A DNA stretch of 64,000 nucleotides. Origin: a sulfur-oxidizing endosymbiont of Gigantopelta aegis (GTDB lineage Bacteria; Pseudomonadota; Gammaproteobacteria; GRL18). Positions 1 through 64,000 of this stretch are shown here, piece by piece. The notes beneath the pieces were generated by a model. That model saw nothing but the letters and a program-made list of their open reading frames with translations, was not told the DNA's origin and did no database searches. The stretch covers positions 3,273,157 through 3,337,156 of the forward strand of contig NZ_JAEHGE010000001.1 in NCBI RefSeq assembly GCF_016097415.1. The letters run 5' to 3'. Every line of letters begins with the position of its first letter. Positions within the stretch are counted from its first letter, which is position 1. Position numbers and translations under genes: made by a program.

Positions 1-369
1 CACATGGGTCTGATGCCCCATATAGCCCGGCGCCAAAGTCATGGATTTGATCAAGGTCAGCTCTTTTGCCGCATAGCCCACTTCTTCCTGAAGCTCACGA
101 TTAGCAGCTTCCAGAATCGGCTCATCATTTTCAATGCGTCCCTTGGGGAACATTAATTCATAACCTTCAACGCCGACACCGTATTCTCTCACCATTAAAA
201 AACTATCACCCTGGACAGCCACCACCAAAACACCACCACGGCTGGAGCCTTTGAGACGTTCATAAACCACCGCTTCACCGTTGGAGAAGGTCAAATCAAC
301 TTGCTCAATACGAAACAATCGACTCTGGGCAACGACCTTACAGGCTGTTATTTCTGGTTTTTGTGACAC
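1..369 (-). CDS. nudE: ADP compounds hydrolase NudE, 5' part (gene runs off the left edge)
   Basis: This Nudix hydrolase removes ADP-ribose, NADH and related ADP compounds in the cytoplasm. The 123 visible residues contain a full Nudix box, GRIENDEPILEA followed by NRELQEEVGY, which fits GX5EX7REUXEEXGU. The start is GTG at 369: an in-frame TAG lies four codons upstream and AGGA sits at ribosome-binding distance. The C terminus lies outside the window. It is divergent from the yrfG-like gene; nudE and yrfG also lie close together in enterobacteria, which supports the assignment. The family is clear; the exact substrate is inferred. Confidence 0.85.
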   Translation of the reverse strand, partial: MSQKPEITACKVVAQSRLFRIEQVDLTFSNGEAVVYERLKGSSRGGVLVVAVQGDSFLMVREYGVGVEGYELMFPKGRIENDEPILEAANRELQEEVGYAAKELTLIKSMTLAPGYMGHQTHV

Positions 370-545
370 AATAGCTTCCTAAAAACTGGGTGGTTTCCTA
401 AATTTTTTAAGCCATAACGAGAGCATCCGCACGGCTGGAAACTTGCTATAATAGCAGTTTTCTTATACGTTTAGGACATTAGAGGTCGGTTAATCTTTCA
501 TTTACCCCCTAATTTACTTCTTTTTACCCCAATAAAGGCTGAATT

Positions 546-1202
546 TTGTTAAATTGGAATGATATAGACAGTGTATTTCTTGATATGGATGGCACTTTAT
601 TGGATCTGCATTTTGATAATCACTTCTGGCTAGAGCATGTCCCAATGCGCTATGCTGAAAAACACGGCATTTCCAAAGCCGAGTCACTGGCTATTTTGAT
701 ACCGCTGTTTAAGTCGATTGAAGGCACTATCAACTGGTATTGCGTGGATCATTGGAGCAAGGAGTTGGACTTAGACATTGCCCTGCTCAAAGAGGAAGTA
801 AAACACTTGATTCAAGTGCATCCATTTGTGGTGGAATTTTTAGAAAACTTAAAAAAATCCGGTAAGCGCCGGGTATTAGTGACCAATGCGCATCAGAAAA
901 GTCTCGCTCTCAAAATGAAAAATACCCCTTTGGGCGGTTTGTTGGATCAGGTGATCAGCGCCCATCAACTGGGCATCCCCAAAGAAGAAATTCGTTTCTG
1001 GACACAACTGGAAAGTTTAGAAAGCTATGATCCACAGCGCACGCTATTGATTGATGACAACCTTCACGTCCTCCGCTCCGCCCAAAGCTATGGCATTAAG
1101 CATTTACTCGCCATCTACAAGCCCGATAGCCGCTCAGGATTAAAAGATGTTGAAAGTTTTCCCGCCATCCATTCCTTTGCAGAAATTTTGCCCGACTATT
1201 AA
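546..1202 (+). CDS. yrfG: GMP/IMP nucleotidase, HAD family (YrfG-like)
   Basis: This haloacid dehalogenase-superfamily phosphatase is expected to dephosphorylate purine nucleoside monophosphates. Motif I is FLDMDGTLLD (residues 11-20), motif II is VLVTNAH (about 110-116), and motif III/IV ends in LLIDDN (about 166-171). The length of 218 residues is normal for YrfG. The start is TTG at 546, preceded by AAAGG; no in-frame ATG lies upstream of motif I. It is divergent from nudE, and the roughly 175-bp gap must hold both promoters. Confidence 0.85.
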   Translation: MLNWNDIDSVFLDMDGTLLDLHFDNHFWLEHVPMRYAEKHGISKAESLAILIPLFKSIEGTINWYCVDHWSKELDLDIALLKEEVKHLIQVHPFVVEFLENLKKSGKRRVLVTNAHQKSLALKMKNTPLGGLLDQVISAHQLGIPKEEIRFWTQLESLESYDPQRTLLIDDNLHVLRSAQSYGIKHLLAIYKPDSRSGLKDVESFPAIHSFAEILPDY

Positions 1203-1222
1203 ACTAGAATAATCAGTTAAAA

Positions 1223-1555
1223 CTAAATGTGATTATTTCTCTCTGCAAAACTACCCAGGGCGATAAAAATACCGACCACCAAGGGTCCAAGATATATCAT
1301 CCCCATTGAGGCCAGCAATTGTGTCAACATGGGCGTTAAATAAATCAAAACCGCACCATAGCCAAAGGTGCAAAGCAAAATAAAAATCACGGTGCGCAAG
1401 ATAAAATGCCAGCCACCGATTTGACGCTTAATCATGCGATTTAGCCTGCCACCAAAAATCACTAACAAGGTCGCCATAATGGCCATAGAGATTTCACCCA
1501 ACCACGGATATAACCATTGTGACAACTGAATAATTAGGTTTTTTATTTCATACAT
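1223..1555 (-). CDS. Small integral membrane protein, DUF3392-like
   Basis: This 110-residue protein has three or four hydrophobic helices (roughly residues 22-36, 48-72, 78-105) and a basic loop between the first two (RLNRMIKRQIGG). It resembles the conserved DUF3392 family of gammaproteobacterial inner-membrane proteins of unknown function. It is convergent with yrfG, 20 bp from its stop. A 180-bp palindromic repeat begins 40 bp upstream of its start, so the repeat may sit in its promoter region. No function can be assigned. Confidence 0.6.
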   Translation of the reverse strand: MYEIKNLIIQLSQWLYPWLGEISMAIMATLLVIFGGRLNRMIKRQIGGWHFILRTVIFILLCTFGYGAVLIYLTPMLTQLLASMGMIYLGPLVVGIFIALGSFAERNNHI

Positions 1556-1594
1556 ATTGGTTTTATTCTCATATTGCTTCGATGGCTTGATTTC

Positions 1595-1774
1595 AACCTA
1601 AAATAATCAGTTGAATCGTAGCGAGAGCGACTTAGGTGCTGAAGATTAAGGATTTTACAGGTTATTTTGGCTTTATTCGTAGTCACCCTACGGGTGAAGT
1701 CAAAATATTCTAGAAAATCCTTAAGATTAAGTGCATAAGGCGGTCGCAGTAGGTTCAACTGATTTTTTTAGGTT
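1595..1774. repeat. 180-bp palindromic MITE-like repeat, copy 1
   Basis: The ends are inverted: AACCTAAAATAATCAGTTGA at the left and TCAACTGATTTTTTTAGGTT at the right. The halves are imperfectly complementary throughout, around a central GTCACCCTACGGGTGA hairpin. A nearly identical 179-bp copy lies at 4693-4871, a right-half fragment at 45978-46050 and a solo end at 36253-36273. It encodes no credible protein, so any transposition would need a transposase in trans. No obvious target duplication flanks it. Confidence 0.85.
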
Positions 1775-1783
1775 CAAGTATTA

Positions 1784-2191
1784 TTATTGTACTTTTTCCA
1801 TTTTCTTAAGCTTCTTGTCCCATTTTTTAAAACGCTTGCGACAATAAGCCAGCAATTCATCATGAGTCTTAAAATACAGGTCAAAACTCTCTTCAGCAGG
1901 CGAATCATATTCACAATAATCATTGGAATATTCCCGGCAAATATCAGGACGTTGATGATAAATGCCACACTCGCCATTGCTTTGTAATTGTTCACAAGGC
2001 GTGATAAACATCAGAAACCAACCATCTTCATCTTTATAGAATTCAACATTGGCATGAGAAACTTGCCATAGCATCAACTGAAAGTCGTCTTTTTTCTTCG
2101 GTGTATCAATTTGCTGGGTCACATACTGGCAACATTTAGTACCATGGCAATGACTGCATTTATTTTCTGCGGTAATTATAATTTCATTCAT
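1784..2191 (-). CDS. YkgJ-family cysteine cluster protein
   Basis: This 135-residue protein has the cysteine signature of the YkgJ/UPF0153 family: CSHCHGTKCC at residues 12-21, then C46-type and C-x-I-Y-HQRPDICREY motifs around residues 58-75, and a further Cys in NDYC. Such proteins probably bind zinc or an Fe-S cluster; their biochemical role is unsettled. The C terminus is Lys-rich. It is flanked by the palindromic repeat downstream and by a tandem repeat upstream of its start. Confidence 0.75.
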   Translation of the reverse strand: MNEIIITAENKCSHCHGTKCCQYVTQQIDTPKKKDDFQLMLWQVSHANVEFYKDEDGWFLMFITPCEQLQSNGECGIYHQRPDICREYSNDYCEYDSPAEESFDLYFKTHDELLAYCRKRFKKWDKKLKKMEKVQ

Positions 2192-2225
2192 ATAGGGCTT
2201 TTATTACTCTATTACTGACACATTG

Positions 2226-2302
2226 GTTTGCTATTCGTTTGCTATTCGTTTGCTATTCGTTTGCTAATAGTTTGCTAATAGTTTGCTAATAGTTTGCTAA
2301 TA
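2226..2302. repeat. 11-bp tandem repeat, seven units
   Basis: Seven consecutive 11-bp units: three of GTTTGCTATTC followed by four of GTTTGCTAATA. The two variants are grouped in blocks, which suggests stepwise expansion. It lies just upstream of the YkgJ-like gene (minus strand) and about 240 bp before the hybrid kinase. The unit matches about one DNA helical turn, so each unit presents the same face. Confidence 0.95.
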
Positions 2303-2325
2303 GTTTTCTTATGTTACACTAATGC

Positions 2326-2466
2326 TTATACCCTTGATACTTGGTAATGCAGCGAGGCATTTTGATTTATAGCCGATTGATTGTATAGGTACTACATGAT
2401 TGAGGTTATAAATTACATTTCTTAACAAAGAGAACGAAGCCTGCATTTTCAAGTATTAGGGATATA
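2326..2466. repeat. Inverted-repeat element of about 140 bp ahead of the hybrid kinase
   Basis: The left end reads TATACCCTTGATACTTGGTA and continues to ATGCAG. The right end, read on the other strand, is TATATCCCTAATACTTGAAA then ATGCAG. The ends are therefore about 26-bp imperfect inverted repeats around a non-coding middle. A single further copy of the end motif is at 45401-45426, in front of the HD-GYP remnant. It could be a MITE or a paired regulatory site for the downstream kinase. Confidence 0.6.
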
Positions 2467-2543
2467 TCAATCTTTCATGGAAAAAAGATTTATATAAACG
2501 GATGATCCTATTAAATTTCTAATCAACTTACAATTAATAAATT

Positions 2544-4640
2544 ATGAAACGATACGATTTTTCAACCGTTAGACAATCCAAAGATTTTTATTCCGCCGTT
2601 GTTCGTTTTAGTTTAGGGCTGTTTATCTCACTCTACGTCTGGCTGGGCATGTCTTCTGGTGAGTTTACCATCACCCATGAGCAGTACAATTTATTTTTTA
2701 CTTTTTTCTTTAGCGTTACAATTGTCATTGGCCTGGATATTTTTCGCAATCCCGACTCCAATGTACGCCGCTATATTACGCTCATTTTTGACTTCACTTG
2801 TACAACCTATACCATTACTTTAACCGGTGACGGGGGCAGTGAATTTATTCTTATTTATATCTGGCTTTATATTGCTTATGGCACCCGCTATGGGTCTGCC
2901 TATTTATTACCTGCGGTTGTTTTAGTGCTCGTAGAATACAATTATATTTTATTCCTTGACAATACCTGGTCAAAAAATCCACTGGGCACTTCAGCCCAAT
3001 TTTTTGTCCTCATCGCCATGCCATTTTATTTACACTCCATGTTAAAACAATTACGCGAAGCAAAAAAAGCCGCTGAGCAAGCAACCCGTGCAAAGAGTAG
3101 TTTCCTAGCCACCATGAGTCATGAAATTCGCACCCCAATGAGTGGTATTATTGGCACTGCTCATCTATTACAACGCACCGATCAAAATAAAGAACAAAAA
3201 GAATATACTAAGGCCTTACTCGATGCATCAAAATCCTTGCATGCACTGATCGATGACATTCTGGATTTCTCTAAAATTGAAGCCAACAAACTGCAATTAC
3301 AACATTGTACCTTTGATTTACATCACACCATTAATGAAGTCATTGCCATACTTTCACCCAGTGCTGAACAAAATTCACTTGACTTTATTGTCTATATTGA
3401 TCCCAACCTCCCCTCTTTTATTATTGGTGATAGCCAGCGCATCAGACAAATTTTATTTAATTTAGTGGGCAATGCCATTAAATTTACTGAAAAAGGGGAA
3501 GTGCTACTCAAAGTCAGTGCGACCAATCCCGACGCATTAGTTGGTGAAAAAATCAATTTACGCTTTGATATCATAGACACCGGCATTGGTATCAACAAAG
3601 AACAACAGACTAAAATTTTCGACAGTTTCACTCAAGCTGAAGACCTGCAAACCCATAAATTTGGTGGCACAGGTTTAGGCACAACCATTTCCAAACAATT
3701 AGTTGAATTCATGGGTGGCACTATCGGCTTAACGAGTGTTTTAGGTCAGGGCAGCCACTTCTGGTTTGAACTCTCACTACAGGTTGATAAGCATGGTAAT
3801 ATGAAAGAGCGTTACTATAAGCTCTTTGAAAATAAGTGTGTGGCGATTGTTGCTTGTAGAAATGCCCTGCATGAAGCTTTAGAAAGTTATTGTAGCTATT
3901 TAGGTTTTCAAGTAGAACGTTTTTATTCTGAAAGCGAATTACTCAATGGTCTACAGCAAAGCATCAAACATCAACATCCCTTTGAGCTGGTCATATTATC
4001 CACCAGCTGGGATCAAAAAGTTCCCTTAAATATTGCTGAAAAAATTAATGAAATTAATTATGGTTCTTATAATCCACCGAAAAAAATCTTCTTAAATTAT
4101 TTAAGCAAGCGTCCTGAATTACAAGCCTTGGGCAATACATTTTTTGATGCCTTCATCACCAAGCCCATCAATTTCGAACGACTGGGCGAGGACTTATTAG
4201 AACTACTCAATCCCGAAGAAAGAACCATTAAAAAAACGACATATATTGATTTAGATAATATTTCATTGAAGATTTTGATCGCCGAAGATGAAGATATTAA
4301 TGCCATGGTACTCAGCAGCTTTCTGCAAGAAGCCGGACATCAAACCAAACGCGTATTGAATGGTGTTCAGGCGGTGAAAGAACTCAGTCAAAACCATTAT
4401 GACATTGCCTTTATGGACATGCGTATGCCGGAAATGAATGGCCTCAATGCCGCTATTGCCTGGCGTAAGCAAGAGCCTGAAGGCCAACATCTTCCCATTA
4501 TTGCCCTCACCGCTAATGCCACCACAGATGATCGAGAGGCTTGTTTTGAAGCCGGTATGGATGATTTTATTACCAAGCCGATCAGTCCCGAACAATTATC
4601 CAGTGCCATTAAGCGACTTTATATACCCCCTTCAGATTAA
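2544..4640 (+). CDS. RpfC-like hybrid sensor histidine kinase
   Basis: This membrane sensor kinase should phosphorylate its own receiver or a partner regulator. About five hydrophobic helices fill residues 22-165 and resemble the input domain of RpfC, the diffusible-signal-factor sensor of xanthomonads. HisKA follows with SHEIRTPMSG (H near residue 193), then HATPase_c with NAIKFT, DTGIGI and GGTGLGT. A degenerate receiver (about 430-560) lacks the acidic pocket. A complete receiver follows (about 573-690: AEDED, MDMRMPEMNG, ITKP). No C-terminal Hpt domain is present, unlike classical RpfC. The next gene, a two-receiver protein, is a likely partner. That it senses a fatty-acid signal is inferred only from resemblance. 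Confidence 0.8.
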   Translation: MKRYDFSTVRQSKDFYSAVVRFSLGLFISLYVWLGMSSGEFTITHEQYNLFFTFFFSVTIVIGLDIFRNPDSNVRRYITLIFDFTCTTYTITLTGDGGSEFILIYIWLYIAYGTRYGSAYLLPAVVLVLVEYNYILFLDNTWSKNPLGTSAQFFVLIAMPFYLHSMLKQLREAKKAAEQATRAKSSFLATMSHEIRTPMSGIIGTAHLLQRTDQNKEQKEYTKALLDASKSLHALIDDILDFSKIEANKLQLQHCTFDLHHTINEVIAILSPSAEQNSLDFIVYIDPNLPSFIIGDSQRIRQILFNLVGNAIKFTEKGEVLLKVSATNPDALVGEKINLRFDIIDTGIGINKEQQTKIFDSFTQAEDLQTHKFGGTGLGTTISKQLVEFMGGTIGLTSVLGQGSHFWFELSLQVDKHGNMKERYYKLFENKCVAIVACRNALHEALESYCSYLGFQVERFYSESELLNGLQQSIKHQHPFELVILSTSWDQKVPLNIAEKINEINYGSYNPPKKIFLNYLSKRPELQALGNTFFDAFITKPINFERLGEDLLELLNPEERTIKKTTYIDLDNISLKILIAEDEDINAMVLSSFLQEAGHQTKRVLNGVQAVKELSQNHYDIAFMDMRMPEMNGLNAAIAWRKQEPEGQHLPIIALTANATTDDREACFEAGMDDFITKPISPEQLSSAIKRLYIPPSD

Positions 4641-4692
4641 AATAGTCGATCTTTTTTTCTTTTGGACTACACTTAAATTTTATTATAAGTTT

Positions 4693-4871
4693 AACCTAAA
4701 ATAATCAGTTGAATCGTAGCGAGAGCGACTTAGGTGCTGAAGATTAAGGGTTTTACAGGTTATTTTGGCTTTATTCGTAGTCACCTACGGGTGAAGTCAA
4801 AATGTTCTGGAAAATCCTTAAGATTCAGTGCATAAGGCGGTCGCAGTAGGTTCAACTGATTTTTTTAGGTT
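4693..4871. repeat. 180-bp palindromic MITE-like repeat, copy 2
   Basis: This 179-bp copy is almost identical to 1595-1774 and in the same orientation, with a few substitutions and one base fewer in the central hairpin (GTCACCTACGGGTGA). It lies between the hybrid kinase and the two-receiver gene, leaving 27 bp to the next start codon, so transcription between the two must cross it. Its long hairpin could attenuate or process a shared transcript. Confidence 0.85.
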
Positions 4872-4898
4872 TAACGCCACAGACAAAAAAAGATCACT

Positions 4899-5711
4899 AT
4901 GGATGACAATAATTTAACAATTTCTGACCTGATAATACTCATTGTTGAACCTTCAAGCGTACAAGCAAAAATTATCCAAAGCCGCTTTCAGGATGCTCAG
5001 GTTAATAGCATACAAATTGCCCACAACGGTGCTCAGGCCATGGCTTTGATGGCTGATAACCCACCGGATCTGGTGGTTAGCGCCCTATACCTGCCCGATA
5101 TGACCGGTACGGAATTAGTGCAAACCATGCGCAATGATAGCAACATGGAAAAAATTCCTTTTATGCTGATTTCCAGCGAAACCGCATTTGAGCAATTAGA
5201 CCCGATCCGTCAGGCAGGAGTAGTGGCCATTTTACCCAAGCCGTTTGCCTTTGCGGATTTAAAACGTGCCTTATTTAATACCCTGGATTTTATTAATCCC
5301 AGTGCCAGCGATGTTGAAGAATTGGATTTTAATGGCTTTCATGTTTTAGTGGTCGATGATAGTGCCATGGCGCGTAAGCATATCCAGCGAGTATTGAAAA
5401 AAATGGGCATTAGTTCATTTCAGGAAGCCATCAATGGTAAGGAAGCAATTCCCTTAATTGAGAATAATTTTTTCGATTTAATTGTCACTGATTATAATAT
5501 GCCGGAAATGGATGGCGGTGAACTGACACGCTATGTGCGGGAACAAAGTGCCCAAAGTTCAATTCCGATTTTAATGGTGACCAGTGAAAACGATAATAAT
5601 CGTCTGGCTGCAGTACAACAAGCAGGTGTATCCGGTATTTGTGACAAGCCTTTTGAGCCTGATACGGTCAAAGCCTATCTGAAAAACATTATGGCTGACA
5701 TCGACATATAA
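4899..5711 (+). CDS. Tandem CheY-like receiver protein with a degenerate first domain
   Basis: The 270 residues form two receiver domains and no output domain. The first (about 12-130) has ILIVEPSS in place of the acidic pair, and VVSALYLPD where the phospho-acceptor Asp is expected, although KPF is kept; it probably cannot be phosphorylated. The second (about 148-265) is complete: VLVVDDS, VTDYNMPEMDG, MVTSE and CDKPFEP. It lies downstream of the hybrid kinase, separated by the palindromic repeat, and 20 bp ahead of zapE. It may act as a phosphate relay or titrating partner. Confidence 0.8.
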   Translation: MDDNNLTISDLIILIVEPSSVQAKIIQSRFQDAQVNSIQIAHNGAQAMALMADNPPDLVVSALYLPDMTGTELVQTMRNDSNMEKIPFMLISSETAFEQLDPIRQAGVVAILPKPFAFADLKRALFNTLDFINPSASDVEELDFNGFHVLVVDDSAMARKHIQRVLKKMGISSFQEAINGKEAIPLIENNFFDLIVTDYNMPEMDGGELTRYVREQSAQSSIPILMVTSENDNNRLAAVQQAGVSGICDKPFEPDTVKAYLKNIMADIDI

Positions 5712-5731
5712 AAGAGTAGTATAATAGCGCT

Positions 5732-6895
5732 ATGACGCCAGAAAAAGCCTATCTCAATGCCATTAAAGCACTTCACTTTAGTCCCGATCCGGTACAAAAA
5801 AAAGCGGTACAACTGACTCAGGCACTTTATGAGCAACTTATTTCGCCCAACACCTCACAAGCCGCTCGACGCAGTAGCAGCACAAAAAACACTGCTAGCA
5901 ACTGGTTTAAACAGTTACAAAAAAATGTCTTAGCACATTTTTCTCGCACAGAAAAAACTACCATTAAAGGACTTTATCTCTGGGGTGGGGTCGGTCGTGG
6001 CAAGACCTGGCTTATTGATAGTTTTTTCCACACCCTACCCTTTGAAAACAAACTGCGCATCCATTTTCATCCCTTTATGCAGTCCTTGCATGAAAGGCTT
6101 AAAAATTTGCCTAAGTCACCCGATCCCTTGCCTATTGTTGCGCAACAAATGGCACAAGAATTTCAACTGCTGTGTCTTGATGAATTTCATGTTCAGGATA
6201 TTACGGATGCGATGTTATTAGCGGGCTTGTTAGACACTTTATTTTCCGCCGGTGTCGTCCTAGTCACTACCTCTAATATTGAACCCGATGCTTTATATAA
6301 AAATGGCCTGCAAAGGGATCGTTTTTTGCCTGCAATTCAATTACTCAAACAACATACTCAGGTTTTTGAACTAAATCATGACACCGACTATCGTGCCTTG
6401 GTACTGGAAAAGGAAGGCTGTTATCACTGCCCTTTAAATGATTACCACGATGATATGATGGCTCAGCATTTTATCAAGACCGGTGATCATGCAGAGATTT
6501 TGCCCCAGTCTATCACCATCAATAAACGCTCAATTCAGGTATTGGCCGTCAATCGTGCTTCAAAAACACATCCACAAAGCATCATCTGGTTTGATTTTAA
6601 TGAATTGTGCAACACGCCTCGCTCCAGTGCCGATTACTTAGCCATTGCGCAACAATATCACACAATTTTAATCTCTCATGTATTCCAAATGGATGAAGAA
6701 ACGGATGATGTTGCCAAGCGTTTTGTACACTTGATTGATGCCCTATATGACCATCATTGCATTTTAATTATGAACGCTGAAGTAGAACCGGATGGTTTAT
6801 ATGAGGGACGGCGACTGAAACTTTCGTTTCCAAGAACTGCCAGTCGTCTAAAAGAAATGCGCAGTAAATTATATCGTGGTAAGCATGCACTATAA
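5732..6895 (+). CDS. zapE: Cell division protein ZapE, AFG1-like ATPase
   Basis: This P-loop ATPase of the AFG1/ZapE family is associated with the Z-ring, particularly under low oxygen in Escherichia coli. Walker A is LWGGVGRGKTWL (residues 83-94), Walker B is LLCLDEFHV (about 146-154), and TTSNIEPDALYKNGLQR is the sensor region. The length of 387 residues matches the family. A TATAAT lies 7 bp before the ATG, so the reading start may be nearly leaderless or the upstream transcript may be used. Confidence 0.9.
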   Translation: MTPEKAYLNAIKALHFSPDPVQKKAVQLTQALYEQLISPNTSQAARRSSSTKNTASNWFKQLQKNVLAHFSRTEKTTIKGLYLWGGVGRGKTWLIDSFFHTLPFENKLRIHFHPFMQSLHERLKNLPKSPDPLPIVAQQMAQEFQLLCLDEFHVQDITDAMLLAGLLDTLFSAGVVLVTTSNIEPDALYKNGLQRDRFLPAIQLLKQHTQVFELNHDTDYRALVLEKEGCYHCPLNDYHDDMMAQHFIKTGDHAEILPQSITINKRSIQVLAVNRASKTHPQSIIWFDFNELCNTPRSSADYLAIAQQYHTILISHVFQMDEETDDVAKRFVHLIDALYDHHCILIMNAEVEPDGLYEGRRLKLSFPRTASRLKEMRSKLYRGKHAL

Positions 6896-6924
6896 GCTTA
6901 TAACTATAAGCAAATAGAAAGCGC

Positions 6925-7737
6925 TTATATTGTTGCCTGTGATTTTTTATTGGAACACTCTTCACTCATATCATTCACACCGGCAATTAGCTGTAAGGCC
7001 TCACGGTTTTTAATCACAATATGTTTACGCTCCGCTGCAATCAAGCCTTCTTCCTGAAAACGGGTAAACATACGGCTGACCGTTTCTACTGCCAAACCAA
7101 GATAGTTAGCAATGTCATTGCGTGACATACTCAGATAAAACTCAATAGAGGAAAAACCGCGCTGTTTAAAACGCAGGGAAATACTGAGTAAAAAAGCCGA
7201 TAAACGAGCTTCTGCTGTCTTCTTACCTAGAAGTAGCATGAGTTCCTGATCATCAAAAATTTCTTTGCTCATCAAGCGTAGTAACTGACGTTGCAAAGTA
7301 GGCAATTCTTGAGTGAGTTTTTCCAGATCTTCAAAGGGGACTTCACAAATACTGGTGGTTTCCAGTGCTTTCGCCGCACAAGGGTGTTTGCCTTTACCGA
7401 TGGCATCCAAGCCGAGTAATTCACCGGGCAAATGAAAGCCCGTCACTTGTTCCTGACCATCAACTGTGGGCGAATAAGTCTTTAAAGAACCCGAACGAAC
7501 CACATAAATGGCGTTGAATTTACCACCGACTTGAAATAAATGTTCATTACGCTTTAGCGGCTTTTTGCGCTCAATAATACTGTCTAACTTTTCTAAATCA
7601 GCACCATTAATTGACCGTGGCAGGCAAAGCTGATGCAAACTACATTCCTTACAGGCCACTTTAATGGTACTAAAATCTAATACCTTTTTGGGTCGCTGTT
7701 GTGTTTGTTGGGATTGTCGGGTTTTCTGTTGCATCAA
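6925..7737 (-). CDS. fnr: FNR-type oxygen-sensing transcription regulator
   Basis: This Crp/FNR-family regulator has the full set of cluster cysteines. CKECSLHQLC supplies three near the N terminus and HPCAAKALE the fourth (about residue 123), so it should carry an oxygen-labile [4Fe-4S] cluster. The cyclic-nucleotide-like beta roll covers about 50-160. The C-terminal winged helix has the recognition helix AVETVSRMFTRFQ, with the E, S and R residues that read TTGAT half-sites. A perfect site lies upstream (7798-7811), suggesting autoregulation. It is convergent with zapE and divergent from hisB. Confidence 0.92.
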   Translation of the reverse strand: MMQQKTRQSQQTQQRPKKVLDFSTIKVACKECSLHQLCLPRSINGADLEKLDSIIERKKPLKRNEHLFQVGGKFNAIYVVRSGSLKTYSPTVDGQEQVTGFHLPGELLGLDAIGKGKHPCAAKALETTSICEVPFEDLEKLTQELPTLQRQLLRLMSKEIFDDQELMLLLGKKTAEARLSAFLLSISLRFKQRGFSSIEFYLSMSRNDIANYLGLAVETVSRMFTRFQEEGLIAAERKHIVIKNREALQLIAGVNDMSEECSNKKSQATI

Positions 7738-7797
7738 TATACCTACAGCTTTGCTAGTCGCTTATATGAAAAGTTCAATCAAAGTTCGACTAAATAA

Positions 7798-7811
7798 TTG
7801 ATAAATATCAA
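7798..7811. promoter_or_regulatory. Perfect FNR box upstream of fnr
   Basis: TTGATAAATATCAA matches the FNR consensus TTGATNNNNATCAA at all ten specified positions. Its centre is about 67 bp upstream of the fnr start codon and about 137 bp upstream of hisB. It most likely mediates FNR autoregulation. Which divergent promoter it controls is inferred. Confidence 0.85.
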
Positions 7812-7941
7812 TTCTATACTAAATAGCATAAAATAAAAACAACAATCTTAGATATTGCTAATATTTGCCATGCACTTATAATACTCATATTATTCGTAAT
7901 AATTTTTCTAGGTTAATAATGCCAATGGAGCCCAGTAGCTA

Positions 7942-8547
7942 ATGTCGCAAAATAGATCAGATAGGCAAGCCTCTGTTAAACGAGACACTAACGAAACCAA
8001 AATCGAAGTCAGTATCAACCTTGATGGCACAGGCAAGGGCGAATTTGATACGGGTGTGCCTTTTTTGGAACACATGATGGATCAAATTGCCCGTCACGGT
8101 ATGATTGACATCAATATTAAAGCCAGAGGTGATCTGGATATTGATGCTCACCACACGGCTGAAGACATTGGTATCACTCTGGGCATGGCCATGAAACAGG
8201 CATTGGGCGACAAACAAGGCATCACCCGTTATGGCCACGCTTATGTGCCATTGGATGAAGCACTGTCTCGTGTGGTGATTGATTTTTCCGGTCGTCCTGG
8301 CTTTGAGGATCAGGTTGATTATAAACGTGAGACCATTGGCAATTTCGATACCGAATTATTCCATGAATTCTTTCAGGGCTTCGTCAACCATGCATTAGTC
8401 ACACTGCACATTGATAATATTCGTGGCCGTAATAGCCATCATATTGCCGAAACGGTATTCAAAGCTTTTGGCCGTGCAGTGCGCATGGCCATTAGCGATG
8501 ACCCACGTATGCAGGGCACTATCCCTTCTACTAAGGGTAGTTTATAA
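7942..8547 (+). CDS. hisB: Imidazoleglycerol-phosphate dehydratase
   Basis: It catalyses the dehydration of imidazoleglycerol phosphate in histidine biosynthesis. This is the 201-residue monofunctional form, without the phosphatase domain found in enterobacteria. Metal-binding motifs are [24 protein letters not shown] and [11 protein letters not shown]. It is the first gene of the hisBHAF-hisI-hisE run. An intercistronic hairpin follows it. Confidence 0.95.
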
Positions 8548-8566
8548 TAGCCCCAGCGCTTAATGC

Positions 8567-8593
8567 CCATCTGTTATTTGCACACACAGATGG
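8567..8593. other. Intercistronic hairpin between hisB and hisH
   Basis: CCATCTGT pairs with ACAGATGG across an 11-nt loop, and flanking AGCGC/GCGCT can extend the stem imperfectly. No T tract follows, so it is more likely an mRNA-stability or attenuating hairpin than a terminator. Confidence 0.45.
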
Positions 8594-8632
8594 CGCTATT
8601 TAAAACATCATCGATCACATTGACAATATACT

Positions 8633-9313
8633 ATGACAACTACCATTAAAGTGGCTGTAATTGACTATGGCATGGGGAATTTACACTCCGTTGCTAAGGC
8701 CTTGGAACACGCCAATTCATTTGCCACCATCCAAGTCACTTCAGATAAAAAAATCATTGCCAATGCCGACCGCGTGGTCTTGCCCGGTGTCGGTGCCATG
8801 CGCGACTGCATGGGTGAGATGGAACGTCTGGATCTCATTGACACCATCAAACAAGCTGCCGCCAACAAGCCATTTTTAGGCATTTGTATCGGCATGCAGG
8901 CTTTATTGACTCATAGCACTGAAAACAATGGCGTTAAATGTTTGGACATTATTCCCGGCGAAGTCGAACGCTTTGCCAGTGACTTGCATGACCCCATTAT
9001 CAGCACTGAACAGATTTTAAAAATCCCTCACATGGGCTGGAATCAGGTCAATCAGCAGATAAAACACCCGCTATGGAAAAACATTCCACAAAATCAGCGT
9101 TTCTATTTTGTGCACAGTTATTTTGCCGTGCCGCAAACCCCTGAGCCCATTGCCGGTTCAACGCTTTATGGTCATCCCGTTTGCGTTGCCCTGGCTCAAG
9201 AAAATGTTTTTGCCACGCAATTTCATCCGGAAAAAAGCGCTGACTCCGGACTGCAATTATTTGCTAACTTTATCGACTGGAACGGTAGTTATGACGTACC
9301 GCCTTGTGATTAG
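8633..9313 (+). CDS. hisH: Imidazole glycerol phosphate synthase, glutaminase subunit
   Basis: This class I glutamine amidotransferase releases ammonia for HisF. The nucleophile Cys lies in FLGICIGMQALL (about residue 86) and the His-Glu pair in FHPEKS. The N-terminal IDYGMGNLHSV and GVGAM motifs are typical. The length is 226 residues. It is transcribed with hisA 37 bp downstream. Confidence 0.95.
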   Translation: MTTTIKVAVIDYGMGNLHSVAKALEHANSFATIQVTSDKKIIANADRVVLPGVGAMRDCMGEMERLDLIDTIKQAAANKPFLGICIGMQALLTHSTENNGVKCLDIIPGEVERFASDLHDPIISTEQILKIPHMGWNQVNQQIKHPLWKNIPQNQRFYFVHSYFAVPQTPEPIAGSTLYGHPVCVALAQENVFATQFHPEKSADSGLQLFANFIDWNGSYDVPPCD

Positions 9314-9350
9314 TTAAACGCTATAAAAAAGAAAAAACAGAGAGAAAACA

Positions 9351-10091
9351 ATGATATTAATACCTGCTATCGACTTAAAAGATGGACAATGTGTACGCCT
9401 GCGTCAGGGACGCATGGAGGATGACACTGTTTTTTCTGATCACCCTGTGGAAATGGCTGGCCGCTGGTACGATGCGGGCGCACGCAGACTGCACTTAGTT
9501 GATTTGAATGGTGCCTTTGAAGGCAAGCCAGTCAATGGTGAAATCATTCAGGAAATCACTCGGACTTACCCCGATCTCCCGGTTGAAATTGGCGGTGGTA
9601 TTCGCACAGTGGAAACTGTTGAAGCCTATTTGAATGCCGGCGTTGCCTACGTGATAATCGGCACTAAGGCCGTTGAAGAGCCTGAATTTGTCACTCAGTT
9701 ATGTAAAGAATTTCCCGGCAATGTCATTGTTGGCCTAGATGCTGTCGATGGCAAAGTGGCCATCAAAGGCTGGGCGGAAGTATCTGATGTCGACTTGTTT
9801 GAGCTCTCCAAACGCTTTGAAAACGATGGCGTTGACGCCATCATTTACACCGACATTAAACGTGACGGCATGATGCAAGGCGCCAATGTCGAACATACGG
9901 CGGAACTAGCTCAGGCCATCAACATTCCTGTTATTGCCTCCGGTGGTATCCATGACTTAGGCGATGTCGAAGCCATTTGTAAAGTGGCTCATCATGGCAT
10001 CTCCGGTGCTATCACTGGCCGCGCTATTTATGAAGGCACCTTAGACTTTGCCGAAGGGCAAAAATTAGCAGATACCTTGCTGTTAAAATAA
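9351..10091 (+). CDS. hisA: Phosphoribosylformimino-5-aminoimidazole carboxamide ribotide isomerase
   Basis: This (beta/alpha)8-barrel isomerase acts in histidine biosynthesis. [14 protein letters not shown] with its catalytic Asp, the phosphate-binding GGGIR and ASGGI motifs, and the second Asp in [12 protein letters not shown] are all present. The 246 residues are the normal length. It is preceded by the ribosome-binding site AGAGAGAAAACA and lies 40 bp before hisF, its structural relative. Confidence 0.95.
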
Positions 10092-10131
10092 GTTATCAAA
10101 GTAAGTTTTATAGGATTTTATAGGAAAGAGC

Positions 10132-10905
10132 ATGGCACTAGCAAAACGCATTATTCCCTGTCTCGACGTAGACAAAGGCCGGGTGGTCAAGGGCGTACAA
10201 TTTGTTGATATTCGCGATGCAGGTGATCCCGTAGAAGTGGCACGACGCTACAACATGGAAGGTGCAGATGAAATCACCTTCTTAGATATTACCGCCACCC
10301 ACGAAGGCCGTGACACAATCGTTCATGTGGTAGAACAAGTTGCCGGTGAAATATTCATTCCGCTTACCGTTGGCGGCGGTATCCGCAGCGTAGAAGATGT
10401 GCGCTTGATGCTCAATGCCGGTGCTGATAAAGTAGCAATTAACTCCGCTGCTGTGGCGAACCCGGATTTTGTCCGTGAAGCAGCAGAAAAATTCGGCAAT
10501 CAATGCATAGTCGTTGCCATTGATGCCAAACAAGTCGAAACTGATACCGACCAACCCCGCTGGGAAATTTTCACCCATGGTGGCCGCAAAGCCACTGGCA
10601 TCGATGCCATTGAGTGGTCAAAAAAGATGGTTTCCTATGGCGCAGGCGAATTGCTGGTCACCAGTATGGACAATGATGGCGTGAAAAATGGCTTTGACCT
10701 AGCCCTCACCCGTACCATCAGTGATTCGGTAGCAGTACCCGTTATTGCCTCTGGCGGTGTGGGTAATTTGGATCACTTAGCCGAAGGCGTACTGGAAGGC
10801 CATGCCGATGCCGTATTAGCCGCCAGTATTTTCCACTTTGCCGAATACAGTATCGGTGAAGCCAAGCGTCACATGGCAGAAAAAGGCATCGAGGTACGGC
10901 TGTGA
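10132..10905 (+). CDS. hisF: Imidazole glycerol phosphate synthase, cyclase subunit
   Basis: This (beta/alpha)8-barrel cyclase joins ammonia from HisH to the HisA product. The catalytic Asp lies in [22 protein letters not shown] and [10 protein letters not shown] bind phosphate, and [15 protein letters not shown] holds the second Asp. The length is 257 residues. The stop overlaps the hisI start (GTGA), which implies translational coupling. Confidence 0.96.
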
Positions 10906-11312
10906 GCCAGACTGCCGACACCCAATGGCTAGACGCACTCAAGTGGGACAAAGACGGCCTGATTCCAGCCATTGCTCAGGATGAAAAAACCGGCAAAGTG
11001 GTCATGTTTGCCTGGATGAATCGTGAATCGCTAGCCATGACCATTGATATGGGTCGTGCCGTTTATTGGTCACGTTCACGCCAAAAACTCTGGCCTAAGG
11101 GTGAAGAGTCCGGCCACGTGCAAAAACTCAAATCCTTGCGCGTTGATTGCGACAAAGATGTGGTACTTATGAGTATCGAACAGATCGGCGGCATTGCCTG
11201 TCATACTGGCCGTGAAAGTTGCTTCTATTTTGAATTACAGGCAGACAATGACACAATGAACTGGCAAGCCGTCGAACCCGTACTTAAAAATCCGGATGAG
11301 ATTTATAAATAA
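10902..11312 (+). CDS. hisI: Phosphoribosyl-AMP cyclohydrolase
   Basis: This is the stand-alone cyclohydrolase for the third step of histidine synthesis. The metal and active-site residues lie in [11 protein letters not shown] and [22 protein letters not shown] and [14 protein letters not shown] are family signatures. It starts with GTG at 10902, inside the hisF stop (4-bp overlap). It is separate from hisE, unlike the fused hisIE of enterobacteria. Confidence 0.94.
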
Positions 11313-11327
11313 TTTTTAGGAAAGCCC

Positions 11328-11648
11328 GTGGCAAATGATATTTTAGAACAACTTGCACAAACCTTAGAAGCACGTAAACAAGCCGATCCAGAATCTTCCT
11401 ATGTAGCAAAACTACACCATAAAGGTCTGGATAGCATTCTTAAAAAGGTCGGTGAAGAGGCCACTGAAACCATTATTGCGTCAAAAGGCGGCAAAACTGA
11501 TGAGATCATCTACGAAACCGCTGATTTATGGTTTCATAGCATGGTAATGCTATCCCATCATGGTCTTGGCCCTGACGATGTGCTCAATGAACTCGCACGG
11601 CGCTTTGGCCTGTCCGGCATTGAAGAAAAAGCCAACCGTAAGAAGTAG
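11328..11648 (+). CDS. hisE: Phosphoribosyl-ATP pyrophosphatase
   Basis: This MazG-like pyrophosphatase catalyses the second step of histidine synthesis. [16 protein letters not shown] and [14 protein letters not shown] contain the acidic helices that bind Mg and pyrophosphate. It starts with GTG after TTTTTAGGAAA, 15 bp behind hisI. The length is 106 residues. The C terminus (EEKANRKK) is basic. Confidence 0.93.
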
Positions 11649-11689
11649 GCCCTGCTTGATAAAAAACCGACACCTGATGAGAGAAAATT

Positions 11690-12025
11690 ATGAGCGACTG
11701 CCTTTTTTGTAAAATAATTGCGGGTGATATCCCAGCAGATATTGTTTATCAGGACAATGAAGTCTTGGTATTCAAAGACATTAATCCCAAGGCAGACGTA
11801 CATTTGCTTATGATACCCAAACAGCATATTAACAGTTTAGAGCAATTAAATGCATCACATCATGATCTTATCAGCAATATGATGTTAAAATTACCCATAC
11901 TTGCGAAGAATCAAGGATTAAACGGTGGCTTTCGTACTATTATAAACACTGGAAAAGACGGTGGGCAGGAAGTGTTTCACCTGCACATGCATTTATTGGG
12001 TGGTAAAAATCTAGCCGGTTTTTAA
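11690..12025 (+). CDS. hinT: HIT-family purine nucleoside phosphoramidase (HinT-like)
   Basis: This histidine-triad hydrolase is 111 residues long. The triad is HLHMHLLGG near the C terminus, and the N-terminal CLFCKIIAGDIPA is typical of HinT. It sits between hisE and tatA, a common gammaproteobacterial order. Its cellular substrate is probably aminoacyl-adenylate or a nucleotide phosphoramidate; that is family knowledge. Confidence 0.9.
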   Translation: MSDCLFCKIIAGDIPADIVYQDNEVLVFKDINPKADVHLLMIPKQHINSLEQLNASHHDLISNMMLKLPILAKNQGLNGGFRTIINTGKDGGQEVFHLHMHLLGGKNLAGF

Positions 12026-12087
12026 TCGAATGCTTTTAAAGACAAACATTTAAAAATAGTCATATTTATTATTTATAGGAGAATCCC

Positions 12088-12390
12088 ATGGGGTTTGGTG
12101 TTACTGAATTATTAATTATTCTGGCCATTGTTCTGGTTTTATTTGGCGCAAAAAAACTACGCAACATTGGTGGTGACTTAGGTGGCGCTATCAAAAACTT
12201 CAAAACAGCAATGAAAGATGAAGAAAACGCCAATGAAGATAAGGCCAGCACTGACACTGACACCAGCAGCGACAAGCAAACTCAATTAAAAACTGACGCT
12301 GGCGCAACCATTGAGGGTACTGTTGTTGATAGCACATTTGATAGCACAGTTGATAGTAGCGTCGAAAGCAAACCCAAAGAGAATGTTTAA
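12088..12390 (+). CDS. tatA: Sec-independent translocase subunit TatA
   Basis: TatA forms the pore of the twin-arginine export system. One N-terminal membrane helix ([18 protein letters not shown]) is followed by the amphipathic helix with [15 protein letters not shown]. The tail from residue 45 on is acidic and rich in Thr, Ser and Asp. A GGAG site precedes the ATG. It is followed by tatB and tatC. SoxB, encoded at the right end of the window, is an expected client. Confidence 0.92.
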
Positions 12391-12405
12391 GGACTGTAGT
12401 CAAGT

Positions 12406-12885
12406 ATGTTCGATATAGGATTTTGGGAACTTTCCCTTATTGGTATCGTGGCTTTATTAGTCATTGGCCCAGAACGCTTACCCAGCGTAGCACGTACCGT
12501 CGGTAAGTATGTCGGTCGTGCTAATCGCTTCGTCAGTAATGTCAAAGATGACATCAGCAAAGAACTCAAAGATGAAGATCTCAAGAAAATTTTAGCTGAC
12601 CAGCAAAAATTAGCGGATGAATACAAAAAAGCCGCTAGCGATATGAACTCTGCTATTTCATCTGAGACCGACTCCATGCGCGGTAGCGTTTCTATGGATG
12701 ACATTCTGGAAATTGAAGAAAATGACAATAAGTCGTCTTCAAGTAATAGCGGCACCAATAGCAACACCATAGGCAAGCCCGAAAATCCCCTTACAAACGA
12801 TACATCTGACAGTACCCCCCAAGAAAGTACAAGTAAAGAAAGTACTCCCAGCACTAAAGTACAGGCGAACACTGAAAAATCATGA
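12406..12885 (+). CDS. tatB: Sec-independent translocase subunit TatB
   Basis: TatB binds twin-arginine precursors with TatC. The N terminus MFDIGFWELSLIGIVALLV and the GPERLP motif after the helix are diagnostic of TatB. The last 60 residues are a low-complexity Ser/Asn/Thr stretch. Its stop overlaps the tatC start (ATGA), indicating coupling. Confidence 0.93.
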   Translation: MFDIGFWELSLIGIVALLVIGPERLPSVARTVGKYVGRANRFVSNVKDDISKELKDEDLKKILADQQKLADEYKKAASDMNSAISSETDSMRGSVSMDDILEIEENDNKSSSSNSGTNSNTIGKPENPLTNDTSDSTPQESTSKESTPSTKVQANTEKS

Positions 12886-13910
12886 GCGAACAGCAACACG
12901 ATACCGATTCAACCATGGAAACAGAACAACCTTTCATGGCGCATTTGATAGAGCTCCGCGATCGCATATTACGCATTGTCGTCGTCGTGATTGCATTTTT
13001 TCTAGTGCTATTCTTTTTTGCTAATGATTTATACCAATTAGTTGCCGAACCCCTAATGAAGCAGTTGCCCGAAGGCAGCACCATGATTGCCACCGGCGTT
13101 GCAGCGCCCTTTTTAACACCTTTTAAATTAAGTCTGGTGGCTTCAATCTTTATTGCCATTCCCTACGTTTTTTATCAATTCTGGTCTTTTGTTGCACCCG
13201 GTCTCTATCAGCATGAGAAACGCCTAGCTTTACCGCTGATCGCTTCCAGTGTTATCTTATTTTATGGCGGCATTGTTTTCTCATTTTATGTTGTCTTCCC
13301 CCTGATGTTTGCTTTCTTTACCGCCACTACACCTGATGGCGTCACAATGATGACGGATATTAGCCAATATCTGGATTTCATTTTAAAAATGTTTTTTGCC
13401 TTTGGTCTAGCCTTTGAAGTCCCCATTGTCACCATCGTTCTCACCCTGACCGGTGTCACCGATGCCGATAAACTAGCAGCAAAACGCCCTTACGTCATCG
13501 TTGGCTCGTTCGTGATTGGCATGTTGCTCACCCCTCCTGACATCATTTCACAAACGCTACTGGCAATCCCTGTCTGGTTATTATTTGAATTAGGTATTGT
13601 TTTCTCACGCATCATTGGCAATCGCAGAAAAAAACAAGAAGCAGCTGATAACAATGATAATGATGACAATCCAACGCCAAGCTCACCTGTCACGGCAGCT
13701 ACAGAAGCTGAGTCCGAAGATAGCCAAGCTTCGAGTGATTCAGCACCATCAACAGAAAGCGCTCCAAGCACTGTAGATGAGCCGCATAACGAATTTGCTG
13801 AGGTAGATGGTGATGACCGTTATGAGCCTATGAGCGATACTGAAATGGAAGCGGAGTTAGATGCTATTGAAAAAGAAGAAAACAAGGAACAGGAAGACAA
13901 GAAGTCCTAA
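12882..13910 (+). CDS. tatC: Sec-independent translocase subunit TatC
   Basis: TatC is the six-helix receptor for twin-arginine signal peptides. FMAHLIELRDRI near the N terminus, FYQFWSFVAPGLY, and the Glu in FGLAFEVPI are conserved TatC features. The protein is 342 residues, about 85 longer than the Escherichia coli protein because of an acidic Ser/Glu-rich cytoplasmic tail from about residue 255. It overlaps the convergent downstream gene by 4 bp at the stop codons. Confidence 0.94.
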   Translation: MSEQQHDTDSTMETEQPFMAHLIELRDRILRIVVVVIAFFLVLFFFANDLYQLVAEPLMKQLPEGSTMIATGVAAPFLTPFKLSLVASIFIAIPYVFYQFWSFVAPGLYQHEKRLALPLIASSVILFYGGIVFSFYVVFPLMFAFFTATTPDGVTMMTDISQYLDFILKMFFAFGLAFEVPIVTIVLTLTGVTDADKLAAKRPYVIVGSFVIGMLLTPPDIISQTLLAIPVWLLFELGIVFSRIIGNRRKKQEAADNNDNDDNPTPSSPVTAATEAESEDSQASSDSAPSTESAPSTVDEPHNEFAEVDGDDRYEPMSDTEMEAELDAIEKEENKEQEDKKS

Positions 13911-14539
13911 AGGCTAAAAGCAAAACGCTCAAAGGAGTCAGTCGCCAACAATAATTTAGTTAGTCTGACCGAATTTAAATTTTCGTTATGCCAGACATTC
14001 AATGTTTCACCCAATTCATAAAAACCTGTGGGCACAATCAAGTGTTGTTTCCCACCCTTGCCCTGAGTGTTATTTTCAGAAATTAAAAACGCTCTTTGAT
14101 AATCCTGATTGCCTTTATTCACGGCAATCGCCCGAGACTGAATTGCCATTAACTGCAAACCGATAGCAATGCCCTTATGGGGATTAATCCGTAGCCATTT
14201 TACACAGGCCAGACAATACGCTTTTTCGACCTCTAAACGATAAGCCATCAGCATACCCACTGCAATAGGCATACTAATATCATTTTTACTGACTAATAAC
14301 ATGCCATGATTGCTTTCATTTTTCTGTTGCCAACTTTCTTCTCTTGAGTGATGAAGTAAATAATTTGCACTGTCTTGGCTAAACTGTCCATCAGCATTAG
14401 CTGCATCATCAAATTCCACATAAAAAGGACTCACGCTCTGCAATTCACCCAGCGGGTTATTATTATCAAATAGGTGTGCTTCATTGTATAAGCCTAATTG
14501 CTTAATGTTTAATTTCTCTGTTTGATAATTTTTAGTCAC
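13907..14539 (-). pseudogene. Unidentified protein, 5' end replaced by an insertion sequence
   Basis: The 210 readable residues start at a GTG that lies only 16 bp from the end of the IS3 element, and the frame stays open back into the IS until a TAG there. The original 5' end is therefore probably missing. The C-terminal third (CVKWLRINPHKGIAIGLQLM, a Gly-rich strand, then LTKLLLATDSFERFAF) resembles the C-terminal domain of long proteobacterial hypothetical proteins with a PilZ-like beta-barrel. I do not recognise a function. The gene is convergent with tatC, with overlapping stops. Confidence 0.45.
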
Positions 14540-14845
14540 TTGCAGACCTAAGACTGATGTGTCAACACTTTTCCGGACAGTTTTCTAAATATTTTTTTGG
14601 CTGTTTCAAGTGATTTTTGTCATTTTGTATTTCCTATCATTTTAGTTTCTCATGTTAACTTTAAATAGATGAAGAGAAAGGGCTTTGCCCTCTGGAACGA
14701 TAGAGCCGTTCCATTCACCCAAGGTATTTTCACAACGGTAATGATCCTGTTACAATATCTTCACGGCACAGGCTGAGGAGCCGATGGCCGTCAACGGTAA
14801 TGGGCGGCATTTATGTCGCCTTTTACCCCTCTTCAATCAATCGAT

Positions 14846-15451
14846 TTAAGCTATTTCCTGCTGTATTTCATAATCGACTGGTGACAAATAATCATTAGCC
14901 GAATGAAGTCGCTCCCGATTATAAAATACCTCAATATATTCAAATATTGCCTGCTTTGCTTCTACTCTGGTTTTGAATCGACAATGGTGCGTCAATTCAG
15001 TTTTCAAACTATGAAAGAAGCTCTCTGATACAGCATTGTCCCAGCAATTTCCTTTGCGGCTCATAGACTGAATTATGTTATGATCCGACAATATTTTTCT
15101 ATGACTATCAGAGGCATATTGGCTACCTCGGTCAGTATGCCAAAGCAATCCATCCATTGGTTTACGCTTCCATATGGCCATCAGTAAAGCATCATTGACT
15201 AGCTTGGCTTTCATTCGCTCATCCATCGACCAGCCAACAATTTGCCTAGAGAATAAGTCAATGACAACCGCTAAATATAACCAGCCTTCCTTGGTGGCAA
15301 TATAGGTAATATCACCCACATAGTAGCGATCAGGTTGAGAGACAGTAAACTCTCTTTCCAGTAAATTTGGAGATATACGCTTATTATGCTTGGAATTAGT
15401 CGTCGCTTTAAAGCGTCTCTTCGTTTTACAAAACAAACCGGCTTTTTTCAT
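14846..15451 (-). CDS. IS3-family transposase, catalytic (OrfB) main part, copy 1
   Basis: This rve-type integrase core carries the DDE residues. The first Asp is in [10 protein letters not shown], the second in [11 protein letters not shown], and the Glu in [18 protein letters not shown]. The visible frame starts at [11 protein letters not shown], but homology continues upstream in the frame of [18 protein letters not shown], so the true OrfB begins farther upstream and crosses a frameshift at 15550-15556. The same protein occurs in copy 2. Confidence 0.88.
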
Positions 15452-15474
15452 TAATCGACCAATTCTCCGGCGGC

Positions 15475-16005
15475 TTATATGAACGCCTTTTTCAGCCAGT
15501 TTTCTTTTAAGACGACGGGTTCCATAAGTCTTGCGACTGTCTTCAAACAGTTTTTTAGCTGCTCAGTAAGCGCTTCATTTTCTTTCTCTCTATCCGTTTT
15601 AGGAGAGCTAACCCAATCATAATAGCAACTACGGGAAACATCCATAAAACGGCACAGAATCGTTACCGGGTAATCTTTAGCCTGATCAGTTATCCATGCG
15701 TACTTCACAAAGTTTCCCTTGCAAAGTACGCTGTGGCCTTTTAATAAATCACGCTCCTGAATCACTTTTGCCAATTCTTTTTTCAGACGTTTTACTTCAT
15801 CATAAATGTGTTCATCACTTCTATTGGCTACCGTCTTCACCGGTTTGGAATATTTACTGAGCCAGGTATGTAGAGTATTTACATTAACACCTAGCTCCCT
15901 GGCAGTCTGAGAAACGGGTTGATCCGTCTCATTAGCTAATTTGACAGCTGATTCTTTAAATTCTGATGTATAGCTTTTATTCGGTTTTTTTGTTTGATCA
16001 TTCAT
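15475..16005 (-). CDS. IS3-family OrfA fused to the OrfB N terminus, copy 1
   Basis: Residues 1-90 are OrfA: a helix-turn-helix ([22 protein letters not shown]) and a coiled-coil ([20 protein letters not shown]). From about residue 100 the frame reads OrfB N-terminal sequence ([28 protein letters not shown]). The fusion arises because an A run after ERDLL has four bases here, against five in copy 2; six would restore the usual OrfA ending KKATAYFA. After TEQLKN the frame leaves OrfB at an A-AAA-AAC heptamer. Confidence 0.8.
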
Positions 16006-16068
16006 TTTAGGTCACACTTTTTATCTTTTAGTTATTTTAAGTTGTGTGTCCGGTTAAGTATAGCCACA

Positions 16069-16341
16069 TTAATCATCTGCTTGCTTGAGGTATGCCTGCC
16101 ATAATTGTGCATTGGCTTGCAGATTGAGATAAGCCGGATCATTAGGGCTTAAGCTTTGAACTTTTTTTAGGGCGCTTTGCGCTTTGCTTATTTGCTCTAA
16201 ATTAGTCTGTTGTATCAGTGATTGTAATTGATAGCTGGCATTGCTTAAGTGAATGGCGGCCAGCGTGTTTTTGCTGGCTTGAACAATTAGGAAGGCTAAT
16301 AGCGGTATCAGCAATAGGGGCAATAAGGTGTTTTTAGTCAT
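16069..16341 (-). pseudogene. Small membrane-anchored protein of the EPS locus, 3' end cut by the IS3 element
   Basis: The 90 residues begin with an N-terminal membrane helix (LLPLLLIPLLAFLIVQA) followed by TPR-like helices (AQSALKKVQSLSPNDPAYLNLQANAQLW). The stop codon TAA is supplied by the terminal TTA of the IS, so the native C terminus is lost. It lies 4 bp downstream of the Wza-like gene and was probably in its operon. It could be a VpsP-like polysaccharide assembly factor, but the similarity is weak. Confidence 0.5.
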
Positions 16342-16345
16342 CTAC

Positions 16346-16948
16346 TTAGAAGAAGCTTTCTTCTACTGTGATGGTGTCGCCGGGTTTTATTTTGGTATAT
16401 TGTTTGGCTTTGATGCGTTGTTCAGGTTGGTTTTGGTGAATGACGAAGGTGTTGGATTTTGAGGCGCGTTCGGTGTAGCCTCCGGCGAGGGAGATCGCGC
16501 GTCTTAATGTTAGCCCCGGTTGATAGGGATAGCCACCGGGTTTTTTCACTTGACCATTGACGAAGAAAGGACGGTATGACTCGATGGATACATTGACGTT
16601 CGGATCGAGTAAGTAGTCACCTTTGAGGTGCTTGAATATTTTCTTTTCCAGGATTTTTACGGTCATGCCTTCTACGTTGATTTCGCCCAAAAAAGGATAG
16701 TTGATAATGCCGGAATCACCTAATGTCGTTTCTAGGGTGAGATCTTCTTCACCATAAACAATGATTTTGATTCGATCACCACTGCTAAGGCGATAACTTG
16801 TTTCTGATGCGAAAAGGGCAGGACTTGTTAGTAGTATGACGCTAAGGGCGAAGAGTAAAACAACAAGTTTTTCAGCTCCCCTGCTGAATAAACGGGGAGC
16901 GAAAAACGAAGAACGGTGTAGTGCTGAAAAAGAATTAAGCGTTTTCAT
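16346..16948 (-). CDS. Polysaccharide export protein, Wza/SLBB family
   Basis: This periplasmic/outer-membrane protein belongs to the capsule and exopolysaccharide export channel. A basic N terminus and a hydrophobic helix ending near ALFASE form a signal sequence. Poly_export starts at YRLSSGDRIKIIVYGEEDLT and one SLBB domain follows (FFVNGQVKKPGGYPYQPGLT). It is 200 residues, shorter than Wza, so it likely has a single SLBB repeat. It precedes the barrel gene in reverse order on the same strand. Confidence 0.88.
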   Translation of the reverse strand: MKTLNSFSALHRSSFFAPRLFSRGAEKLVVLLFALSVILLTSPALFASETSYRLSSGDRIKIIVYGEEDLTLETTLGDSGIINYPFLGEINVEGMTVKILEKKIFKHLKGDYLLDPNVNVSIESYRPFFVNGQVKKPGGYPYQPGLTLRRAISLAGGYTERASKSNTFVIHQNQPEQRIKAKQYTKIKPGDTITVEESFF

Positions 16949-16969
16949 TGTAGAGTAGACCCTATTCTA

Positions 16970-18217
16970 TTACATGCCAATTTTTGCGGTAAACATTATA
17001 ATATTGTCAGTATAGTCCAAAGTGCGAATATTGGAATCTCTAGTTTTATAGGTGTACTTAATACCAAAGCCGAGTGCGCGACGAAATTGGTAATTGACAC
17101 CGGCTTGGTAGTTTTCCAAATCGTCGTCACGGATTGAATCGATATAGTCTTCATTCAGAAAACTGATGCCTACGTTACTGTCCAGTTTGTCTGACCAGGC
17201 ATGTTGCCAGGAAAGTCCCACAGACTTATCACGAATAAAGTTACCCGTGCCATTGGTTTCCTTAGCTTCGCTGGCGCTGACCAAGGTAAAGACTGAATAC
17301 GTTAGGGGGGACCATTCAACACCCATTCGCCAACTGGTAAAATCGTTATCTTTGCGCTGTGAGGAATCAAAGTCTTTGTAGGTACGACCAATTTGTGCTG
17401 TGCCCGTGGTTTTTGCTGTAGTTTCCCAGGTGACACCAACTTGAAAGGTGGTTTCATCACCATCTAGGGTTGAAATGCCGCTTATGTCATTTTTGTAGTC
17501 AATGTCTTTGTAGGTGGCTTCAAATAATAATGAGGTTTTGGGCATAACGCGATAATAGAAGGTTGGACCGATAAGGTCTTCGCTTCGATCAAAGCCACGG
17601 GTTCTGTTGCGATAGTTGATGTATTTTCTATAAAAATGTGAGGCATTAACTTTGATTTGACCTTGAGACTCATCACCACCGTAGGTATAGGTTGCATTGG
17701 TAATGGCGTCTTTGTATTGGTAGGGTGTTTTGCTAACGCCAAAAGGACCATCAGAAATACCACTACCGCGTTTTTCATGGAGTTTTAGAAAGTCAAAAGA
17801 CAAATCCAGTTTGTTGCGGTAGTTAAATTCATTATGGGTATCAAGTTGTAACAGATGATCAACGTAGTCGTCATTTCTACTGCTATGATAGCGCCCTGCT
17901 TTGAGGGTGTATTTGGCTGTGTAGTAATCAAGCCCCTTTTGTGCGCCTAGGGTAATTGATGGTGCTAACTCGGTGATCCAGGAGCTTTTAACGCCAACTT
18001 TGTCTTGCAAGAAGATATTGTCATCATATTTGGTGGAGATTCCCATCGCAGGGGATGCACTGAGACCAAAGCCAAGGGGGTAGTCTAAGGTTTTTTCCCC
18101 TGCCCATACGGTCGCCGATGTGACTAGGCTAGCTAATATCGCTAGGCTGATTAAATTTGGTTGCACTCGTTTAACTAAAAGAGTCATGCTTTTACCACTT
18201 TGCACGGCTTGGTTCAT
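16970..18217 (-). CDS. Outer-membrane beta-barrel protein of the exopolysaccharide locus (EpsL-like)
   Basis: The 415-residue protein has a signal peptide (cleavage near ATVWAGE) and then alternating aromatic/polar strands to a C-terminal strand ending in FTAKIGM, typical of outer-membrane barrels. It resembles the EpsL-type barrels found in exopolysaccharide operons. It lies 21 bp upstream of the Wza-like gene in the same transcript. Its promoter region is separated from the divergent sugar-transferase gene by the ISL3 element. Confidence 0.75.
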   Translation of the reverse strand: MNQAVQSGKSMTLLVKRVQPNLISLAILASLVTSATVWAGEKTLDYPLGFGLSASPAMGISTKYDDNIFLQDKVGVKSSWITELAPSITLGAQKGLDYYTAKYTLKAGRYHSSRNDDYVDHLLQLDTHNEFNYRNKLDLSFDFLKLHEKRGSGISDGPFGVSKTPYQYKDAITNATYTYGGDESQGQIKVNASHFYRKYINYRNRTRGFDRSEDLIGPTFYYRVMPKTSLLFEATYKDIDYKNDISGISTLDGDETTFQVGVTWETTAKTTGTAQIGRTYKDFDSSQRKDNDFTSWRMGVEWSPLTYSVFTLVSASEAKETNGTGNFIRDKSVGLSWQHAWSDKLDSNVGISFLNEDYIDSIRDDDLENYQAGVNYQFRRALGFGIKYTYKTRDSNIRTLDYTDNIIMFTAKIGM

Positions 18218-18260
18218 TTATAACTTACCCTAAGTATATTTAATGTTTCATGCTTAATTA

Positions 18261-19632
18261 GGCTCTTCTCCGCTTTGATGAGTGAGGGTTTACCCAAAAT
18301 AGAACATACTCTGCTCATCAGGAATGGAGGTTTGCCTGATTTTAAGTTTAAAATATTCGGTATCCCGAATCCCTCTGGCCCTTTTTCTTATTAAGCCAAT
18401 ACTGACATTGCCTGCTTCAATTCTAGCGGATGTCAGCTGATGTTTTGCATAGTTGCAAATACCATCTTTATTCTTTCTCATTGAGCGAGCAAATGTTTTT
18501 AAGTAGCTCATATTGCTTTGATCAGCCATGACACACCATTGCTCTAATTCATCTTTCATTTCAGTCACGTCATTGTTATTCCACAGTGCTTGTAACTGTT
18601 CTTTCATCAGATATAAAATATTTAAATTCTGATTTTCTGATAACAGGTTATTCAATCGGTCAGATTGTTTCTCAGTGAGCTTGTCTTCATTTTTTAGTAG
18701 CAAGTAATAGCATCCCTTGAGTAAATCTTTTCCAGGCTTGCTGGCTCGTCTGAATTCAATCCTACGTTGATTTTTTATCACGTTAGAGAAATTCTTCATG
18801 ACATGAAATCGATCAAAAACAATATCTGCATTGGGCAATATTTCTCTCACTGATTTTTGATACGCGGGCCCCATGTCCATGGCCACCGCCTCTATTTTTT
18901 CAGTGGTTTCCTTCGGTATTCGTTTTAAAAACTTTGTAAATACATCTGAAGTTCGACCTGTTTCTACCCCGATTAAATGTCCTTCAACCATATCATAAAT
19001 GACCGTCATATAATCATGGCCTTTTGCTCTGGCCTCTTCATCAACACCGATATATTTTAAGTCCTTTAATTTTTCGGGCTCTAATGCAGGCAATGTTTTT
19101 CAAGATAAGCTTTGTCAATATTCTTAACGGTTTCCCAACGTATATTGAGATGCCTGGAAACAGCCTGAATGCTGATATGACGACAAAGACCACTAATCAT
19201 ATGACAAAATCGTTGTGTAAAACGACAGCCTTTATCAACAAAGTCACATCGCTCTATTCGGCGTTCATTTTTACTGATACAAACCTGAGCTAACTCAATT
19301 TCCAGATAGCATGGATAGCATGGATAGCATGGATAGCCCATAAATGGCACATCACGTACTTGTCTTTTTATGTATCGATTTATCGTCCCTTGCTGACCGG
19401 TTAAGGGATCAATTACCTTCCTTCGCTTGTCTCTTTGACAGATTATATGAACTGTCTCATGGTGTTTATTTAACGTTATTTCATTGACTCTTTGGCCAGT
19501 CAGTCCCAAAATGGTGGGTGAGATGTTGATACTCATATTACCTATTGCTTATAAAACCTTCAGAAGCTTTATATTTCAACAGGTTTCTTGAATATTAGCA
19601 TCTTTCTTCACTCATCAAAGCGGAGAAGAGCC
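18261..19632 (-). mobile_element. ISL3-family insertion sequence (1,372 bp)
   Basis: Perfect 25-bp inverted repeats bound it (GGCTCTTCTCCGCTTTGATG and continuing). A perfect 8-bp target duplication CTTAATTA flanks it at 18253-18260 and 19633-19640, the length expected for ISL3. It inserted in the divergent promoter region of the exopolysaccharide locus. The transposase inside is frameshifted. The intact duplication indicates a simple, fairly recent insertion. Confidence 0.95.
18290..19536 (-). pseudogene. ISL3-family transposase, one frameshift
   Basis: The N-terminal 151 residues (19081-19536) hold zinc-finger and helix-turn-helix segments and end in KAYLEKHCLH. The catalytic part (18290-19093) begins PALEPEKLKDL and has DDE-region motifs YIGVDEEA, AVAMDMGPAYQKSV and IVFDRFHVMKNF. 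One extra A in the run in GAAAAACATTG would join them as KAYLEKTLPALE. The N-terminal part also contains a 9-bp in-frame tandem repeat giving GYPCYPCYPCYLE, about 19305-19338. Confidence 0.85.
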
Positions 19633-20024
19633 CTTAATTAATTAAAAAGTGTGACTTATTTAACATTTTGTTAATAAATTAAGATGTTAGTATATTATTA
19701 CAATTCATTTCAGCAATCTAGTTGAGTTTAATTATGTTGCCCAACTCAAGGGTAAACCCTAGCAAAACGAAGCGCTAACCTAGCATTATACCTAGTATTT
19801 AATTTTTTATATGTAGGGTAAAACCTACATTATTCTCTATTTTGGGACTGAGCCAATAAGCCCATTTACCTTATATACCCATGATGCTTGTAGGATGTGC
19901 AAAGCAGTTTGATCGGTTTCTCTGTTTTTATGTTTTATTCACATTATTTAATAGCAAGGAAAGATCTTTTAAAATAAGTTAAAATGCGTATTCATTCATA
20001 CCATTTTGAGGTTTTACCTTCGTA
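19633..20024. other. Intergenic region upstream of the sugar-transferase gene
   Basis: No gene is visible. It contains a short palindrome, ATGTAGGGTAAAACCTACAT (19811-19830), a second one, AGGGTAAACCCT near 19749, and a sequence TATACCCATGATGCTTGTAG near 19875 resembling the end motif found at 2326 and 45401. The promoter of the downstream exopolysaccharide genes is presumably here. Confidence 0.4.
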
Positions 20025-21428
20025 ATGTCGTCCAGTGAAATTCATCATCGTCACCATACAACCAAGCAATTGTATCGCCTATTTGATCTATTGGGTGTTT
20101 TTGTCTCTTTACTCCTTGCGATGGGGTTTTATGGTATTCCGCTTAATGCCCAATATGTGCTTGCCGGTACGGCCGCCATGCTGTTTTACTTGTTAATTTC
20201 TGAAGCGACTAATATTTATACCATTGAACCGGGTCGCGCTATGAAACGGCGTATTGGCCTGGTGTTGGTGGCCACTTTTTTCACCTTTATTTTTTTGCTC
20301 GTGCTTGCTTATGTAACTAAAACCACGGGGACTTATTAACGTATCACGATCACTTTATGGTTTTTCTTGATGCCTACGCTACTCATTATCTGGCGAGTCA
20401 TTGCTTGTCGCTTGCGTAGTCAATATTTTAAGGATGACAATAATTTACAAAGTGTTGCTATTCTTGGTGCCAATGACATTAGTAATGAAATTGCCGATGA
20501 AATTATTAATAATCGCTCTTTGGGCTATCGCTTTGTGGGTTTTTATGACGATCGCGATGAAACCGATGAACGAACACCCAATGACTTATTAGGCCCGATT
20601 ATCGGCTCATTTGATGATGCGGTAACTGCGGCCAGTAAAGGTGAGATTGGTGTATTGTACATTTCTTTGCCCCTCGCGGCAGAGGTGCGTATTGGCTTAT
20701 TACTTGAAGAATTAAGTGATAGTGCGGTGGCGGTACATATTATCCCGAATTTCTTTATTTACAATATTCTTCATGCCCGCTGGCATACGATTGGCTCGCA
20801 TCAGGCGTTGAGCATTTATGATACGCCTTTTTATGGTGCGGGAAGTTTGCTGAAAAAAGTTGAAGATATGTTTATTGGCTCACTTATTTTGCTCCTTATT
20901 AGCTTACCCATGTTGGTGATTGCCTTAGCGATTAAAATGACATCAAGAGGCCCGGTATTGTTCAAGCAAAAGCGTTATGGCATTAATGGTCGGGAGCTGA
21001 CGGTCTATAAGTTTCGCAGTATGACGGTGTGTGATGACGGCGATGTCATTAAGCAGGCAGAAAAAAATGATGCTCGAATCACGCCTTTGGGTGCTTTTTT
21101 GCGTCGTACCTCGTTGGATGAATTGCCACAATTTTTTAATGTGCTCAATGGCAGTATGTCAATTGTTGGCCCCCGCCCTCATGCCATTGCTCATAACGAG
21201 GAATACCGTAAGAAAATTGGTGGTTATATGTTGCGCCACATGGTCAAGCCGGGAATCACTGGCTGGGCACAGATTAATGGCCTGCGTGGTGAAACACGTT
21301 TTATTGAGCAAATGGAAAAACGCATTGACTATGATCTGTATTATATTCGTAATTGGTCACTGGTCTGGGACATTAAAATCATCTGGCTAACCATTTTTAA
21401 GGGCTTTGTTAATAAAAATGCCTATTGA
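20025..21428 (+). pseudogene. Undecaprenyl-phosphate sugar phosphotransferase with an in-frame stop
   Basis: This enzyme starts exopolysaccharide assembly by moving a sugar phosphate onto undecaprenyl phosphate. Residues 1-105 hold the N-terminal membrane helices, then TAA at 20337-20339 interrupts the same frame. After it follow a CoA-binding-like domain (VAILGANDISNEIADEI) and the Bac_transf catalytic region (KRYGINGRELTVYKFRSM, TSLDELPQFFNVLNGSMSIV, VKPGITGWAQINGLRG). A family protein would have Y-S-R where Y-stop-R is read, so TCA to TAA is the likely change. A restart at ATG 20367 would lose the first helices. Confidence 0.82.
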
Positions 21429-21497
21429 TTTTGACTTTTTTTACTTGATCGGTTAAAATTTAATCAATATTGTTTGAATTTATTCAGGGGTAATACA

Positions 21498-22097
21498 TTG
21501 AACATTAAAAAGAACATTAAGAAAACCATCGCCTGTGCAGTTTTTGCATTGGCCAGTCATAGTGCTTTTGCCGATGTGGCATCAGACTATAGCAATCCGA
21601 ATATACCAATGGATAAGGTTATTTCTAATGCATTAAGTCAGTCTACACCTCTGACAACAGCAGAAATTGTGGCGCAGCTTCAAGCTGCCGGTGTGGATTC
21701 AATCACCATTGAAATCACCGCTGCCGCTTTGATTGTCAATGCCCTCAACTGTACGGACAGAAAAACACCGGAACATGAAGAGCTCAATGGTTGTCAAAAA
21801 TTAAGCCCTGAGTTAGTCGCTGATGTGTTAATTGCATCTTATGCCGCTCTGGAAAAACTCAATGCCGGTCAACCGGAATATGACCAGTTGACTAAAACAG
21901 TCTATAGCTTAATCCCTGTTGGTGAAGAAGCCATATTGGCAACAATTGGTGAGACGGTTTTAGGTAATCCAAATGTTGATCCAACACTCGCAACAGCACC
22001 AACTGCTGCTGGTGGAACGCCTCCCGGTCTTACTGCCCCTCCTGCGCCTCCACCTCCGGGTGGTTCTGGCGGTGGCGGTGCTGCAAGCCCTAGCTAA
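21498..22097 (+). CDS. Secreted hypothetical protein with a Pro/Gly-rich tail
   Basis: I do not recognise this protein. I choose the TTG at 21498 because AGGGG lies 8 bases before it and it gives a clean signal peptide (MNIKKNIKKTIACAVFALAS then SAFA/D). The mature part is helical with two Cys (NCTDRK, NGCQK). The C terminus is a low-complexity tail of Pro and Gly (GGTPPGLTAPPAPPPPGG). It sits between the sugar transferase and the ligase, with its own terminator, so it may be an extracellular matrix-associated component; that is inference. Confidence 0.7.
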   Translation: MNIKKNIKKTIACAVFALASHSAFADVASDYSNPNIPMDKVISNALSQSTPLTTAEIVAQLQAAGVDSITIEITAAALIVNALNCTDRKTPEHEELNGCQKLSPELVADVLIASYAALEKLNAGQPEYDQLTKTVYSLIPVGEEAILATIGETVLGNPNVDPTLATAPTAAGGTPPGLTAPPAPPPPGGSGGGGAASPS

Positions 22098-22117
22098 AAC
22101 TGACTTAAAACAAAATG

Positions 22118-22143
22118 GGGTGGGCATAAGCCCGCCCTTTTTT
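22118..22143 (+). terminator. Rho-independent terminator
   Basis: GGGTGGGC pairs with GCCCGCCC (one G-U pair) around the loop ATAA, followed by six T. It ends the transcript of the secreted protein gene. Confidence 0.85.
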
Positions 22144-22183
22144 ATTAATGATTTTTTAATGACATAATTCTGTTACTGACATA

Positions 22184-23096
22184 GTGAATCAAATATCACC
22201 CCGTTCTAGCACTGCTCCTTCTACTCATTCCTCTGATCGTGTTCTTTTTTATTGTTTTCTGGCTTTATTCATTTGGTTACCTTTACCTTTGGGCAGTAAT
22301 CGCACTTGGGCTATCTCTGTCATGGAAGTTTGGGTGTATTCTTTGGCTCTGTTCTGGCTGGTGTTATTTTTTCAGCAAAAAGTGCGCTTTACAGGTGTGT
22401 TTCGCGCCTCGGTTGTTCCCTTGCTCTTATTTTGTCTGTTTTTATTCTGGACTCTCTTACAATCGATTGCCCTCCCCGCTCAACTGGTGGCAGTTTTGTC
22501 TCCTGAAACCTTGAATGTCTATCAAAGCACCTTTCAGATTTTAGGTTTTGATTTAAAAACGCTCCCCTTGTCTTTTTAAATGCCTATGCCTCTTATGCTA
22601 AATTTCTTGAAACACTGAGTTATTTTTTGCTTTTTTGTTTGTTTTTGTTACTCATAAAATCCACCCAACGACTGCGATTATTTGCCTGGGTCATTGTGAT
22701 CAGTGGTGTTTTTCAGGCCGTTTATGGCAGTGTAATGACTCTCTCTGGTATTGAGTATGGTTTTTTTGTTGAAAAGGATACTTATCGTGGCGTTGCCACA
22801 GGTACTTTTGTTAATCGTAATCATTTAGCGGGCTATCTTGAAATGAGTCTGGCTATTGGGGTAGGTTTATTAATTTCTACCTTGTATGAAACTCAGGCGG
22901 GCAATTGGCGAGAGTTTTTTCGACGTATTCTCGGTAGTATTCTAGGCGGGAAAATTCGCTTGCGGATTGCTCTGGCATTAATGGTCATCGCTTTAGTCTT
23001 AACCCATTCACGGATGGGCAATAGTGCTTTTTTTATTAGTTTGACGCTGATGGGCATTTTGTATTTAGTGTTGGTTAAAAAACCGCCTCGTAGTGT
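22184..23096 (+). pseudogene. O-antigen ligase-like membrane protein, 5' part, split by a transposon
   Basis: This Wzy/WaaL-type membrane protein would polymerise or ligate polysaccharide. The first part (22184-22579) has hydrophobic helices (FLALFIWLPLPLGSNR). A one-base loss in a T run near 22575 shifts the frame, which then continues (NAYASYAKFLETLSYFLLF, then GTFVNRNHLAGYLEMSLAIG and LTHSRMGNSAF). It ends at VKKPPRSV at the 9-bp duplication 23088-23096. The 3' part resumes at 28187. Confidence 0.85.
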
Positions 23097-23178
23097 CAAG
23101 CCGACAAATAAAGGTGTTGATAAATGCGATAAATTAAGCTATTATTCTTGTAAAATCAACATTTAAGGGGATATCTAA

Positions 23179-24942
23179 ATGGATAAAATATCTTCTGATA
23201 TAAAACAACCAAGAATTCCAGTTGAAATTAACGATATTCAGGTTAATTTTTGCAAAAATCCATTGTGCCAAAATTATGGTGTTCCTGCCAGCACAGAAAG
23301 CCAAGTTAAACTCCATAAATCACAAAAAGACTGCTACAAATTATCAAGTGGTAGTCGAAAGCCAGTTACTAAACTGATTTGCAAGTCTTGTAATGAGTTA
23401 TTCCCAGTTAAGAGCAATCAAGGAATTTGGGATGAATTACAGCGAATTGAAGAATATTTAAAAGAAACTCCAGAGGTGTCATGCCCTGATAATTCATGTA
23501 AAAATAATCTCATTAGTATTAAGTTAGGAAAAGAATTTTACCAGTCTTTTGGGAAAACAAAATCAGGTTCTAGTCGTTATCGATGCAAGTCTTGTAAGAA
23601 AACATTTTCAGTTAAACAATCTACAACTGGTCAAAAACAGCCTCATAAAAACAATCTTATTTTCAAACTTCTAATGAATAAATCCCCTTTAAGGCGAATC
23701 TGTGAAGTTGCTGATGTTGGTATGGCGACTGTTTATGCAAAAATTGATTTTCTGCATAAACAGTGCATGACCTTTGTATCAGAAAGAGAACAGAGGTTAA
23801 TTAAAAGCAATATAAAGCGACTTTATGTTAGCGTGGATAGACAGGAATATATTGTTAATTGGACAAGACGAGAAGATAAACGAAATATTAAACTTTCAGC
23901 AATCGGTAGTGCTGACAATGAAACGGGCTACGTATTTCAAATGAATTTAAACTATGATCCTTGTATTAGCCCTATTGAAATAGAAGAAAATGCTTTATCT
24001 GTTAATGATTATAATGCCCAATACGCCTATCGAAAACATGCAAGATTCTGGTTGAATGGTGATTATAAAGAGAGTGTGAAAAATTCAAGATCCAAAAAGA
24101 CAAATGGATCATCTTTAAGTGCCGATATATCAGCAACATACAAGGATGCAATTTCTCGTGATGATATAGAAGAATCAGAAGCTCTCTATCAAGTACAAAA
24201 ATTGCCTCAAAATGGAATGCAGATCCATTCTGAATATAATATAGATGTATGGACATTTCTTTTTTATACATAAATTGTTCAGTGGTGTTGAAAAAATCAG
24301 ATTCTTTTTAGATCAAGATTCTGGAATGAGAGCAACCTGCTTAACAGCTTTCCATAACGAAATAAAAAATAGAAGCTGTGATGCTTTTTATGTTCGAATA
24401 ACAAAGGATTTAACTGTTGATGAAAAGCGGAGAACTTTAAATGATTCCAGGAACTATTTTTCAGATCAGCAAAAAGAACACCCTGATTTATCAAAAAATA
24501 AAATAAAATTAAAAATAATAAAAGATCGATTAGAAAACATGCAGGAAATTGGAAACTGGAAAGATAAATGGCTTTTACACCCTTTTCCTAATATGTCTGA
24601 ACCAGAAAAAGCGATTTGTTATCTTACTGATTATGGTGACTATGATGAAGACCATCAGGCATGGTTATATAACAAAGCCTCCATGCATGGGATTGATAAT
24701 TTTTTATGCAGGTTAGACGTAGATTATCATTATTAGAGTATTTCATCTGCCAGCAGTTCTGGCAGAAGGTGGTATGGGTATTCTGCTTACAACCCAAAGA
24801 ACATTGTTAAGTTACTCGATATATTCCGAGTTTATTATAATTATTGTATTGCAGGAAAAGACAAAAAAACACCCGCTATGCGTTTAGGTCTGGCAAAAGG
24901 CATTGTTAGTCCAGAAGACATCATTTATTTTTCACCTAATTA
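23179..24942 (+). pseudogene. Zinc-ribbon transposase of the 5-kb transposon, frameshifted
   Basis: AGGGG precedes the ATG. The reconstructed protein is about 588 residues. Two N-terminal zinc ribbons (CKNPLCQNYG / CKSCNELF and CPDNSCKNN / CKSCKKTF) are followed by a helix-turn-helix (PLRRICEVADVGMATVYAKI). The presumed catalytic region has YVSVDRQEYIVNWTRREDKR and RFFLDQDSGMRATCL. The C terminus reads RRWYGYSAYNPKNIVKLLDI and ends KGIVSPEDIIYF. Shifts occur near 24255, 24715 and 24755. The family name is not certain; the ribbons recall IS1 and IS1595 types. Confidence 0.75.
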
Positions 24943-24955
24943 ACTATGAGCCATT

Positions 24956-27900
24956 ATGAATAAAACAATTTTCAAACAACTTAAGAAAGACAAAGGTAAC
25001 TGGCTCAATGAAACAGAAGTACGCCAGGGATGGATAAAGATTATTGGTGATGCTTTAAATATTCCTTTTCAAATGGAGAGGCAAAGAGTTGATGCCAGTT
25101 ATAACAGAGTTATTATTGAATTTAAGGATAAGGGCTTATTTAATGGCAGTACTTCCAGTTCTGCATTTAAAAATGCGGTGTTTGATCGCTTAAAAAATAT
25201 ATCCCGACTCGTGCTAAACTCGAATCCCTCGACAATGAGATTATATTGGAATAGTTACCGATGCAGAGCATATTGCATTTGCACGGTACAGCCGAGGAAA
25301 AATAGTTCATGATGCATTATTACCATTAAGTGAATCCAGTGTATCTTTGATAGTTAAGGCTCTGACTGATTGTAAATGGGTTCCTGTTACATCAGAAAAT
25401 CTAATCACTGATTTTGGTCATAGTTCTGATGCTGGCTGTAATATGTTACAGGCTTTATCTGACGCATTATCAGAGCGACTGGAAAAGAAAAATAATAATA
25501 AAATAAAAATGATCTTTGAAGAGTGGAAAGCTCTTTATGGACAAACATCAAATCTTTCCATCAGCCAAGTGAATGGGATTCTTGATAATATTGATTTCAA
25601 GTCAATTTCTCTGAACAAAAAAAGTCTGAAGAATTGAAGATCCCTGTTGCACTTTTTGTCATACATACTTACAACTCTCTTTTGATAAAAATTCTTGGTG
25701 CAGAAGTTGTTGCCGAACATGCACTAACCACTTATAAAGATTTATCAGAGAAACAGTCAGCCTTGATGGTCAATTATTAATTGACCGAATGGAATATGAA
25801 ATTGAACAGGGTAATTTCTTTTCTGGTGCTGGAATAAATGGGTTTGGAGAAGAAGTTATTTTCAGTTGGTATCTTGATGTTGCAAGATTGAAACAACATC
25901 AAGCCAAAATAATTGATGGATTAAAAGGTATTTTGCTTTCATTCTCCATGTATAGAGCGGATAAATTAACTTCCGCACGTTCAAAAGATGTTCTTAAGTC
26001 GTTTTATCAAGATCTCGTGCCAAATGAGCTACGAAAAAGTCTGGGTGAAGTTTATACACCAGAATGGTTGGTTGAAGTCACTCTGGATAGAATCAATGTA
26101 AAAAATTTTTTAACTCAACGATTTCTTGATCCAACATGTGGTTCAGCTTCTTTCTTACTGGCTTTAATCAGGAAAATAAAAATACAAGCAACAGATGATG
26201 GGTGGGGTGATTTAGAAGTGTTAAAACACATCATAAACAATGTCTGGGGCTTTGATTTAAATCCTTTAGCAGTCCAGACTGCCCGAGTGAATATATTAAT
26301 CGCTATTTCTGATTTATTAGACAATAACAAAGGAACAGATATAGAAATACCGATTCTTTTAGCGGATGCAGTGTATTCCCCAGCTCGAAATCCTAAAAAA
26401 GATGAATTGATTGTCTCTTATAAAATTGGTAGTGAAGTAGCCGATCTTGAAATTTTATTGCCTTCAGAATTGGCTTTTGATAGAAGTCGTTTAGATTCCG
26501 TATTTTTACTAATGGATAATTTAGTTTCAAAAAGTACTCAGTGGCGTGAGACAGAAAAAAAATTAATACAAAAAAAAAAATTAATTACATCCAATGAAAT
26601 GAAAGAATGGAGATCACCACTCAAGCATACTTATGAAAAAATTCTGGATTTACATGAAAGAAACTGGAATGGTATCTGGTTTCGTATAGTGCGTAATTTC
26701 TTCTGGTCTGCTATTGCAGGAAAGTTTGATGTGGTTGTTGGTAATCCACCTTGGGTCAGATGGTCAAAATTACCCGAATTATACCGTGAACGTATAAAGC
26801 CAACCTGTGATCATTATGGAATTTTCTCAAAAACAAAATTTCATGGTGGAAATGAACTTGATATATCAGGAATGATCACCTATACCGTTGCAGATAAATG
26901 GCTCAAAGATGAAGACGGAATTTTAGCATTTGTTATCACGCAAACTCATTTTCAATCACCATCTTCAGCAGGTTTTCGATCATTTTATATCGGAAATAAT
27001 CAGATCATTCAACCTGTAGGGATTGATGATCTAAAAGCTTTAAAGCCATTTCCTGATGCAGCCAATAAAACAGCTATTTTTTGCTGCTAAAAAATGCAAA
27101 GGTAACACAATAAAATATCCTATACCCTATGCTATATGGGAAGCGGCTAAAGGAAATAAAAAAGCAATCCCTGCTCACCTCACAAAACAAGAAGCTCTTG
27201 ATTCAGTTGACATTGATAAGTGTGAGGCAACCCCTGTTACGGGAGGTGATTCACCATGGGCTATTACACCGAAAGGTGGTTTTAAAGCATTTAAAAGATC
27301 ACTGGTGCAAGCACTTGGGTTAACGGCAGAAAAGGAGTAACCACAGAATTAAATGGTATTTATTTTGTAAAAATTATTGATACAAATAAAAATAATAATT
27401 TGGTGCAAATTAAAACCTGCCCTGACTTTGGAAGAAATGAAAAAGTAAAACCAGCAAGAAAGTTTTGGATAGAACCTGATTTTCTATATCCTTTAGTTAA
27501 GGGGGCTGGAGATATACAGGAATGTTATGTCTCAATCAAAAAAGATTTATATGTACTGGTGCCTAATAAGGGGATCACAAAACAGTTATTAGAAGATTGT
27601 GAAAATGACATGGAAGACAAACCAAAGTGTGAAGGATTTTTTAGCACCTATCAAGACCAGCTTATTTTAAGATCAACATATAGCAAACGAATGACAGAAC
27701 ACGCACCTTATTTCTGTATTTCAAATGTTGGCAGTTATACTTCGCACCATTTAAAGTGGTATGGCCTGAACAGCCTGGCAATAAATCATTTAGAGCGGCA
27801 GTCATTACAAAAGGTAACGATCCTATCAGTGGTCAAAAAGTTTTTGTTCCCGACCACAAATTGTTTTTTGTTGATTTTTATGATTCAGAGCCAGCCTATT

Positions 27901-28133
27901 ATCTTTGTGGTTTACTAAACAGCTCTACAGTACAAGCTTTTATTGATAGTCATAATATTTCAATTCAAGTGGGTAATGTGTTTAAACACATGAATTTACC
28001 AGAATTTGATGCAGATAATAAGAAACATAAAGAGTTATCAGCATTAAGTGAAGTAGCACATAATGAAGATAACAAAATCAAAAGACAAGCATTGTTAAAA
28101 ACTATTTCTAAACTTGGAAATTCATTACTTTGA
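24956..28133 (+). pseudogene. Single-chain restriction-modification enzyme (type IIG-like), multiply frameshifted
   Basis: The reconstructed protein is about 1,050 residues. The N terminus has a PD-(D/E)XK-like pattern (ETEVRQGWI, then VDASYNRVIIEFKDKG near 25086-25133). The gamma-class N6-adenine methylase follows: VYTPEWLVEVTLDRI, motif I DPTCGSASFL (26127-26156), WGFDLNPLAVQTARVN, and motif IV VVGNPPWVRW with NPPW at 26742-26753. The C-terminal 300 residues (RKGVTTELNGIYFV, FFVDFYDSEPAYYLCGLLNS) fit a TaqI-type target-recognition domain. At least six indels break it (about 25200, 25250, 25610, 25775, 27080, 27320, 27735). Confidence 0.8.
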
Positions 28134-28186
28134 GCAAATATGGGTGTTTTTATACAAAAATATCAACACCTTTGTTTATCGGCTTG

Positions 28187-28721
28187 TCGTAGTGTGGTGG
28201 TGTTATTTGTGAGTTTATTGGTCATTGATGTTTTTATTGTCGGTGCCTGGTTTGGTATTGATAACGTGGCACAGCGCTTGGAAAACACAAGCGCTAGCAA
28301 GGAAACTCGTGACGAGGTGGTCAGAGATACAATCACGATGATTAAGGATTATCCTCTAACGGGCACGGGTGGTGGCACCTATGACATTAGTTTTTTACGC
28401 TATCGGGGTGATGACATTTCAGGTTTTTATAATCATGCCCATAATGATTATGTGCAGTTTATGGCTGAATATGGTTTAGTGGGAATGACTCTTTTATCAT
28501 TGTTGGTTTTAAGTTGTTTATTCTCTGCCTTGTTTGCCATGCGCAAACGAAATCATCGCTTGCTTAAAGGCATGGCTTTTTCTTCGGCCATGGGTATCTT
28601 GGCGCTGCTGATCCATTCTATGGTTGATTTTAACCTGCAAATTCCGGCAAATGCCGCTTTGTTTGTGGTTTTGCTGGCAGTTGCAAGGGTCAGTTTACAT
28701 TTAAAGCTTCGCCATGAATAG
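28187..28721 (+). pseudogene. O-antigen ligase-like membrane protein, 3' part
   Basis: Reading resumes in the second duplication copy (RSVVVLFVSLLVIDVFIVGA) and runs in frame to the stop. The Wzy_C signature HAHNDYVQFMAEYGLVG lies near 28435-28485, followed by two or three membrane helices and a final HSMVDFNLQIPANAALF. It overlaps the next gene by 8 bp. Without the transposon this would be a normal C terminus of the protein begun at 22184. Confidence 0.85.
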
Positions 28722-29385
28722 AATGCTACAAATGTTATTTTTTGCTCTACTGGTTAAACCATTGGTTTTTATTGTGCTGGGTTTGAATCTTCGTGGCAGA
28801 AATAACTTGCCTGAAAAGGGACCGGCCATTATTGCGGCAAATCATAATAGTCATTTGGACACTTTGGTTTTGATGAGCTTGTATCCCCTAAGACAATTAC
28901 ATAAAGTGCGTCCAGTGGCCGCCGTTGATTATTTTTTAACTAATCCCTTGCTCGCTTGGTTTGCTTTAAATTGCATTGGCATTATTCCTCTGGAAAGAAA
29001 AAAGCGCTTAGCAAAAACGGACTTGTTTTCTGCTTGTCATGCAGCTTTAGATCAGGGTGACATTTTACTTATTTTCCCCGAAGGAAGTCGCGGTAATCCG
29101 GAACAAATCAGTACCATCAAAAAAGGTATTTTTCATATTGTTAATGAGCGCAGTGATACATATATCACTCCTGTCTTGATGCATGGTCTTGGCAGAGCAT
29201 TGCCCAAGGGTGAGGCCTTGCTAGTGCCCTTTAATTGTGATGTGGTGATTGCCAAAGCATTACAGAAAATGGCTTCTGCCAATGACATGGTGTCGCAATT
29301 AAAATCAAGCTATCAAGACTTACAACAATATTGTGTCACCTTGTACACTCCAAAATGTGATAGCGATCACCCATCTCACCAATAG
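28714..29385 (+). CDS. Lysophospholipid/1-acylglycerol-3-phosphate acyltransferase family protein
   Basis: This PlsC-type acyltransferase is 223 residues long. The catalytic motif is NHNSHLDT (residues 43-50), block II is GIIPLERKKR, block III is FPEGSRG and block IV is ITPVLMHG. An N-terminal hydrophobic helix anchors it to the inner membrane. It overlaps the ligase gene, so it belongs to the exopolysaccharide transcript; it may acylate a lipid carrier, which is inference from context. Confidence 0.85.
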   Translation: MNRMLQMLFFALLVKPLVFIVLGLNLRGRNNLPEKGPAIIAANHNSHLDTLVLMSLYPLRQLHKVRPVAAVDYFLTNPLLAWFALNCIGIIPLERKKRLAKTDLFSACHAALDQGDILLIFPEGSRGNPEQISTIKKGIFHIVNERSDTYITPVLMHGLGRALPKGEALLVPFNCDVVIAKALQKMASANDMVSQLKSSYQDLQQYCVTLYTPKCDSDHPSHQ

Positions 29386-29480
29386 TTCATCTCCACTCTC
29401 ATTGTTCAGATTCTATTCAGCTCTATACGCGTAATGTAGTCATATACCCATAGATTAATAGACAGATAAAGGAGATTATT

Positions 29481-30095
29481 ATGTTTAAATTATTACCCGT
29501 AACGCTTATGCTCATTGCAATACCTGGACTGACATTTCAAGTAAATGCCAAAGAGCATCATCATGAAAACATCCCCAGCCATTATGAGTATGTACCCGTG
29601 CTCAGCTCTACAGCGATTTCCCAACGGAAAAATCATAGCACACCTCGTCAGGAGTGTTGGACTGAACAGGTTCAAGTGAGTCAGGCAAGGTCTCAAAATA
29701 ACAATAACGCCTATGAGAATAGCTATATGAATTCTCTTTTTGGCCGCCAATCTTATACTGGAACGATACTAGGGGGTTTGGTTGGTGGTGGCATTGGTAA
29801 TGCCCTTGGCCATAGCAAGTCAAATAAAAAAGCGGGGGCTGTTGTTGGAGGTTTATTAGGCGGTGCTGTTGGTTATGATCTGACCCGTAATAGACCTCAA
29901 AATGTGACCCATAATGCTCCACGTTATGAGAATCAGCAACGTTGTAAAACTGTTTATGATAACTATGAAGAAGAAAAAATAATTGCTTATAACGTTCGCT
30001 ATCAGTATGACGGGCAGGTTTATTCAACTCAAATGAAACATGATCCGGGTAATAATTTACGTCTTAAAATTGTAGCCACACCCGTTCAACATTAA
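29481..30095 (+). CDS. Glycine-zipper outer-membrane protein (17-kDa surface antigen-like)
   Basis: A signal peptide (MFKLLPVTLMLIAIPGLTFQ, ending VNAKEHH) is followed by a Tyr/Asn-rich segment and then a 2TM glycine zipper (GTILGGLVGGGIGNALGH and GAVVGGLLGGAVGYDL). A C-terminal beta-rich part has CWTEQVQ- and RCKTVYDNYEE-type cysteines. Such proteins bind the envelope and stabilise the outer membrane. GGAG precedes the ATG. It has its own promoter space and is probably monocistronic. Confidence 0.82.
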   Translation: MFKLLPVTLMLIAIPGLTFQVNAKEHHHENIPSHYEYVPVLSSTAISQRKNHSTPRQECWTEQVQVSQARSQNNNNAYENSYMNSLFGRQSYTGTILGGLVGGGIGNALGHSKSNKKAGAVVGGLLGGAVGYDLTRNRPQNVTHNAPRYENQQRCKTVYDNYEEEKIIAYNVRYQYDGQVYSTQMKHDPGNNLRLKIVATPVQH

Positions 30096-30117
30096 TTTTT
30101 GTGACTTTCAGGATCTA

Positions 30118-30147
30118 TTGTCAAAATTTATTTTTTTTATTTATAAT
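30118..30147 (+). promoter_or_regulatory. Possible sigma-70 promoter for the cytoplasmic kinase
   Basis: TTGTCA (30118-30123) and TATAAT (30142-30147) are 18 bp apart, and the ATG of the kinase gene lies 43 bp farther. The spacer is AT-rich. It is supported by motif match only. Confidence 0.4.
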
Positions 30148-30190
30148 GAAGTGGTATCCTTGACAATTATTTTTCAATGAATGAAAGAAA

Positions 30191-31120
30191 ATGGCAAAGA
30201 AACTTTATAGTATTTTTTCTAAAGAACATACGGTCTTACGCAATGCAGAAAAATTCAGAAATGATGCTGATTTTTCTGCACAGTCCTTAGAGCAAGAGTA
30301 CGACAAGTTAGTCGAAGCTTATAGAGATTTACTGAAACATACTGAGAAATTGACTAATATCGGTGATATTAATCAAATGAAGCTACTTTTGGCTGAGCGC
30401 GAAGCTAAAAAACAACAAAAGACCTTAGAAGAAACAGCCGTCTTAAGGGAAAATGTTGAGCGTATTATTCATCATGATTTAAAAAACCCACTTCATGCCA
30501 TTATCAGTTTACCCACTTTTTTAATACCAAAATTACAAGGCAATGACAGTGCGGTAAAACAATTACAGCTCATTCGTCAATCGGGTGAACGTATGAACAA
30601 GCTTATAAACCGCTCCCTTGAGATGTACAAAATGGAAGTTAAAACCTATGAATTAGAGCCGGTAAAACTAGAACTTATTAGTGTGATTAAAAATGTCATT
30701 GATAGTTTAGAAGGCATTAACCGTAAAAATATTAGTGTCAATATTTTATTGAACAATCAAGCACTCACTGAGACGGATGAATTTTTTATTTTTGGTGAAG
30801 ACTTATTGTGTTTTTCACTCCTATCGAATTTACTCAAAAATGCCTTAGAAGCTTCAAGCCATAATGACATTATTACTATTGCTTTGAGTAGTCATGCGAT
30901 AAAAAATATAAAACAAATAGCCATTCATAATCAAGGTGCTGTGCCCAAAGAAATTCATGATACTTTTTTTGAGAAATACAGTACCCAAGGCAAAAAAGAC
31001 GGTACGGGCTTAGGTACCTACTCCGCTCGCTTGAATACTGAAACCCTAGGGGGTGAAATTCAGTTTACCAGCAGCGATGAACTAGGAACTACTGTAACAG
31101 TCTCTTTGCCTGCACCTTAG
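30191..31120 (+). CDS. Cytoplasmic sensor histidine kinase
   Basis: The 309 residues have no membrane helix. A long coiled-coil (about 30-95, rich in E, K and L) precedes the H box HHDLKNPLHAIISLP (His near residue 98). HATPase_c follows with LLKNALEAS (N box), a weak D box (IHNQGAVPKE) and GTGLGTYSARL. It has no receiver. Input may come through protein contact rather than a ligand domain. The next gene starts 3 bp downstream, so the two are co-transcribed. Confidence 0.82.
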   Translation: MAKKLYSIFSKEHTVLRNAEKFRNDADFSAQSLEQEYDKLVEAYRDLLKHTEKLTNIGDINQMKLLLAEREAKKQQKTLEETAVLRENVERIIHHDLKNPLHAIISLPTFLIPKLQGNDSAVKQLQLIRQSGERMNKLINRSLEMYKMEVKTYELEPVKLELISVIKNVIDSLEGINRKNISVNILLNNQALTETDEFFIFGEDLLCFSLLSNLLKNALEASSHNDIITIALSSHAIKNIKQIAIHNQGAVPKEIHDTFFEKYSTQGKKDGTGLGTYSARLNTETLGGEIQFTSSDELGTTVTVSLPAP

Positions 31121-31123
31121 TTA

Positions 31124-32140
31124 TTGAGTAAAAATCAGTCGATGGGTAAAAAACACCAACATCTTACTTTTAAGCCAGCCTTTGGTTTAAGTCATCGGCA
31201 TAGTCAGACTATTTTTTCGACTTTATTTCGTAAACCAATAGCTCCCGTAATTAGAGTTGAACGTTTTACACTCGCCGATGGTGATTTTGTCGAGTGTTAT
31301 TGGCACCAACAATCTTTTCTTTCACTTGAAAACACTCACAAACCTATTGTGACATTGTTTCACGGTCTAGAAGGTTCTTTTGCTTCCCCCTATATTCAAG
31401 GCATTATGAATGCACTTCATGAGGCGGGCTTTTGCCCTGTATTAATGCATTTTAGGGGCTGTTCCGGACTAATGAATATTTTACCTCGCTCCTATCATAG
31501 TGGTGATACTGCGGATGCCAGACAATGGTTGAATACCTTACATGCGCGTTATCCTGAGCATCCATTATTGGCTATTGGCTATTCTCTCGGTGGGAATATG
31601 TTATTAAAATTACTCGGAGAAGATGGCCATTCATCATCTCTTAATGCGGCAGTTGCAGTGTCTGCACCATTAAAATTAGATCTCTGCGCTAAACAAATGA
31701 ATCAGGGGTTTTCTCAATTATATCAATATCGATTATTAAAGAATTTGAAGCGCCATTTACTGAAAAAATATCAGCAACATGACATGAAGGCCCTGATCGG
31801 CATAGATGAGCAACAAGTGAAACAATTAACGAGCTTTTGGGCATTTGATGATGTTTATACCGGCCCTATTCATGGTTTTTCTTCGGCACAGGATTATTAT
31901 CAGCAATCTAGCTCACAGCAATATTTATCCGCCATTAGCACTGAAACATTACTGATTCATGCCCTTGATGATCCCTTTATGACACCAAAGGTGATACCTG
32001 ATAAAAGCCAGCTTTCAAGACAAATAACATTCGACTTACAAGCCACCGGTGGTCATCTTGGCTTTGTCAGTGGGCATATTTTTAAACCAAGCTATTGGTT
32101 GGATGAACGGATTGTTGATTTTTTAACAAACCGTTCATAG
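31124..32140 (+). CDS. Alpha/beta hydrolase, YheT family
   Basis: The oxyanion region is TLFHGLEGSFASPYIQG (about residues 81-97), RGCSG follows, and the nucleophile elbow is GYSLGGNM (about 148-155). Later Asp in ALDDPFM and His in GGHLGFV complete the triad. The length of 338 residues matches YheT-type esterases. TTG at 31124 gives the longest frame; ATG at 31142 (MGKKHQHL) is an equally good start. The physiological substrate is unknown. Confidence 0.85.
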   Translation: MSKNQSMGKKHQHLTFKPAFGLSHRHSQTIFSTLFRKPIAPVIRVERFTLADGDFVECYWHQQSFLSLENTHKPIVTLFHGLEGSFASPYIQGIMNALHEAGFCPVLMHFRGCSGLMNILPRSYHSGDTADARQWLNTLHARYPEHPLLAIGYSLGGNMLLKLLGEDGHSSSLNAAVAVSAPLKLDLCAKQMNQGFSQLYQYRLLKNLKRHLLKKYQQHDMKALIGIDEQQVKQLTSFWAFDDVYTGPIHGFSSAQDYYQQSSSQQYLSAISTETLLIHALDDPFMTPKVIPDKSQLSRQITFDLQATGGHLGFVSGHIFKPSYWLDERIVDFLTNRS

Positions 32141-32180
32141 CTCGGTTTTAAAACATACCCCTAACAGAGAAATTATTCTA

Positions 32181-33047
32181 TTAGTTTTTTTTATAGGTCT
32201 GACGTTGACTCAGGTGTATGCCGTCTTTTTCTATACGGATAACTTTTTGTTTGTATAAGCCGCCAATGGCTTTTTTGAATGCACCTTTGCTCATGCCAAA
32301 CAAGTCGGCAATCTGTTTAGGTGCTGATTTATCATGCACATTGGCAAAACCTTGGTTCTGACTTAAGTAATTTAATATCAATGTGGCATTTTTGTCCCGA
32401 CTCACCTGCCCACCTTGAAGCGTCAGATCAATTTTTCCATCATCACGAACACGCTTAATAAATCCCTTGATTGACTGCCCGAAACTCAGACGCTGGAATA
32501 CTTCGTTTTCATATAAGACACCCCAGTAGTGATGCTCAATAATGGCTTTATAGCCCAGCTCGGTGGTATTAGCTATGATCAAATTAACAGCCTCATGTGG
32601 CTTGAAATCATGTGCTTCATCGTCATCAATAAATTTGTCAATTTTTGCTGAGGCGACTATGCGTCCATCATTTTTATCACGATAAACATAGACCAGATAA
32701 GAATGCCCTTCTTCCATGGGAACATGCTGTTCTGCAAAAGGCACCAGTAGGTCTTTGTCCAGTCCCCAATCGAGAAAAGCACCGATTTGATTCCGGTCAA
32801 TGACGTTTAAATAAGCAAATTCACCGACTTGTACTTTGGGGATTTGTGTTGTGGCCACCAGACGATCTTCTGAGTCAAAATAAAGAAACACTTTAATCAG
32901 ATCACCAATTAACAGATCTTCCGGCGTATGACGATTGGGCAATAAAACTTCACCTAATTCTCCGGCGTCTAAAATTGCCCCAAAGTCTAGAAATTTAACC
33001 ACGCTAAGCTCGTAAGCTTGGCCAACTTGTATCATATTTTTTCTCAA
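32181..33047 (-). CDS. S1 RNA-binding protein, CvfB/YitL family
   Basis: Three S1-like OB folds (about residues 8-60, 72-130, 150-215; LDFGAILDAGELGEVLLPNR is the first) precede a C-terminal winged helix (ADLFGMSKGAFKKAIGGLYK). This is the CvfB layout, linked in Gram-positives to RNA-dependent virulence control. The length is 288 residues. ATG at 33035 (MIQVGQAY) is the better conserved start, four codons inside. It is convergent with the hydrolase gene. Confidence 0.88.
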   Translation of the reverse strand: MRKNMIQVGQAYELSVVKFLDFGAILDAGELGEVLLPNRHTPEDLLIGDLIKVFLYFDSEDRLVATTQIPKVQVGEFAYLNVIDRNQIGAFLDWGLDKDLLVPFAEQHVPMEEGHSYLVYVYRDKNDGRIVASAKIDKFIDDDEAHDFKPHEAVNLIIANTTELGYKAIIEHHYWGVLYENEVFQRLSFGQSIKGFIKRVRDDGKIDLTLQGGQVSRDKNATLILNYLSQNQGFANVHDKSAPKQIADLFGMSKGAFKKAIGGLYKQKVIRIEKDGIHLSQRQTYKKN

Positions 33048-33210
33048 TTTTTCTGTTTTTATGTCAGTACATATTATAGGTTCTTTGTCCTAATAGATTT
33101 TATGCTTTATACTGTCAATAAGCGAGGTGAAACAAAGTAATACACACGTTTCATAGCAATATTTTGAGTCAATTTGTTTAAGTAGTTTTCAGGATTGTTG
33201 ATTTTAGCCT

Positions 33211-35043
33211 ATGCGTCATTCTTACCCGATACTCATTCTCTGTTTTGCTATTATCATTGCCTTACTGTTATACACGCTGTCTGAAAATCGTACGAATGCT
33301 ATCACTTCACATGAAGCTTGGCAACAATATGACGAGGATGTCAGTAAGCTAGTGCATATTTCTGCAATGCTTAACGAGATGCAGCATCTGACACGACTGT
33401 ATTTAGCCACCACAACGACTGAAGATCCCTTTGAGCTTGATACGCTTATTATCACCGCATCATTAAAACGATCACTTTATATTTTGCATTCTATCGACCT
33501 AAGAAGATTAAACCTGGATACTAATGAGCAAGAATTCCTCAGCCAACTTGACACAACAGCAGGTAAGATAAGACTCGCTCAAATCGCTTATGATGAGATG
33601 CTAAGAAAAAACGTTCCTCTTAAAGAGCGTCTTGATTTGGCCATTCAAACCATTATTTCCCCACAAAATAAAAATCAGGTCTTAATGCAAGGCTTGTTAC
33701 ATTACATCCGCACCCATACCATTACGGTGTCTAGCAATTACCACACGCAAGAAGAACAAGGTCATGCTCGCATTAAAAAACTACAGTTAATTACTATCTA
33801 TTTGACCTTTTTCTTTGCCTTTTTGTCCACTTATCTCATTGCCAAAGGTCAAAAAACAATTCAGGACAAAAACAAGGATTTAATGAAAGCCAAAAGCTTC
33901 CTCAAATCGGCTATCAACTCGACCCCCATAGCATTACTCATTATCAATAAAGACGGACTCATTGTTATGGCCAATAATAATGCCGCCCAAGTCTTTCAGT
34001 ATTCTCAAGACGAGTTAATCAATATGAATGTATCTGAATTGATCCCGGAAAACATTCGCCCAAAACATCAGCAATACCTTGATTCATATTGTAATGCCCC
34101 CGTTAATAGAGAAATGAATAATGGCTTAACGATTACTGCTCGTAGGCAGTCCGGAGAAATTTTTCCTGCTGAAGTTGGTTTAAACCCTGTTGATGATCAG
34201 GATGAGATGTTTATTGCCTGTTCAGTAAAAGATATTACAGATCAAAAAAACATGGAAAATGAAATTATAGCGAGTAAAAATAAGGCTGAACAAGCAAATC
34301 AGGCTAAATCTGACTTTTTAGCCAATGTATCTCATGAACTTAGAACGCCACTGCATGCTATTTTAAGTTTTTCACGACTTGGTTTGAAAAACCTCAAAAA
34401 AGAACCCAAATTGTCATCCGCTATACCTAAATTTGAAAATTATTTAGATAAAATTTTTACCAGTGGTGATAAATTATTGGGCTTTATTACCGATCTACTT
34501 GATAGCGCAAAGTTTGAATCAGGCAAAATGGAACTGGAATATGTGCAGGCAGACATTTTGCAACTTATTAACGTGATTATAAATGAGCAGGAAGCACGGA
34601 TCCATGAACTCGAATTAGAAGTTAAAATATCTGCCAAATATTATAATCAACATGCCTGTTTTGATAAACATTATATTGGTCAAACTATCAGCAACCTAAT
34701 CTCCAATGCGATTAAGTATTCACCCCAGGGTGGAACAATCACTATTTTAATTACCACTTGCCAATACCATAATATGGAAGCCCTGCAAGTGAGCGTTCAA
34801 GATGAAGGCCTGGGTATACCCAATGAACAGTTGAGTTTAATTTTTGATAAATTTGTACAAAGCACGAATAAAATTGCCGGGGGCACAGGCCTGGGACTTT
34901 CCTTATGTAAGAACATTATCGAAGCCCATGGCGGTACAATCTGGGCTGAGAATGCCGATAAAACCCTGCTTAAAAATGCTCACTTCAGTTTTATTATTCC
35001 CACCATACAATCACCCAGGCTCATGACTTCTGATAATAATTAA
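33211..35043 (+). CDS. Membrane-bound PAS sensor histidine kinase
   Basis: A helix at residues 4-22 and another near 195-213 (LITIYLTFFFAFLSTYLI) enclose a helical periplasmic domain. A coiled-coil leads to a PAS domain (about 230-350; NSTPIALLIINKDGLIVMAN), then HisKA with NVSHELRTPLHAILSF and HATPase_c (NAIKYSPQGG, DEGLGIPNEQ, GGTGLGLSL). The 610 residues contain no receiver, so a separate regulator is needed; none is adjacent. Confidence 0.88.
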   Translation: MRHSYPILILCFAIIIALLLYTLSENRTNAITSHEAWQQYDEDVSKLVHISAMLNEMQHLTRLYLATTTTEDPFELDTLIITASLKRSLYILHSIDLRRLNLDTNEQEFLSQLDTTAGKIRLAQIAYDEMLRKNVPLKERLDLAIQTIISPQNKNQVLMQGLLHYIRTHTITVSSNYHTQEEQGHARIKKLQLITIYLTFFFAFLSTYLIAKGQKTIQDKNKDLMKAKSFLKSAINSTPIALLIINKDGLIVMANNNAAQVFQYSQDELINMNVSELIPENIRPKHQQYLDSYCNAPVNREMNNGLTITARRQSGEIFPAEVGLNPVDDQDEMFIACSVKDITDQKNMENEIIASKNKAEQANQAKSDFLANVSHELRTPLHAILSFSRLGLKNLKKEPKLSSAIPKFENYLDKIFTSGDKLLGFITDLLDSAKFESGKMELEYVQADILQLINVIINEQEARIHELELEVKISAKYYNQHACFDKHYIGQTISNLISNAIKYSPQGGTITILITTCQYHNMEALQVSVQDEGLGIPNEQLSLIFDKFVQSTNKIAGGTGLGLSLCKNIIEAHGGTIWAENADKTLLKNAHFSFIIPTIQSPRLMTSDNN

Positions 35044-35160
35044 CAAGTTTATTCATATTAGGGTTTTGTCTAATGACTTAGCCTTTTCTTCTGTGTTTCA
35101 ATACGCCTCAGTTCAAATACGAACGACTTAGACTAAAAACAAACTAAACCAGGAGAAATT

Positions 35161-35556
35161 ATGGATAATTTATTTAATGATGATTGGATGAAATCATTTC
35201 AAGATATTTGGAATGGCGAACCTGAATTAAAAGATGCTTTAGCGCAGTTAGATTTCAACTCTGCTATTGGCTATGGTGTACCCGGAGAAGATAAGCCACG
35301 TGGTTTTATTTCGGTTGTTAATGGTGAAGTCATTGATGCCGGCGCTTACTCTGATGAAGCCTTAAACTGGGACATTCGAGCAGAAGAAAAGAATTGGGGT
35401 AAGTGGCTAAACAGCGGCATTGGGATGGCTGGCATGGGTATGGCGGTTACCACTGGGAAGATGAAATTTAAAGTCGGTGACTTTAAGGCAATGATCAAAG
35501 ATCCTAGAATGGCTGGGCCTTTTGTAAAAAGCTTTGAAGCCATGGGTCGCGTTTAA
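35161..35556 (+). CDS. SCP-2 sterol-transfer-like small protein
   Basis: The 131 residues fit the SCP-2-like fold: N-terminal helices (FNDDWMKSFQDIWN), a beta strand with GFISVVNGEVIDAG, and a C-terminal helix set with GKMKFKVGDFKAMIKDPR. Such domains bind hydrophobic ligands. AGGAG lies 6 bp before the ATG. It is probably monocistronic. The physiological ligand is unknown. Confidence 0.75.
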   Translation: MDNLFNDDWMKSFQDIWNGEPELKDALAQLDFNSAIGYGVPGEDKPRGFISVVNGEVIDAGAYSDEALNWDIRAEEKNWGKWLNSGIGMAGMGMAVTTGKMKFKVGDFKAMIKDPRMAGPFVKSFEAMGRV

Positions 35557-35599
35557 ATCGCTCTCATTCAAAGCTCATAAATCTGCTGCTTTAGGGGGA

Positions 35600-35669
35600 G
35601 TCACTTATGCTAGCTCTAATATATTAGCTCTGACTTCCTCATGAGGTCATTCCCCCCCCCCCTAAAGCA
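35600..35669. other. Poly-C hairpin downstream of the SCP-2-like gene
   Basis: CTGCTTTAGGGGGA at the left is complementary to the right arm TCC...CCTAAAGCA, which holds a run of 11 C (35652-35662). The loop contains a smaller palindrome around CTAATATATTAG. It is terminator-shaped but lacks a T tract. The C run makes its length error-prone. Confidence 0.5.
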
Positions 35670-35795
35670 CTTGATCAATATATATTTTTAGCGCCCACTG
35701 AGCCTGTAGCTCAATACTTGAAAACTCAATATTAACCTGATTGGCTTGCAAATGACCCTTGGGTCAATTTTTTGGAGGACGATGAATGAGTCCCC

Positions 35796-36248
35796 ATGAT
35801 CAAGAAAGTGATTTATCATTTTTCTGGTGATGGGTTAACCGATGCTCAGCAGCTTGCCAGACGATTACTGGTGAATATCTTGATTGCAAATGGTGATGCC
35901 CATTTAAAGAGTTGGAGCCTTCTTTATCAAGATCAAATCACGCCAAGATTATCTCCTGCCTACGACATTGTGACCACCAGCGTTTACATAGATGATGAAC
36001 GAGAATACGCCCTGAATCTTGGTAAAACAAAAGAGTGGTTTTCAGTGACGGAGGAAAATTTTCAACAATGGGCAAAGAAATCCGGCATTCCGTGGCGCGC
36101 TATCAAACCACATATTGATGACACCATGGAAAAAGCACGAGCATTGTGGCCGAAGGCTTTGAAAGATTTGCCAATGGATGAGGCGCATAAAGAAAAGCTC
36201 AAAGAACATTGGCTTAAGCTTCACACTGATTTTCGGATAAAGTATTAA
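35796..36248 (+). pseudogene. HipA-like kinase, C-terminal remnant
   Basis: Only about 150 of the roughly 430 residues of a HipA Ser/Thr kinase remain. They include the catalytic loop NILIANGDAHLKSWSLLY and the metal-binding LSPAYDIVTT, followed by the C-terminal helices. The N-terminal domain, the P-loop-like Ser motif and any HipB antitoxin are missing upstream. A repeat end (36253) lies just past the stop, so rearrangement near repeats is plausible. It is unlikely to be active. Confidence 0.75.
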
Positions 36249-36252
36249 CTTT

Positions 36253-36273
36253 AACCTAAAAAAATCAGTTGAA
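36253..36273. repeat. Solo end of the 180-bp palindromic repeat
   Basis: AACCTAAAAAAATCAGTTGA is the exact reverse complement of the right end of the copies at 1595 and 4693. The rest of the repeat is absent, so this is a deleted remnant. Confidence 0.7.
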
Positions 36274-36309
36274 AATAACTTAGAAAGAATTTTCAGAATC
36301 AATGAAGAT

Positions 36310-36399
36310 GTAGAGTGGGCATGGTTTTATCTGCCCACGCTGACTCCTGAGCTTATATTCACACTTTCAGCGTGGGCACAAAAAGCGTGCCCACCCTAC
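36310..36399. repeat. 95-bp palindromic core repeat, solo copy
   Basis: The outer ends GTAGAGTGGGC and GCCCACCCTAC are inverted, with inner inverted TGCCCACGCTGA / TCAGCGTGGGCA. It matches the cores at 47337-47431 and 52063-52157 (in reverse orientation), but its middle has diverged and it lacks their outer arms. It lies 5 bp past the recD stop and could act as a hairpin for that transcript. Confidence 0.8.
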
Positions 36400-36404
36400 G
36401 ACTT

Positions 36405-38279
36405 TCACAATTCATCAAAAAGCCTTTTTTCTAAACCAGAATAGCGTTGCACTTTTCGACTTACCGCTATACGCCAGATATTTTGTTCAGCCCAAATACT
36501 GAGGCGTTTACTGGCTCGAGTGATGCCAGTATAGAGTAGTTCACGTGACAGAATTTGACTATCTATTTCAGGTAGAACCAAAGCAACATGAGTAAATTCT
36601 GAGCCCTGAGTTTTATGAATAGTCATCGCATAAACTGTTTCAACATGGGGTAATCGTGCCAGACTAATGCGACGCAGCGAATCATTTTCTGGAAAAAATG
36701 CCTGTAGTTTACTTTCTTGCATATCGTCTTGTTCATCGCCTTGCTGTTGCCAGATCAGTCCCGTATCACCATTGTAAAGTTTTACCCCATAATGATTTTC
36801 TGTGATCATGATAGGCCGACCCGGATAAAATTCTTTGCTACCCGTGATTAAGCCCTTAGCCTGAAGATAGTTTTCTACTATGTCATTGATGTTATCAACA
36901 CCATGATGACCTGCTCGGGTTGCAGCCAGCAATCTAAATTGATTCAATTGGTTAAAAGCCTGAAGTATCGCTTGCTCATCATTGCCCTTTATTTCAAAAA
37001 GTGGCACATAGTATCGCTCTACCATTTGTTCCAGCCAGGTTTTAAATGAAGCTTCTTTTATTTGTTCAATTTGTTTTTCACCCTGCTTTAGTATTTGCCA
37101 ACTATTTTCCACTGAACCCTTAATCACTTGACTGGCCAAACGGCCAATTTCTCCCACGCCATCAAAACGATGACTTTTTTGTAACACTGTCAGGTAATCC
37201 AGATTCAAATGATCAGCGGTTTGTACTGGTAAATCAAGTCCCGTTAAGTCCGCTAAGATGTCATGACTTTCTAAACTATAAGCCGGTGTTTGTCGCGGTG
37301 TTAAATCACTGAGCACACTGCCTGCCGCAACGGAGGGCAGTTGATCTGCATCACCCAGCATAATGATGCGACAATCGGCATCAATAGCTCTCATGAGACG
37401 AGTCATCAGGGCTAAGTCAATCATGGAAATCTCGTCAACCAGAACTACATCGTAGGGCAATTTTTTGTTTTCAGCAAAACGAAAATCATGTGAACCGGGA
37501 ATCACACCTAATAGCCGATGTAAGGTACTGGCACTGTCTGGAATGCTATCTAAGGTTTCTATTGTGGCTAAATTATTTTCTAATAACACGGCCTTGGCCT
37601 TTTGAATGGACTCATTCAATCGTTGTGCGGCCTTACCCGTTGGTGCGACCATAGCAATGTGTAAGTTATTGCTTGCCAATGCTTGCAAGGCCGATAAAAC
37701 TTTAGTGACCGTAAAGGTTTTTCCCGTACCGGGGCCTCCCGCAATAATAGTAAACTGGCGCATTAAAGCATTAGCCACGGCGATTTTTTGCCAGTCTAAT
37801 TCATCGCTAGCCGTATCGGGAAACAGTTGTTGTAAAATTTGCTTAGCATTCTCTTTACCATGGCCCTTATCAACAACCGCTTTCTTGCTGATTAACGCCA
37901 TTAAAATATTGGCCAATTCAACTTCAAACTGCCAATAACGGCGTAAATATAAGCGCCTATGTTCATAGACCAGGGTTTGCCCATCATCGGGCTTTATATT
38001 CAGTGCGGATAAATGTTGATGCCAGCTATCTCTGTCAGGAAATTGATAACCGGGTTTGTCTTCATCTTTATTCTGCCAAAAGCTTGCGTCGTTGCTTTTA
38101 GTATCAAGTTTGAGGCAGGTATGCCCTTCTCTTAAGGCAGAGGAACAAGCCATAATTGAATGCAATAAAATATCATCATCCAGCGCATCTAAAGCCTGAG
38201 TGATTTGTCTGGCAAGATAAAAATCAATCGCCTGTACCGCATCTAATTGAGACTGACAATGTTGTAAATGCTTATACAT
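36405..38279 (-). CDS. recD: Exodeoxyribonuclease V alpha subunit (RecD)
   Basis: RecD is the 5'-3' helicase of RecBCD. Walker A is GGPGTGKTFTV and motif II is VVLVDEISMIDL; the C-terminal SuperfamilyI motifs TIHKTQGSEF and YTGITRASKRL are present. I place the start at ATG 38279 (MYKHLQHC), which overlaps the recB stop by 8 bp (ATGTATAA) and lets ribosomes re-initiate. The length of about 624 residues is close to the Escherichia coli protein. Confidence 0.93.
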   Translation of the reverse strand: MYKHLQHCQSQLDAVQAIDFYLARQITQALDALDDDILLHSIMACSSALREGHTCLKLDTKSNDASFWQNKDEDKPGYQFPDRDSWHQHLSALNIKPDDGQTLVYEHRRLYLRRYWQFEVELANILMALISKKAVVDKGHGKENAKQILQQLFPDTASDELDWQKIAVANALMRQFTIIAGGPGTGKTFTVTKVLSALQALASNNLHIAMVAPTGKAAQRLNESIQKAKAVLLENNLATIETLDSIPDSASTLHRLLGVIPGSHDFRFAENKKLPYDVVLVDEISMIDLALMTRLMRAIDADCRIIMLGDADQLPSVAAGSVLSDLTPRQTPAYSLESHDILADLTGLDLPVQTADHLNLDYLTVLQKSHRFDGVGEIGRLASQVIKGSVENSWQILKQGEKQIEQIKEASFKTWLEQMVERYYVPLFEIKGNDEQAILQAFNQLNQFRLLAATRAGHHGVDNINDIVENYLQAKGLITGSKEFYPGRPIMITENHYGVKLYNGDTGLIWQQQGDEQDDMQESKLQAFFPENDSLRRISLARLPHVETVYAMTIHKTQGSEFTHVALVLPEIDSQILSRELLYTGITRASKRLSIWAEQNIWRIAVSRKVQRYSGLEKRLFDEL

Positions 38280-41200
38280 TTTCTGTCCCCTTATTATTTG
38301 TACGCTCATTTTTTATAACATTGTTTGGCTCATCTTTACCATCAAACAAATTATCCAGTTCCTTTAGTAGTTCGGCACTGATATCAGCACTGAAGATACC
38401 GGTATGAGTTTTTGGATCAGGCGTCATTCCTCTGAGATACAAATAGTGAATACCACCAAAATGTTGCTGTGGTTCATAGTCAGACAGACGCAGTTTTAAA
38501 TAACGGTGTAGGGCTAAGCTATACAATAAATATTGCAGATCATAATAATTATCACGGATATTTTTTTCTAAATTATCAGTTTGATAGGCACTCAAGTCAT
38601 TGCCCAAATGAGTGGACTTGTAATCAACGATATAATACTTTCCCTGCCAGTGATAAATTAAATCAATAAAACCATGCATCATACCTTGCAAGGCTTTATT
38701 GCCGGGTAATTGAATGGGATTTATTGTGAAAGCAGTCGTCATTTGTCGCTGCTGGCGATGATTGGCCAGTAAACGCCCTAATGCAAGTGGCTTGACTTGT
38801 TCCATGGGAAAATAAAATTCAGTTTCTCGTAAGGTATGACCCCAAGAGAGATCACTGAGTCTGGGTGAATTTTCATCTACGCCAAGCGGTGTTTCCAGGC
38901 AGGCATCTAACCAGTCCATGAGTTCATGTTGTTTATCCTCATCCAATACTTCATTAAAGCGAGCAATAGGACGCTCAAAACTGCGTTGCCAAAGAGGCTG
39001 AGAGAAGTCCGTATGTTCCAGTATATCGTGAAGTAGATTGCCCGCAGCAGCCCCCTTGGTTAAGGTAAAGCGTATAGTGTCCGACTTGTCTTTACTCGCT
39101 AATGGCTGGTCTATCTGTTCATCCTGATCTCTATCCGGTGTTGAAATACCACCATGACGTAGATTTCTTGTCAGCGCAGAAAATGAACTTAGCCACCAAT
39201 TACGTTCAATGCGTGAAGTAAATGATGCGGGGCTTAAGGCCATTGAGTTTTGTGTGCTTGCTTGTTTAACGACAGTAAAATCCGTACCACTGACTGCAAC
39301 ATAATGACTATCTGGCTTGCCTTCTGAGCGGCTGAGCATTTGTAAGCTTGAGGCTAAATCACTCTCATCCGATAATTGTAAAATCTGTCCCAATGCGGAC
39401 AAATGATAATCTTTAAAGACTGTGGCACACACATAACAACGATGCTCTGCTCGGGTGATTGCCACATACAATAAACGGATACTTTCGGCCCATTCTTCCT
39501 GACAATATTGTTCACTGATAACACTATTCTGTCCCATAAAATAACTCTGACGATTATTATGATTAGGGTCATGGTATTTGAATAACTCAATGTTTTTATT
39601 GCCAAATTTGATGGGATTTTTATAGCGTGTTGCAAAGGGAATAAATACCACCGGATACTCAAGTCCTTTGCAGCCATGTTGTGTAATTATTCGGATCAGA
39701 TTGGCATCACTTTCCAGACGTAATTCGGCTTCTGCATTAGCCCCCTGGGTATCAATTTGTTCACGTAACCAATTGAGCAATTGCTCCGGCTGACGATGTC
39801 GTTGACTGGCCTGTTGTAATAATTCCAGCAATTGAATCGCATTGGTTAAAGAGCGTTCATGATGCTGTGGATGCGGTTTGAAACCCTCATGTAATATTTC
39901 CAACGCCATCGCCATAAAGCCTCGTTTCAACCAAATGATGCGTAAATTAAAGACGCGATCGCGTTGGGCTTCCCATTGTTGTTCATCTTCTTGTAAAGCA
40001 ATTAGGGTGGCAATATCGCCTCCCAGCAAACGGGTGGATAAGGCTGCAATTAATAAGCGATCATTTTCTAAGGATAGAATCCCACTTAATACCCGTTCTA
40101 ATTCAAGTGCTTCATCAGAAGAAAAAACATTATCATGGGTACTTAAATAAACAGAGGGATAACCGGACAAACGCAAGGCATCTTGCATAAAAGCGGCTTC
40201 TTTTTTGTCTCTAACCAGAATAGCAATATCCTGTTCTTGCAAAGTCTGTTCACCGATACAAGTATTACTGTTTAGCAATTGATCAATTTCTTTACTACAC
40301 CAGTGGGCAATGACTTCGCAAAAATCCTGATTAACAAAATCTTTTTTACTATTACCCAGCTTATAATCTTCATTAAAGGGAAAGTGGATAAATTGTAAGG
40401 CAGCCTGTGACGCATCATCTAAAAACACATCGCTGCTCAAGGCTTTTTTGTCTGCCAACCCACCTGAATTAACCGGGCTGTATTGAATGCCAAACTTAAA
40501 GATATCTTTGGCGCTTGCATTTAAGGGCGCACCATAAAACAAGCGATTATAAGCATTAACCATCGCACTACTTGAGCGCCAATTGGTATTCATTTGCCAT
40601 TGTTGATCGGCATCATTTCTCGCTGCCAGATAGGTAAACACATCACCACCACGAAAAGCATAAATTGCCTGTTTTGGATCACCAATCATATACAGCGCAG
40701 CATTTTCCTGTTGATGGTAAACAGCTTTGAGAATATGATATTGCTGAGGATCGGTGTCCTGAAACTCATCAACCAGCGCAACGGGATATTGCGTTCGTAT
40801 TAACTCAGCCAAAACATTTTCGGGCTGGCTTTCAGTCGCTTCTAACGCATTTGTCTCCAAGGCATTTGTATCTAAAGCTATCGAGAGCTGATTAATCAGA
40901 TCATCATAGTTCATTAACCGACTACGCTGTTTTTCAGTAATGATTTTTTCACGAATAATGACAATGCCCTGACGCGCAATCTGATAGGCTTTGGCTTTTT
41001 GAATTTGTGTCTCAATTTTTCCTGCATCGTCTTTTAATTGTTTGACAGCCTGAAAACAAGCCAATAATTGTTGTTTGATCTCCGGTGGTTTTTTTCCATA
41101 GCGAGCACCATGAAACACATTGCTTGCAGATTTTGGCATCAAAGGTGATGTGTCATCCGCATAATCACTATTGAGCCAGTCAATGAGACTCTGCCATTCT

Positions 41201-41913
41201 TCTGCACGTATATCCTCTTTTGCATGACCCTCTATTAATTGTTGAAAAATAAATGTTTGACTGTCTTTTAACGCTTCTAATGCTTGTTTTTTTCTTGCTT
41301 GAAAGTCTTGCTTAAGCGCTTCGGGATCATTACCTTGCACAGCAGTGCTATTGGACAGTAAGTTATAAAAAACTTGACGAAAATCTTCAGGGGATGGCCA
41401 GTTATTGCTTAATAATTCATAGTCGTCTGTTTTCGCTAAAATACGATACCAGTCTCTCACCGCTTCTAATTCAATTTCAGCCGTGTCTGCTTCCATTTGT
41501 ATATTAAAATCCACCCCACTGCTAAAGGCATGTTGGGATAGTACCCGATTGCAAAAACTATGGATGGTAAAAATGGCCGCTTCATCTAAATTCAACAAGG
41601 CATTATTCAATGCTGGTGAAACATCAGCAATCGAAAATTTTGCCGTTAGTGCGCCATAAAAACTATCATGCTCAGGGAAATTGCCCCAGTTTTCTAATGC
41701 ATCCCGCAGTTCTTTGGCAATGCGTCCACGTAGCTCTTCAGTCGCAGCACGGGTAAAGGTCATGACGAGAATATTTTTTACATCTAATTGTCGCTCTAAT
41801 AACAAGCGTAAATAGATGCGAGTAATATTATAGGTTTTTCCCGTGCCAGCACTGGCTTCAATTAAATGACAGCCGGTTAAAGGTAGTATTTCTGGTTGTA
41901 GTAATTCACCCAT
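38272..41913 (-). CDS. recB: Exodeoxyribonuclease V beta subunit (RecB)
   Basis: RecB is the 3'-5' helicase and nuclease of RecBCD. Walker A is EASAGTGKTYNI, motif II LVDEFQDTDP, motif VI RLLYVAITRAEHRCYV, and the C-terminal nuclease has GFIDLIYHWQGKYYIVDYKS (D-x(n)-D-Y-K). The start ATG at 41913 (MGELLQPEIL) overlaps the recC stop by 8 bp. The intact frame over 1,213 codons contrasts with the broken accessory genes. Confidence 0.94.
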   Translation of the reverse strand: MGELLQPEILPLTGCHLIEASAGTGKTYNITRIYLRLLLERQLDVKNILVMTFTRAATEELRGRIAKELRDALENWGNFPEHDSFYGALTAKFSIADVSPALNNALLNLDEAAIFTIHSFCNRVLSQHAFSSGVDFNIQMEADTAEIELEAVRDWYRILAKTDDYELLSNNWPSPEDFRQVFYNLLSNSTAVQGNDPEALKQDFQARKKQALEALKDSQTFIFQQLIEGHAKEDIRAEEWQSLIDWLNSDYADDTSPLMPKSASNVFHGARYGKKPPEIKQQLLACFQAVKQLKDDAGKIETQIQKAKAYQIARQGIVIIREKIITEKQRSRLMNYDDLINQLSIALDTNALETNALEATESQPENVLAELIRTQYPVALVDEFQDTDPQQYHILKAVYHQQENAALYMIGDPKQAIYAFRGGDVFTYLAARNDADQQWQMNTNWRSSSAMVNAYNRLFYGAPLNASAKDIFKFGIQYSPVNSGGLADKKALSSDVFLDDASQAALQFIHFPFNEDYKLGNSKKDFVNQDFCEVIAHWCSKEIDQLLNSNTCIGEQTLQEQDIAILVRDKKEAAFMQDALRLSGYPSVYLSTHDNVFSSDEALELERVLSGILSLENDRLLIAALSTRLLGGDIATLIALQEDEQQWEAQRDRVFNLRIIWLKRGFMAMALEILHEGFKPHPQHHERSLTNAIQLLELLQQASQRHRQPEQLLNWLREQIDTQGANAEAELRLESDANLIRIITQHGCKGLEYPVVFIPFATRYKNPIKFGNKNIELFKYHDPNHNNRQSYFMGQNSVISEQYCQEEWAESIRLLYVAITRAEHRCYVCATVFKDYHLSALGQILQLSDESDLASSLQMLSRSEGKPDSHYVAVSGTDFTVVKQASTQNSMALSPASFTSRIERNWWLSSFSALTRNLRHGGISTPDRDQDEQIDQPLASKDKSDTIRFTLTKGAAAGNLLHDILEHTDFSQPLWQRSFERPIARFNEVLDEDKQHELMDWLDACLETPLGVDENSPRLSDLSWGHTLRETEFYFPMEQVKPLALGRLLANHRQQRQMTTAFTINPIQLPGNKALQGMMHGFIDLIYHWQGKYYIVDYKSTHLGNDLSAYQTDNLEKNIRDNYYDLQYLLYSLALHRYLKLRLSDYEPQQHFGGIHYLYLRGMTPDPKTHTGIFSADISAELLKELDNLFDGKDEPNNVIKNERTNNKGTENV

Positions 41914-44900
41914 GATCCGTTGTCTCCTGACGATTGGCATAGAGTGGTGCATACATTTCTTCTATGGCTGATTGCCAGTCCTGCTCCCAATTGGGCAGTT
42001 CCGCTTGATCACCCCAAAACCAATTAATGTAGGGGTCACTGCCCATTCCCTGAGTTTGAAATTGATCCTGCCAAAAAGCAGCAAAGGTAAAATTATTGAG
42101 CGGTGTATTGGTCGCCTTATTTTTGGCATTACGTTTAATGTAACAGTGCTTTCTACCCAGTTGTGCATCGAATAATAAAGCCTTGTTCATGCCTTGCTGC
42201 CAGCGTTTGATAAGAGTGCCTAACAATTCCTGAGCAGTGCTTGCATCAAGAGGGCTATAGCGCACAGTTAGGATGGCCATTTCATTATCTTTTAGCTCAC
42301 CGCGAAACAGGCCATGAGTTTCTGTTTCACCCAATTCAATTTGCGCAATCAGATGATGGATCCAGAGGCGGATATCATCCTTAGGCTTGGGATTAGCTAA
42401 GCGCCAATAGAACAAGTGTTCACCTAATAAAGGTAAATCTGCCTGGAGTTGAATGTTATTGATTGTTATTGTCACTGTTTTAACTTCTAGCTGACGCTTT
42501 GTGCTGGATTGAATTTTATCCTGCACATGACGAGAGAATTTAAGCCCCTGCTGTTGCCATTGTTCTAATTCCTGCTCTGTATTGGGTGTGTCGGGCAGTT
42601 GGCCGTCTAAACGATGACTCTGCATAACGCCTTCTATTGCATCTGCATTTAAAGACGTTGCCAAAGCAGTGCTGATGATTTCTTCTTGTATGGTATAACG
42701 CACTAAATTATTACTGACAAAGGGTTCACTGTCTTCTGGTATAACGGACGCTTGCTCATCAAAAAATAAGCCTAAGCGTTGCTGAGCAAATTGCTTGCAA
42801 GGATTGTCAAAAAATCGCACCAATTGTTCGGCATTTATTTGCGTGTCAGCAGTTGAATAGTCGTTCACTTCTATAAGATTATTTCTGAGTTCGCCCGGCT
42901 CACTGAGCTTTAACCATTGTTTGCTAAAACTCTGCCATTGACCTTGATAATTAGCAGTATTAAAGGCTTGTAAGGGGACGTTTAATTGACGTTCTGAGCT
43001 TTCCCAGCCATAGCCCTTGGTTAGATAATTGCTCAGTTCATTAAGTACCAAGGAGGGTTCTCGTTGATTATTGGTTTTTATATCATGTCCCTGATAACTC
43101 AAATACAATTTATCACGGCAGGAAATGATGGCTTCAAGGAATAAGTATCTATCATCACCACGTCTGGAACGATCACCTTTTCTCGGTGGTTCTACGGCCA
43201 TTAAATCAAAGCTCATTGCCTGTCGTTGTCGGGGAAATTCACCATCATTTAAACCGAGCACAGCAATAATTTTGAAGGGTACACTACGCATTGGCACCAT
43301 CGAACAAAATGTCACCTGTCCGGCCATAAATTGTCTTCCAGGCTCTGCCTGACTAAAGTGACTCGATAAAAAGTCACGAATTATGCTCAGGGGAATTCGC
43401 TGTTTATAATGGGCATGATTGGTATATTCACCTAGATCATCAATGGCCTGCGTAATGATCTGCTGGGCATTATTATCATCGCTTATATTGCTGAATAAAC
43501 TGTCTTTGATTTGCAATAAAAACTGTTGCCAGTCTTTTGCACTACGAGCCGTTTGCAATTCTCTAGCGCAATATTGCAGTTGTTCCAATAACTCAAAATA
43601 GCGACCTAATAATAGCGCTTCATCACCTTCTACATCAGGCAATAATAATTTATCCTGATAAATCAGCGCTTGATCAGCGTGCGCAAAACCGAGCAATAAG
43701 CGTTCAAGGCCGTACTTCCAAGTGAATTTATCATTAGAGTCTTTATTTTCAAGTACCTGTTGTTTATGACTTGCATCCAGTCCCCAATGAATAGCAGCAC
43801 TTTTGAGCCACCGCTCTAATAAGTTTAAGTCCGCTTCAGTGAGAGAAAATTTATCTTGTAGTGCTGGCAAGCGCAAATAAGCCAGCAGTTGACTCACTTG
43901 AAAACGACTATCGGGCAAATCCAATAAGTCAGAAAAGGCTTGTACCAGAGGCTCTGAATCCTTGAGTGTTCTGTCGGCAATAGAACAAGGTAAGGGTGGC
44001 ACTTGTTCACTCCAATCGTTCCAAGCATGCGCAAAAACAGCATCAACATAGGGCGCATAATTTTCAACATTGGGACACATGACAAGAATATCTTTTGGGG
44101 TCAACTCTTTATCGTTATTAATCTGATGCAATAACCAGTCATGCAATGCCTGAATTTCTCGCAAGGCACTATGCGCTGAGGCAATACAAATACTGTCATC
44201 GTTTTTAAACGACAATGCAGTTGATGCCGACATTTCGGTATTTCGAGCATCATTGAGATTTAAAATATCGGTCTGAATACTTTGCAACAAAGTCAGTTGC
44301 TCGCCAGTTTCCAGAGCAAGGTCTTCAGGTGATTCATAAATTGGAATTTCTAAACTGGTATGATCTTGTAATAGATACAAAAAATCTTTACCCTGAGAAC
44401 CCAGATTGGCCAATATGGGATTGGTACTTATCGTGTCTTGCTCGTCTAAAGCCGGTGAACGCTCATGAGACAATTGTGCATAGTCACTGCTTTTGAGCCA
44501 ACGGTAAAAATGTTCTTTTGCCTGCGCCTTATCTGTTTTTAAATCGCCCCAGTATTCGACACAAGGGTTAAGATGGAAAAAATGCACTTGAGTGTGCTCA
44601 CCCAGTTCACTTAGAAATTCCAGCCAAATTTGTGGTAGGGTATTGATGCCAAAGAGGCTGATACGTTCCGGTAAATGACAGGCTTGACTCTTATTTTTAA
44701 GGCTTGTGATTGCTTGCCTTAGCAACTGCACCGGATGCTGTGGATCTTGAGCGATTAATAATTGCCATAGAAATGCTTGCCAGCCGCCCTGCCCCAAATC
44801 ACCTTTTTGCCAGGCCATTAACCAGTCCGGGCGAAAAATTTGATATTGCTCAAAGAGATCGGCCAATTGACAAGCCAATTGGTAACGCTTGTCTTGACTA

Positions 44901-45310
44901 GCCTCCGACTGACCGCCATGAGTATTTTTATTAGGCGCATTATTTTTAGCCATCCAGTATTGGCTTGCTTCCTGACAGAGAGGATTATTCACCATCGCTT
45001 CACTGGCTAATAAATCGTGAATACGCCAGCTTAATACCTCACGGGTATAGCTTGATTGCTCAGGCACTTGATCTTTACCTAAAATAGCTCTGATTTGATT
45101 CCAGAAAAAGGCCATGGGCAGACTAAAACTCAGGTTCATACTGATGCCCCGGGTTTCAGCCAGTTTCAGGTTCAGCCAGTGCTGCATACCCTGGCTTTGT
45201 ACCAGTATAATTTCTTCACTGAGAATGTTGTGATTGGAGCCAGTTTGCATGACTCTATCAAGCAGAAAGACCAGATTTTCAAGGCGGTTGGCAGGATAGA
45301 TATTAATCAA
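41906..45310 (-). CDS. recC: Exodeoxyribonuclease V gamma subunit (RecC)
   Basis: RecC recognises Chi and holds the complex together. The 1,134-residue length, the N-terminal YPANRLENLVFLLDRV, QSQGMQHWLNLKLAE, and RSVPFKIIAVLGLNDGEFPR are RecC signatures. It is first in a recC-recB-recD operon with overlapping junctions. The reading frame is intact. Chi specificity cannot be read from sequence here. Confidence 0.93.
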   Translation of the reverse strand: MINIYPANRLENLVFLLDRVMQTGSNHNILSEEIILVQSQGMQHWLNLKLAETRGISMNLSFSLPMAFFWNQIRAILGKDQVPEQSSYTREVLSWRIHDLLASEAMVNNPLCQEASQYWMAKNNAPNKNTHGGQSEASQDKRYQLACQLADLFEQYQIFRPDWLMAWQKGDLGQGGWQAFLWQLLIAQDPQHPVQLLRQAITSLKNKSQACHLPERISLFGINTLPQIWLEFLSELGEHTQVHFFHLNPCVEYWGDLKTDKAQAKEHFYRWLKSSDYAQLSHERSPALDEQDTISTNPILANLGSQGKDFLYLLQDHTSLEIPIYESPEDLALETGEQLTLLQSIQTDILNLNDARNTEMSASTALSFKNDDSICIASAHSALREIQALHDWLLHQINNDKELTPKDILVMCPNVENYAPYVDAVFAHAWNDWSEQVPPLPCSIADRTLKDSEPLVQAFSDLLDLPDSRFQVSQLLAYLRLPALQDKFSLTEADLNLLERWLKSAAIHWGLDASHKQQVLENKDSNDKFTWKYGLERLLLGFAHADQALIYQDKLLLPDVEGDEALLLGRYFELLEQLQYCARELQTARSAKDWQQFLLQIKDSLFSNISDDNNAQQIITQAIDDLGEYTNHAHYKQRIPLSIIRDFLSSHFSQAEPGRQFMAGQVTFCSMVPMRSVPFKIIAVLGLNDGEFPRQRQAMSFDLMAVEPPRKGDRSRRGDDRYLFLEAIISCRDKLYLSYQGHDIKTNNQREPSLVLNELSNYLTKGYGWESSERQLNVPLQAFNTANYQGQWQSFSKQWLKLSEPGELRNNLIEVNDYSTADTQINAEQLVRFFDNPCKQFAQQRLGLFFDEQASVIPEDSEPFVSNNLVRYTIQEEIISTALATSLNADAIEGVMQSHRLDGQLPDTPNTEQELEQWQQQGLKFSRHVQDKIQSSTKRQLEVKTVTITINNIQLQADLPLLGEHLFYWRLANPKPKDDIRLWIHHLIAQIELGETETHGLFRGELKDNEMAILTVRYSPLDASTAQELLGTLIKRWQQGMNKALLFDAQLGRKHCYIKRNAKNKATNTPLNNFTFAAFWQDQFQTQGMGSDPYINWFWGDQAELPNWEQDWQSAIEEMYAPLYANRQETTDHG

Positions 45311-45400
45311 GTTTACTTATTTCCTGTGCGATTTATTTTATGATGTTTACATTTAGCGGGATTGAATTGACTTAAAATATAGCATAGTTTGTAATAGGAC

Positions 45401-45426
45401 TATACTCCTGATACTTGGAAATTCAG
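45401..45426. repeat. Single copy of the 26-bp motif found at 2326-2466
   Basis: TATACTCCTGATACTTGGAA followed by ATTCAG matches both ends of the inverted-repeat element ahead of the hybrid kinase. It lies 24 bp before the HD-GYP remnant. No inverted partner is visible here. Confidence 0.5.
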
Positions 45427-45449
45427 TAATTATTAGATAGGACATCATA

Positions 45450-46260
45450 ATGCTCCAACCCGTTTCCATTCGCATTAATATTCTCAGTAATTTTTTGATT
45501 GTTATTGTGCTTATCTCGACAGCACTTTTAGCCTTGCAATACTATTTCAGTCAGCAATTAGCCCTTTCTGCAGCACATAATTATTTTATTCAAACTACCA
45601 AAGTGATTGCCCAACATATCCAATCCCGTGACAGACTCACAAAAAACATGCTCAATTACACCGAGTTGTATCCAAATTTGACCCTAGCGCCAGGTAAAGC
45701 AGAATAAACAGGCGATTAGAACCGATCCCTATCTTTTTTCTAATCTAAAACAACAAGGCATTACTTTTGCTAAAGTCATTCATCAATCAACTGCCGTTTT
45801 AGGCATTGATTTTACTCTAAGCCGACTGAATGAATTCTTACAACATGAAAAAATTGATCCCATTAGATGTACCGGAGTTTCTTTATGATTATGGTGAAAT
45901 CTATAATTTCTGTGTCGAGAAAGGCGCATTAACAGAAGAGGAACGATTCAAAATCAGTGAGCATGTCATTATGAGCATCAAAATGCTGGAAAATCCTTAA
46001 GATTCGGTGCATAAGGCGGTCGCAGTAGGTTCAACTGATTTTTTTAGGTTGAAGCACTAACCGCCAGTGATCGTCCCTATAAAAAGGGCAAAACAATTTC
46101 TGAAGCGATTCAAATTATGAGTTTCATGAAGCAGGATCAGCATATTGACGGGGAGATATTTGAATTGTTTTTACGTTCGAAAACTTATTTACACTATGCA
46201 AAAAAACACCTCAAGGCTGAGCAAATCGATGAGGTCGATATTGAGTCATATATTCTTTAA
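45450..46260 (+). pseudogene. HD-GYP cyclic-di-GMP phosphodiesterase, eroded by deletions
   Basis: The N terminus has a membrane helix (ILSNFLIVIVLISTALLAL) and a periplasmic sensor fragment. A second sensor piece (TDPYLFSNLKQQGITFAKVI) follows, then a middle HD-GYP piece (IPLDVPEFLYDYGEIYNFCV to SEHVIMSIKMLENP), then the C-terminal piece (ALTASDRPYKKGKTISEAIQ to AEQIDEVDIESYIL). The catalytic HD-GYP segment between the last two is gone, replaced by part of the palindromic repeat. Its stop overlaps the convergent gene by 4 bp. Confidence 0.85.
45978..46050. repeat. Right-half fragment of the 180-bp palindromic repeat inside the HD-GYP remnant
   Basis: The sequence from CTGGAAAATCCTTAAGATTC to GATTTTTTTAGGTT equals the right end of the copies at 1595 and 4693. 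Its left boundary is at TCAAAATGCTGGAAAA, which is similar to both the gene and the repeat, so the junction may be a short-homology recombination. Downstream the gene resumes at GAAGCACTAACCGCC. Confidence 0.85.
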
Positions 46261-46844
46261 AGCGGCATCTCTGGCTTTTTTTCTTTTAGGGCATGCCAGA
46301 TACTTTTCACATCAACATGCCGGCCTTTATGGCAAATGAGGGTAATTAGAATCTGTTCTAGTGCGGCATAAAGAGAAAATATAATGGCAACTTTTAATGG
46401 CCAATCAAGCAGACCGGTAAATAGCAATACATAGGCTATCACACTAATTGCCACCGCAACTTTAACACTTAGGGTATGGTAGCTAGTCCAGGTCTTAAAT
46501 TTTATAAGGCCTATAATAACAGGCAAAGTGAAGCAAGCAATCATGATGATGACATAAACCAATTCACGCATCACAATATCAGGCCAAAGTAGCCAAGCAC
46601 TAATTGCCATCGTAATATAAACAAAAAAATCACCCCAACTATCTAACTGAGCACCCAGTTCAGAGACCAGATTCATTCGCCGAGCCAGATAACCATCTAA
46701 CACATCCGTTAATTCAGTGAAGATCAATAACAAAATAAAACTGATAGGCAGTCCATTAATTGCCAGATACAACAGGATTGGAGCCATTAATATGCGAATG
46801 GAGCTAACGATATTGGGTAAATGTCGAGAGATTGAATTTAACAT
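46257..46844 (-). CDS. CDP-alcohol phosphatidyltransferase family protein
   Basis: This integral membrane enzyme has the signature DG-x2-AR-x8-G-x3-D-x3-D, seen as DGYLARR, then ELGAQLDSWGD (about residues 50-72). Five or six hydrophobic helices fill the 195 residues. It would transfer a phosphatidyl group from CDP-diacylglycerol to an alcohol. The acceptor is not predictable; PgsA/PgsB-like enzymes are possible. It is convergent with the HD-GYP remnant. Confidence 0.82.
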   Translation of the reverse strand: MLNSISRHLPNIVSSIRILMAPILLYLAINGLPISFILLLIFTELTDVLDGYLARRMNLVSELGAQLDSWGDFFVYITMAISAWLLWPDIVMRELVYVIIMIACFTLPVIIGLIKFKTWTSYHTLSVKVAVAISVIAYVLLFTGLLDWPLKVAIIFSLYAALEQILITLICHKGRHVDVKSIWHALKEKKPEMPL

Positions 46845-47065
46845 AACTTGAATTTAACGTAGATTGAAATCACTGACTGTATCAAACAGATTTATTATTA
46901 TTATATTTTTTAGTATAACCTATTTTTCAAAATGATATACAATTTGCATTCTGGGCTTAAAAAATATTATAAAATTAATCAGCTTAATTCTTGACCAATT
47001 CACTCTGATAAACTAGATTTAAATGGCAGTTTCATATTTTTTTCTTAAATCTAGGAGAAATTCTC

Positions 47066-47293
47066 ATGATGCAACACAGACTCAGTACCATTGATCCCAT
47101 TTCCATGAATGAAGTTAACAACTTAGAAGGCAAGCCCTACCTCGTTGTCGGCACACACTACAATGATCTCACCATTTATTTTGAAAATAAAACCAACCGG
47201 CAAATGTATGAAGACATCCCTGTGGAATGCCCTGCTAATGACTTCAGCATGGATATAGGCAATAATATTGATGAAGGTATCGATGAAGGCTAA
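47066..47293 (+). CDS. Small acidic hypothetical protein
   Basis: I do not recognise it. The 75-residue product is acidic at the C terminus (DIGNNIDEGIDEG), with a central beta-like segment (KPYLVVGTHYNDLTIYFENK). AGGAG precedes the ATG ATG start, and the codon use resembles the neighbours, so it is probably real. It stops 1 bp before a palindromic element. Confidence 0.5.
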   Translation: MMQHRLSTIDPISMNEVNNLEGKPYLVVGTHYNDLTIYFENKTNRQMYEDIPVECPANDFSMDIGNNIDEGIDEG

Positions 47294-47294
47294 T

Positions 47295-47469
47295 TAGCGC
47301 CCATCCGTTTATTCTAGAATTATTTGATAATTTTGACCGTAGGGTGGGCACGCTTTTTGTGCCCACGCTGAAAGTGTACATAATAAGCGCTTGAGTCAGC
47401 GTGGGCAGATAAAGCTATGCCCACCCTACGGTTCTTTATATAAAAAAACCTATTGACGGATGGACACTA
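47295..47469. repeat. 175-bp nested palindromic element A, with 95-bp core
   Basis: The ends TAGCGCCCATCCGT and ACGGATGGACACTA are inverted. The core 47337-47431 (CCGTAGGGTGGGC...CCCACCCTACGG) has nested inverted repeats. The arms are ATTCTAGAATTATTTGATAA (left) and TTCTTTATATAAAAAAACCT (right). In element B (52026-52199) the arms are swapped and inverted, but the core has the same orientation. It fills the gap between the small acidic gene and phhB. Confidence 0.9.
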
Positions 47470-47475
47470 ATTAAG

Positions 47476-47781
47476 ATGCCCAGCACACCAAAAGCTTCTG
47501 ACAATGAAATTGAAATATTCTTGGCTGATAACCCTGGCTGGTCTTTAAATGCTGGCAAGCTCCAGCAAACGTATATTTTTAAAAATTTTGTCATGGCCTT
47601 TGGCTTTATGACTCAAGTAGCTCTCGTTGCAGAACGCTCTAATCATCACCCAGAATGGTCAAACATTTACAAAACAGTGACCATTGACTTAACGACTCAT
47701 GAAGCTGGTGGAATAAGTCACAAAGACTTCGCTTTGGCAAAAGCCATGGATAGGATGAGTCACCAGTTAATAAATGAGTAG
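47476..47781 (+). CDS. phhB: Pterin-4a-carbinolamine dehydratase
   Basis: This 101-residue enzyme recycles the carbinolamine formed by aromatic amino-acid hydroxylases. The active-site motif is SNHHPEWSNIY, with the catalytic His pair, and DLTTHEAGGISHKD completes the pocket. No phenylalanine hydroxylase gene is in the window, so here it may act on molybdopterin or folate metabolism as in other bacteria. It begins 7 bp after element A. Confidence 0.9.
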   Translation: MPSTPKASDNEIEIFLADNPGWSLNAGKLQQTYIFKNFVMAFGFMTQVALVAERSNHHPEWSNIYKTVTIDLTTHEAGGISHKDFALAKAMDRMSHQLINE

Positions 47782-47783
47782 CT

Positions 47784-48443
47784 TTAAGCTTCAACCACTG
47801 GATAACAAGCCTCACCCCAAAAAGCATTATGATTATCCATCATAATTTCAATGATCATGGGAATTAACTTTTTCAGAAAATTAACTGCATCACGCATTTG
47901 TTCACGGTTAACCGCACTATTCCAAGTTGCACCACCATGTAATAGCTGATTTCTCAAGGTATAAAGCCGAGAAAAGACCACCGCCAGCACTTTACCCGTA
48001 TTTTTATTCCCCAAGGCTTTATTCGCACAATGTTTAGCATCATGAAATTTTGTCTGCCATTCATTTTCAGTCAGTTTTTTATTTTGAAAATCCCAAAAAG
48101 GCTGAAAGACAAACTTATTGTCCAATAACACACGTATACTACCAGCAAACTCAGACCAAATTAGACCATCAATCTTTTGCTGTGAATCCATCTCACATAA
48201 ACGATTCATAAAATTCTGAAACGTATCTTGTTCTGTAAAACGTCGATGATCATCAATCTCATTAGCATAAGCTGCATTATAAGCAATCCATAAAAAGATA
48301 AATTCTGCATCCAGATCATCCTCACACTGCTCTGCTCGATTAAGCCAACTCAAAGCACGATGAACACGTAAACCCAAATTACGCGGATAATGCTCACGTT
48401 CATCACGTTGTCTGTCTTTCAATATTTGATAAGATAAGGTCAT
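47784..48443 (-). CDS. HEPN-like domain protein
   Basis: The 219-residue all-helical protein contains RNQLLHGGATWNS (about residue 170), which fits the R-x4-6-H motif of HEPN nucleases. An earlier conserved stretch (EFIFLWIAYNAAY) is typical of HEPN/AbiF-like proteins. Such domains are RNA nucleases in toxin and abortive-infection systems. It sits at the edge of an accessory zone with broken HNH, methylase and Fic genes. No partner nucleotidyltransferase is adjacent. Confidence 0.6.
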   Translation of the reverse strand: MTLSYQILKDRQRDEREHYPRNLGLRVHRALSWLNRAEQCEDDLDAEFIFLWIAYNAAYANEIDDHRRFTEQDTFQNFMNRLCEMDSQQKIDGLIWSEFAGSIRVLLDNKFVFQPFWDFQNKKLTENEWQTKFHDAKHCANKALGNKNTGKVLAVVFSRLYTLRNQLLHGGATWNSAVNREQMRDAVNFLKKLIPMIIEIMMDNHNAFWGEACYPVVEA

Positions 48444-48660
48444 TTGCTGATTCCATTGATAGTATTAGTTCACTATAAGCCAAAAATTCATTATCTGCTT
48501 GACTATATTCGCCAATTATTTATCTTTTCAGGACAAGTTTGGTTGTCGCCCAATAATATTAGATGTACTTTTATAAAAATCACACTAATCTGTCAATATC
48601 TCTCGGAAAAATCTTATAAATTACTTGATTACCCACAAAGCTCCGCCATATTTCGATAAC

Positions 48661-48720
48661 TATACTATAATTATACTATAATTATACTATAATTATACTA
48701 TAATTATACTATAATTAAAG
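48661..48720. repeat. 11-bp AT-rich tandem repeat inside the IS1595 element
   Basis: About four units of ATAATTATACT plus partial units at both ends. Each unit holds the palindrome ATAATTAT. It lies between the left inverted repeat and the transposase start and could contain the transposase promoter (TATAAT occurs in every unit). Confidence 0.9.
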
Positions 48721-48742
48721 TATAGATTATGTGTGGAGTAGA

Positions 48743-49693
48743 ATGATGTCAAAAAATAAAATTCAGTTTCAAGAAGGTTATAGTTTATTTGAGCTTTTTA
48801 ATGATTATGGCACTGACAAACAGTGCCGACAAGCCTTATTTAAATGGAAATTTCCTGATGGATTTGTTTGCCCAGAGTGTGGCAATAAGACTTATTGCAC
48901 TCTAGAACATCGCCATCTTTATCAGTGCCACCATTGTCATCATCAGACATCAGCAACCTGTGGGACAATATTTGATAGTACCAAACTGCCTTTATCTAAG
49001 TGGTTTTTAGCGATTCATCTTATGACTCAATTGAAGACAGCGGTTTCAGCATTAGAATTAAAGAGACAGCTTAAGGTAAGCTACAATACAGCCTGGAGTA
49101 TGAAACAAAAGATCATGCAGGTTATGAAAGAACGTGATGACAGTAAACCTTTATCAGGCATCATTCAAATTGATGATGCCTACTGGGGTGGTGAGCACAG
49201 AGGCGGCTCCAGAGGTCGTGGTTCAGAAAATAAAACACCGTTCGTTGCAGCCGTTTCTACTAATGAAGATGGACACCCGATTGCAATGAATTTAAATGTG
49301 CTTAAAGGGTTTAAATCCAGTGAAATAAAACGATGGGCACAAACTCATTTAACACCTGGAAGTACTGTTTACTCAGATGGGTTAAATTGTTTTCCTGCGG
49401 TTAAAGAAGCTGACTGTAAGCATGTTCCAATCGTCACGGGTGGTGGTGCGGCAAGTGTTGATAAAATTGAGTTTATCTGGGTTAACACTATGATAGGTAA
49501 TATTAAAAACTCTATGAAGGGAAGCTATCATTCCATTAACTCAAAACATTTACCTCGGTATCTTGCTGAATTTTGTTATCGGTTTAATAGACGCTTTAAC
49601 TTAAAAGACATGATGCCAAGGTTTTTATGCGTGGCGATGAAAACGCCACCTATGAATGGAAAGCTCCTAAAAATGGCGGAGCTTTATGGGTAA
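48743..49693 (+). CDS. IS1595-family transposase
   Basis: A zinc ribbon (CPECGNKTYC / YQCHHCHHQ) precedes the DDE core: DDAYWGGEHRGG holds the first Asp, YSDGLNCF the second, and the later WVNTMIGNIKNSMKGSYH region the third acidic/Asn position seen in ISXO2-type enzymes. ATG at 48743 or 48746 is the likely start, with GGAG in front. The reading frame is intact at about 317 residues, so this is the one transposase here that appears potentially active. Confidence 0.9.
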   Translation: MMSKNKIQFQEGYSLFELFNDYGTDKQCRQALFKWKFPDGFVCPECGNKTYCTLEHRHLYQCHHCHHQTSATCGTIFDSTKLPLSKWFLAIHLMTQLKTAVSALELKRQLKVSYNTAWSMKQKIMQVMKERDDSKPLSGIIQIDDAYWGGEHRGGSRGRGSENKTPFVAAVSTNEDGHPIAMNLNVLKGFKSSEIKRWAQTHLTPGSTVYSDGLNCFPAVKEADCKHVPIVTGGGAASVDKIEFIWVNTMIGNIKNSMKGSYHSINSKHLPRYLAEFCYRFNRRFNLKDMMPRFLCVAMKTPPMNGKLLKMAELYG

Positions 49694-49842
49694 TCAAGAT
49701 AAATTATGTAGAATGAAAATTTGGTACAAAGTATTCAATTAGGAAATAAATTACCTGATACAATTTATTTGCACCGATCTCTTATTAAGATCTCCCATTT
49801 TCTCATAATGGATATTTAAATAATATTGTTAATAAATTGGAG

Positions 49843-50878
49843 ATGAATTTGTCAAGGTTTTATGAAATTGAACCAACTACTGAAAACTATTGGCGTGCTA
49901 TAGTTTTATTTGGACGTAACACAGCATCTTATAAATTTGCTCTGGCAAAATCACTGTACGATCTTTATGAAAACAGCAATACATTAATTTCCCTTGATGA
50001 ATTAGCTATTCCCTTTGCAAGCCATCTCTGTGATCACTTAAAAAACATCCTAAACAAATTTCTGGTAATAAAAGTCAATTTTTAAATCAGCTTAAAAGTT
50101 ATAATGAAGGCAATATTAGAAAGGAGAAATGTTAAATCAAACGGTAAAATTAGGATTTAATAATGTTATTGATGCATTTCATAACGTACATGGCGCTGAA
50201 GTTGGTATCCGTTTTTCATAGATGAACGTAAAATTAACGGGAGCATACGTTTAACAGATGATTTTTATAAATTAGGTGAGTTGTTTCAGTTTCATAACCT
50301 ACAACAGGAAACTGAAGCTCGTTGGAATTTGGTTGAATCTGCCTGGGAAAACAATATCTCTCGAAACTTAATGCTCATTGAATATGAAGATAAAAATAAA
50401 ATGCTAATTGGTGTAAACTCTATTCGACGCACAACCGTTACTTCAGCACGTTCAGCACTCAATGGCTATCAAAAGGACGTTGTTTTTATTGTTATAGGGA
50501 AATATCAACAATAGCAGGAACTCAAGATTTAGCCGACGTAGATCATTTTTCCCTCATAAATTAAAAATGTGTGATAACAATAAACCAATTGATGGTGTTG
50601 CGAATCTTGTCCTCTCATGCCAAGAATGCAATAGAGGTGTTAATGGGAAATTTGACAGGCTACCAACCACAGAATTATTAGAGCGTCTCTTTACTCGCAA
50701 TGAATATCTCATCACATCTCATCACCCTTTAAGAGAAACTCTCATTTCACAAACAGGGATGAAGGTAACAAAACGGCAAGAATATCTACAAGAAGCTTAC
50801 AATTGTGCCACAATGTATTTAGGATCAGCTGGAAAAGAAAAGTGGCATGCAAAACCACAAGGCATGAATGTTTTCTAA
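49843..50878 (+). pseudogene. HNH endonuclease family protein, multiply frameshifted
   Basis: A single frame can be pieced together: MNLSRFYEIEPTTENYWRAI, HLKKHPKQISGNKSQFLNQL, VKLGFNNVIDAFHNVHGAEV, FIDERKINGSIRLTDDFYKL, then the HNH module CFYCYREIS, ADVDHFFPHKLK, NLVLSCQECNRG. The zinc-binding Cys pairs and the HNH His are all recoverable. At least five single-base losses, mostly in A or T runs (about 50045, 50135, 50215, 50490, 50550), break it. Such proteins occur in defence islands. It lies just past the IS1595 element. Confidence 0.75.
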
Positions 50879-50879
50879 A

Positions 50880-51028
50880 GTTATTTTAATTGGATGGTTG
50901 CTGAAAAATAAGATTGCCATTTCAATTTCTGTTGCATGATTGATTGCTTTAATTAATTTAGGCAACAGATAATCCGTATCTCCTCGAGTTGTCAGCCTGA
51001 AATCACTGTTTAAACTTTGTTTACCCAT
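50880..51028 (-). pseudogene. N-terminal remnant of a PLD-nuclease/helicase-type protein
   Basis: MGKQSLNSDFRLTTRGDTDY, then LLPKLIKAINHATEIEMAI, resembles the start of DUF3427-type helicases with a PLD nuclease domain. Similarity ends after about 45 residues, so nearly all of the gene has been deleted. It begins 10 bp after the methyltransferase remnant on the same strand, a pairing consistent with a former two-gene unit. This identification rests on a short stretch. Confidence 0.45.
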
Positions 51029-51037
51029 AAAATAATA

Positions 51038-51615
51038 TTAGCCTTTGATTAAAATGGCATTAAGCCATTTCTCATTAGTCCGTTCAGGACGGACATCATC
51101 GGTTATCCATATTTTTCCACTGATAAAAAACTACCCTGTATAAATTGTTTTAATCTTTTTTCATTGGCATTGGTGAAAGAACGGCCGTGACTTTCAAAAT
51201 CAGTATTACCATATTTAAACGAACAATAAAAAATGCCACCCTTCTTTAAATACTGTGAAATATTTTTTATAACCAGTATCATTTCATCTGCGGGCACGTG
51301 AAGTAATGATGCACAGGCCCAGATTCCATCATAACTATCTCTGCTTTTAAAATCTTGAAAGCTGTTGACTTCTACTGACTGACCAATATATTCTGATGCA
51401 ATCGTAGCTAATTCTTTACTGGCATCAAAGGCAGAGATAGCAAAACCATGTTCAATAAAATAGCGACTATCACGGCCTGATCCGCACCCCGCATCAAGTA
51501 TGTGCATACCTTTTTTAGATATGATAAAAAATATTTTGTATAGATGACATATCGACATCGACACTTGTCAAAAAAATTCATCTGCATTTTTATTATAAAA
51601 ATCAATCGTCATCAT
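51038..51615 (-). pseudogene. Class I SAM-dependent methyltransferase, frameshifted
   Basis: The core frame has motif I HILDAGCGSGRDSRYF, the acidic FDASKELA, and GIWACASLLHVP. The N terminus (MTIDFYNKNADEFF) is offset by shifts near 51575 and 51525. The C terminus (EKYWITDDVRPERTNEKWLN) is recovered by adding one T near 51107. It probably methylates a small molecule or nucleic acid; the substrate is unknown. It is paired with the PLD/helicase remnant. Confidence 0.7.
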
Positions 51616-52025
51616 ATATATTTTAAGTTATAGATCAAGTGTTCCTGAATTTATGGAGTGCTATTATGCATCGTGGAAAAGCTTATCAATTATATTATCT
51701 TTCATAATAGCACGGCTTCATTTAGTATCTTGGGAAAAAACTGAACTAAAAAATCAACATCACTTTCTTCATTCGAATCCCCCTTGTAACAGAGCCAAAA
51801 CCCTGATATTTTTAGCATGATATTGTTCTAATATTTTATTAATTTGAAGGATTATAAAAAGTGACTATAAGCACTATAAACTAAATGCTTTATTAATACT
51901 TATCTTTACGTACCAATATTTTTTCATGATAACTTTAACCGTCGTTTTGATGGGAAGTGACTACATTTCGAACTGTAAGCTGATTTTGATACCCGAAAGG
52001 TTTAAAAGCTCGACTATATTCTAGT
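51616..52025. other. Non-coding AT-rich stretch with one long inverted repeat
   Basis: I see no gene. GTGCTATTATG (51658-51668) and CATAATAGCAC (51703-51713) form a perfect 11-bp inverted repeat with a 34-nt gap, perhaps a small palindromic element. The rest is unremarkable AT-rich sequence, likely decayed. Confidence 0.5.
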
Positions 52026-52199
52026 TAGTGTCCATCCGTAAATAGGTTTTTTATATAAAGAACCGTAGGGTGGGCACTCTTTTTGTGCCCACGCTGAAAG
52101 TGTACATAATAAGCGCTTGAGTCAGCGTGGGCAGATAAAGCCATGCCCACCCTACGGTCAAAATTATCAAATAATTTTAGAATAAACGGATGGACACTA
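52026..52199. repeat. 174-bp nested palindromic element B, with 95-bp core
   Basis: The ends TAGTGTCCATCCGT and ACGGATGGACACTA are inverted. The left arm here (AAATAGGTTTTTTATATAAA) corresponds to the right arm of element A, and its right arm to A's left arm. The core (52063-52157), however, reads in the same direction as in A. It abuts the stop codon of the Fic gene. Confidence 0.9.
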
Positions 52200-52827
52200 G
52201 TTAGTCACTAGCTTCAAACGAACTGGGTTTATTTTTATCTCTAATTTCTTGCTGTTTGTTAGCTTCTTCAATAATTTGATGCGTTACACTATAGGATTTT
52301 TACAAAACTCTGCAAAGCTTTGTAATTGCTCTTTTCTGGCCAGACACCAGTTTTTTGTCCAGCTGACCAATTGTTCTTTGATAGTTTGACAACAGTTCGA
52401 TATATTCTTTTCTGTTTTTTGGTCAATCATTATTGGTGGTAAACCAGCATGCAAAACGGGTAAGTTTGCGAGTAGTCTTGCAAGCCTTCCATTCCCATCC
52501 CAGAAAGGGTGTATATGTGCAATGCCAGAATGGATTGTTGCATAAACTTCTGATGCTGTTTTTGTTGTTAGTTTTCTGTTTTGTGCAAGGTTAATATATT
52601 GAATAACTTCACTCATTAAGCAATCAACAGAATCAGGATGTGCATATTCAATGTATACTCTTTTATTGTCATCATCTACAGCATAAGTGCCATTTTGCTC
52701 TACTTTCCAGGCTCCATTTGGCTTATATATGTCCGTTATCAATTCTGTTTGGATTGCTTTGTGTAGTAAAAAACATCCTCTTTATTGACCTGACGAGCAA
52801 TCATTGTATACATTAAATCAATGGCTT

Positions 52828-54341
<1,514 letters not shown>

Positions 54342-54758
54342 CTTTAGCATGTCCGATGATTTCGTTATGCTCTTTAATTGGTTTTCCAGAGACAGTGAGC
54401 CCCTCATCCAGAATAAATTTTGTATCACCCAGAGAAAGCGTATTGCCTTCAATTGCAGTGGAACTATGTGTCCATTGATCACGTAACTGGTTTAAAACAG
54501 TTTGTTGTAAGTCTTTGTCTAATGATTCTAAAAACTGCATTTTGCTCATAATAAGACCCAAGATATTGTGCGCTATTGATGATGCGCTTCGTTCCTCAGC
54601 AGCATCCTACTGCTCTATAATCCATTTTGAAAATAGATAAGGATATTTGTATTTAATATTATCACGTCTCATATTCCTCAGCACTGATTTTTAGGTTAAA
54701 GAGTTTGAATTTAACAATGATATTTATTTTGTGGGTGGTACAACAATAGAAAAAAAAA

Positions 54759-54788
54759 GGACTGATGAGTAATCATCAGTCCTTTTTT
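54759..54788. terminator. Bidirectional Rho-independent terminator
   Basis: GGACTGATGA pairs perfectly with TCATCAGTCC around GTAA. Eight A precede it and six T follow it, so it can stop transcription on both strands. On the minus strand it ends the tRNA-Arg transcript 5 bp after the CCA. Confidence 0.92.
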
Positions 54789-54793
54789 GAATA

Positions 54794-54870
54794 TGGTGCG
54801 CTCGACAGGAGTCGAACCTGTAACCGCTCGGTTCGTAGCCGAGTACTCTATCCAGTTGAGCTACGAGCGC
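54794..54870 (-). tRNA. tRNA-Arg (anticodon ACG)
   Basis: The acceptor stem GCGCTCG pairs with CGAGCGC, the anticodon loop is CTACGAA, the T arm is GGTTCGACTCC, and CCA is encoded. It is 77 nt. Anticodon ACG (deaminated to ICG) reads CGU/C/A. It follows tRNA-Ser on the same strand. Confidence 0.97.
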
Positions 54871-55015
54871 ATACTTTTTTGTTATTTAAAACCGACGTTT
54901 TAAATAAATTTAGCTCTTAAAAAGTGGGTGAATTATGAAGTTTTAAGATAGATTTGTCAACCCAATCTTTTATAAAACCTGCAATATTTTCGATTCTATT
55001 TTAAGTGCTTTAAAA

Positions 55016-55108
55016 TGGCGAAGAGGGGGGGATTCGAACCCCCGATACGGCTACAAACCGTATACTCCCTTAGCAGGGGAGCGCCTTCAGCCACTCGGCC
55101 ACCTCTCC
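55016..55108 (-). tRNA. tRNA-Ser (anticodon GCT)
   Basis: Class II tRNA with a long variable arm (ATACGGTTTGTAGCCGTAT). The acceptor stem is GGAGAGG / CCTCTTC, the anticodon loop CTGCTAA, the T arm GGGTTCGAATCCC, and CCA is encoded. It is 93 nt and reads AGU/AGC. Its place after csrA is conserved in gammaproteobacteria. Confidence 0.97.
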
Positions 55109-55114
55109 AAAATT

Positions 55115-55145
55115 TGAACGCTAGGATACCTTTAGTTAGCGTTCA
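55115..55145. other. Hairpin between csrA and tRNA-Ser
   Basis: TGAACGCTA and TAGCGTTCA form a 9-bp stem with a 13-nt loop. On the minus strand only AATTTTGG follows, so termination would be weak. It may be a csrA 3' end or a tRNA processing signal. Confidence 0.5.
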
Positions 55146-55234
55146 GGTAAAGTCTTTTTTTACTTTTTTACAAACTATTTTTAAATTTCAATCCTAAGCT
55201 TTTAAAATTCAACCTCAAGGAGCATTTTTAAAAA

Positions 55235-55432
55235 TTACTTGTTGCCATCTGCTTCATCAGCAGATGATTTTTCATTCTGAATACGCTCGTAAATCTCTTC
55301 ACGGTGAACAGAAACACTTTTAGGTGCATTGATACCAATACGGACCTGATTTCCCTTCACGCCCAATACAGTGATATGTACGTCATCACCAATAATCAAT
55401 GTTTCACCAACACGGCGAGTTAAAATTAGCAC
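55235..55432 (-). CDS. csrA: Carbon storage regulator CsrA
   Basis: This small RNA-binding protein controls translation by binding GGA motifs. The N-terminal [17 protein letters not shown] and the RNA-contacting [12 protein letters not shown] near residue 44 are complete. It is 65 residues. AGGAG precedes the start. It is in the order alaS-lysC-csrA-tRNA-Ser. The 256-bp gap to lysC is AT-rich and presumably holds its promoter. Confidence 0.96.
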
Positions 55433-55688
55433 TATGGTTCTCCTTTACACTTAGCCAAGATTATTATTCGTAAACCAGCAATATTCAGCTAAACGAGCTT
55501 TTAATAATTAATACTTATGTTTTACTACTAGCTACTATTAATACAATAGTGCTAAAAAAAAGAAATTTCACCTTCTTATTGAAAAAATATAAAAAAAACT
55601 CATATTTTCCACTTATTTTTGTTGTAAAACTCTTTTTTAAACCATTTTCCTATGTTTTTTCGCAAAAACAACTATTTTAAAACTTTTC

Positions 55689-56942
55689 TTAAACTTTCTG
55701 TTCCAAACCAAAAGCAGTATGTAAGGCTCTAACGCCTAATTCTAAATACTTTTCGTCTACAACAACAGAAATTTTTATTTCTGAAGTAGCAATCATATTA
55801 ATATTAATGCCCTCTTCAGCTAATATTTTGAACATTTTGCTGGCAATGCCCGCATGAGAACGCATACCCACACCCACTAATGATATTTTGACAATTTTAT
55901 CGTCACCCACTACTTCACGTGCACCTAGGTCGTTAGATACTTTGCCCAAGACTTCTTTAGCTTCAACATAATCGTTACGATGTACGGTAAAAGTAAAGTC
56001 GGTAGTGCCATCAGCACTGATGTTCTGGATGATCATATCAATTTCGATATTACTATCACCCACAGGTCCCAAGATAGCATATGCAACACCTGGTTTGTCA
56101 GGAACACCCAAAATAGTGAGTTTGGCTTCATCCCGATTAAATGCAATACCCGAAATTAATGCCTGTTCCATATCATCATCCTCATAGGTAATAAGGGTGC
56201 CGTTAGCACCGTCACCTGAGCCATCATTTGCAAAGACTGGCTCATCAAAACTGGAGAGTACTCTTAAAGGAACGTTGTATTTTCCTGCAAACTCTACCGC
56301 TCTTATTTGTAGCACTTTTGAACCAAGACTTGCCATTTCGAGCATTTCTTCAAAAGTGATTTTATCTAGTCGTCTGGCTTCAGGGACGACTCTTGGATCG
56401 GTGGTATACACACCATCCACATCCGTATAAATCTGGCATTCGTCAGCCTTAAGTGCTGCGGCTAAAGCGACTGCAGTGGTATCTGAACCACCACGGCCTA
56501 AAGTCGTAATATTGCCACCATCATCAACGCCCTGAAAACCGGCCACAACAATGACTCTGCCCTGCCCGATGTCAGCGCGCATTTTTTCTTCTTCAATACT
56601 GAGGATGCGAGCTTTATTGTGTGCGCTATCGGTCAGTATGTGTACTTGTGAGCCGGTATAGGAACGCGCAGGAATACCACGCTTGTTCAAGGCCATACTC
56701 AAGAGTGCAATCGTTACCTGTTCACCCGTCGAAAGCAGTACATCGTATTCTCTCGCTTCAGGCTTGTCGTCAATTTCATGCGCCAGGGAAACTAAACGAT
56801 TGGTTTCACCACTCATGGCTGAAACCACGACCACAATATCGTCACCATTATCACGAAACTTACCGATACGCTTCGCTACATTTTCTATGCGTTCGACTGT
56901 GCCTACGGAAGTGCCACCAAATTTTTGAACAATTAAAGCCAT
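55689..56942 (-). CDS. lysC: Aspartate kinase
   Basis: It phosphorylates aspartate at the entry to lysine, threonine and methionine synthesis. KFGGTSVG at the N terminus, TTLGRGGSDTTAVALA, and YTDVDGVYTTDPR define the kinase. Two ACT domains (about residues 265-415) provide feedback control. At 417 residues it is the monofunctional lysC/ask type. It lies 84 bp downstream of alaS. Confidence 0.95.
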   Translation of the reverse strand: MALIVQKFGGTSVGTVERIENVAKRIGKFRDNGDDIVVVVSAMSGETNRLVSLAHEIDDKPEAREYDVLLSTGEQVTIALLSMALNKRGIPARSYTGSQVHILTDSAHNKARILSIEEEKMRADIGQGRVIVVAGFQGVDDGGNITTLGRGGSDTTAVALAAALKADECQIYTDVDGVYTTDPRVVPEARRLDKITFEEMLEMASLGSKVLQIRAVEFAGKYNVPLRVLSSFDEPVFANDGSGDGANGTLITYEDDDMEQALISGIAFNRDEAKLTILGVPDKPGVAYAILGPVGDSNIEIDMIIQNISADGTTDFTFTVHRNDYVEAKEVLGKVSNDLGAREVVGDDKIVKISLVGVGMRSHAGIASKMFKILAEEGININMIATSEIKISVVVDEKYLELGVRALHTAFGLEQKV

Positions 56943-57026
56943 ATCGATTGTTTCAGCTGTTTTTTAATCGAGCAACTATACTAATAGTGTCGCTCGAAAT
57001 AATTTATAAGGTTTTTACAAAGCCGC

Positions 57027-59651
57027 TTATTCTAACTGATTTTCTACCCAAGATGGAACCGCTGCAAGTGCTTTTTCCAGATTTTCTGGTTGATTACCAC
57101 CGGCCATCGCCATATCGGGTCGTCCACCGCCCTTTCCACCCACCTGACTGGCCACACTATTAACCAAATCACCGGCTTTGAGTCGCTTGATGCTGTCTTT
57201 ACTGACGCCTGCGGCCAGGCTCACTTTATCGCCATTCACTACAGCAAGCACAATGGCACAAGAGCCTAATTTGCTTTTCAGCTGATCCATGGTGTCACGC
57301 AAGCCTTTTGCATCCACGCCTTCAAGTTTGGCGGCCAATACTTTAAGGCCACCAATTTCAACGGCATTATCACTTAATTCACCACTTTGAGCATTGGCCA
57401 GTTTGCCTTTTAATTGTTCCAGTTCTTTTTCTAATTTCTTCGAGCGATCCAGCAAGGCTGAGACTTTATCAAACAACGAATCTCGATTGCCTTTTAGTAA
57501 CGAGGCGCTATTATCCATTTGTTGTTCATTACGCTCAATATAAGCCAATGCACCCTGCCCTGTCATCGCTTCAACACGACGCACACCAGCAGCCACACCA
57601 CTTTCGGCGGTGATTTTCATCAGGCCTATATCACCCGTACGACTCACGTGCGTACCACCACACAGTTCAACAGAAAAATCACTCATGCTTAATACGCGTA
57701 CTTTATCAGCATATTTTTCACCAAATAAGGCCATTGCACCACTTTCTTTAGCGGCATCGATGTCCATTAATTTTGTCTCAACACGGTGGTTATTGCGGAT
57801 CTGCTGATTTACTAAATTTTCAATAGTTTGTAGTTGTTCAGCCGTGATGGCTTCAAAGTGAGAAAAATCAAAGCGTAATTTTTGCTCATCAACTAATGAG
57901 CCTTTTTGTTGTACATGATCGCCCAACACGGTTCTTAACGCTGCGTGTAACAAATGTGTTGCTGAATGGTTGCAGGCAATGTCACTGCGCTTAGTTTGAC
58001 TCACTTGAGTTCTAACAACATCACCCGTTGTCAATGAACCTTTTACTAATTGCCCTATATGGACGAAAACATCGCCATTTTTCTGGGTATTAATCACATC
58101 AAATTGCGCACCCGTGGCCGTTGTTATCGTCCCGCTATCACCAACTTGGCCACCCGACTCCGCATAAAAAGGAGTACTGTCCAGAATAATCATTGCGGTT
58201 GCATCTGACACGGCCAATTGCTGACATTGTTCGCCATCAATAATAATATTGAGGATTTTTGAGTTGTCATTATCCAACGCATCATAGCCAACAAACTCGG
58301 TTTTGCCTTGCAGGTCAATACTATCGTTATAGTCAATATCAAAGGCACTGGAGGCACGTGCCATTTCACGCTGCTTTTCCATGGCGGTGTCATAGCCTTC
58401 CCGATCAATGTCCAAGGCATGTTCACGGGCAACATCGGCGGTTAAATCAATGGGAAAACCATAGGTATCATAGAGTTTAAACACCACATCACCGGGGATA
58501 ACCTTGCCTTTCAGTTGTTTTATTTCGGCACTGAGGATTTGCATCCCCTGATCCAGTGTTTCGGCAAAGCGAATTTCTTCCTGCTTAAGGATTTTTTCAA
58601 CTTGCGCCTGTGCCTTGGTCAGTTCGGGATAGGCTGCGCCCATTTCCTGATTCAGAACATCGACTAATTGATAGAAAAATGGTTCTCTCAGTCCTAACTT
58701 GTGTCCGTGACGTATAGCACGACGAATAATACGGCGCAATACATAGCCCCGCCCTTCATTGGCAGGAATCACACCGTCAACAATAAGGAAGGAACAGGCA
58801 CGAATGTGATCGGCGATCACGCGTAAGGATTTATTTTCTAAGTCCTGACATTGTGCTAATTCAGCAATGGTTTTGATGATGTGTTGAAACAAGTCAATTT
58901 CGTAGTTGTTATGCACGCCTTGTAAAATAGCCGCCAGACGTTCCAAGCCCATACCCGTATCAACAGAGGGATGTGGCAAGGGAGTCATTTTTCCGGATTT
59001 ATCCCGGTTGTATTGCATAAAGACCAGATTCCAGATCTCGATATAGCGATCACCGTCTTCTTCGGGCGTACCCGGTGGTCCACCCGGCACATCAGCACCG
59101 TGGTCGTAAAAAATTTCACTGCAAGGACCACAAGGGCCGGTGTCACCCATGGACCAGAAATTATCTTTGGCACCAATTTTTGAAAAACGATCCGGTGAAA
59201 TTTTCATTTCCTTCAGCCAGATATCGGTAGTTTCATCGTCGTCTTCGAAAACTGTGACCCATAGGCGTTCTTCCGGTAAGCCGACGACTTCGGTTAAAAA
59301 TTCCCAGGCATATTGAATCGCATCACGTTTGAAATAATCACCAAAACTGAAATTGCCCAGCATTTCAAAAAAGGTATGATGTCTGGCGGTATAGCCAACA
59401 TTTTCTAAATCGTTGTGTTTACCACCTGCTCGTACACAGCGTTGGCTACTTGTGGCACGTTTATAATTGCGCTTGTCCTGTCCGAGAAAAACATCTTTGA
59501 ATTGCACCATACCCGCATTGGTAAACAATAAGGTCGGATCATTTCCTGGCACTAATGGGCTGCTCGAGACACATTTATGTTCATGTTGTTCGAAGAACTC
59601 AAGAAAGGCTGTGCGTAATTGCGCACTGGTTTTGATGGAAGCGTTTGCCAT
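57027..59651 (-). CDS. alaS: Alanyl-tRNA synthetase
   Basis: Class II synthetase of 874 residues. The catalytic core has [17 protein letters not shown] and [16 protein letters not shown]; the editing domain has [13 protein letters not shown] and [14 protein letters not shown]; the C-terminal C-Ala domain ends [15 protein letters not shown]. The reading frame is intact. It precedes lysC and csrA and follows recX. Confidence 0.97.
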
Positions 59652-59725
59652 AATGGAACTTATTCTCTTTACTAATTATTTAGACGGTTTATTTCAAAGA
59701 TACTGTTTTACAATAAATTTACGGT

Positions 59726-60319
59726 TTAATACTTATCTGCAAATAAGCGTTGAATCAGTTCACCGCTAAAACCACGCTGATATAAAAAGCGTGATTGTTT
59801 GCTTTGTTCTTTGTAGTCTTTTGGCAATTGTTTGCCAAAACGCTTGTTTCTAGCCGCTTTAATATGTGCCTGCCAAAAATCATAGGCGTTTTCCATATAA
59901 TCATCGACCATCTCACCCGCAATACCGCGATTCTTGAGTTCATGACGAATTTTTATTGGCCCAGAGCCTTTATTGATTCTGGAACGAATAAAAGCCTCGG
60001 TAAAACGTGCTTCGTCGAGCAGTTTTTCCGCCAGTAATTGTGCTAGAACCACTTCTATTTGTTCTGCGATTCGCTCTGGTTTATCAAGCTCTGGTTTATC
60101 TAGATCTGATTTGCCTAAGTCAGACTCAGTGTTTGTTTCTCGTCGATTTAATTTACGCTGCAACTTTTGGCGCATTTCAGCAATGCTATGTTCTCGACCA
60201 GCCAGTATATTCATTGCTGAGATGCGTATACTGAGTAAACGCTTCTTTAACGCTTTTGCCTCTACTTTTTCCTCTAGAGACTCGTGTTGAATATCATCGT
60301 CAATAATATCGGTATCCAT
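59726..60319 (-). CDS. recX: Regulatory protein RecX
   Basis: RecX limits RecA filaments. AMNILAGREHSIAEMRQKL, RFTEAFIRSRINKGSGPIKI, and GFSGELIQRLF are its three helical repeats. The protein is 197 residues, longer than usual because of an extended N terminus and a linker of five-residue repeats (DKPEL, DKPER) after the first repeat. recA is not upstream as in many relatives; the next gene upstream encodes a HupE-like protein. Confidence 0.88.
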   Translation of the reverse strand: MDTDIIDDDIQHESLEEKVEAKALKKRLLSIRISAMNILAGREHSIAEMRQKLQRKLNRRETNTESDLGKSDLDKPELDKPERIAEQIEVVLAQLLAEKLLDEARFTEAFIRSRINKGSGPIKIRHELKNRGIAGEMVDDYMENAYDFWQAHIKAARNKRFGKQLPKDYKEQSKQSRFLYQRGFSGELIQRLFADKY

Positions 60320-60470
60320 ACGGGCAAAGCCTTCTTCTCAAAATCAAGTTAAATTTGAACCAGAGCAAATTAAGACGGCTGGGATTTTAACATATTATGC
60401 ACTTTGATTGCTAGAAAAGTAGCGCCTAAAGCTGAGAGAGAATCTCGACTTAAAAAGGCCTACAGCCCTG

Positions 60471-61652
60471 TTAGAGTATGATTCTATCATAAGTCCAGTA
60501 CAAGCCGATTAGAGCGATTAACAAGGAACCGGGAATCACAACAAATTTCCTATATTGCTGCTCATTGGCCAATTGTCTACGCAGACCAAAGCCAAGGATT
60601 AAATAAGCCACTAGAATAATGGATAATTGGGCTATTTCTACCCCGACATTAAAGCTAATTAAAGCCGTCGCAAAATCATTTTCCGGCATACCAAAGTCAG
60701 ATAAAACGCTGGCGAATCCCATTCCATGTAAAAGGCCAAAGGCAAACACAATGAACAGACGACTACGATGCAAACGCGGAGAAACAATGTTTTCAATGCC
60801 AATAAAGGCAATCGACAAGGCAATCAAGGGTTCAACAATATTGGCAGGCAAATTAATATAGCCATTCATCGATAGGCCCAGGGTAATGGTATGGGCAATG
60901 GTGAACATCGTGACTTGCCATAATAAGGGCTTCATACGGACACTGAGAAGAAAAATTCCCAGAATAAACAAAATATGATCCAATCCCTTAGGCAGAATAT
61001 GTTCAAAACCAGAGACAAGATAGACTTGAATTATTTCCAACACGGTCTGTTGAGTAAACACTTCAGTCAAGGAAAAAGGCTGGCTAATCTCATCGTCTTT
61101 CAACCATTGCCAAGATGACCAATGCCATTTTTCATTCACTTCATCCACTTGACGCACACGTACTGCATTATCGCCAAAACGCTCAGGATAATACCAGGAT
61201 AATGATTCCGCCGACGTATCTATCGCCCCGGATAAAATAATCACACTGATTCTAGGGACTTTGACATAGCCCCGCTCAGGGATAGTCACTTTGTCTATAT
61301 GGGGCTGTGTTCGCTGGCCATTGATCAGCAGCTTTACTTCATCTAAAAAGTCACTTTCAAAAGGCACAAAAGCCTGACGTAATTTTTCTGGAGGGAGTAC
61401 ACGTAAATCATCATAGGCCTGTGCATTGGGCGACTCTTTGGTATTCTTATAACGGGCATTAATACCTGTTAATAACGCTTCAATACTGGCACGAATTTCT
61501 ATTTGATAAGTACCATCTGTTTTGACACTAATTTCAATCAGAGCAGGCTTTACCACGTCGGCATGGGCAATGCTGCTCCCCAAAATGGTCGCTAAAGTAA
61601 GAAAACTAAGAAAAAGAGTGCATAAAGCATAAAAATAAGATTTTCTGATCAT
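60471..61652 (-). CDS. HupE/UreJ-like membrane protein
   Basis: The signal peptide (FLSFLTLATILGSSIAHAD) is followed by a periplasmic domain of about 180 residues and six or seven membrane helices. The conserved pattern HILPKGLDHILFILGIFLL, FTIAHTITLGLS and LLHGMGFASVL supplies His and Asp residues suited to metal transport. This fits the second HupE/UreJ family; nickel or another metal is the suspected cargo. It is divergent from soxB, so a shared regulatory region of about 150 bp is likely. Confidence 0.8.
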   Translation of the reverse strand: MIRKSYFYALCTLFLSFLTLATILGSSIAHADVVKPALIEISVKTDGTYQIEIRASIEALLTGINARYKNTKESPNAQAYDDLRVLPPEKLRQAFVPFESDFLDEVKLLINGQRTQPHIDKVTIPERGYVKVPRISVIILSGAIDTSAESLSWYYPERFGDNAVRVRQVDEVNEKWHWSSWQWLKDDEISQPFSLTEVFTQQTVLEIIQVYLVSGFEHILPKGLDHILFILGIFLLSVRMKPLLWQVTMFTIAHTITLGLSMNGYINLPANIVEPLIALSIAFIGIENIVSPRLHRSRLFIVFAFGLLHGMGFASVLSDFGMPENDFATALISFNVGVEIAQLSIILVAYLILGFGLRRQLANEQQYRKFVVIPGSLLIALIGLYWTYDRIIL

Positions 61653-61804
61653 AAAAACAACTTCTATCGATATAAAACGATTAAATTCCTAAAAAAAGTA
61701 TGATATAAAAGAAAAATTATTATACTATAAAAAAAAACTAAAAAGCTTACACTTAATCCTCGATTAATAGCTCAAACCCCATAGTTAAAACCATAGGATG
61801 TTTT

Positions 61805-63724
61805 ATGTCACCAATAAATCGCCGAAAATTTATAAAATACATTGGTACAAGTGCAGCTGCCACCAGTCTTCCTGCGATGTTACCGCTTAGCACAGCCAAC
61901 GCCACGCAAGGCAAAAAGTTTCCTAAAGATTTCTATCACTTACCGATTCAAGGCAATGTTCGTATTTTGCATATCACCGATGTTCATGGTCAGTTAAATC
62001 CCGTTTATTTTCGTGAGCCCAATGTTAATTTAGGTGTCGGCGATGCTTATGGTCGTCCTCCTCATGTGGTCGGGAAAAAACTGCTTAAATGGATGGATTT
62101 AAGTACTGATAGTCCAGAAGCCTATGCTTATACTTATCTGAATTTTGATAATGTCGCACCGATTTATGGCAAAACCGGTGGCTTCGCACAAATTAAAACT
62201 TTGCTCAAACGCTTGCGTAGCCAAGCCGGTGGCAGACAAAACACCCTCACCATTGATGGCGGTGATTTATGGCAGGGCTCTGGTACGGCCTTGTGGACTC
62301 GTGGCGTTGATATGGTTGAAGCCTCCAATATTATGGGTGTCGATGTCATGGTTGGTCACTGGGAATTTACCTATCGTGAAGAAGAAGTGTTAAGTAATGT
62401 TGCCTTATTTAAGGGAGACTTTATTGGCCAAAATGTGCGGGTCAAAGAAGAGGCCATTATGAGCGATGAGTATCCCGCCATGGTGCAGCGCTTTGATGGT
62501 AACGGGCTTTATGATGAAGATTCCGGCCATGCTTTTCGACCCTATGTCATTAAGGAAGTCAATGGTGCTCGTATTTGTATCATTGGTCAGGCCTTTCCTC
62601 GTACTGGCAATGCCAACCCTCAGGAGTTCTTTCCTGACTGGTCTTTTGGCTTGCGCGAAGACGATATGATAGAGCTGGTCAAAGAGATACAAAAAAATGA
62701 AAAGCCTGATGCCATTGTCTTACTCTCCCATAATGGTATGGATGTGGATATTAAAATGGCGGAAAATGTCCCCGGCCTGAATGCCGTATTCGGTGGTCAT
62801 ACGCATGATGGTATGCCCAAGCCGCTCAAAGTAAAAAATGTCAGCGGTGGCACTTGCTTAGTGACCAATGCCGGTTCTAATGGTAAATATATCGGTGTTA
62901 TGGATTTTGATATTCAAAAAGGCAAAATCAAGGCCATTCATTACAAAATGCTACCCATTATCACTAACTGGCTACCCGCCGATAAAGAAATGGCCGCCTA
63001 TATTAAACAAATGCGCCAGACTAAATACGATGACAAAATCATTGAGAGTCGCGCCAAGGAATATTTCTTTAATAAAAATAGAGTCGGCAAAAGCTATGAA
63101 GAAATTCTCAGTGAAAAACTCGCCATTGCGGATCGTACCTTGTATCGCCGAGGCAATTTTATGGGTACCTGGGATCAGGTACTTTGCAATGCCCTAAGGC
63201 ATGAATACAATGCTGATGTGGCCATGTCTCCCGGTGTTCGTTGGGGAACAACAACGCTAGGGGGTGACTGGATCACAATGGAAGATGTGATGACTCAATG
63301 TGCAATCACTTATGGTGAAACCTATGTGGCTGAAATGACTGGCCATGATTTATTGAACATTCTGGAAGGCGTTGCTGATAATTTATTCGACCCCGATCCT
63401 TATTTGCAATCAGGAGGTGACATGGTGCGTGTCGGTGGCATGAATTATACCATTGATCCCGCTAAGAAATTATACGAACGCATCAGCGATGCCCGCTTAG
63501 ATAATGGGCATGTTATTGAAGCGGATATGACTTATAAAGTCGCTGGCTGGGCTTCTGTCAGTCGTACTCCTGAGGGACGCTTGATGTGGGACATCGTTCG
63601 AGACTATATTCTAGCCAAGCGTGGGAGCGATAATGTATTGAAGTTACCCATTATTAATCACCCTAAATTGGTCGGCGTTAAGAAAAATCCAGGCATTGCC
63701 GATTACCCCGGTGAATTGGAATAA
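61805..63724 (+). CDS. soxB: Thiosulfohydrolase SoxB
   Basis: SoxB hydrolyses the sulfone group from SoxY-bound thiosulfate in the periplasm, using two manganese ions. A Tat signal (NRRKFIKYIGTSAAAT, ending STANA) fits the tatABC genes in this window. Metallophosphoesterase motifs are ITDVHGQ, TIDGGDLWQGSGT, VGHWEFTY, LLSHNGMD and FGGHTHDGM; the C-terminal nucleotidase domain follows. PVYFREPNVNLGVGDAYGRP is a SoxB-specific stretch. It is 639 residues. AGGA precedes the ATG. No other sox gene is visible here, a layout common where soxB stands apart from soxXYZA. Confidence 0.95.
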   Translation: MSPINRRKFIKYIGTSAAATSLPAMLPLSTANATQGKKFPKDFYHLPIQGNVRILHITDVHGQLNPVYFREPNVNLGVGDAYGRPPHVVGKKLLKWMDLSTDSPEAYAYTYLNFDNVAPIYGKTGGFAQIKTLLKRLRSQAGGRQNTLTIDGGDLWQGSGTALWTRGVDMVEASNIMGVDVMVGHWEFTYREEEVLSNVALFKGDFIGQNVRVKEEAIMSDEYPAMVQRFDGNGLYDEDSGHAFRPYVIKEVNGARICIIGQAFPRTGNANPQEFFPDWSFGLREDDMIELVKEIQKNEKPDAIVLLSHNGMDVDIKMAENVPGLNAVFGGHTHDGMPKPLKVKNVSGGTCLVTNAGSNGKYIGVMDFDIQKGKIKAIHYKMLPIITNWLPADKEMAAYIKQMRQTKYDDKIIESRAKEYFFNKNRVGKSYEEILSEKLAIADRTLYRRGNFMGTWDQVLCNALRHEYNADVAMSPGVRWGTTTLGGDWITMEDVMTQCAITYGETYVAEMTGHDLLNILEGVADNLFDPDPYLQSGGDMVRVGGMNYTIDPAKKLYERISDARLDNGHVIEADMTYKVAGWASVSRTPEGRLMWDIVRDYILAKRGSDNVLKLPIINHPKLVGVKKNPGIADYPGELE

Positions 63725-63750
63725 TCAATTCTATAAACTAAGCGACGATT

Positions 63751-63780
63751 AAAGGTGGATGTGCAATTTTATCCACCTTT
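63751..63780. terminator. Hairpin downstream of soxB, possibly bidirectional
   Basis: AAAGGTGGAT pairs perfectly with ATCCACCTTT around a 10-nt loop. The flanks are AT-rich but there is no long T tract, so efficiency is uncertain. It separates the convergent soxB and the next gene. Confidence 0.65.
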
Positions 63781-63808
63781 GAATTCACTTTATCAATGTT
63801 AAAAACCA

Positions 63809-64000
63809 TCAAAATAAATCCACTTCCCCCTGCTCTTCCGAGGTACTCTCAAATTGTTTTTTCTGTGTCACTAACTCATCGATCAAGCTAACGACTTCTT
63901 CACTGCTCGATTCTGTCTGCTTGAAATAGTCCATTAGTTTGTCTTGTAACTCTTGATTATGCTGCCAGTCATCGTCCTTAACCATAGCCAAAATTTGATG
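63809..64000 (-). CDS. Unidentified acidic protein, C-terminal part (runs off the right edge)
   Basis: The frame is open to the window edge, so the true start lies beyond it. The visible residues are acidic and Ser/Glu-rich (TESSSEEVVSLIDELVTQKK, then STSEEQGEVDLF), and probably form a helical C terminus. I do not recognise the family. Confidence 0.45.
   Translation of the reverse strand, partial: HQILAMVKDDDWQHNQELQDKLMDYFKQTESSSEEVVSLIDELVTQKKQFESTSEEQGEVDLF

Follow-up and report, generated by a model that had tools for sequence, protein, structure and literature searches.

Remnant of a 175-bp MITE and a probable short-homology deletion in a decayed HD-GYP gene of a Gigantopelta aegis endosymbiont

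The HD-GYP gene considered here lies at 45450-46260 of the window, that is, of the whole stretch of 64,000 nucleotides that was analysed (G000:C1:3273157-3337156) from the 4.9-Mb genome (11 contigs) of a sulfur-oxidizing endosymbiont of Gigantopelta aegis. It is a pseudogene. On one side it is flanked by recC (41906-45310, minus strand; TIGR01450, 844 bits) and on the other by a gene resembling CDP-alcohol phosphatidyltransferases (46257-46844, minus strand), whose family matches are below their cut-offs. HD-GYP proteins are c-di-GMP phosphodiesterases. Compared with the orthologue of the relative G013, the gene retains 256 of 798 residues, distributed over four pieces on the plus strand. The first (45450-45689, residues 4-83, 66% identity) is the start of the sensor, and its open reading frame stops at 45707. 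The second (45691-45861, residues 191-247), placed by comparison with the orthologue, is another part of the sensor in another frame. The third (45863-45990, residues 632-681) reads LDVPEFLYDYGE...EHVIMSIKMLE and is matched by Pfam HD_5 (E 4.8e-07), while the fourth (46051-46260, residues 729-797, 71% identity) runs from EALTASDRPYKKGK to the stop codon, its HD_5 match (E 0.00058) being below the cut-off. An earlier description made from the DNA letters (the sequence-only reading) gave the gene as SEHVIMSIKMLENP* up to a palindromic repeat and EALTASDRPYKKGK after it, and both are present in the sequence.

Since the gene survives as four pieces, three deletions are implied. In deletion 1 (junction at 45693-45706, plus strand, aligned to the relatives' loci L041, L042, L043, L044 and L048), 314-320 nt are gone relative to five relatives. 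In deletion 2 (junction at 45862-45866, plus strand, aligned to eight relatives), 1169-1199 nt are gone, including the HD motif (HDCGKV in G013). No element sequence was seen at either of these two junctions in the alignment to the relatives' loci. Deletion 3, which is the one associated with the repeat, removed 146 nt of gene relative to each of the eight relatives, including the HHExx..GYP segment, and the gene now has a stop at ENP* and is frameshifted. The proposal that the repeat has replaced the catalytic core is therefore correct for the HHExx/GYP segment but not for the HD motif, which belongs to deletion 2; the loss of gene sequence proposed with it, at about 130 bp, is real but larger. 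Because both motif regions are deleted, HD and HHExx..GYP are not found together in one open frame of this gene. The HD-GYP part of the orthologue has eight further matches in the genome, at only 28-38% identity, so no second copy of the gene was found.

The whole locus was used as query against 40 genomes, the endosymbiont's own included. Among the matches listed, eight genomes of the genus (G004, G008, G009, G010, G012, G013, G014 and G015) have gene segments, and the 3' end was matched in G021 and G022, with a short match in G029; weak 3'-end matches were observed in G007. Seven of the eight orthologues have open frames of 798-826 codons between stops; that of G014 has 731 codons, and as it starts behind a stop close to the end of the contig, its beginning is not shown whole. 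In the G013 protein, Pfam HD was matched at 435-512 and HD_5 at 619-765, with dCache_1 below its cut-off. Of the relatives' eight loci, five have an orthologue of one or both neighbours next to the gene: recC-like sequence in L042 and L047, and the transferase in L041, L046, L047 and L048. Neither neighbour was found at L043, L044 and L045. The eight orthologues are similar to HD-GYP proteins with a Cache-like sensor in that they carry HDCGK and HHExM..TGYP-type motifs; the gene of the endosymbiont differs in being down to 256 of 798 residues in four pieces.

At the 94 surviving codons, differences between this gene and the eight orthologues at codon positions 1+2 against position 3 were 254:380 (0.67), compared with 452:1212 (0.37) among the eight themselves, both sums pooling related pairs and hence not being independent. 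Protein identity to the eight was 0.69-0.76, and among the eight it averaged 0.85 (0.79-0.91); the closest relatives are only about 75% identical at this locus. These figures fit relaxed constraint on the endosymbiont's own branch, although a working gene that evolved faster before it died would leave much the same pattern. The gene is dead, and the repeat is one contributor to this.

The DNA between the third and fourth pieces corresponds to the right part of two repeats in the window, at 1592-1777 and 4690-4874. When up to 3 mismatches are allowed, a 21-mer from the core of the repeat is matched three times in the window, including once at the HD-GYP locus, and not at all in 100 shuffles. 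The copy at 4695-4869 (plus strand, 175 bp), which served as reference, is flanked by TTTAA duplications at 4690-4694 and 4870-4874, and a second full-length copy at 1597-1772 (plus strand) by TTCAA duplications. Comparison with full copies showed that the right 63 nt of this 175-bp element are present in the gene at 45986-46048 (plus strand), terminating in the exact end ...GATTTTTTTAGG. The repeat had been placed at 45976-46055; a fragment is indeed found there, and it is better described as 45986-46048 plus the target copy at 46049-46053. That it represents the right part of the repeat was correctly recognized.

The two junctions are of different kinds. At the right junction, ...GATTTTTTTAGG is followed by TTGAA and then by GCACTAACC. 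The TTGAA target site (46049-46053, plus strand) adjoins the intact element end and forms the Phe-Glu codons of a DIFEALT motif; the equivalent codons read TTGAA in six of the eight relatives, TCGAA in G009 and TTGAG in G012. None of the eight carries an insert at this place. The left breakpoint, in contrast, is internal to the element and lies inside sequence common to gene and element, namely TCAAAATG followed by CTGGAA (45978-45991, plus strand), which is the breakpoint of deletion 3. By alignment, the gene reads ...AGCATCAAAATG-CTGGAA and the element ...AAGTCAAAATGTTCTGGAAAATCCTTAAG, with two extra bases in the element between TCAAAATG and CTGGAA. As CTGGAA may be gene or element, the left junction is not assignable base by base. 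A match as good as TCAAAATG was found for 165 of 20,000 random 20-mers of the window and for 199 of 20,000 from the relatives' loci, so that this match is expected by chance in about 1% of cases. The similarity that the sequence-only reading had noticed at the left junction is thus real. Alignment with the homologues, the check that it had proposed, defined both junctions, and the two anchors on the gene side are 146 nt apart in every one of the eight relatives.

Assembly can be misled by repeats, and the repeat and its deletion might accordingly be an artefact of assembly or binning. We regard this as extremely unlikely: the contig that carries the locus is 4.2 Mb long, the genome has a completeness rating of 99.91%, the sequence on either side is specific to this gene, and the repeat is absent from the gene's two other deletion junctions. 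A local repeat search within 45800-46250 found nothing, because just one of the element's halves is present, and a search of the locus against Rfam gave no match at gathering level. Three microRNA-family matches to a full copy of the element (best E 0.12) were far below their cut-offs and were taken as chance.

The repeat has the properties of a MITE: it is short and multicopy, with terminal inverted repeats and target-site duplications. Full copies start with CCTAAAA and end with TTTTAGG (ends CCTAAAATAATCAGTT and CCTAAAAAAATCAGTT), and the 5-bp duplication is mostly TTNAA. The 19-nt terminus occurs 169 times in the genome at up to 2 mismatches (reversed-pattern control, 0), which would amount to about 85 pairs, but some of them are lone ends, so that this number of copies is approximate. 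Examination of 75 genome stretches gave 56 full copies, 18 partial ones (of which L068 and L069 cover only part of copies that enter the full count as L145 and L147, and L155 is the same as L078) and one, L135, without a match. The 5-bp flanks are identical in 46 of the 56 full copies, match in five more after a shift of the alignment end (L075, L079, L119, L127 and L129), and do not match in the remaining five (L051, L062, L066, L142 and L153). Among the 46 exact duplications were TTTAA (14), TTAAA (11), ATTAT (7), TTCAA (6), TTTAT (2) and ATAAT (2), with TTAAT, TTGAA, GTTAT and ATAAA once each; T at position 2 and A at position 4 are invariant (46 of 46), and 32 of 46 are TTNAA.

Several incomplete copies were also observed. 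L136 (G000:C1:3640400-3641050) is a 104-bp MITE with an internal deletion of about core positions 46-115. The copies L122, L123, L125 and L078 have a break near CAAAATNT. On the foreign side, L122 and L123 have GGCTCTTCTCCGCTTTGATGAG on one strand, and in L122 transposase-like coding sequence comes before it; we take this to resemble an ISL3-type element inserting into the MITE. A lone terminus, TTTAACCTAAAAAAATCAGTTGAA, is present at 36255-36273 of the window, directly before an unrelated palindromic repeat. A palindromic repeat distinct from the MITE, about 95 nt long (GTAGGGTGGGCAC...TGCCCACCCTAC), has three copies in the window (36310-36400, 47336-47432 and 52062-52158). The window further contains two near-identical copies of another element (14555-16038 and 52828-54308), the first with two frames that presumably represent an IS3-type transposase pair, and arrays of 11-nt direct repeats at 2211-2309 and 48647-48730.

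An exact terminus followed by a TTGAA target at the right end makes arrival by transposition most likely, with the homology event afterwards. We therefore consider it highly probable that a full MITE inserted at TTGAA and that a short-homology deletion then took 146 nt of gene together with 112 nt of element. In the first step, the 175-bp MITE would have entered TTGAA in the DIFEALT codons and duplicated the 5-bp site, possibly with an IS1380-like transposase acting in trans. In the second, a deletion between TCAAAATG-CTGGAA of the gene and the similar TCAAAATGTTCTGGAA inside the element would have removed the HHExx..GYP segment (the 146 nt) and, with it, 112 nt from the left of the element and the target copy on that side, perhaps by replication slippage or end joining. 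The proposed intermediate, gene plus full element, was not found in any one genome, and this order of steps is the one suggested by the junctions.

The sequence-only reading had instead favoured a short-homology exchange. In a one-step form of it, the gene would have recombined with a MITE copy elsewhere through TCAAAATG/CTGGAA on the left and TTGAA on the right, with no transposition at this place. Short shared sequence does occur at both junctions. However, such an exchange needs two homology events and a donor flanked by TTGAA, which is the case for one of the 46 copies with exact duplications, plus L079 after the end shift, whereas an exact terminus next to a TTNAA-type site is predicted by transposition without further assumptions. 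The single exchange is thus very improbable.

Two 53-bp half-elements, CCTTAAGATTC...TTTTTTTAGG, were found in the genome at L131 (G000:C1:2687650-2688200) and L134 (G000:C1:3255150-3255700), with their own 5-bp duplications (ATAAT and ATTAT, respectively). In an exact search of the genome, these are the only two places where WTNAW precedes CCTTAAGATTC. The right half of the MITE apparently can move alone, judging from these copies, with the internal CCTTAAG serving as its left end, and the first step could have involved such a form. A half-element (CCTTAAGATTC...TTTTAGG) might accordingly have inserted at TTGAA, a deletion that began exactly at its left end, perhaps made by the transposase, then taking the 146 nt of gene. 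Yet the five bases before CCTTAAG at the locus are AAAAT, as within the full element, and not TTGAA; the additional TCAAAATG match would be a coincidence; and CTGGAAAAT would have to be all gene, giving Asn after MLE. We rank this alternative lower, as improbable, because it needs GAAAAT where the eight relatives encode Q, M or L. A deletion hot spot near element position 113 was also considered, as L131, L134 and L136 all break nearby. L131 and L134 are half-elements with duplications of their own and L136 is an internal deletion, so there is no case for it. It may further be speculated, with a small chance of being right, that the internal CC(T/A)TAA of the family provides spare ends, that half-units of 53 bp move alone, and that short homologies within the element render inserted copies liable to delete neighbouring DNA. 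If true, insertion followed by a built-in deletion would constitute a two-stage gene remover in these genomes.

Insertion of the full MITE followed by deletion, the reading preferred here, remains only one part of the decay of this gene. The statement that the repeats are actively reshaping a cyclic-di-GMP gene goes too far: the element takes part in a single one of the three deletions that this dead gene has suffered, these deletions and the insertion could have come in any order, and the HD-GYP part is matched at eight further places of the genome. As the two other deletions broke the gene with no element involved, the picture looks like ordinary decay helped by a little-studied mobile repeat, and the event fits the established decay of genes by mobile elements.

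Besides the endosymbiont's own genome, 20 of 39 others that were searched have the MITE, and every one of them belongs to its family. Within the genus it is present in 13 of 15, in other genera of the family in 7 of 8, and in families elsewhere in the class in none of 16; G005, G008, G013, G014 and G018 gave weak or partial matches. The 22 loci L019-L040 comprised 16 full copies of relatives, one own copy and five partial copies, with identical 5-bp flanks in 13 of the 16. The two ends covary in the relatives, CCTAGAAAAATCA occurring with TTTTTCTAGG and CCTAAATTAATCA with TTAATTTAGG. An exact-pattern scan of named genomes, which may omit records very near the genome of the window, gave 50 stretches, all titled Gammaproteobacteria or gamma proteobacterium, among them symbionts of two clams, Taylorina sp. 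and Lucinoma myriamae.

The likely, putative source of the MITE is an IS1380-like element, which has ends of a similar kind and, like the MITE, 5-bp duplications. A search of the own genome for the IS1380 family gave matches that are broken and below the cut-off. Two own IS1380-like copies, L083 (TTAAA) and L084 (ATAAA), are 99.4% identical, with ends CCTAAAAACCGCAGTA and CCTATAAAAATCAGTT (also quoted as CCTAAAAACC.../CCTATAAAAATCAGTT). Similar copies occur in G004 (TTAAT flanks, ends CCTAAATTAATCACTT and CCTATTTTAATCAGTT) and G018 (TTTAA flanks, ends CCTAGAAACGGCAGTT and CCTAAAAACGGCAGTT). In 4 of 11 IS loci scanned (L083, L084, L090 and L091), end pairs at IS length have exact 5-bp flanks; in the other seven no IS ends with exact 5-bp duplications were found. 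An extra end pair in L084 (CCAAC) matches poorly and was taken as chance. L089 has similar ends and flanks that differ by one base (ATCAA and ATAAA), and its 522-aa frame scored 69 against a cut-off of 34.7 for Pfam PF13701 (DDE_Tnp_1_4) and 122.7 bits against 180 for the NCBIfam IS1380 model NF033539. The latter being below the curated cut-off, the transposase is called IS1380-like and is at best a divergent relative. IS1247 of the IS1380 family is given in PMC3281130 as 1672 bp, with IR 16/13 and a DR of 5 bp, and members of that family resemble the elements here in their 5-bp duplications, length of about 1.68 kb and DDE_Tnp_1_4 transposase.

The similarity between MITE and IS1380-like element is confined to about the terminal 12-24 bases, and the own IS copies are broken. 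No IS1380-family match at E 0.001 was found in 11 of the 20 MITE-bearing relatives, all draft genomes (G001, G003, G006, G008, G010, G013, G014, G015, G019, G022 and G023), and no MITE match in G004, which holds the best-matching IS. The only matches over the cut-off are in G024 and G034, both of other families.

The 175-bp family was not found described in the literature searched, which included the accessible parts of PMC3281130, PMC10813416, PMC3542288, PMC4133298, PMC10969869 and PMC9769881. It resembles other prokaryote MITEs, as described in PMC10969869, in being short, multicopy and non-coding, with terminal inverted repeats and target duplications, and in inserting into genes; size variants, including copies missing one end, are known for QMITE2 (PMC10969869), and an IS982-derived MITE of Cardinium (PMC9769881) is another published MITE for comparison. 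It differs in its 5-bp TTNAA-type target and likely IS1380-like parent (the accessible text of PMC10969869 has 0 mentions of IS1380), and in that the copy at the HD-GYP locus is truncated together with the gene. Taken together, the locus appears to give a base-level record of a small transposon helping to erase a gene, by entry at a TTGAA codon pair and then short-homology loss of coding sequence, and the analysis defines a MITE family, abundant and possibly derived from an IS1380-like element, in a bacterial family that includes clam symbionts.
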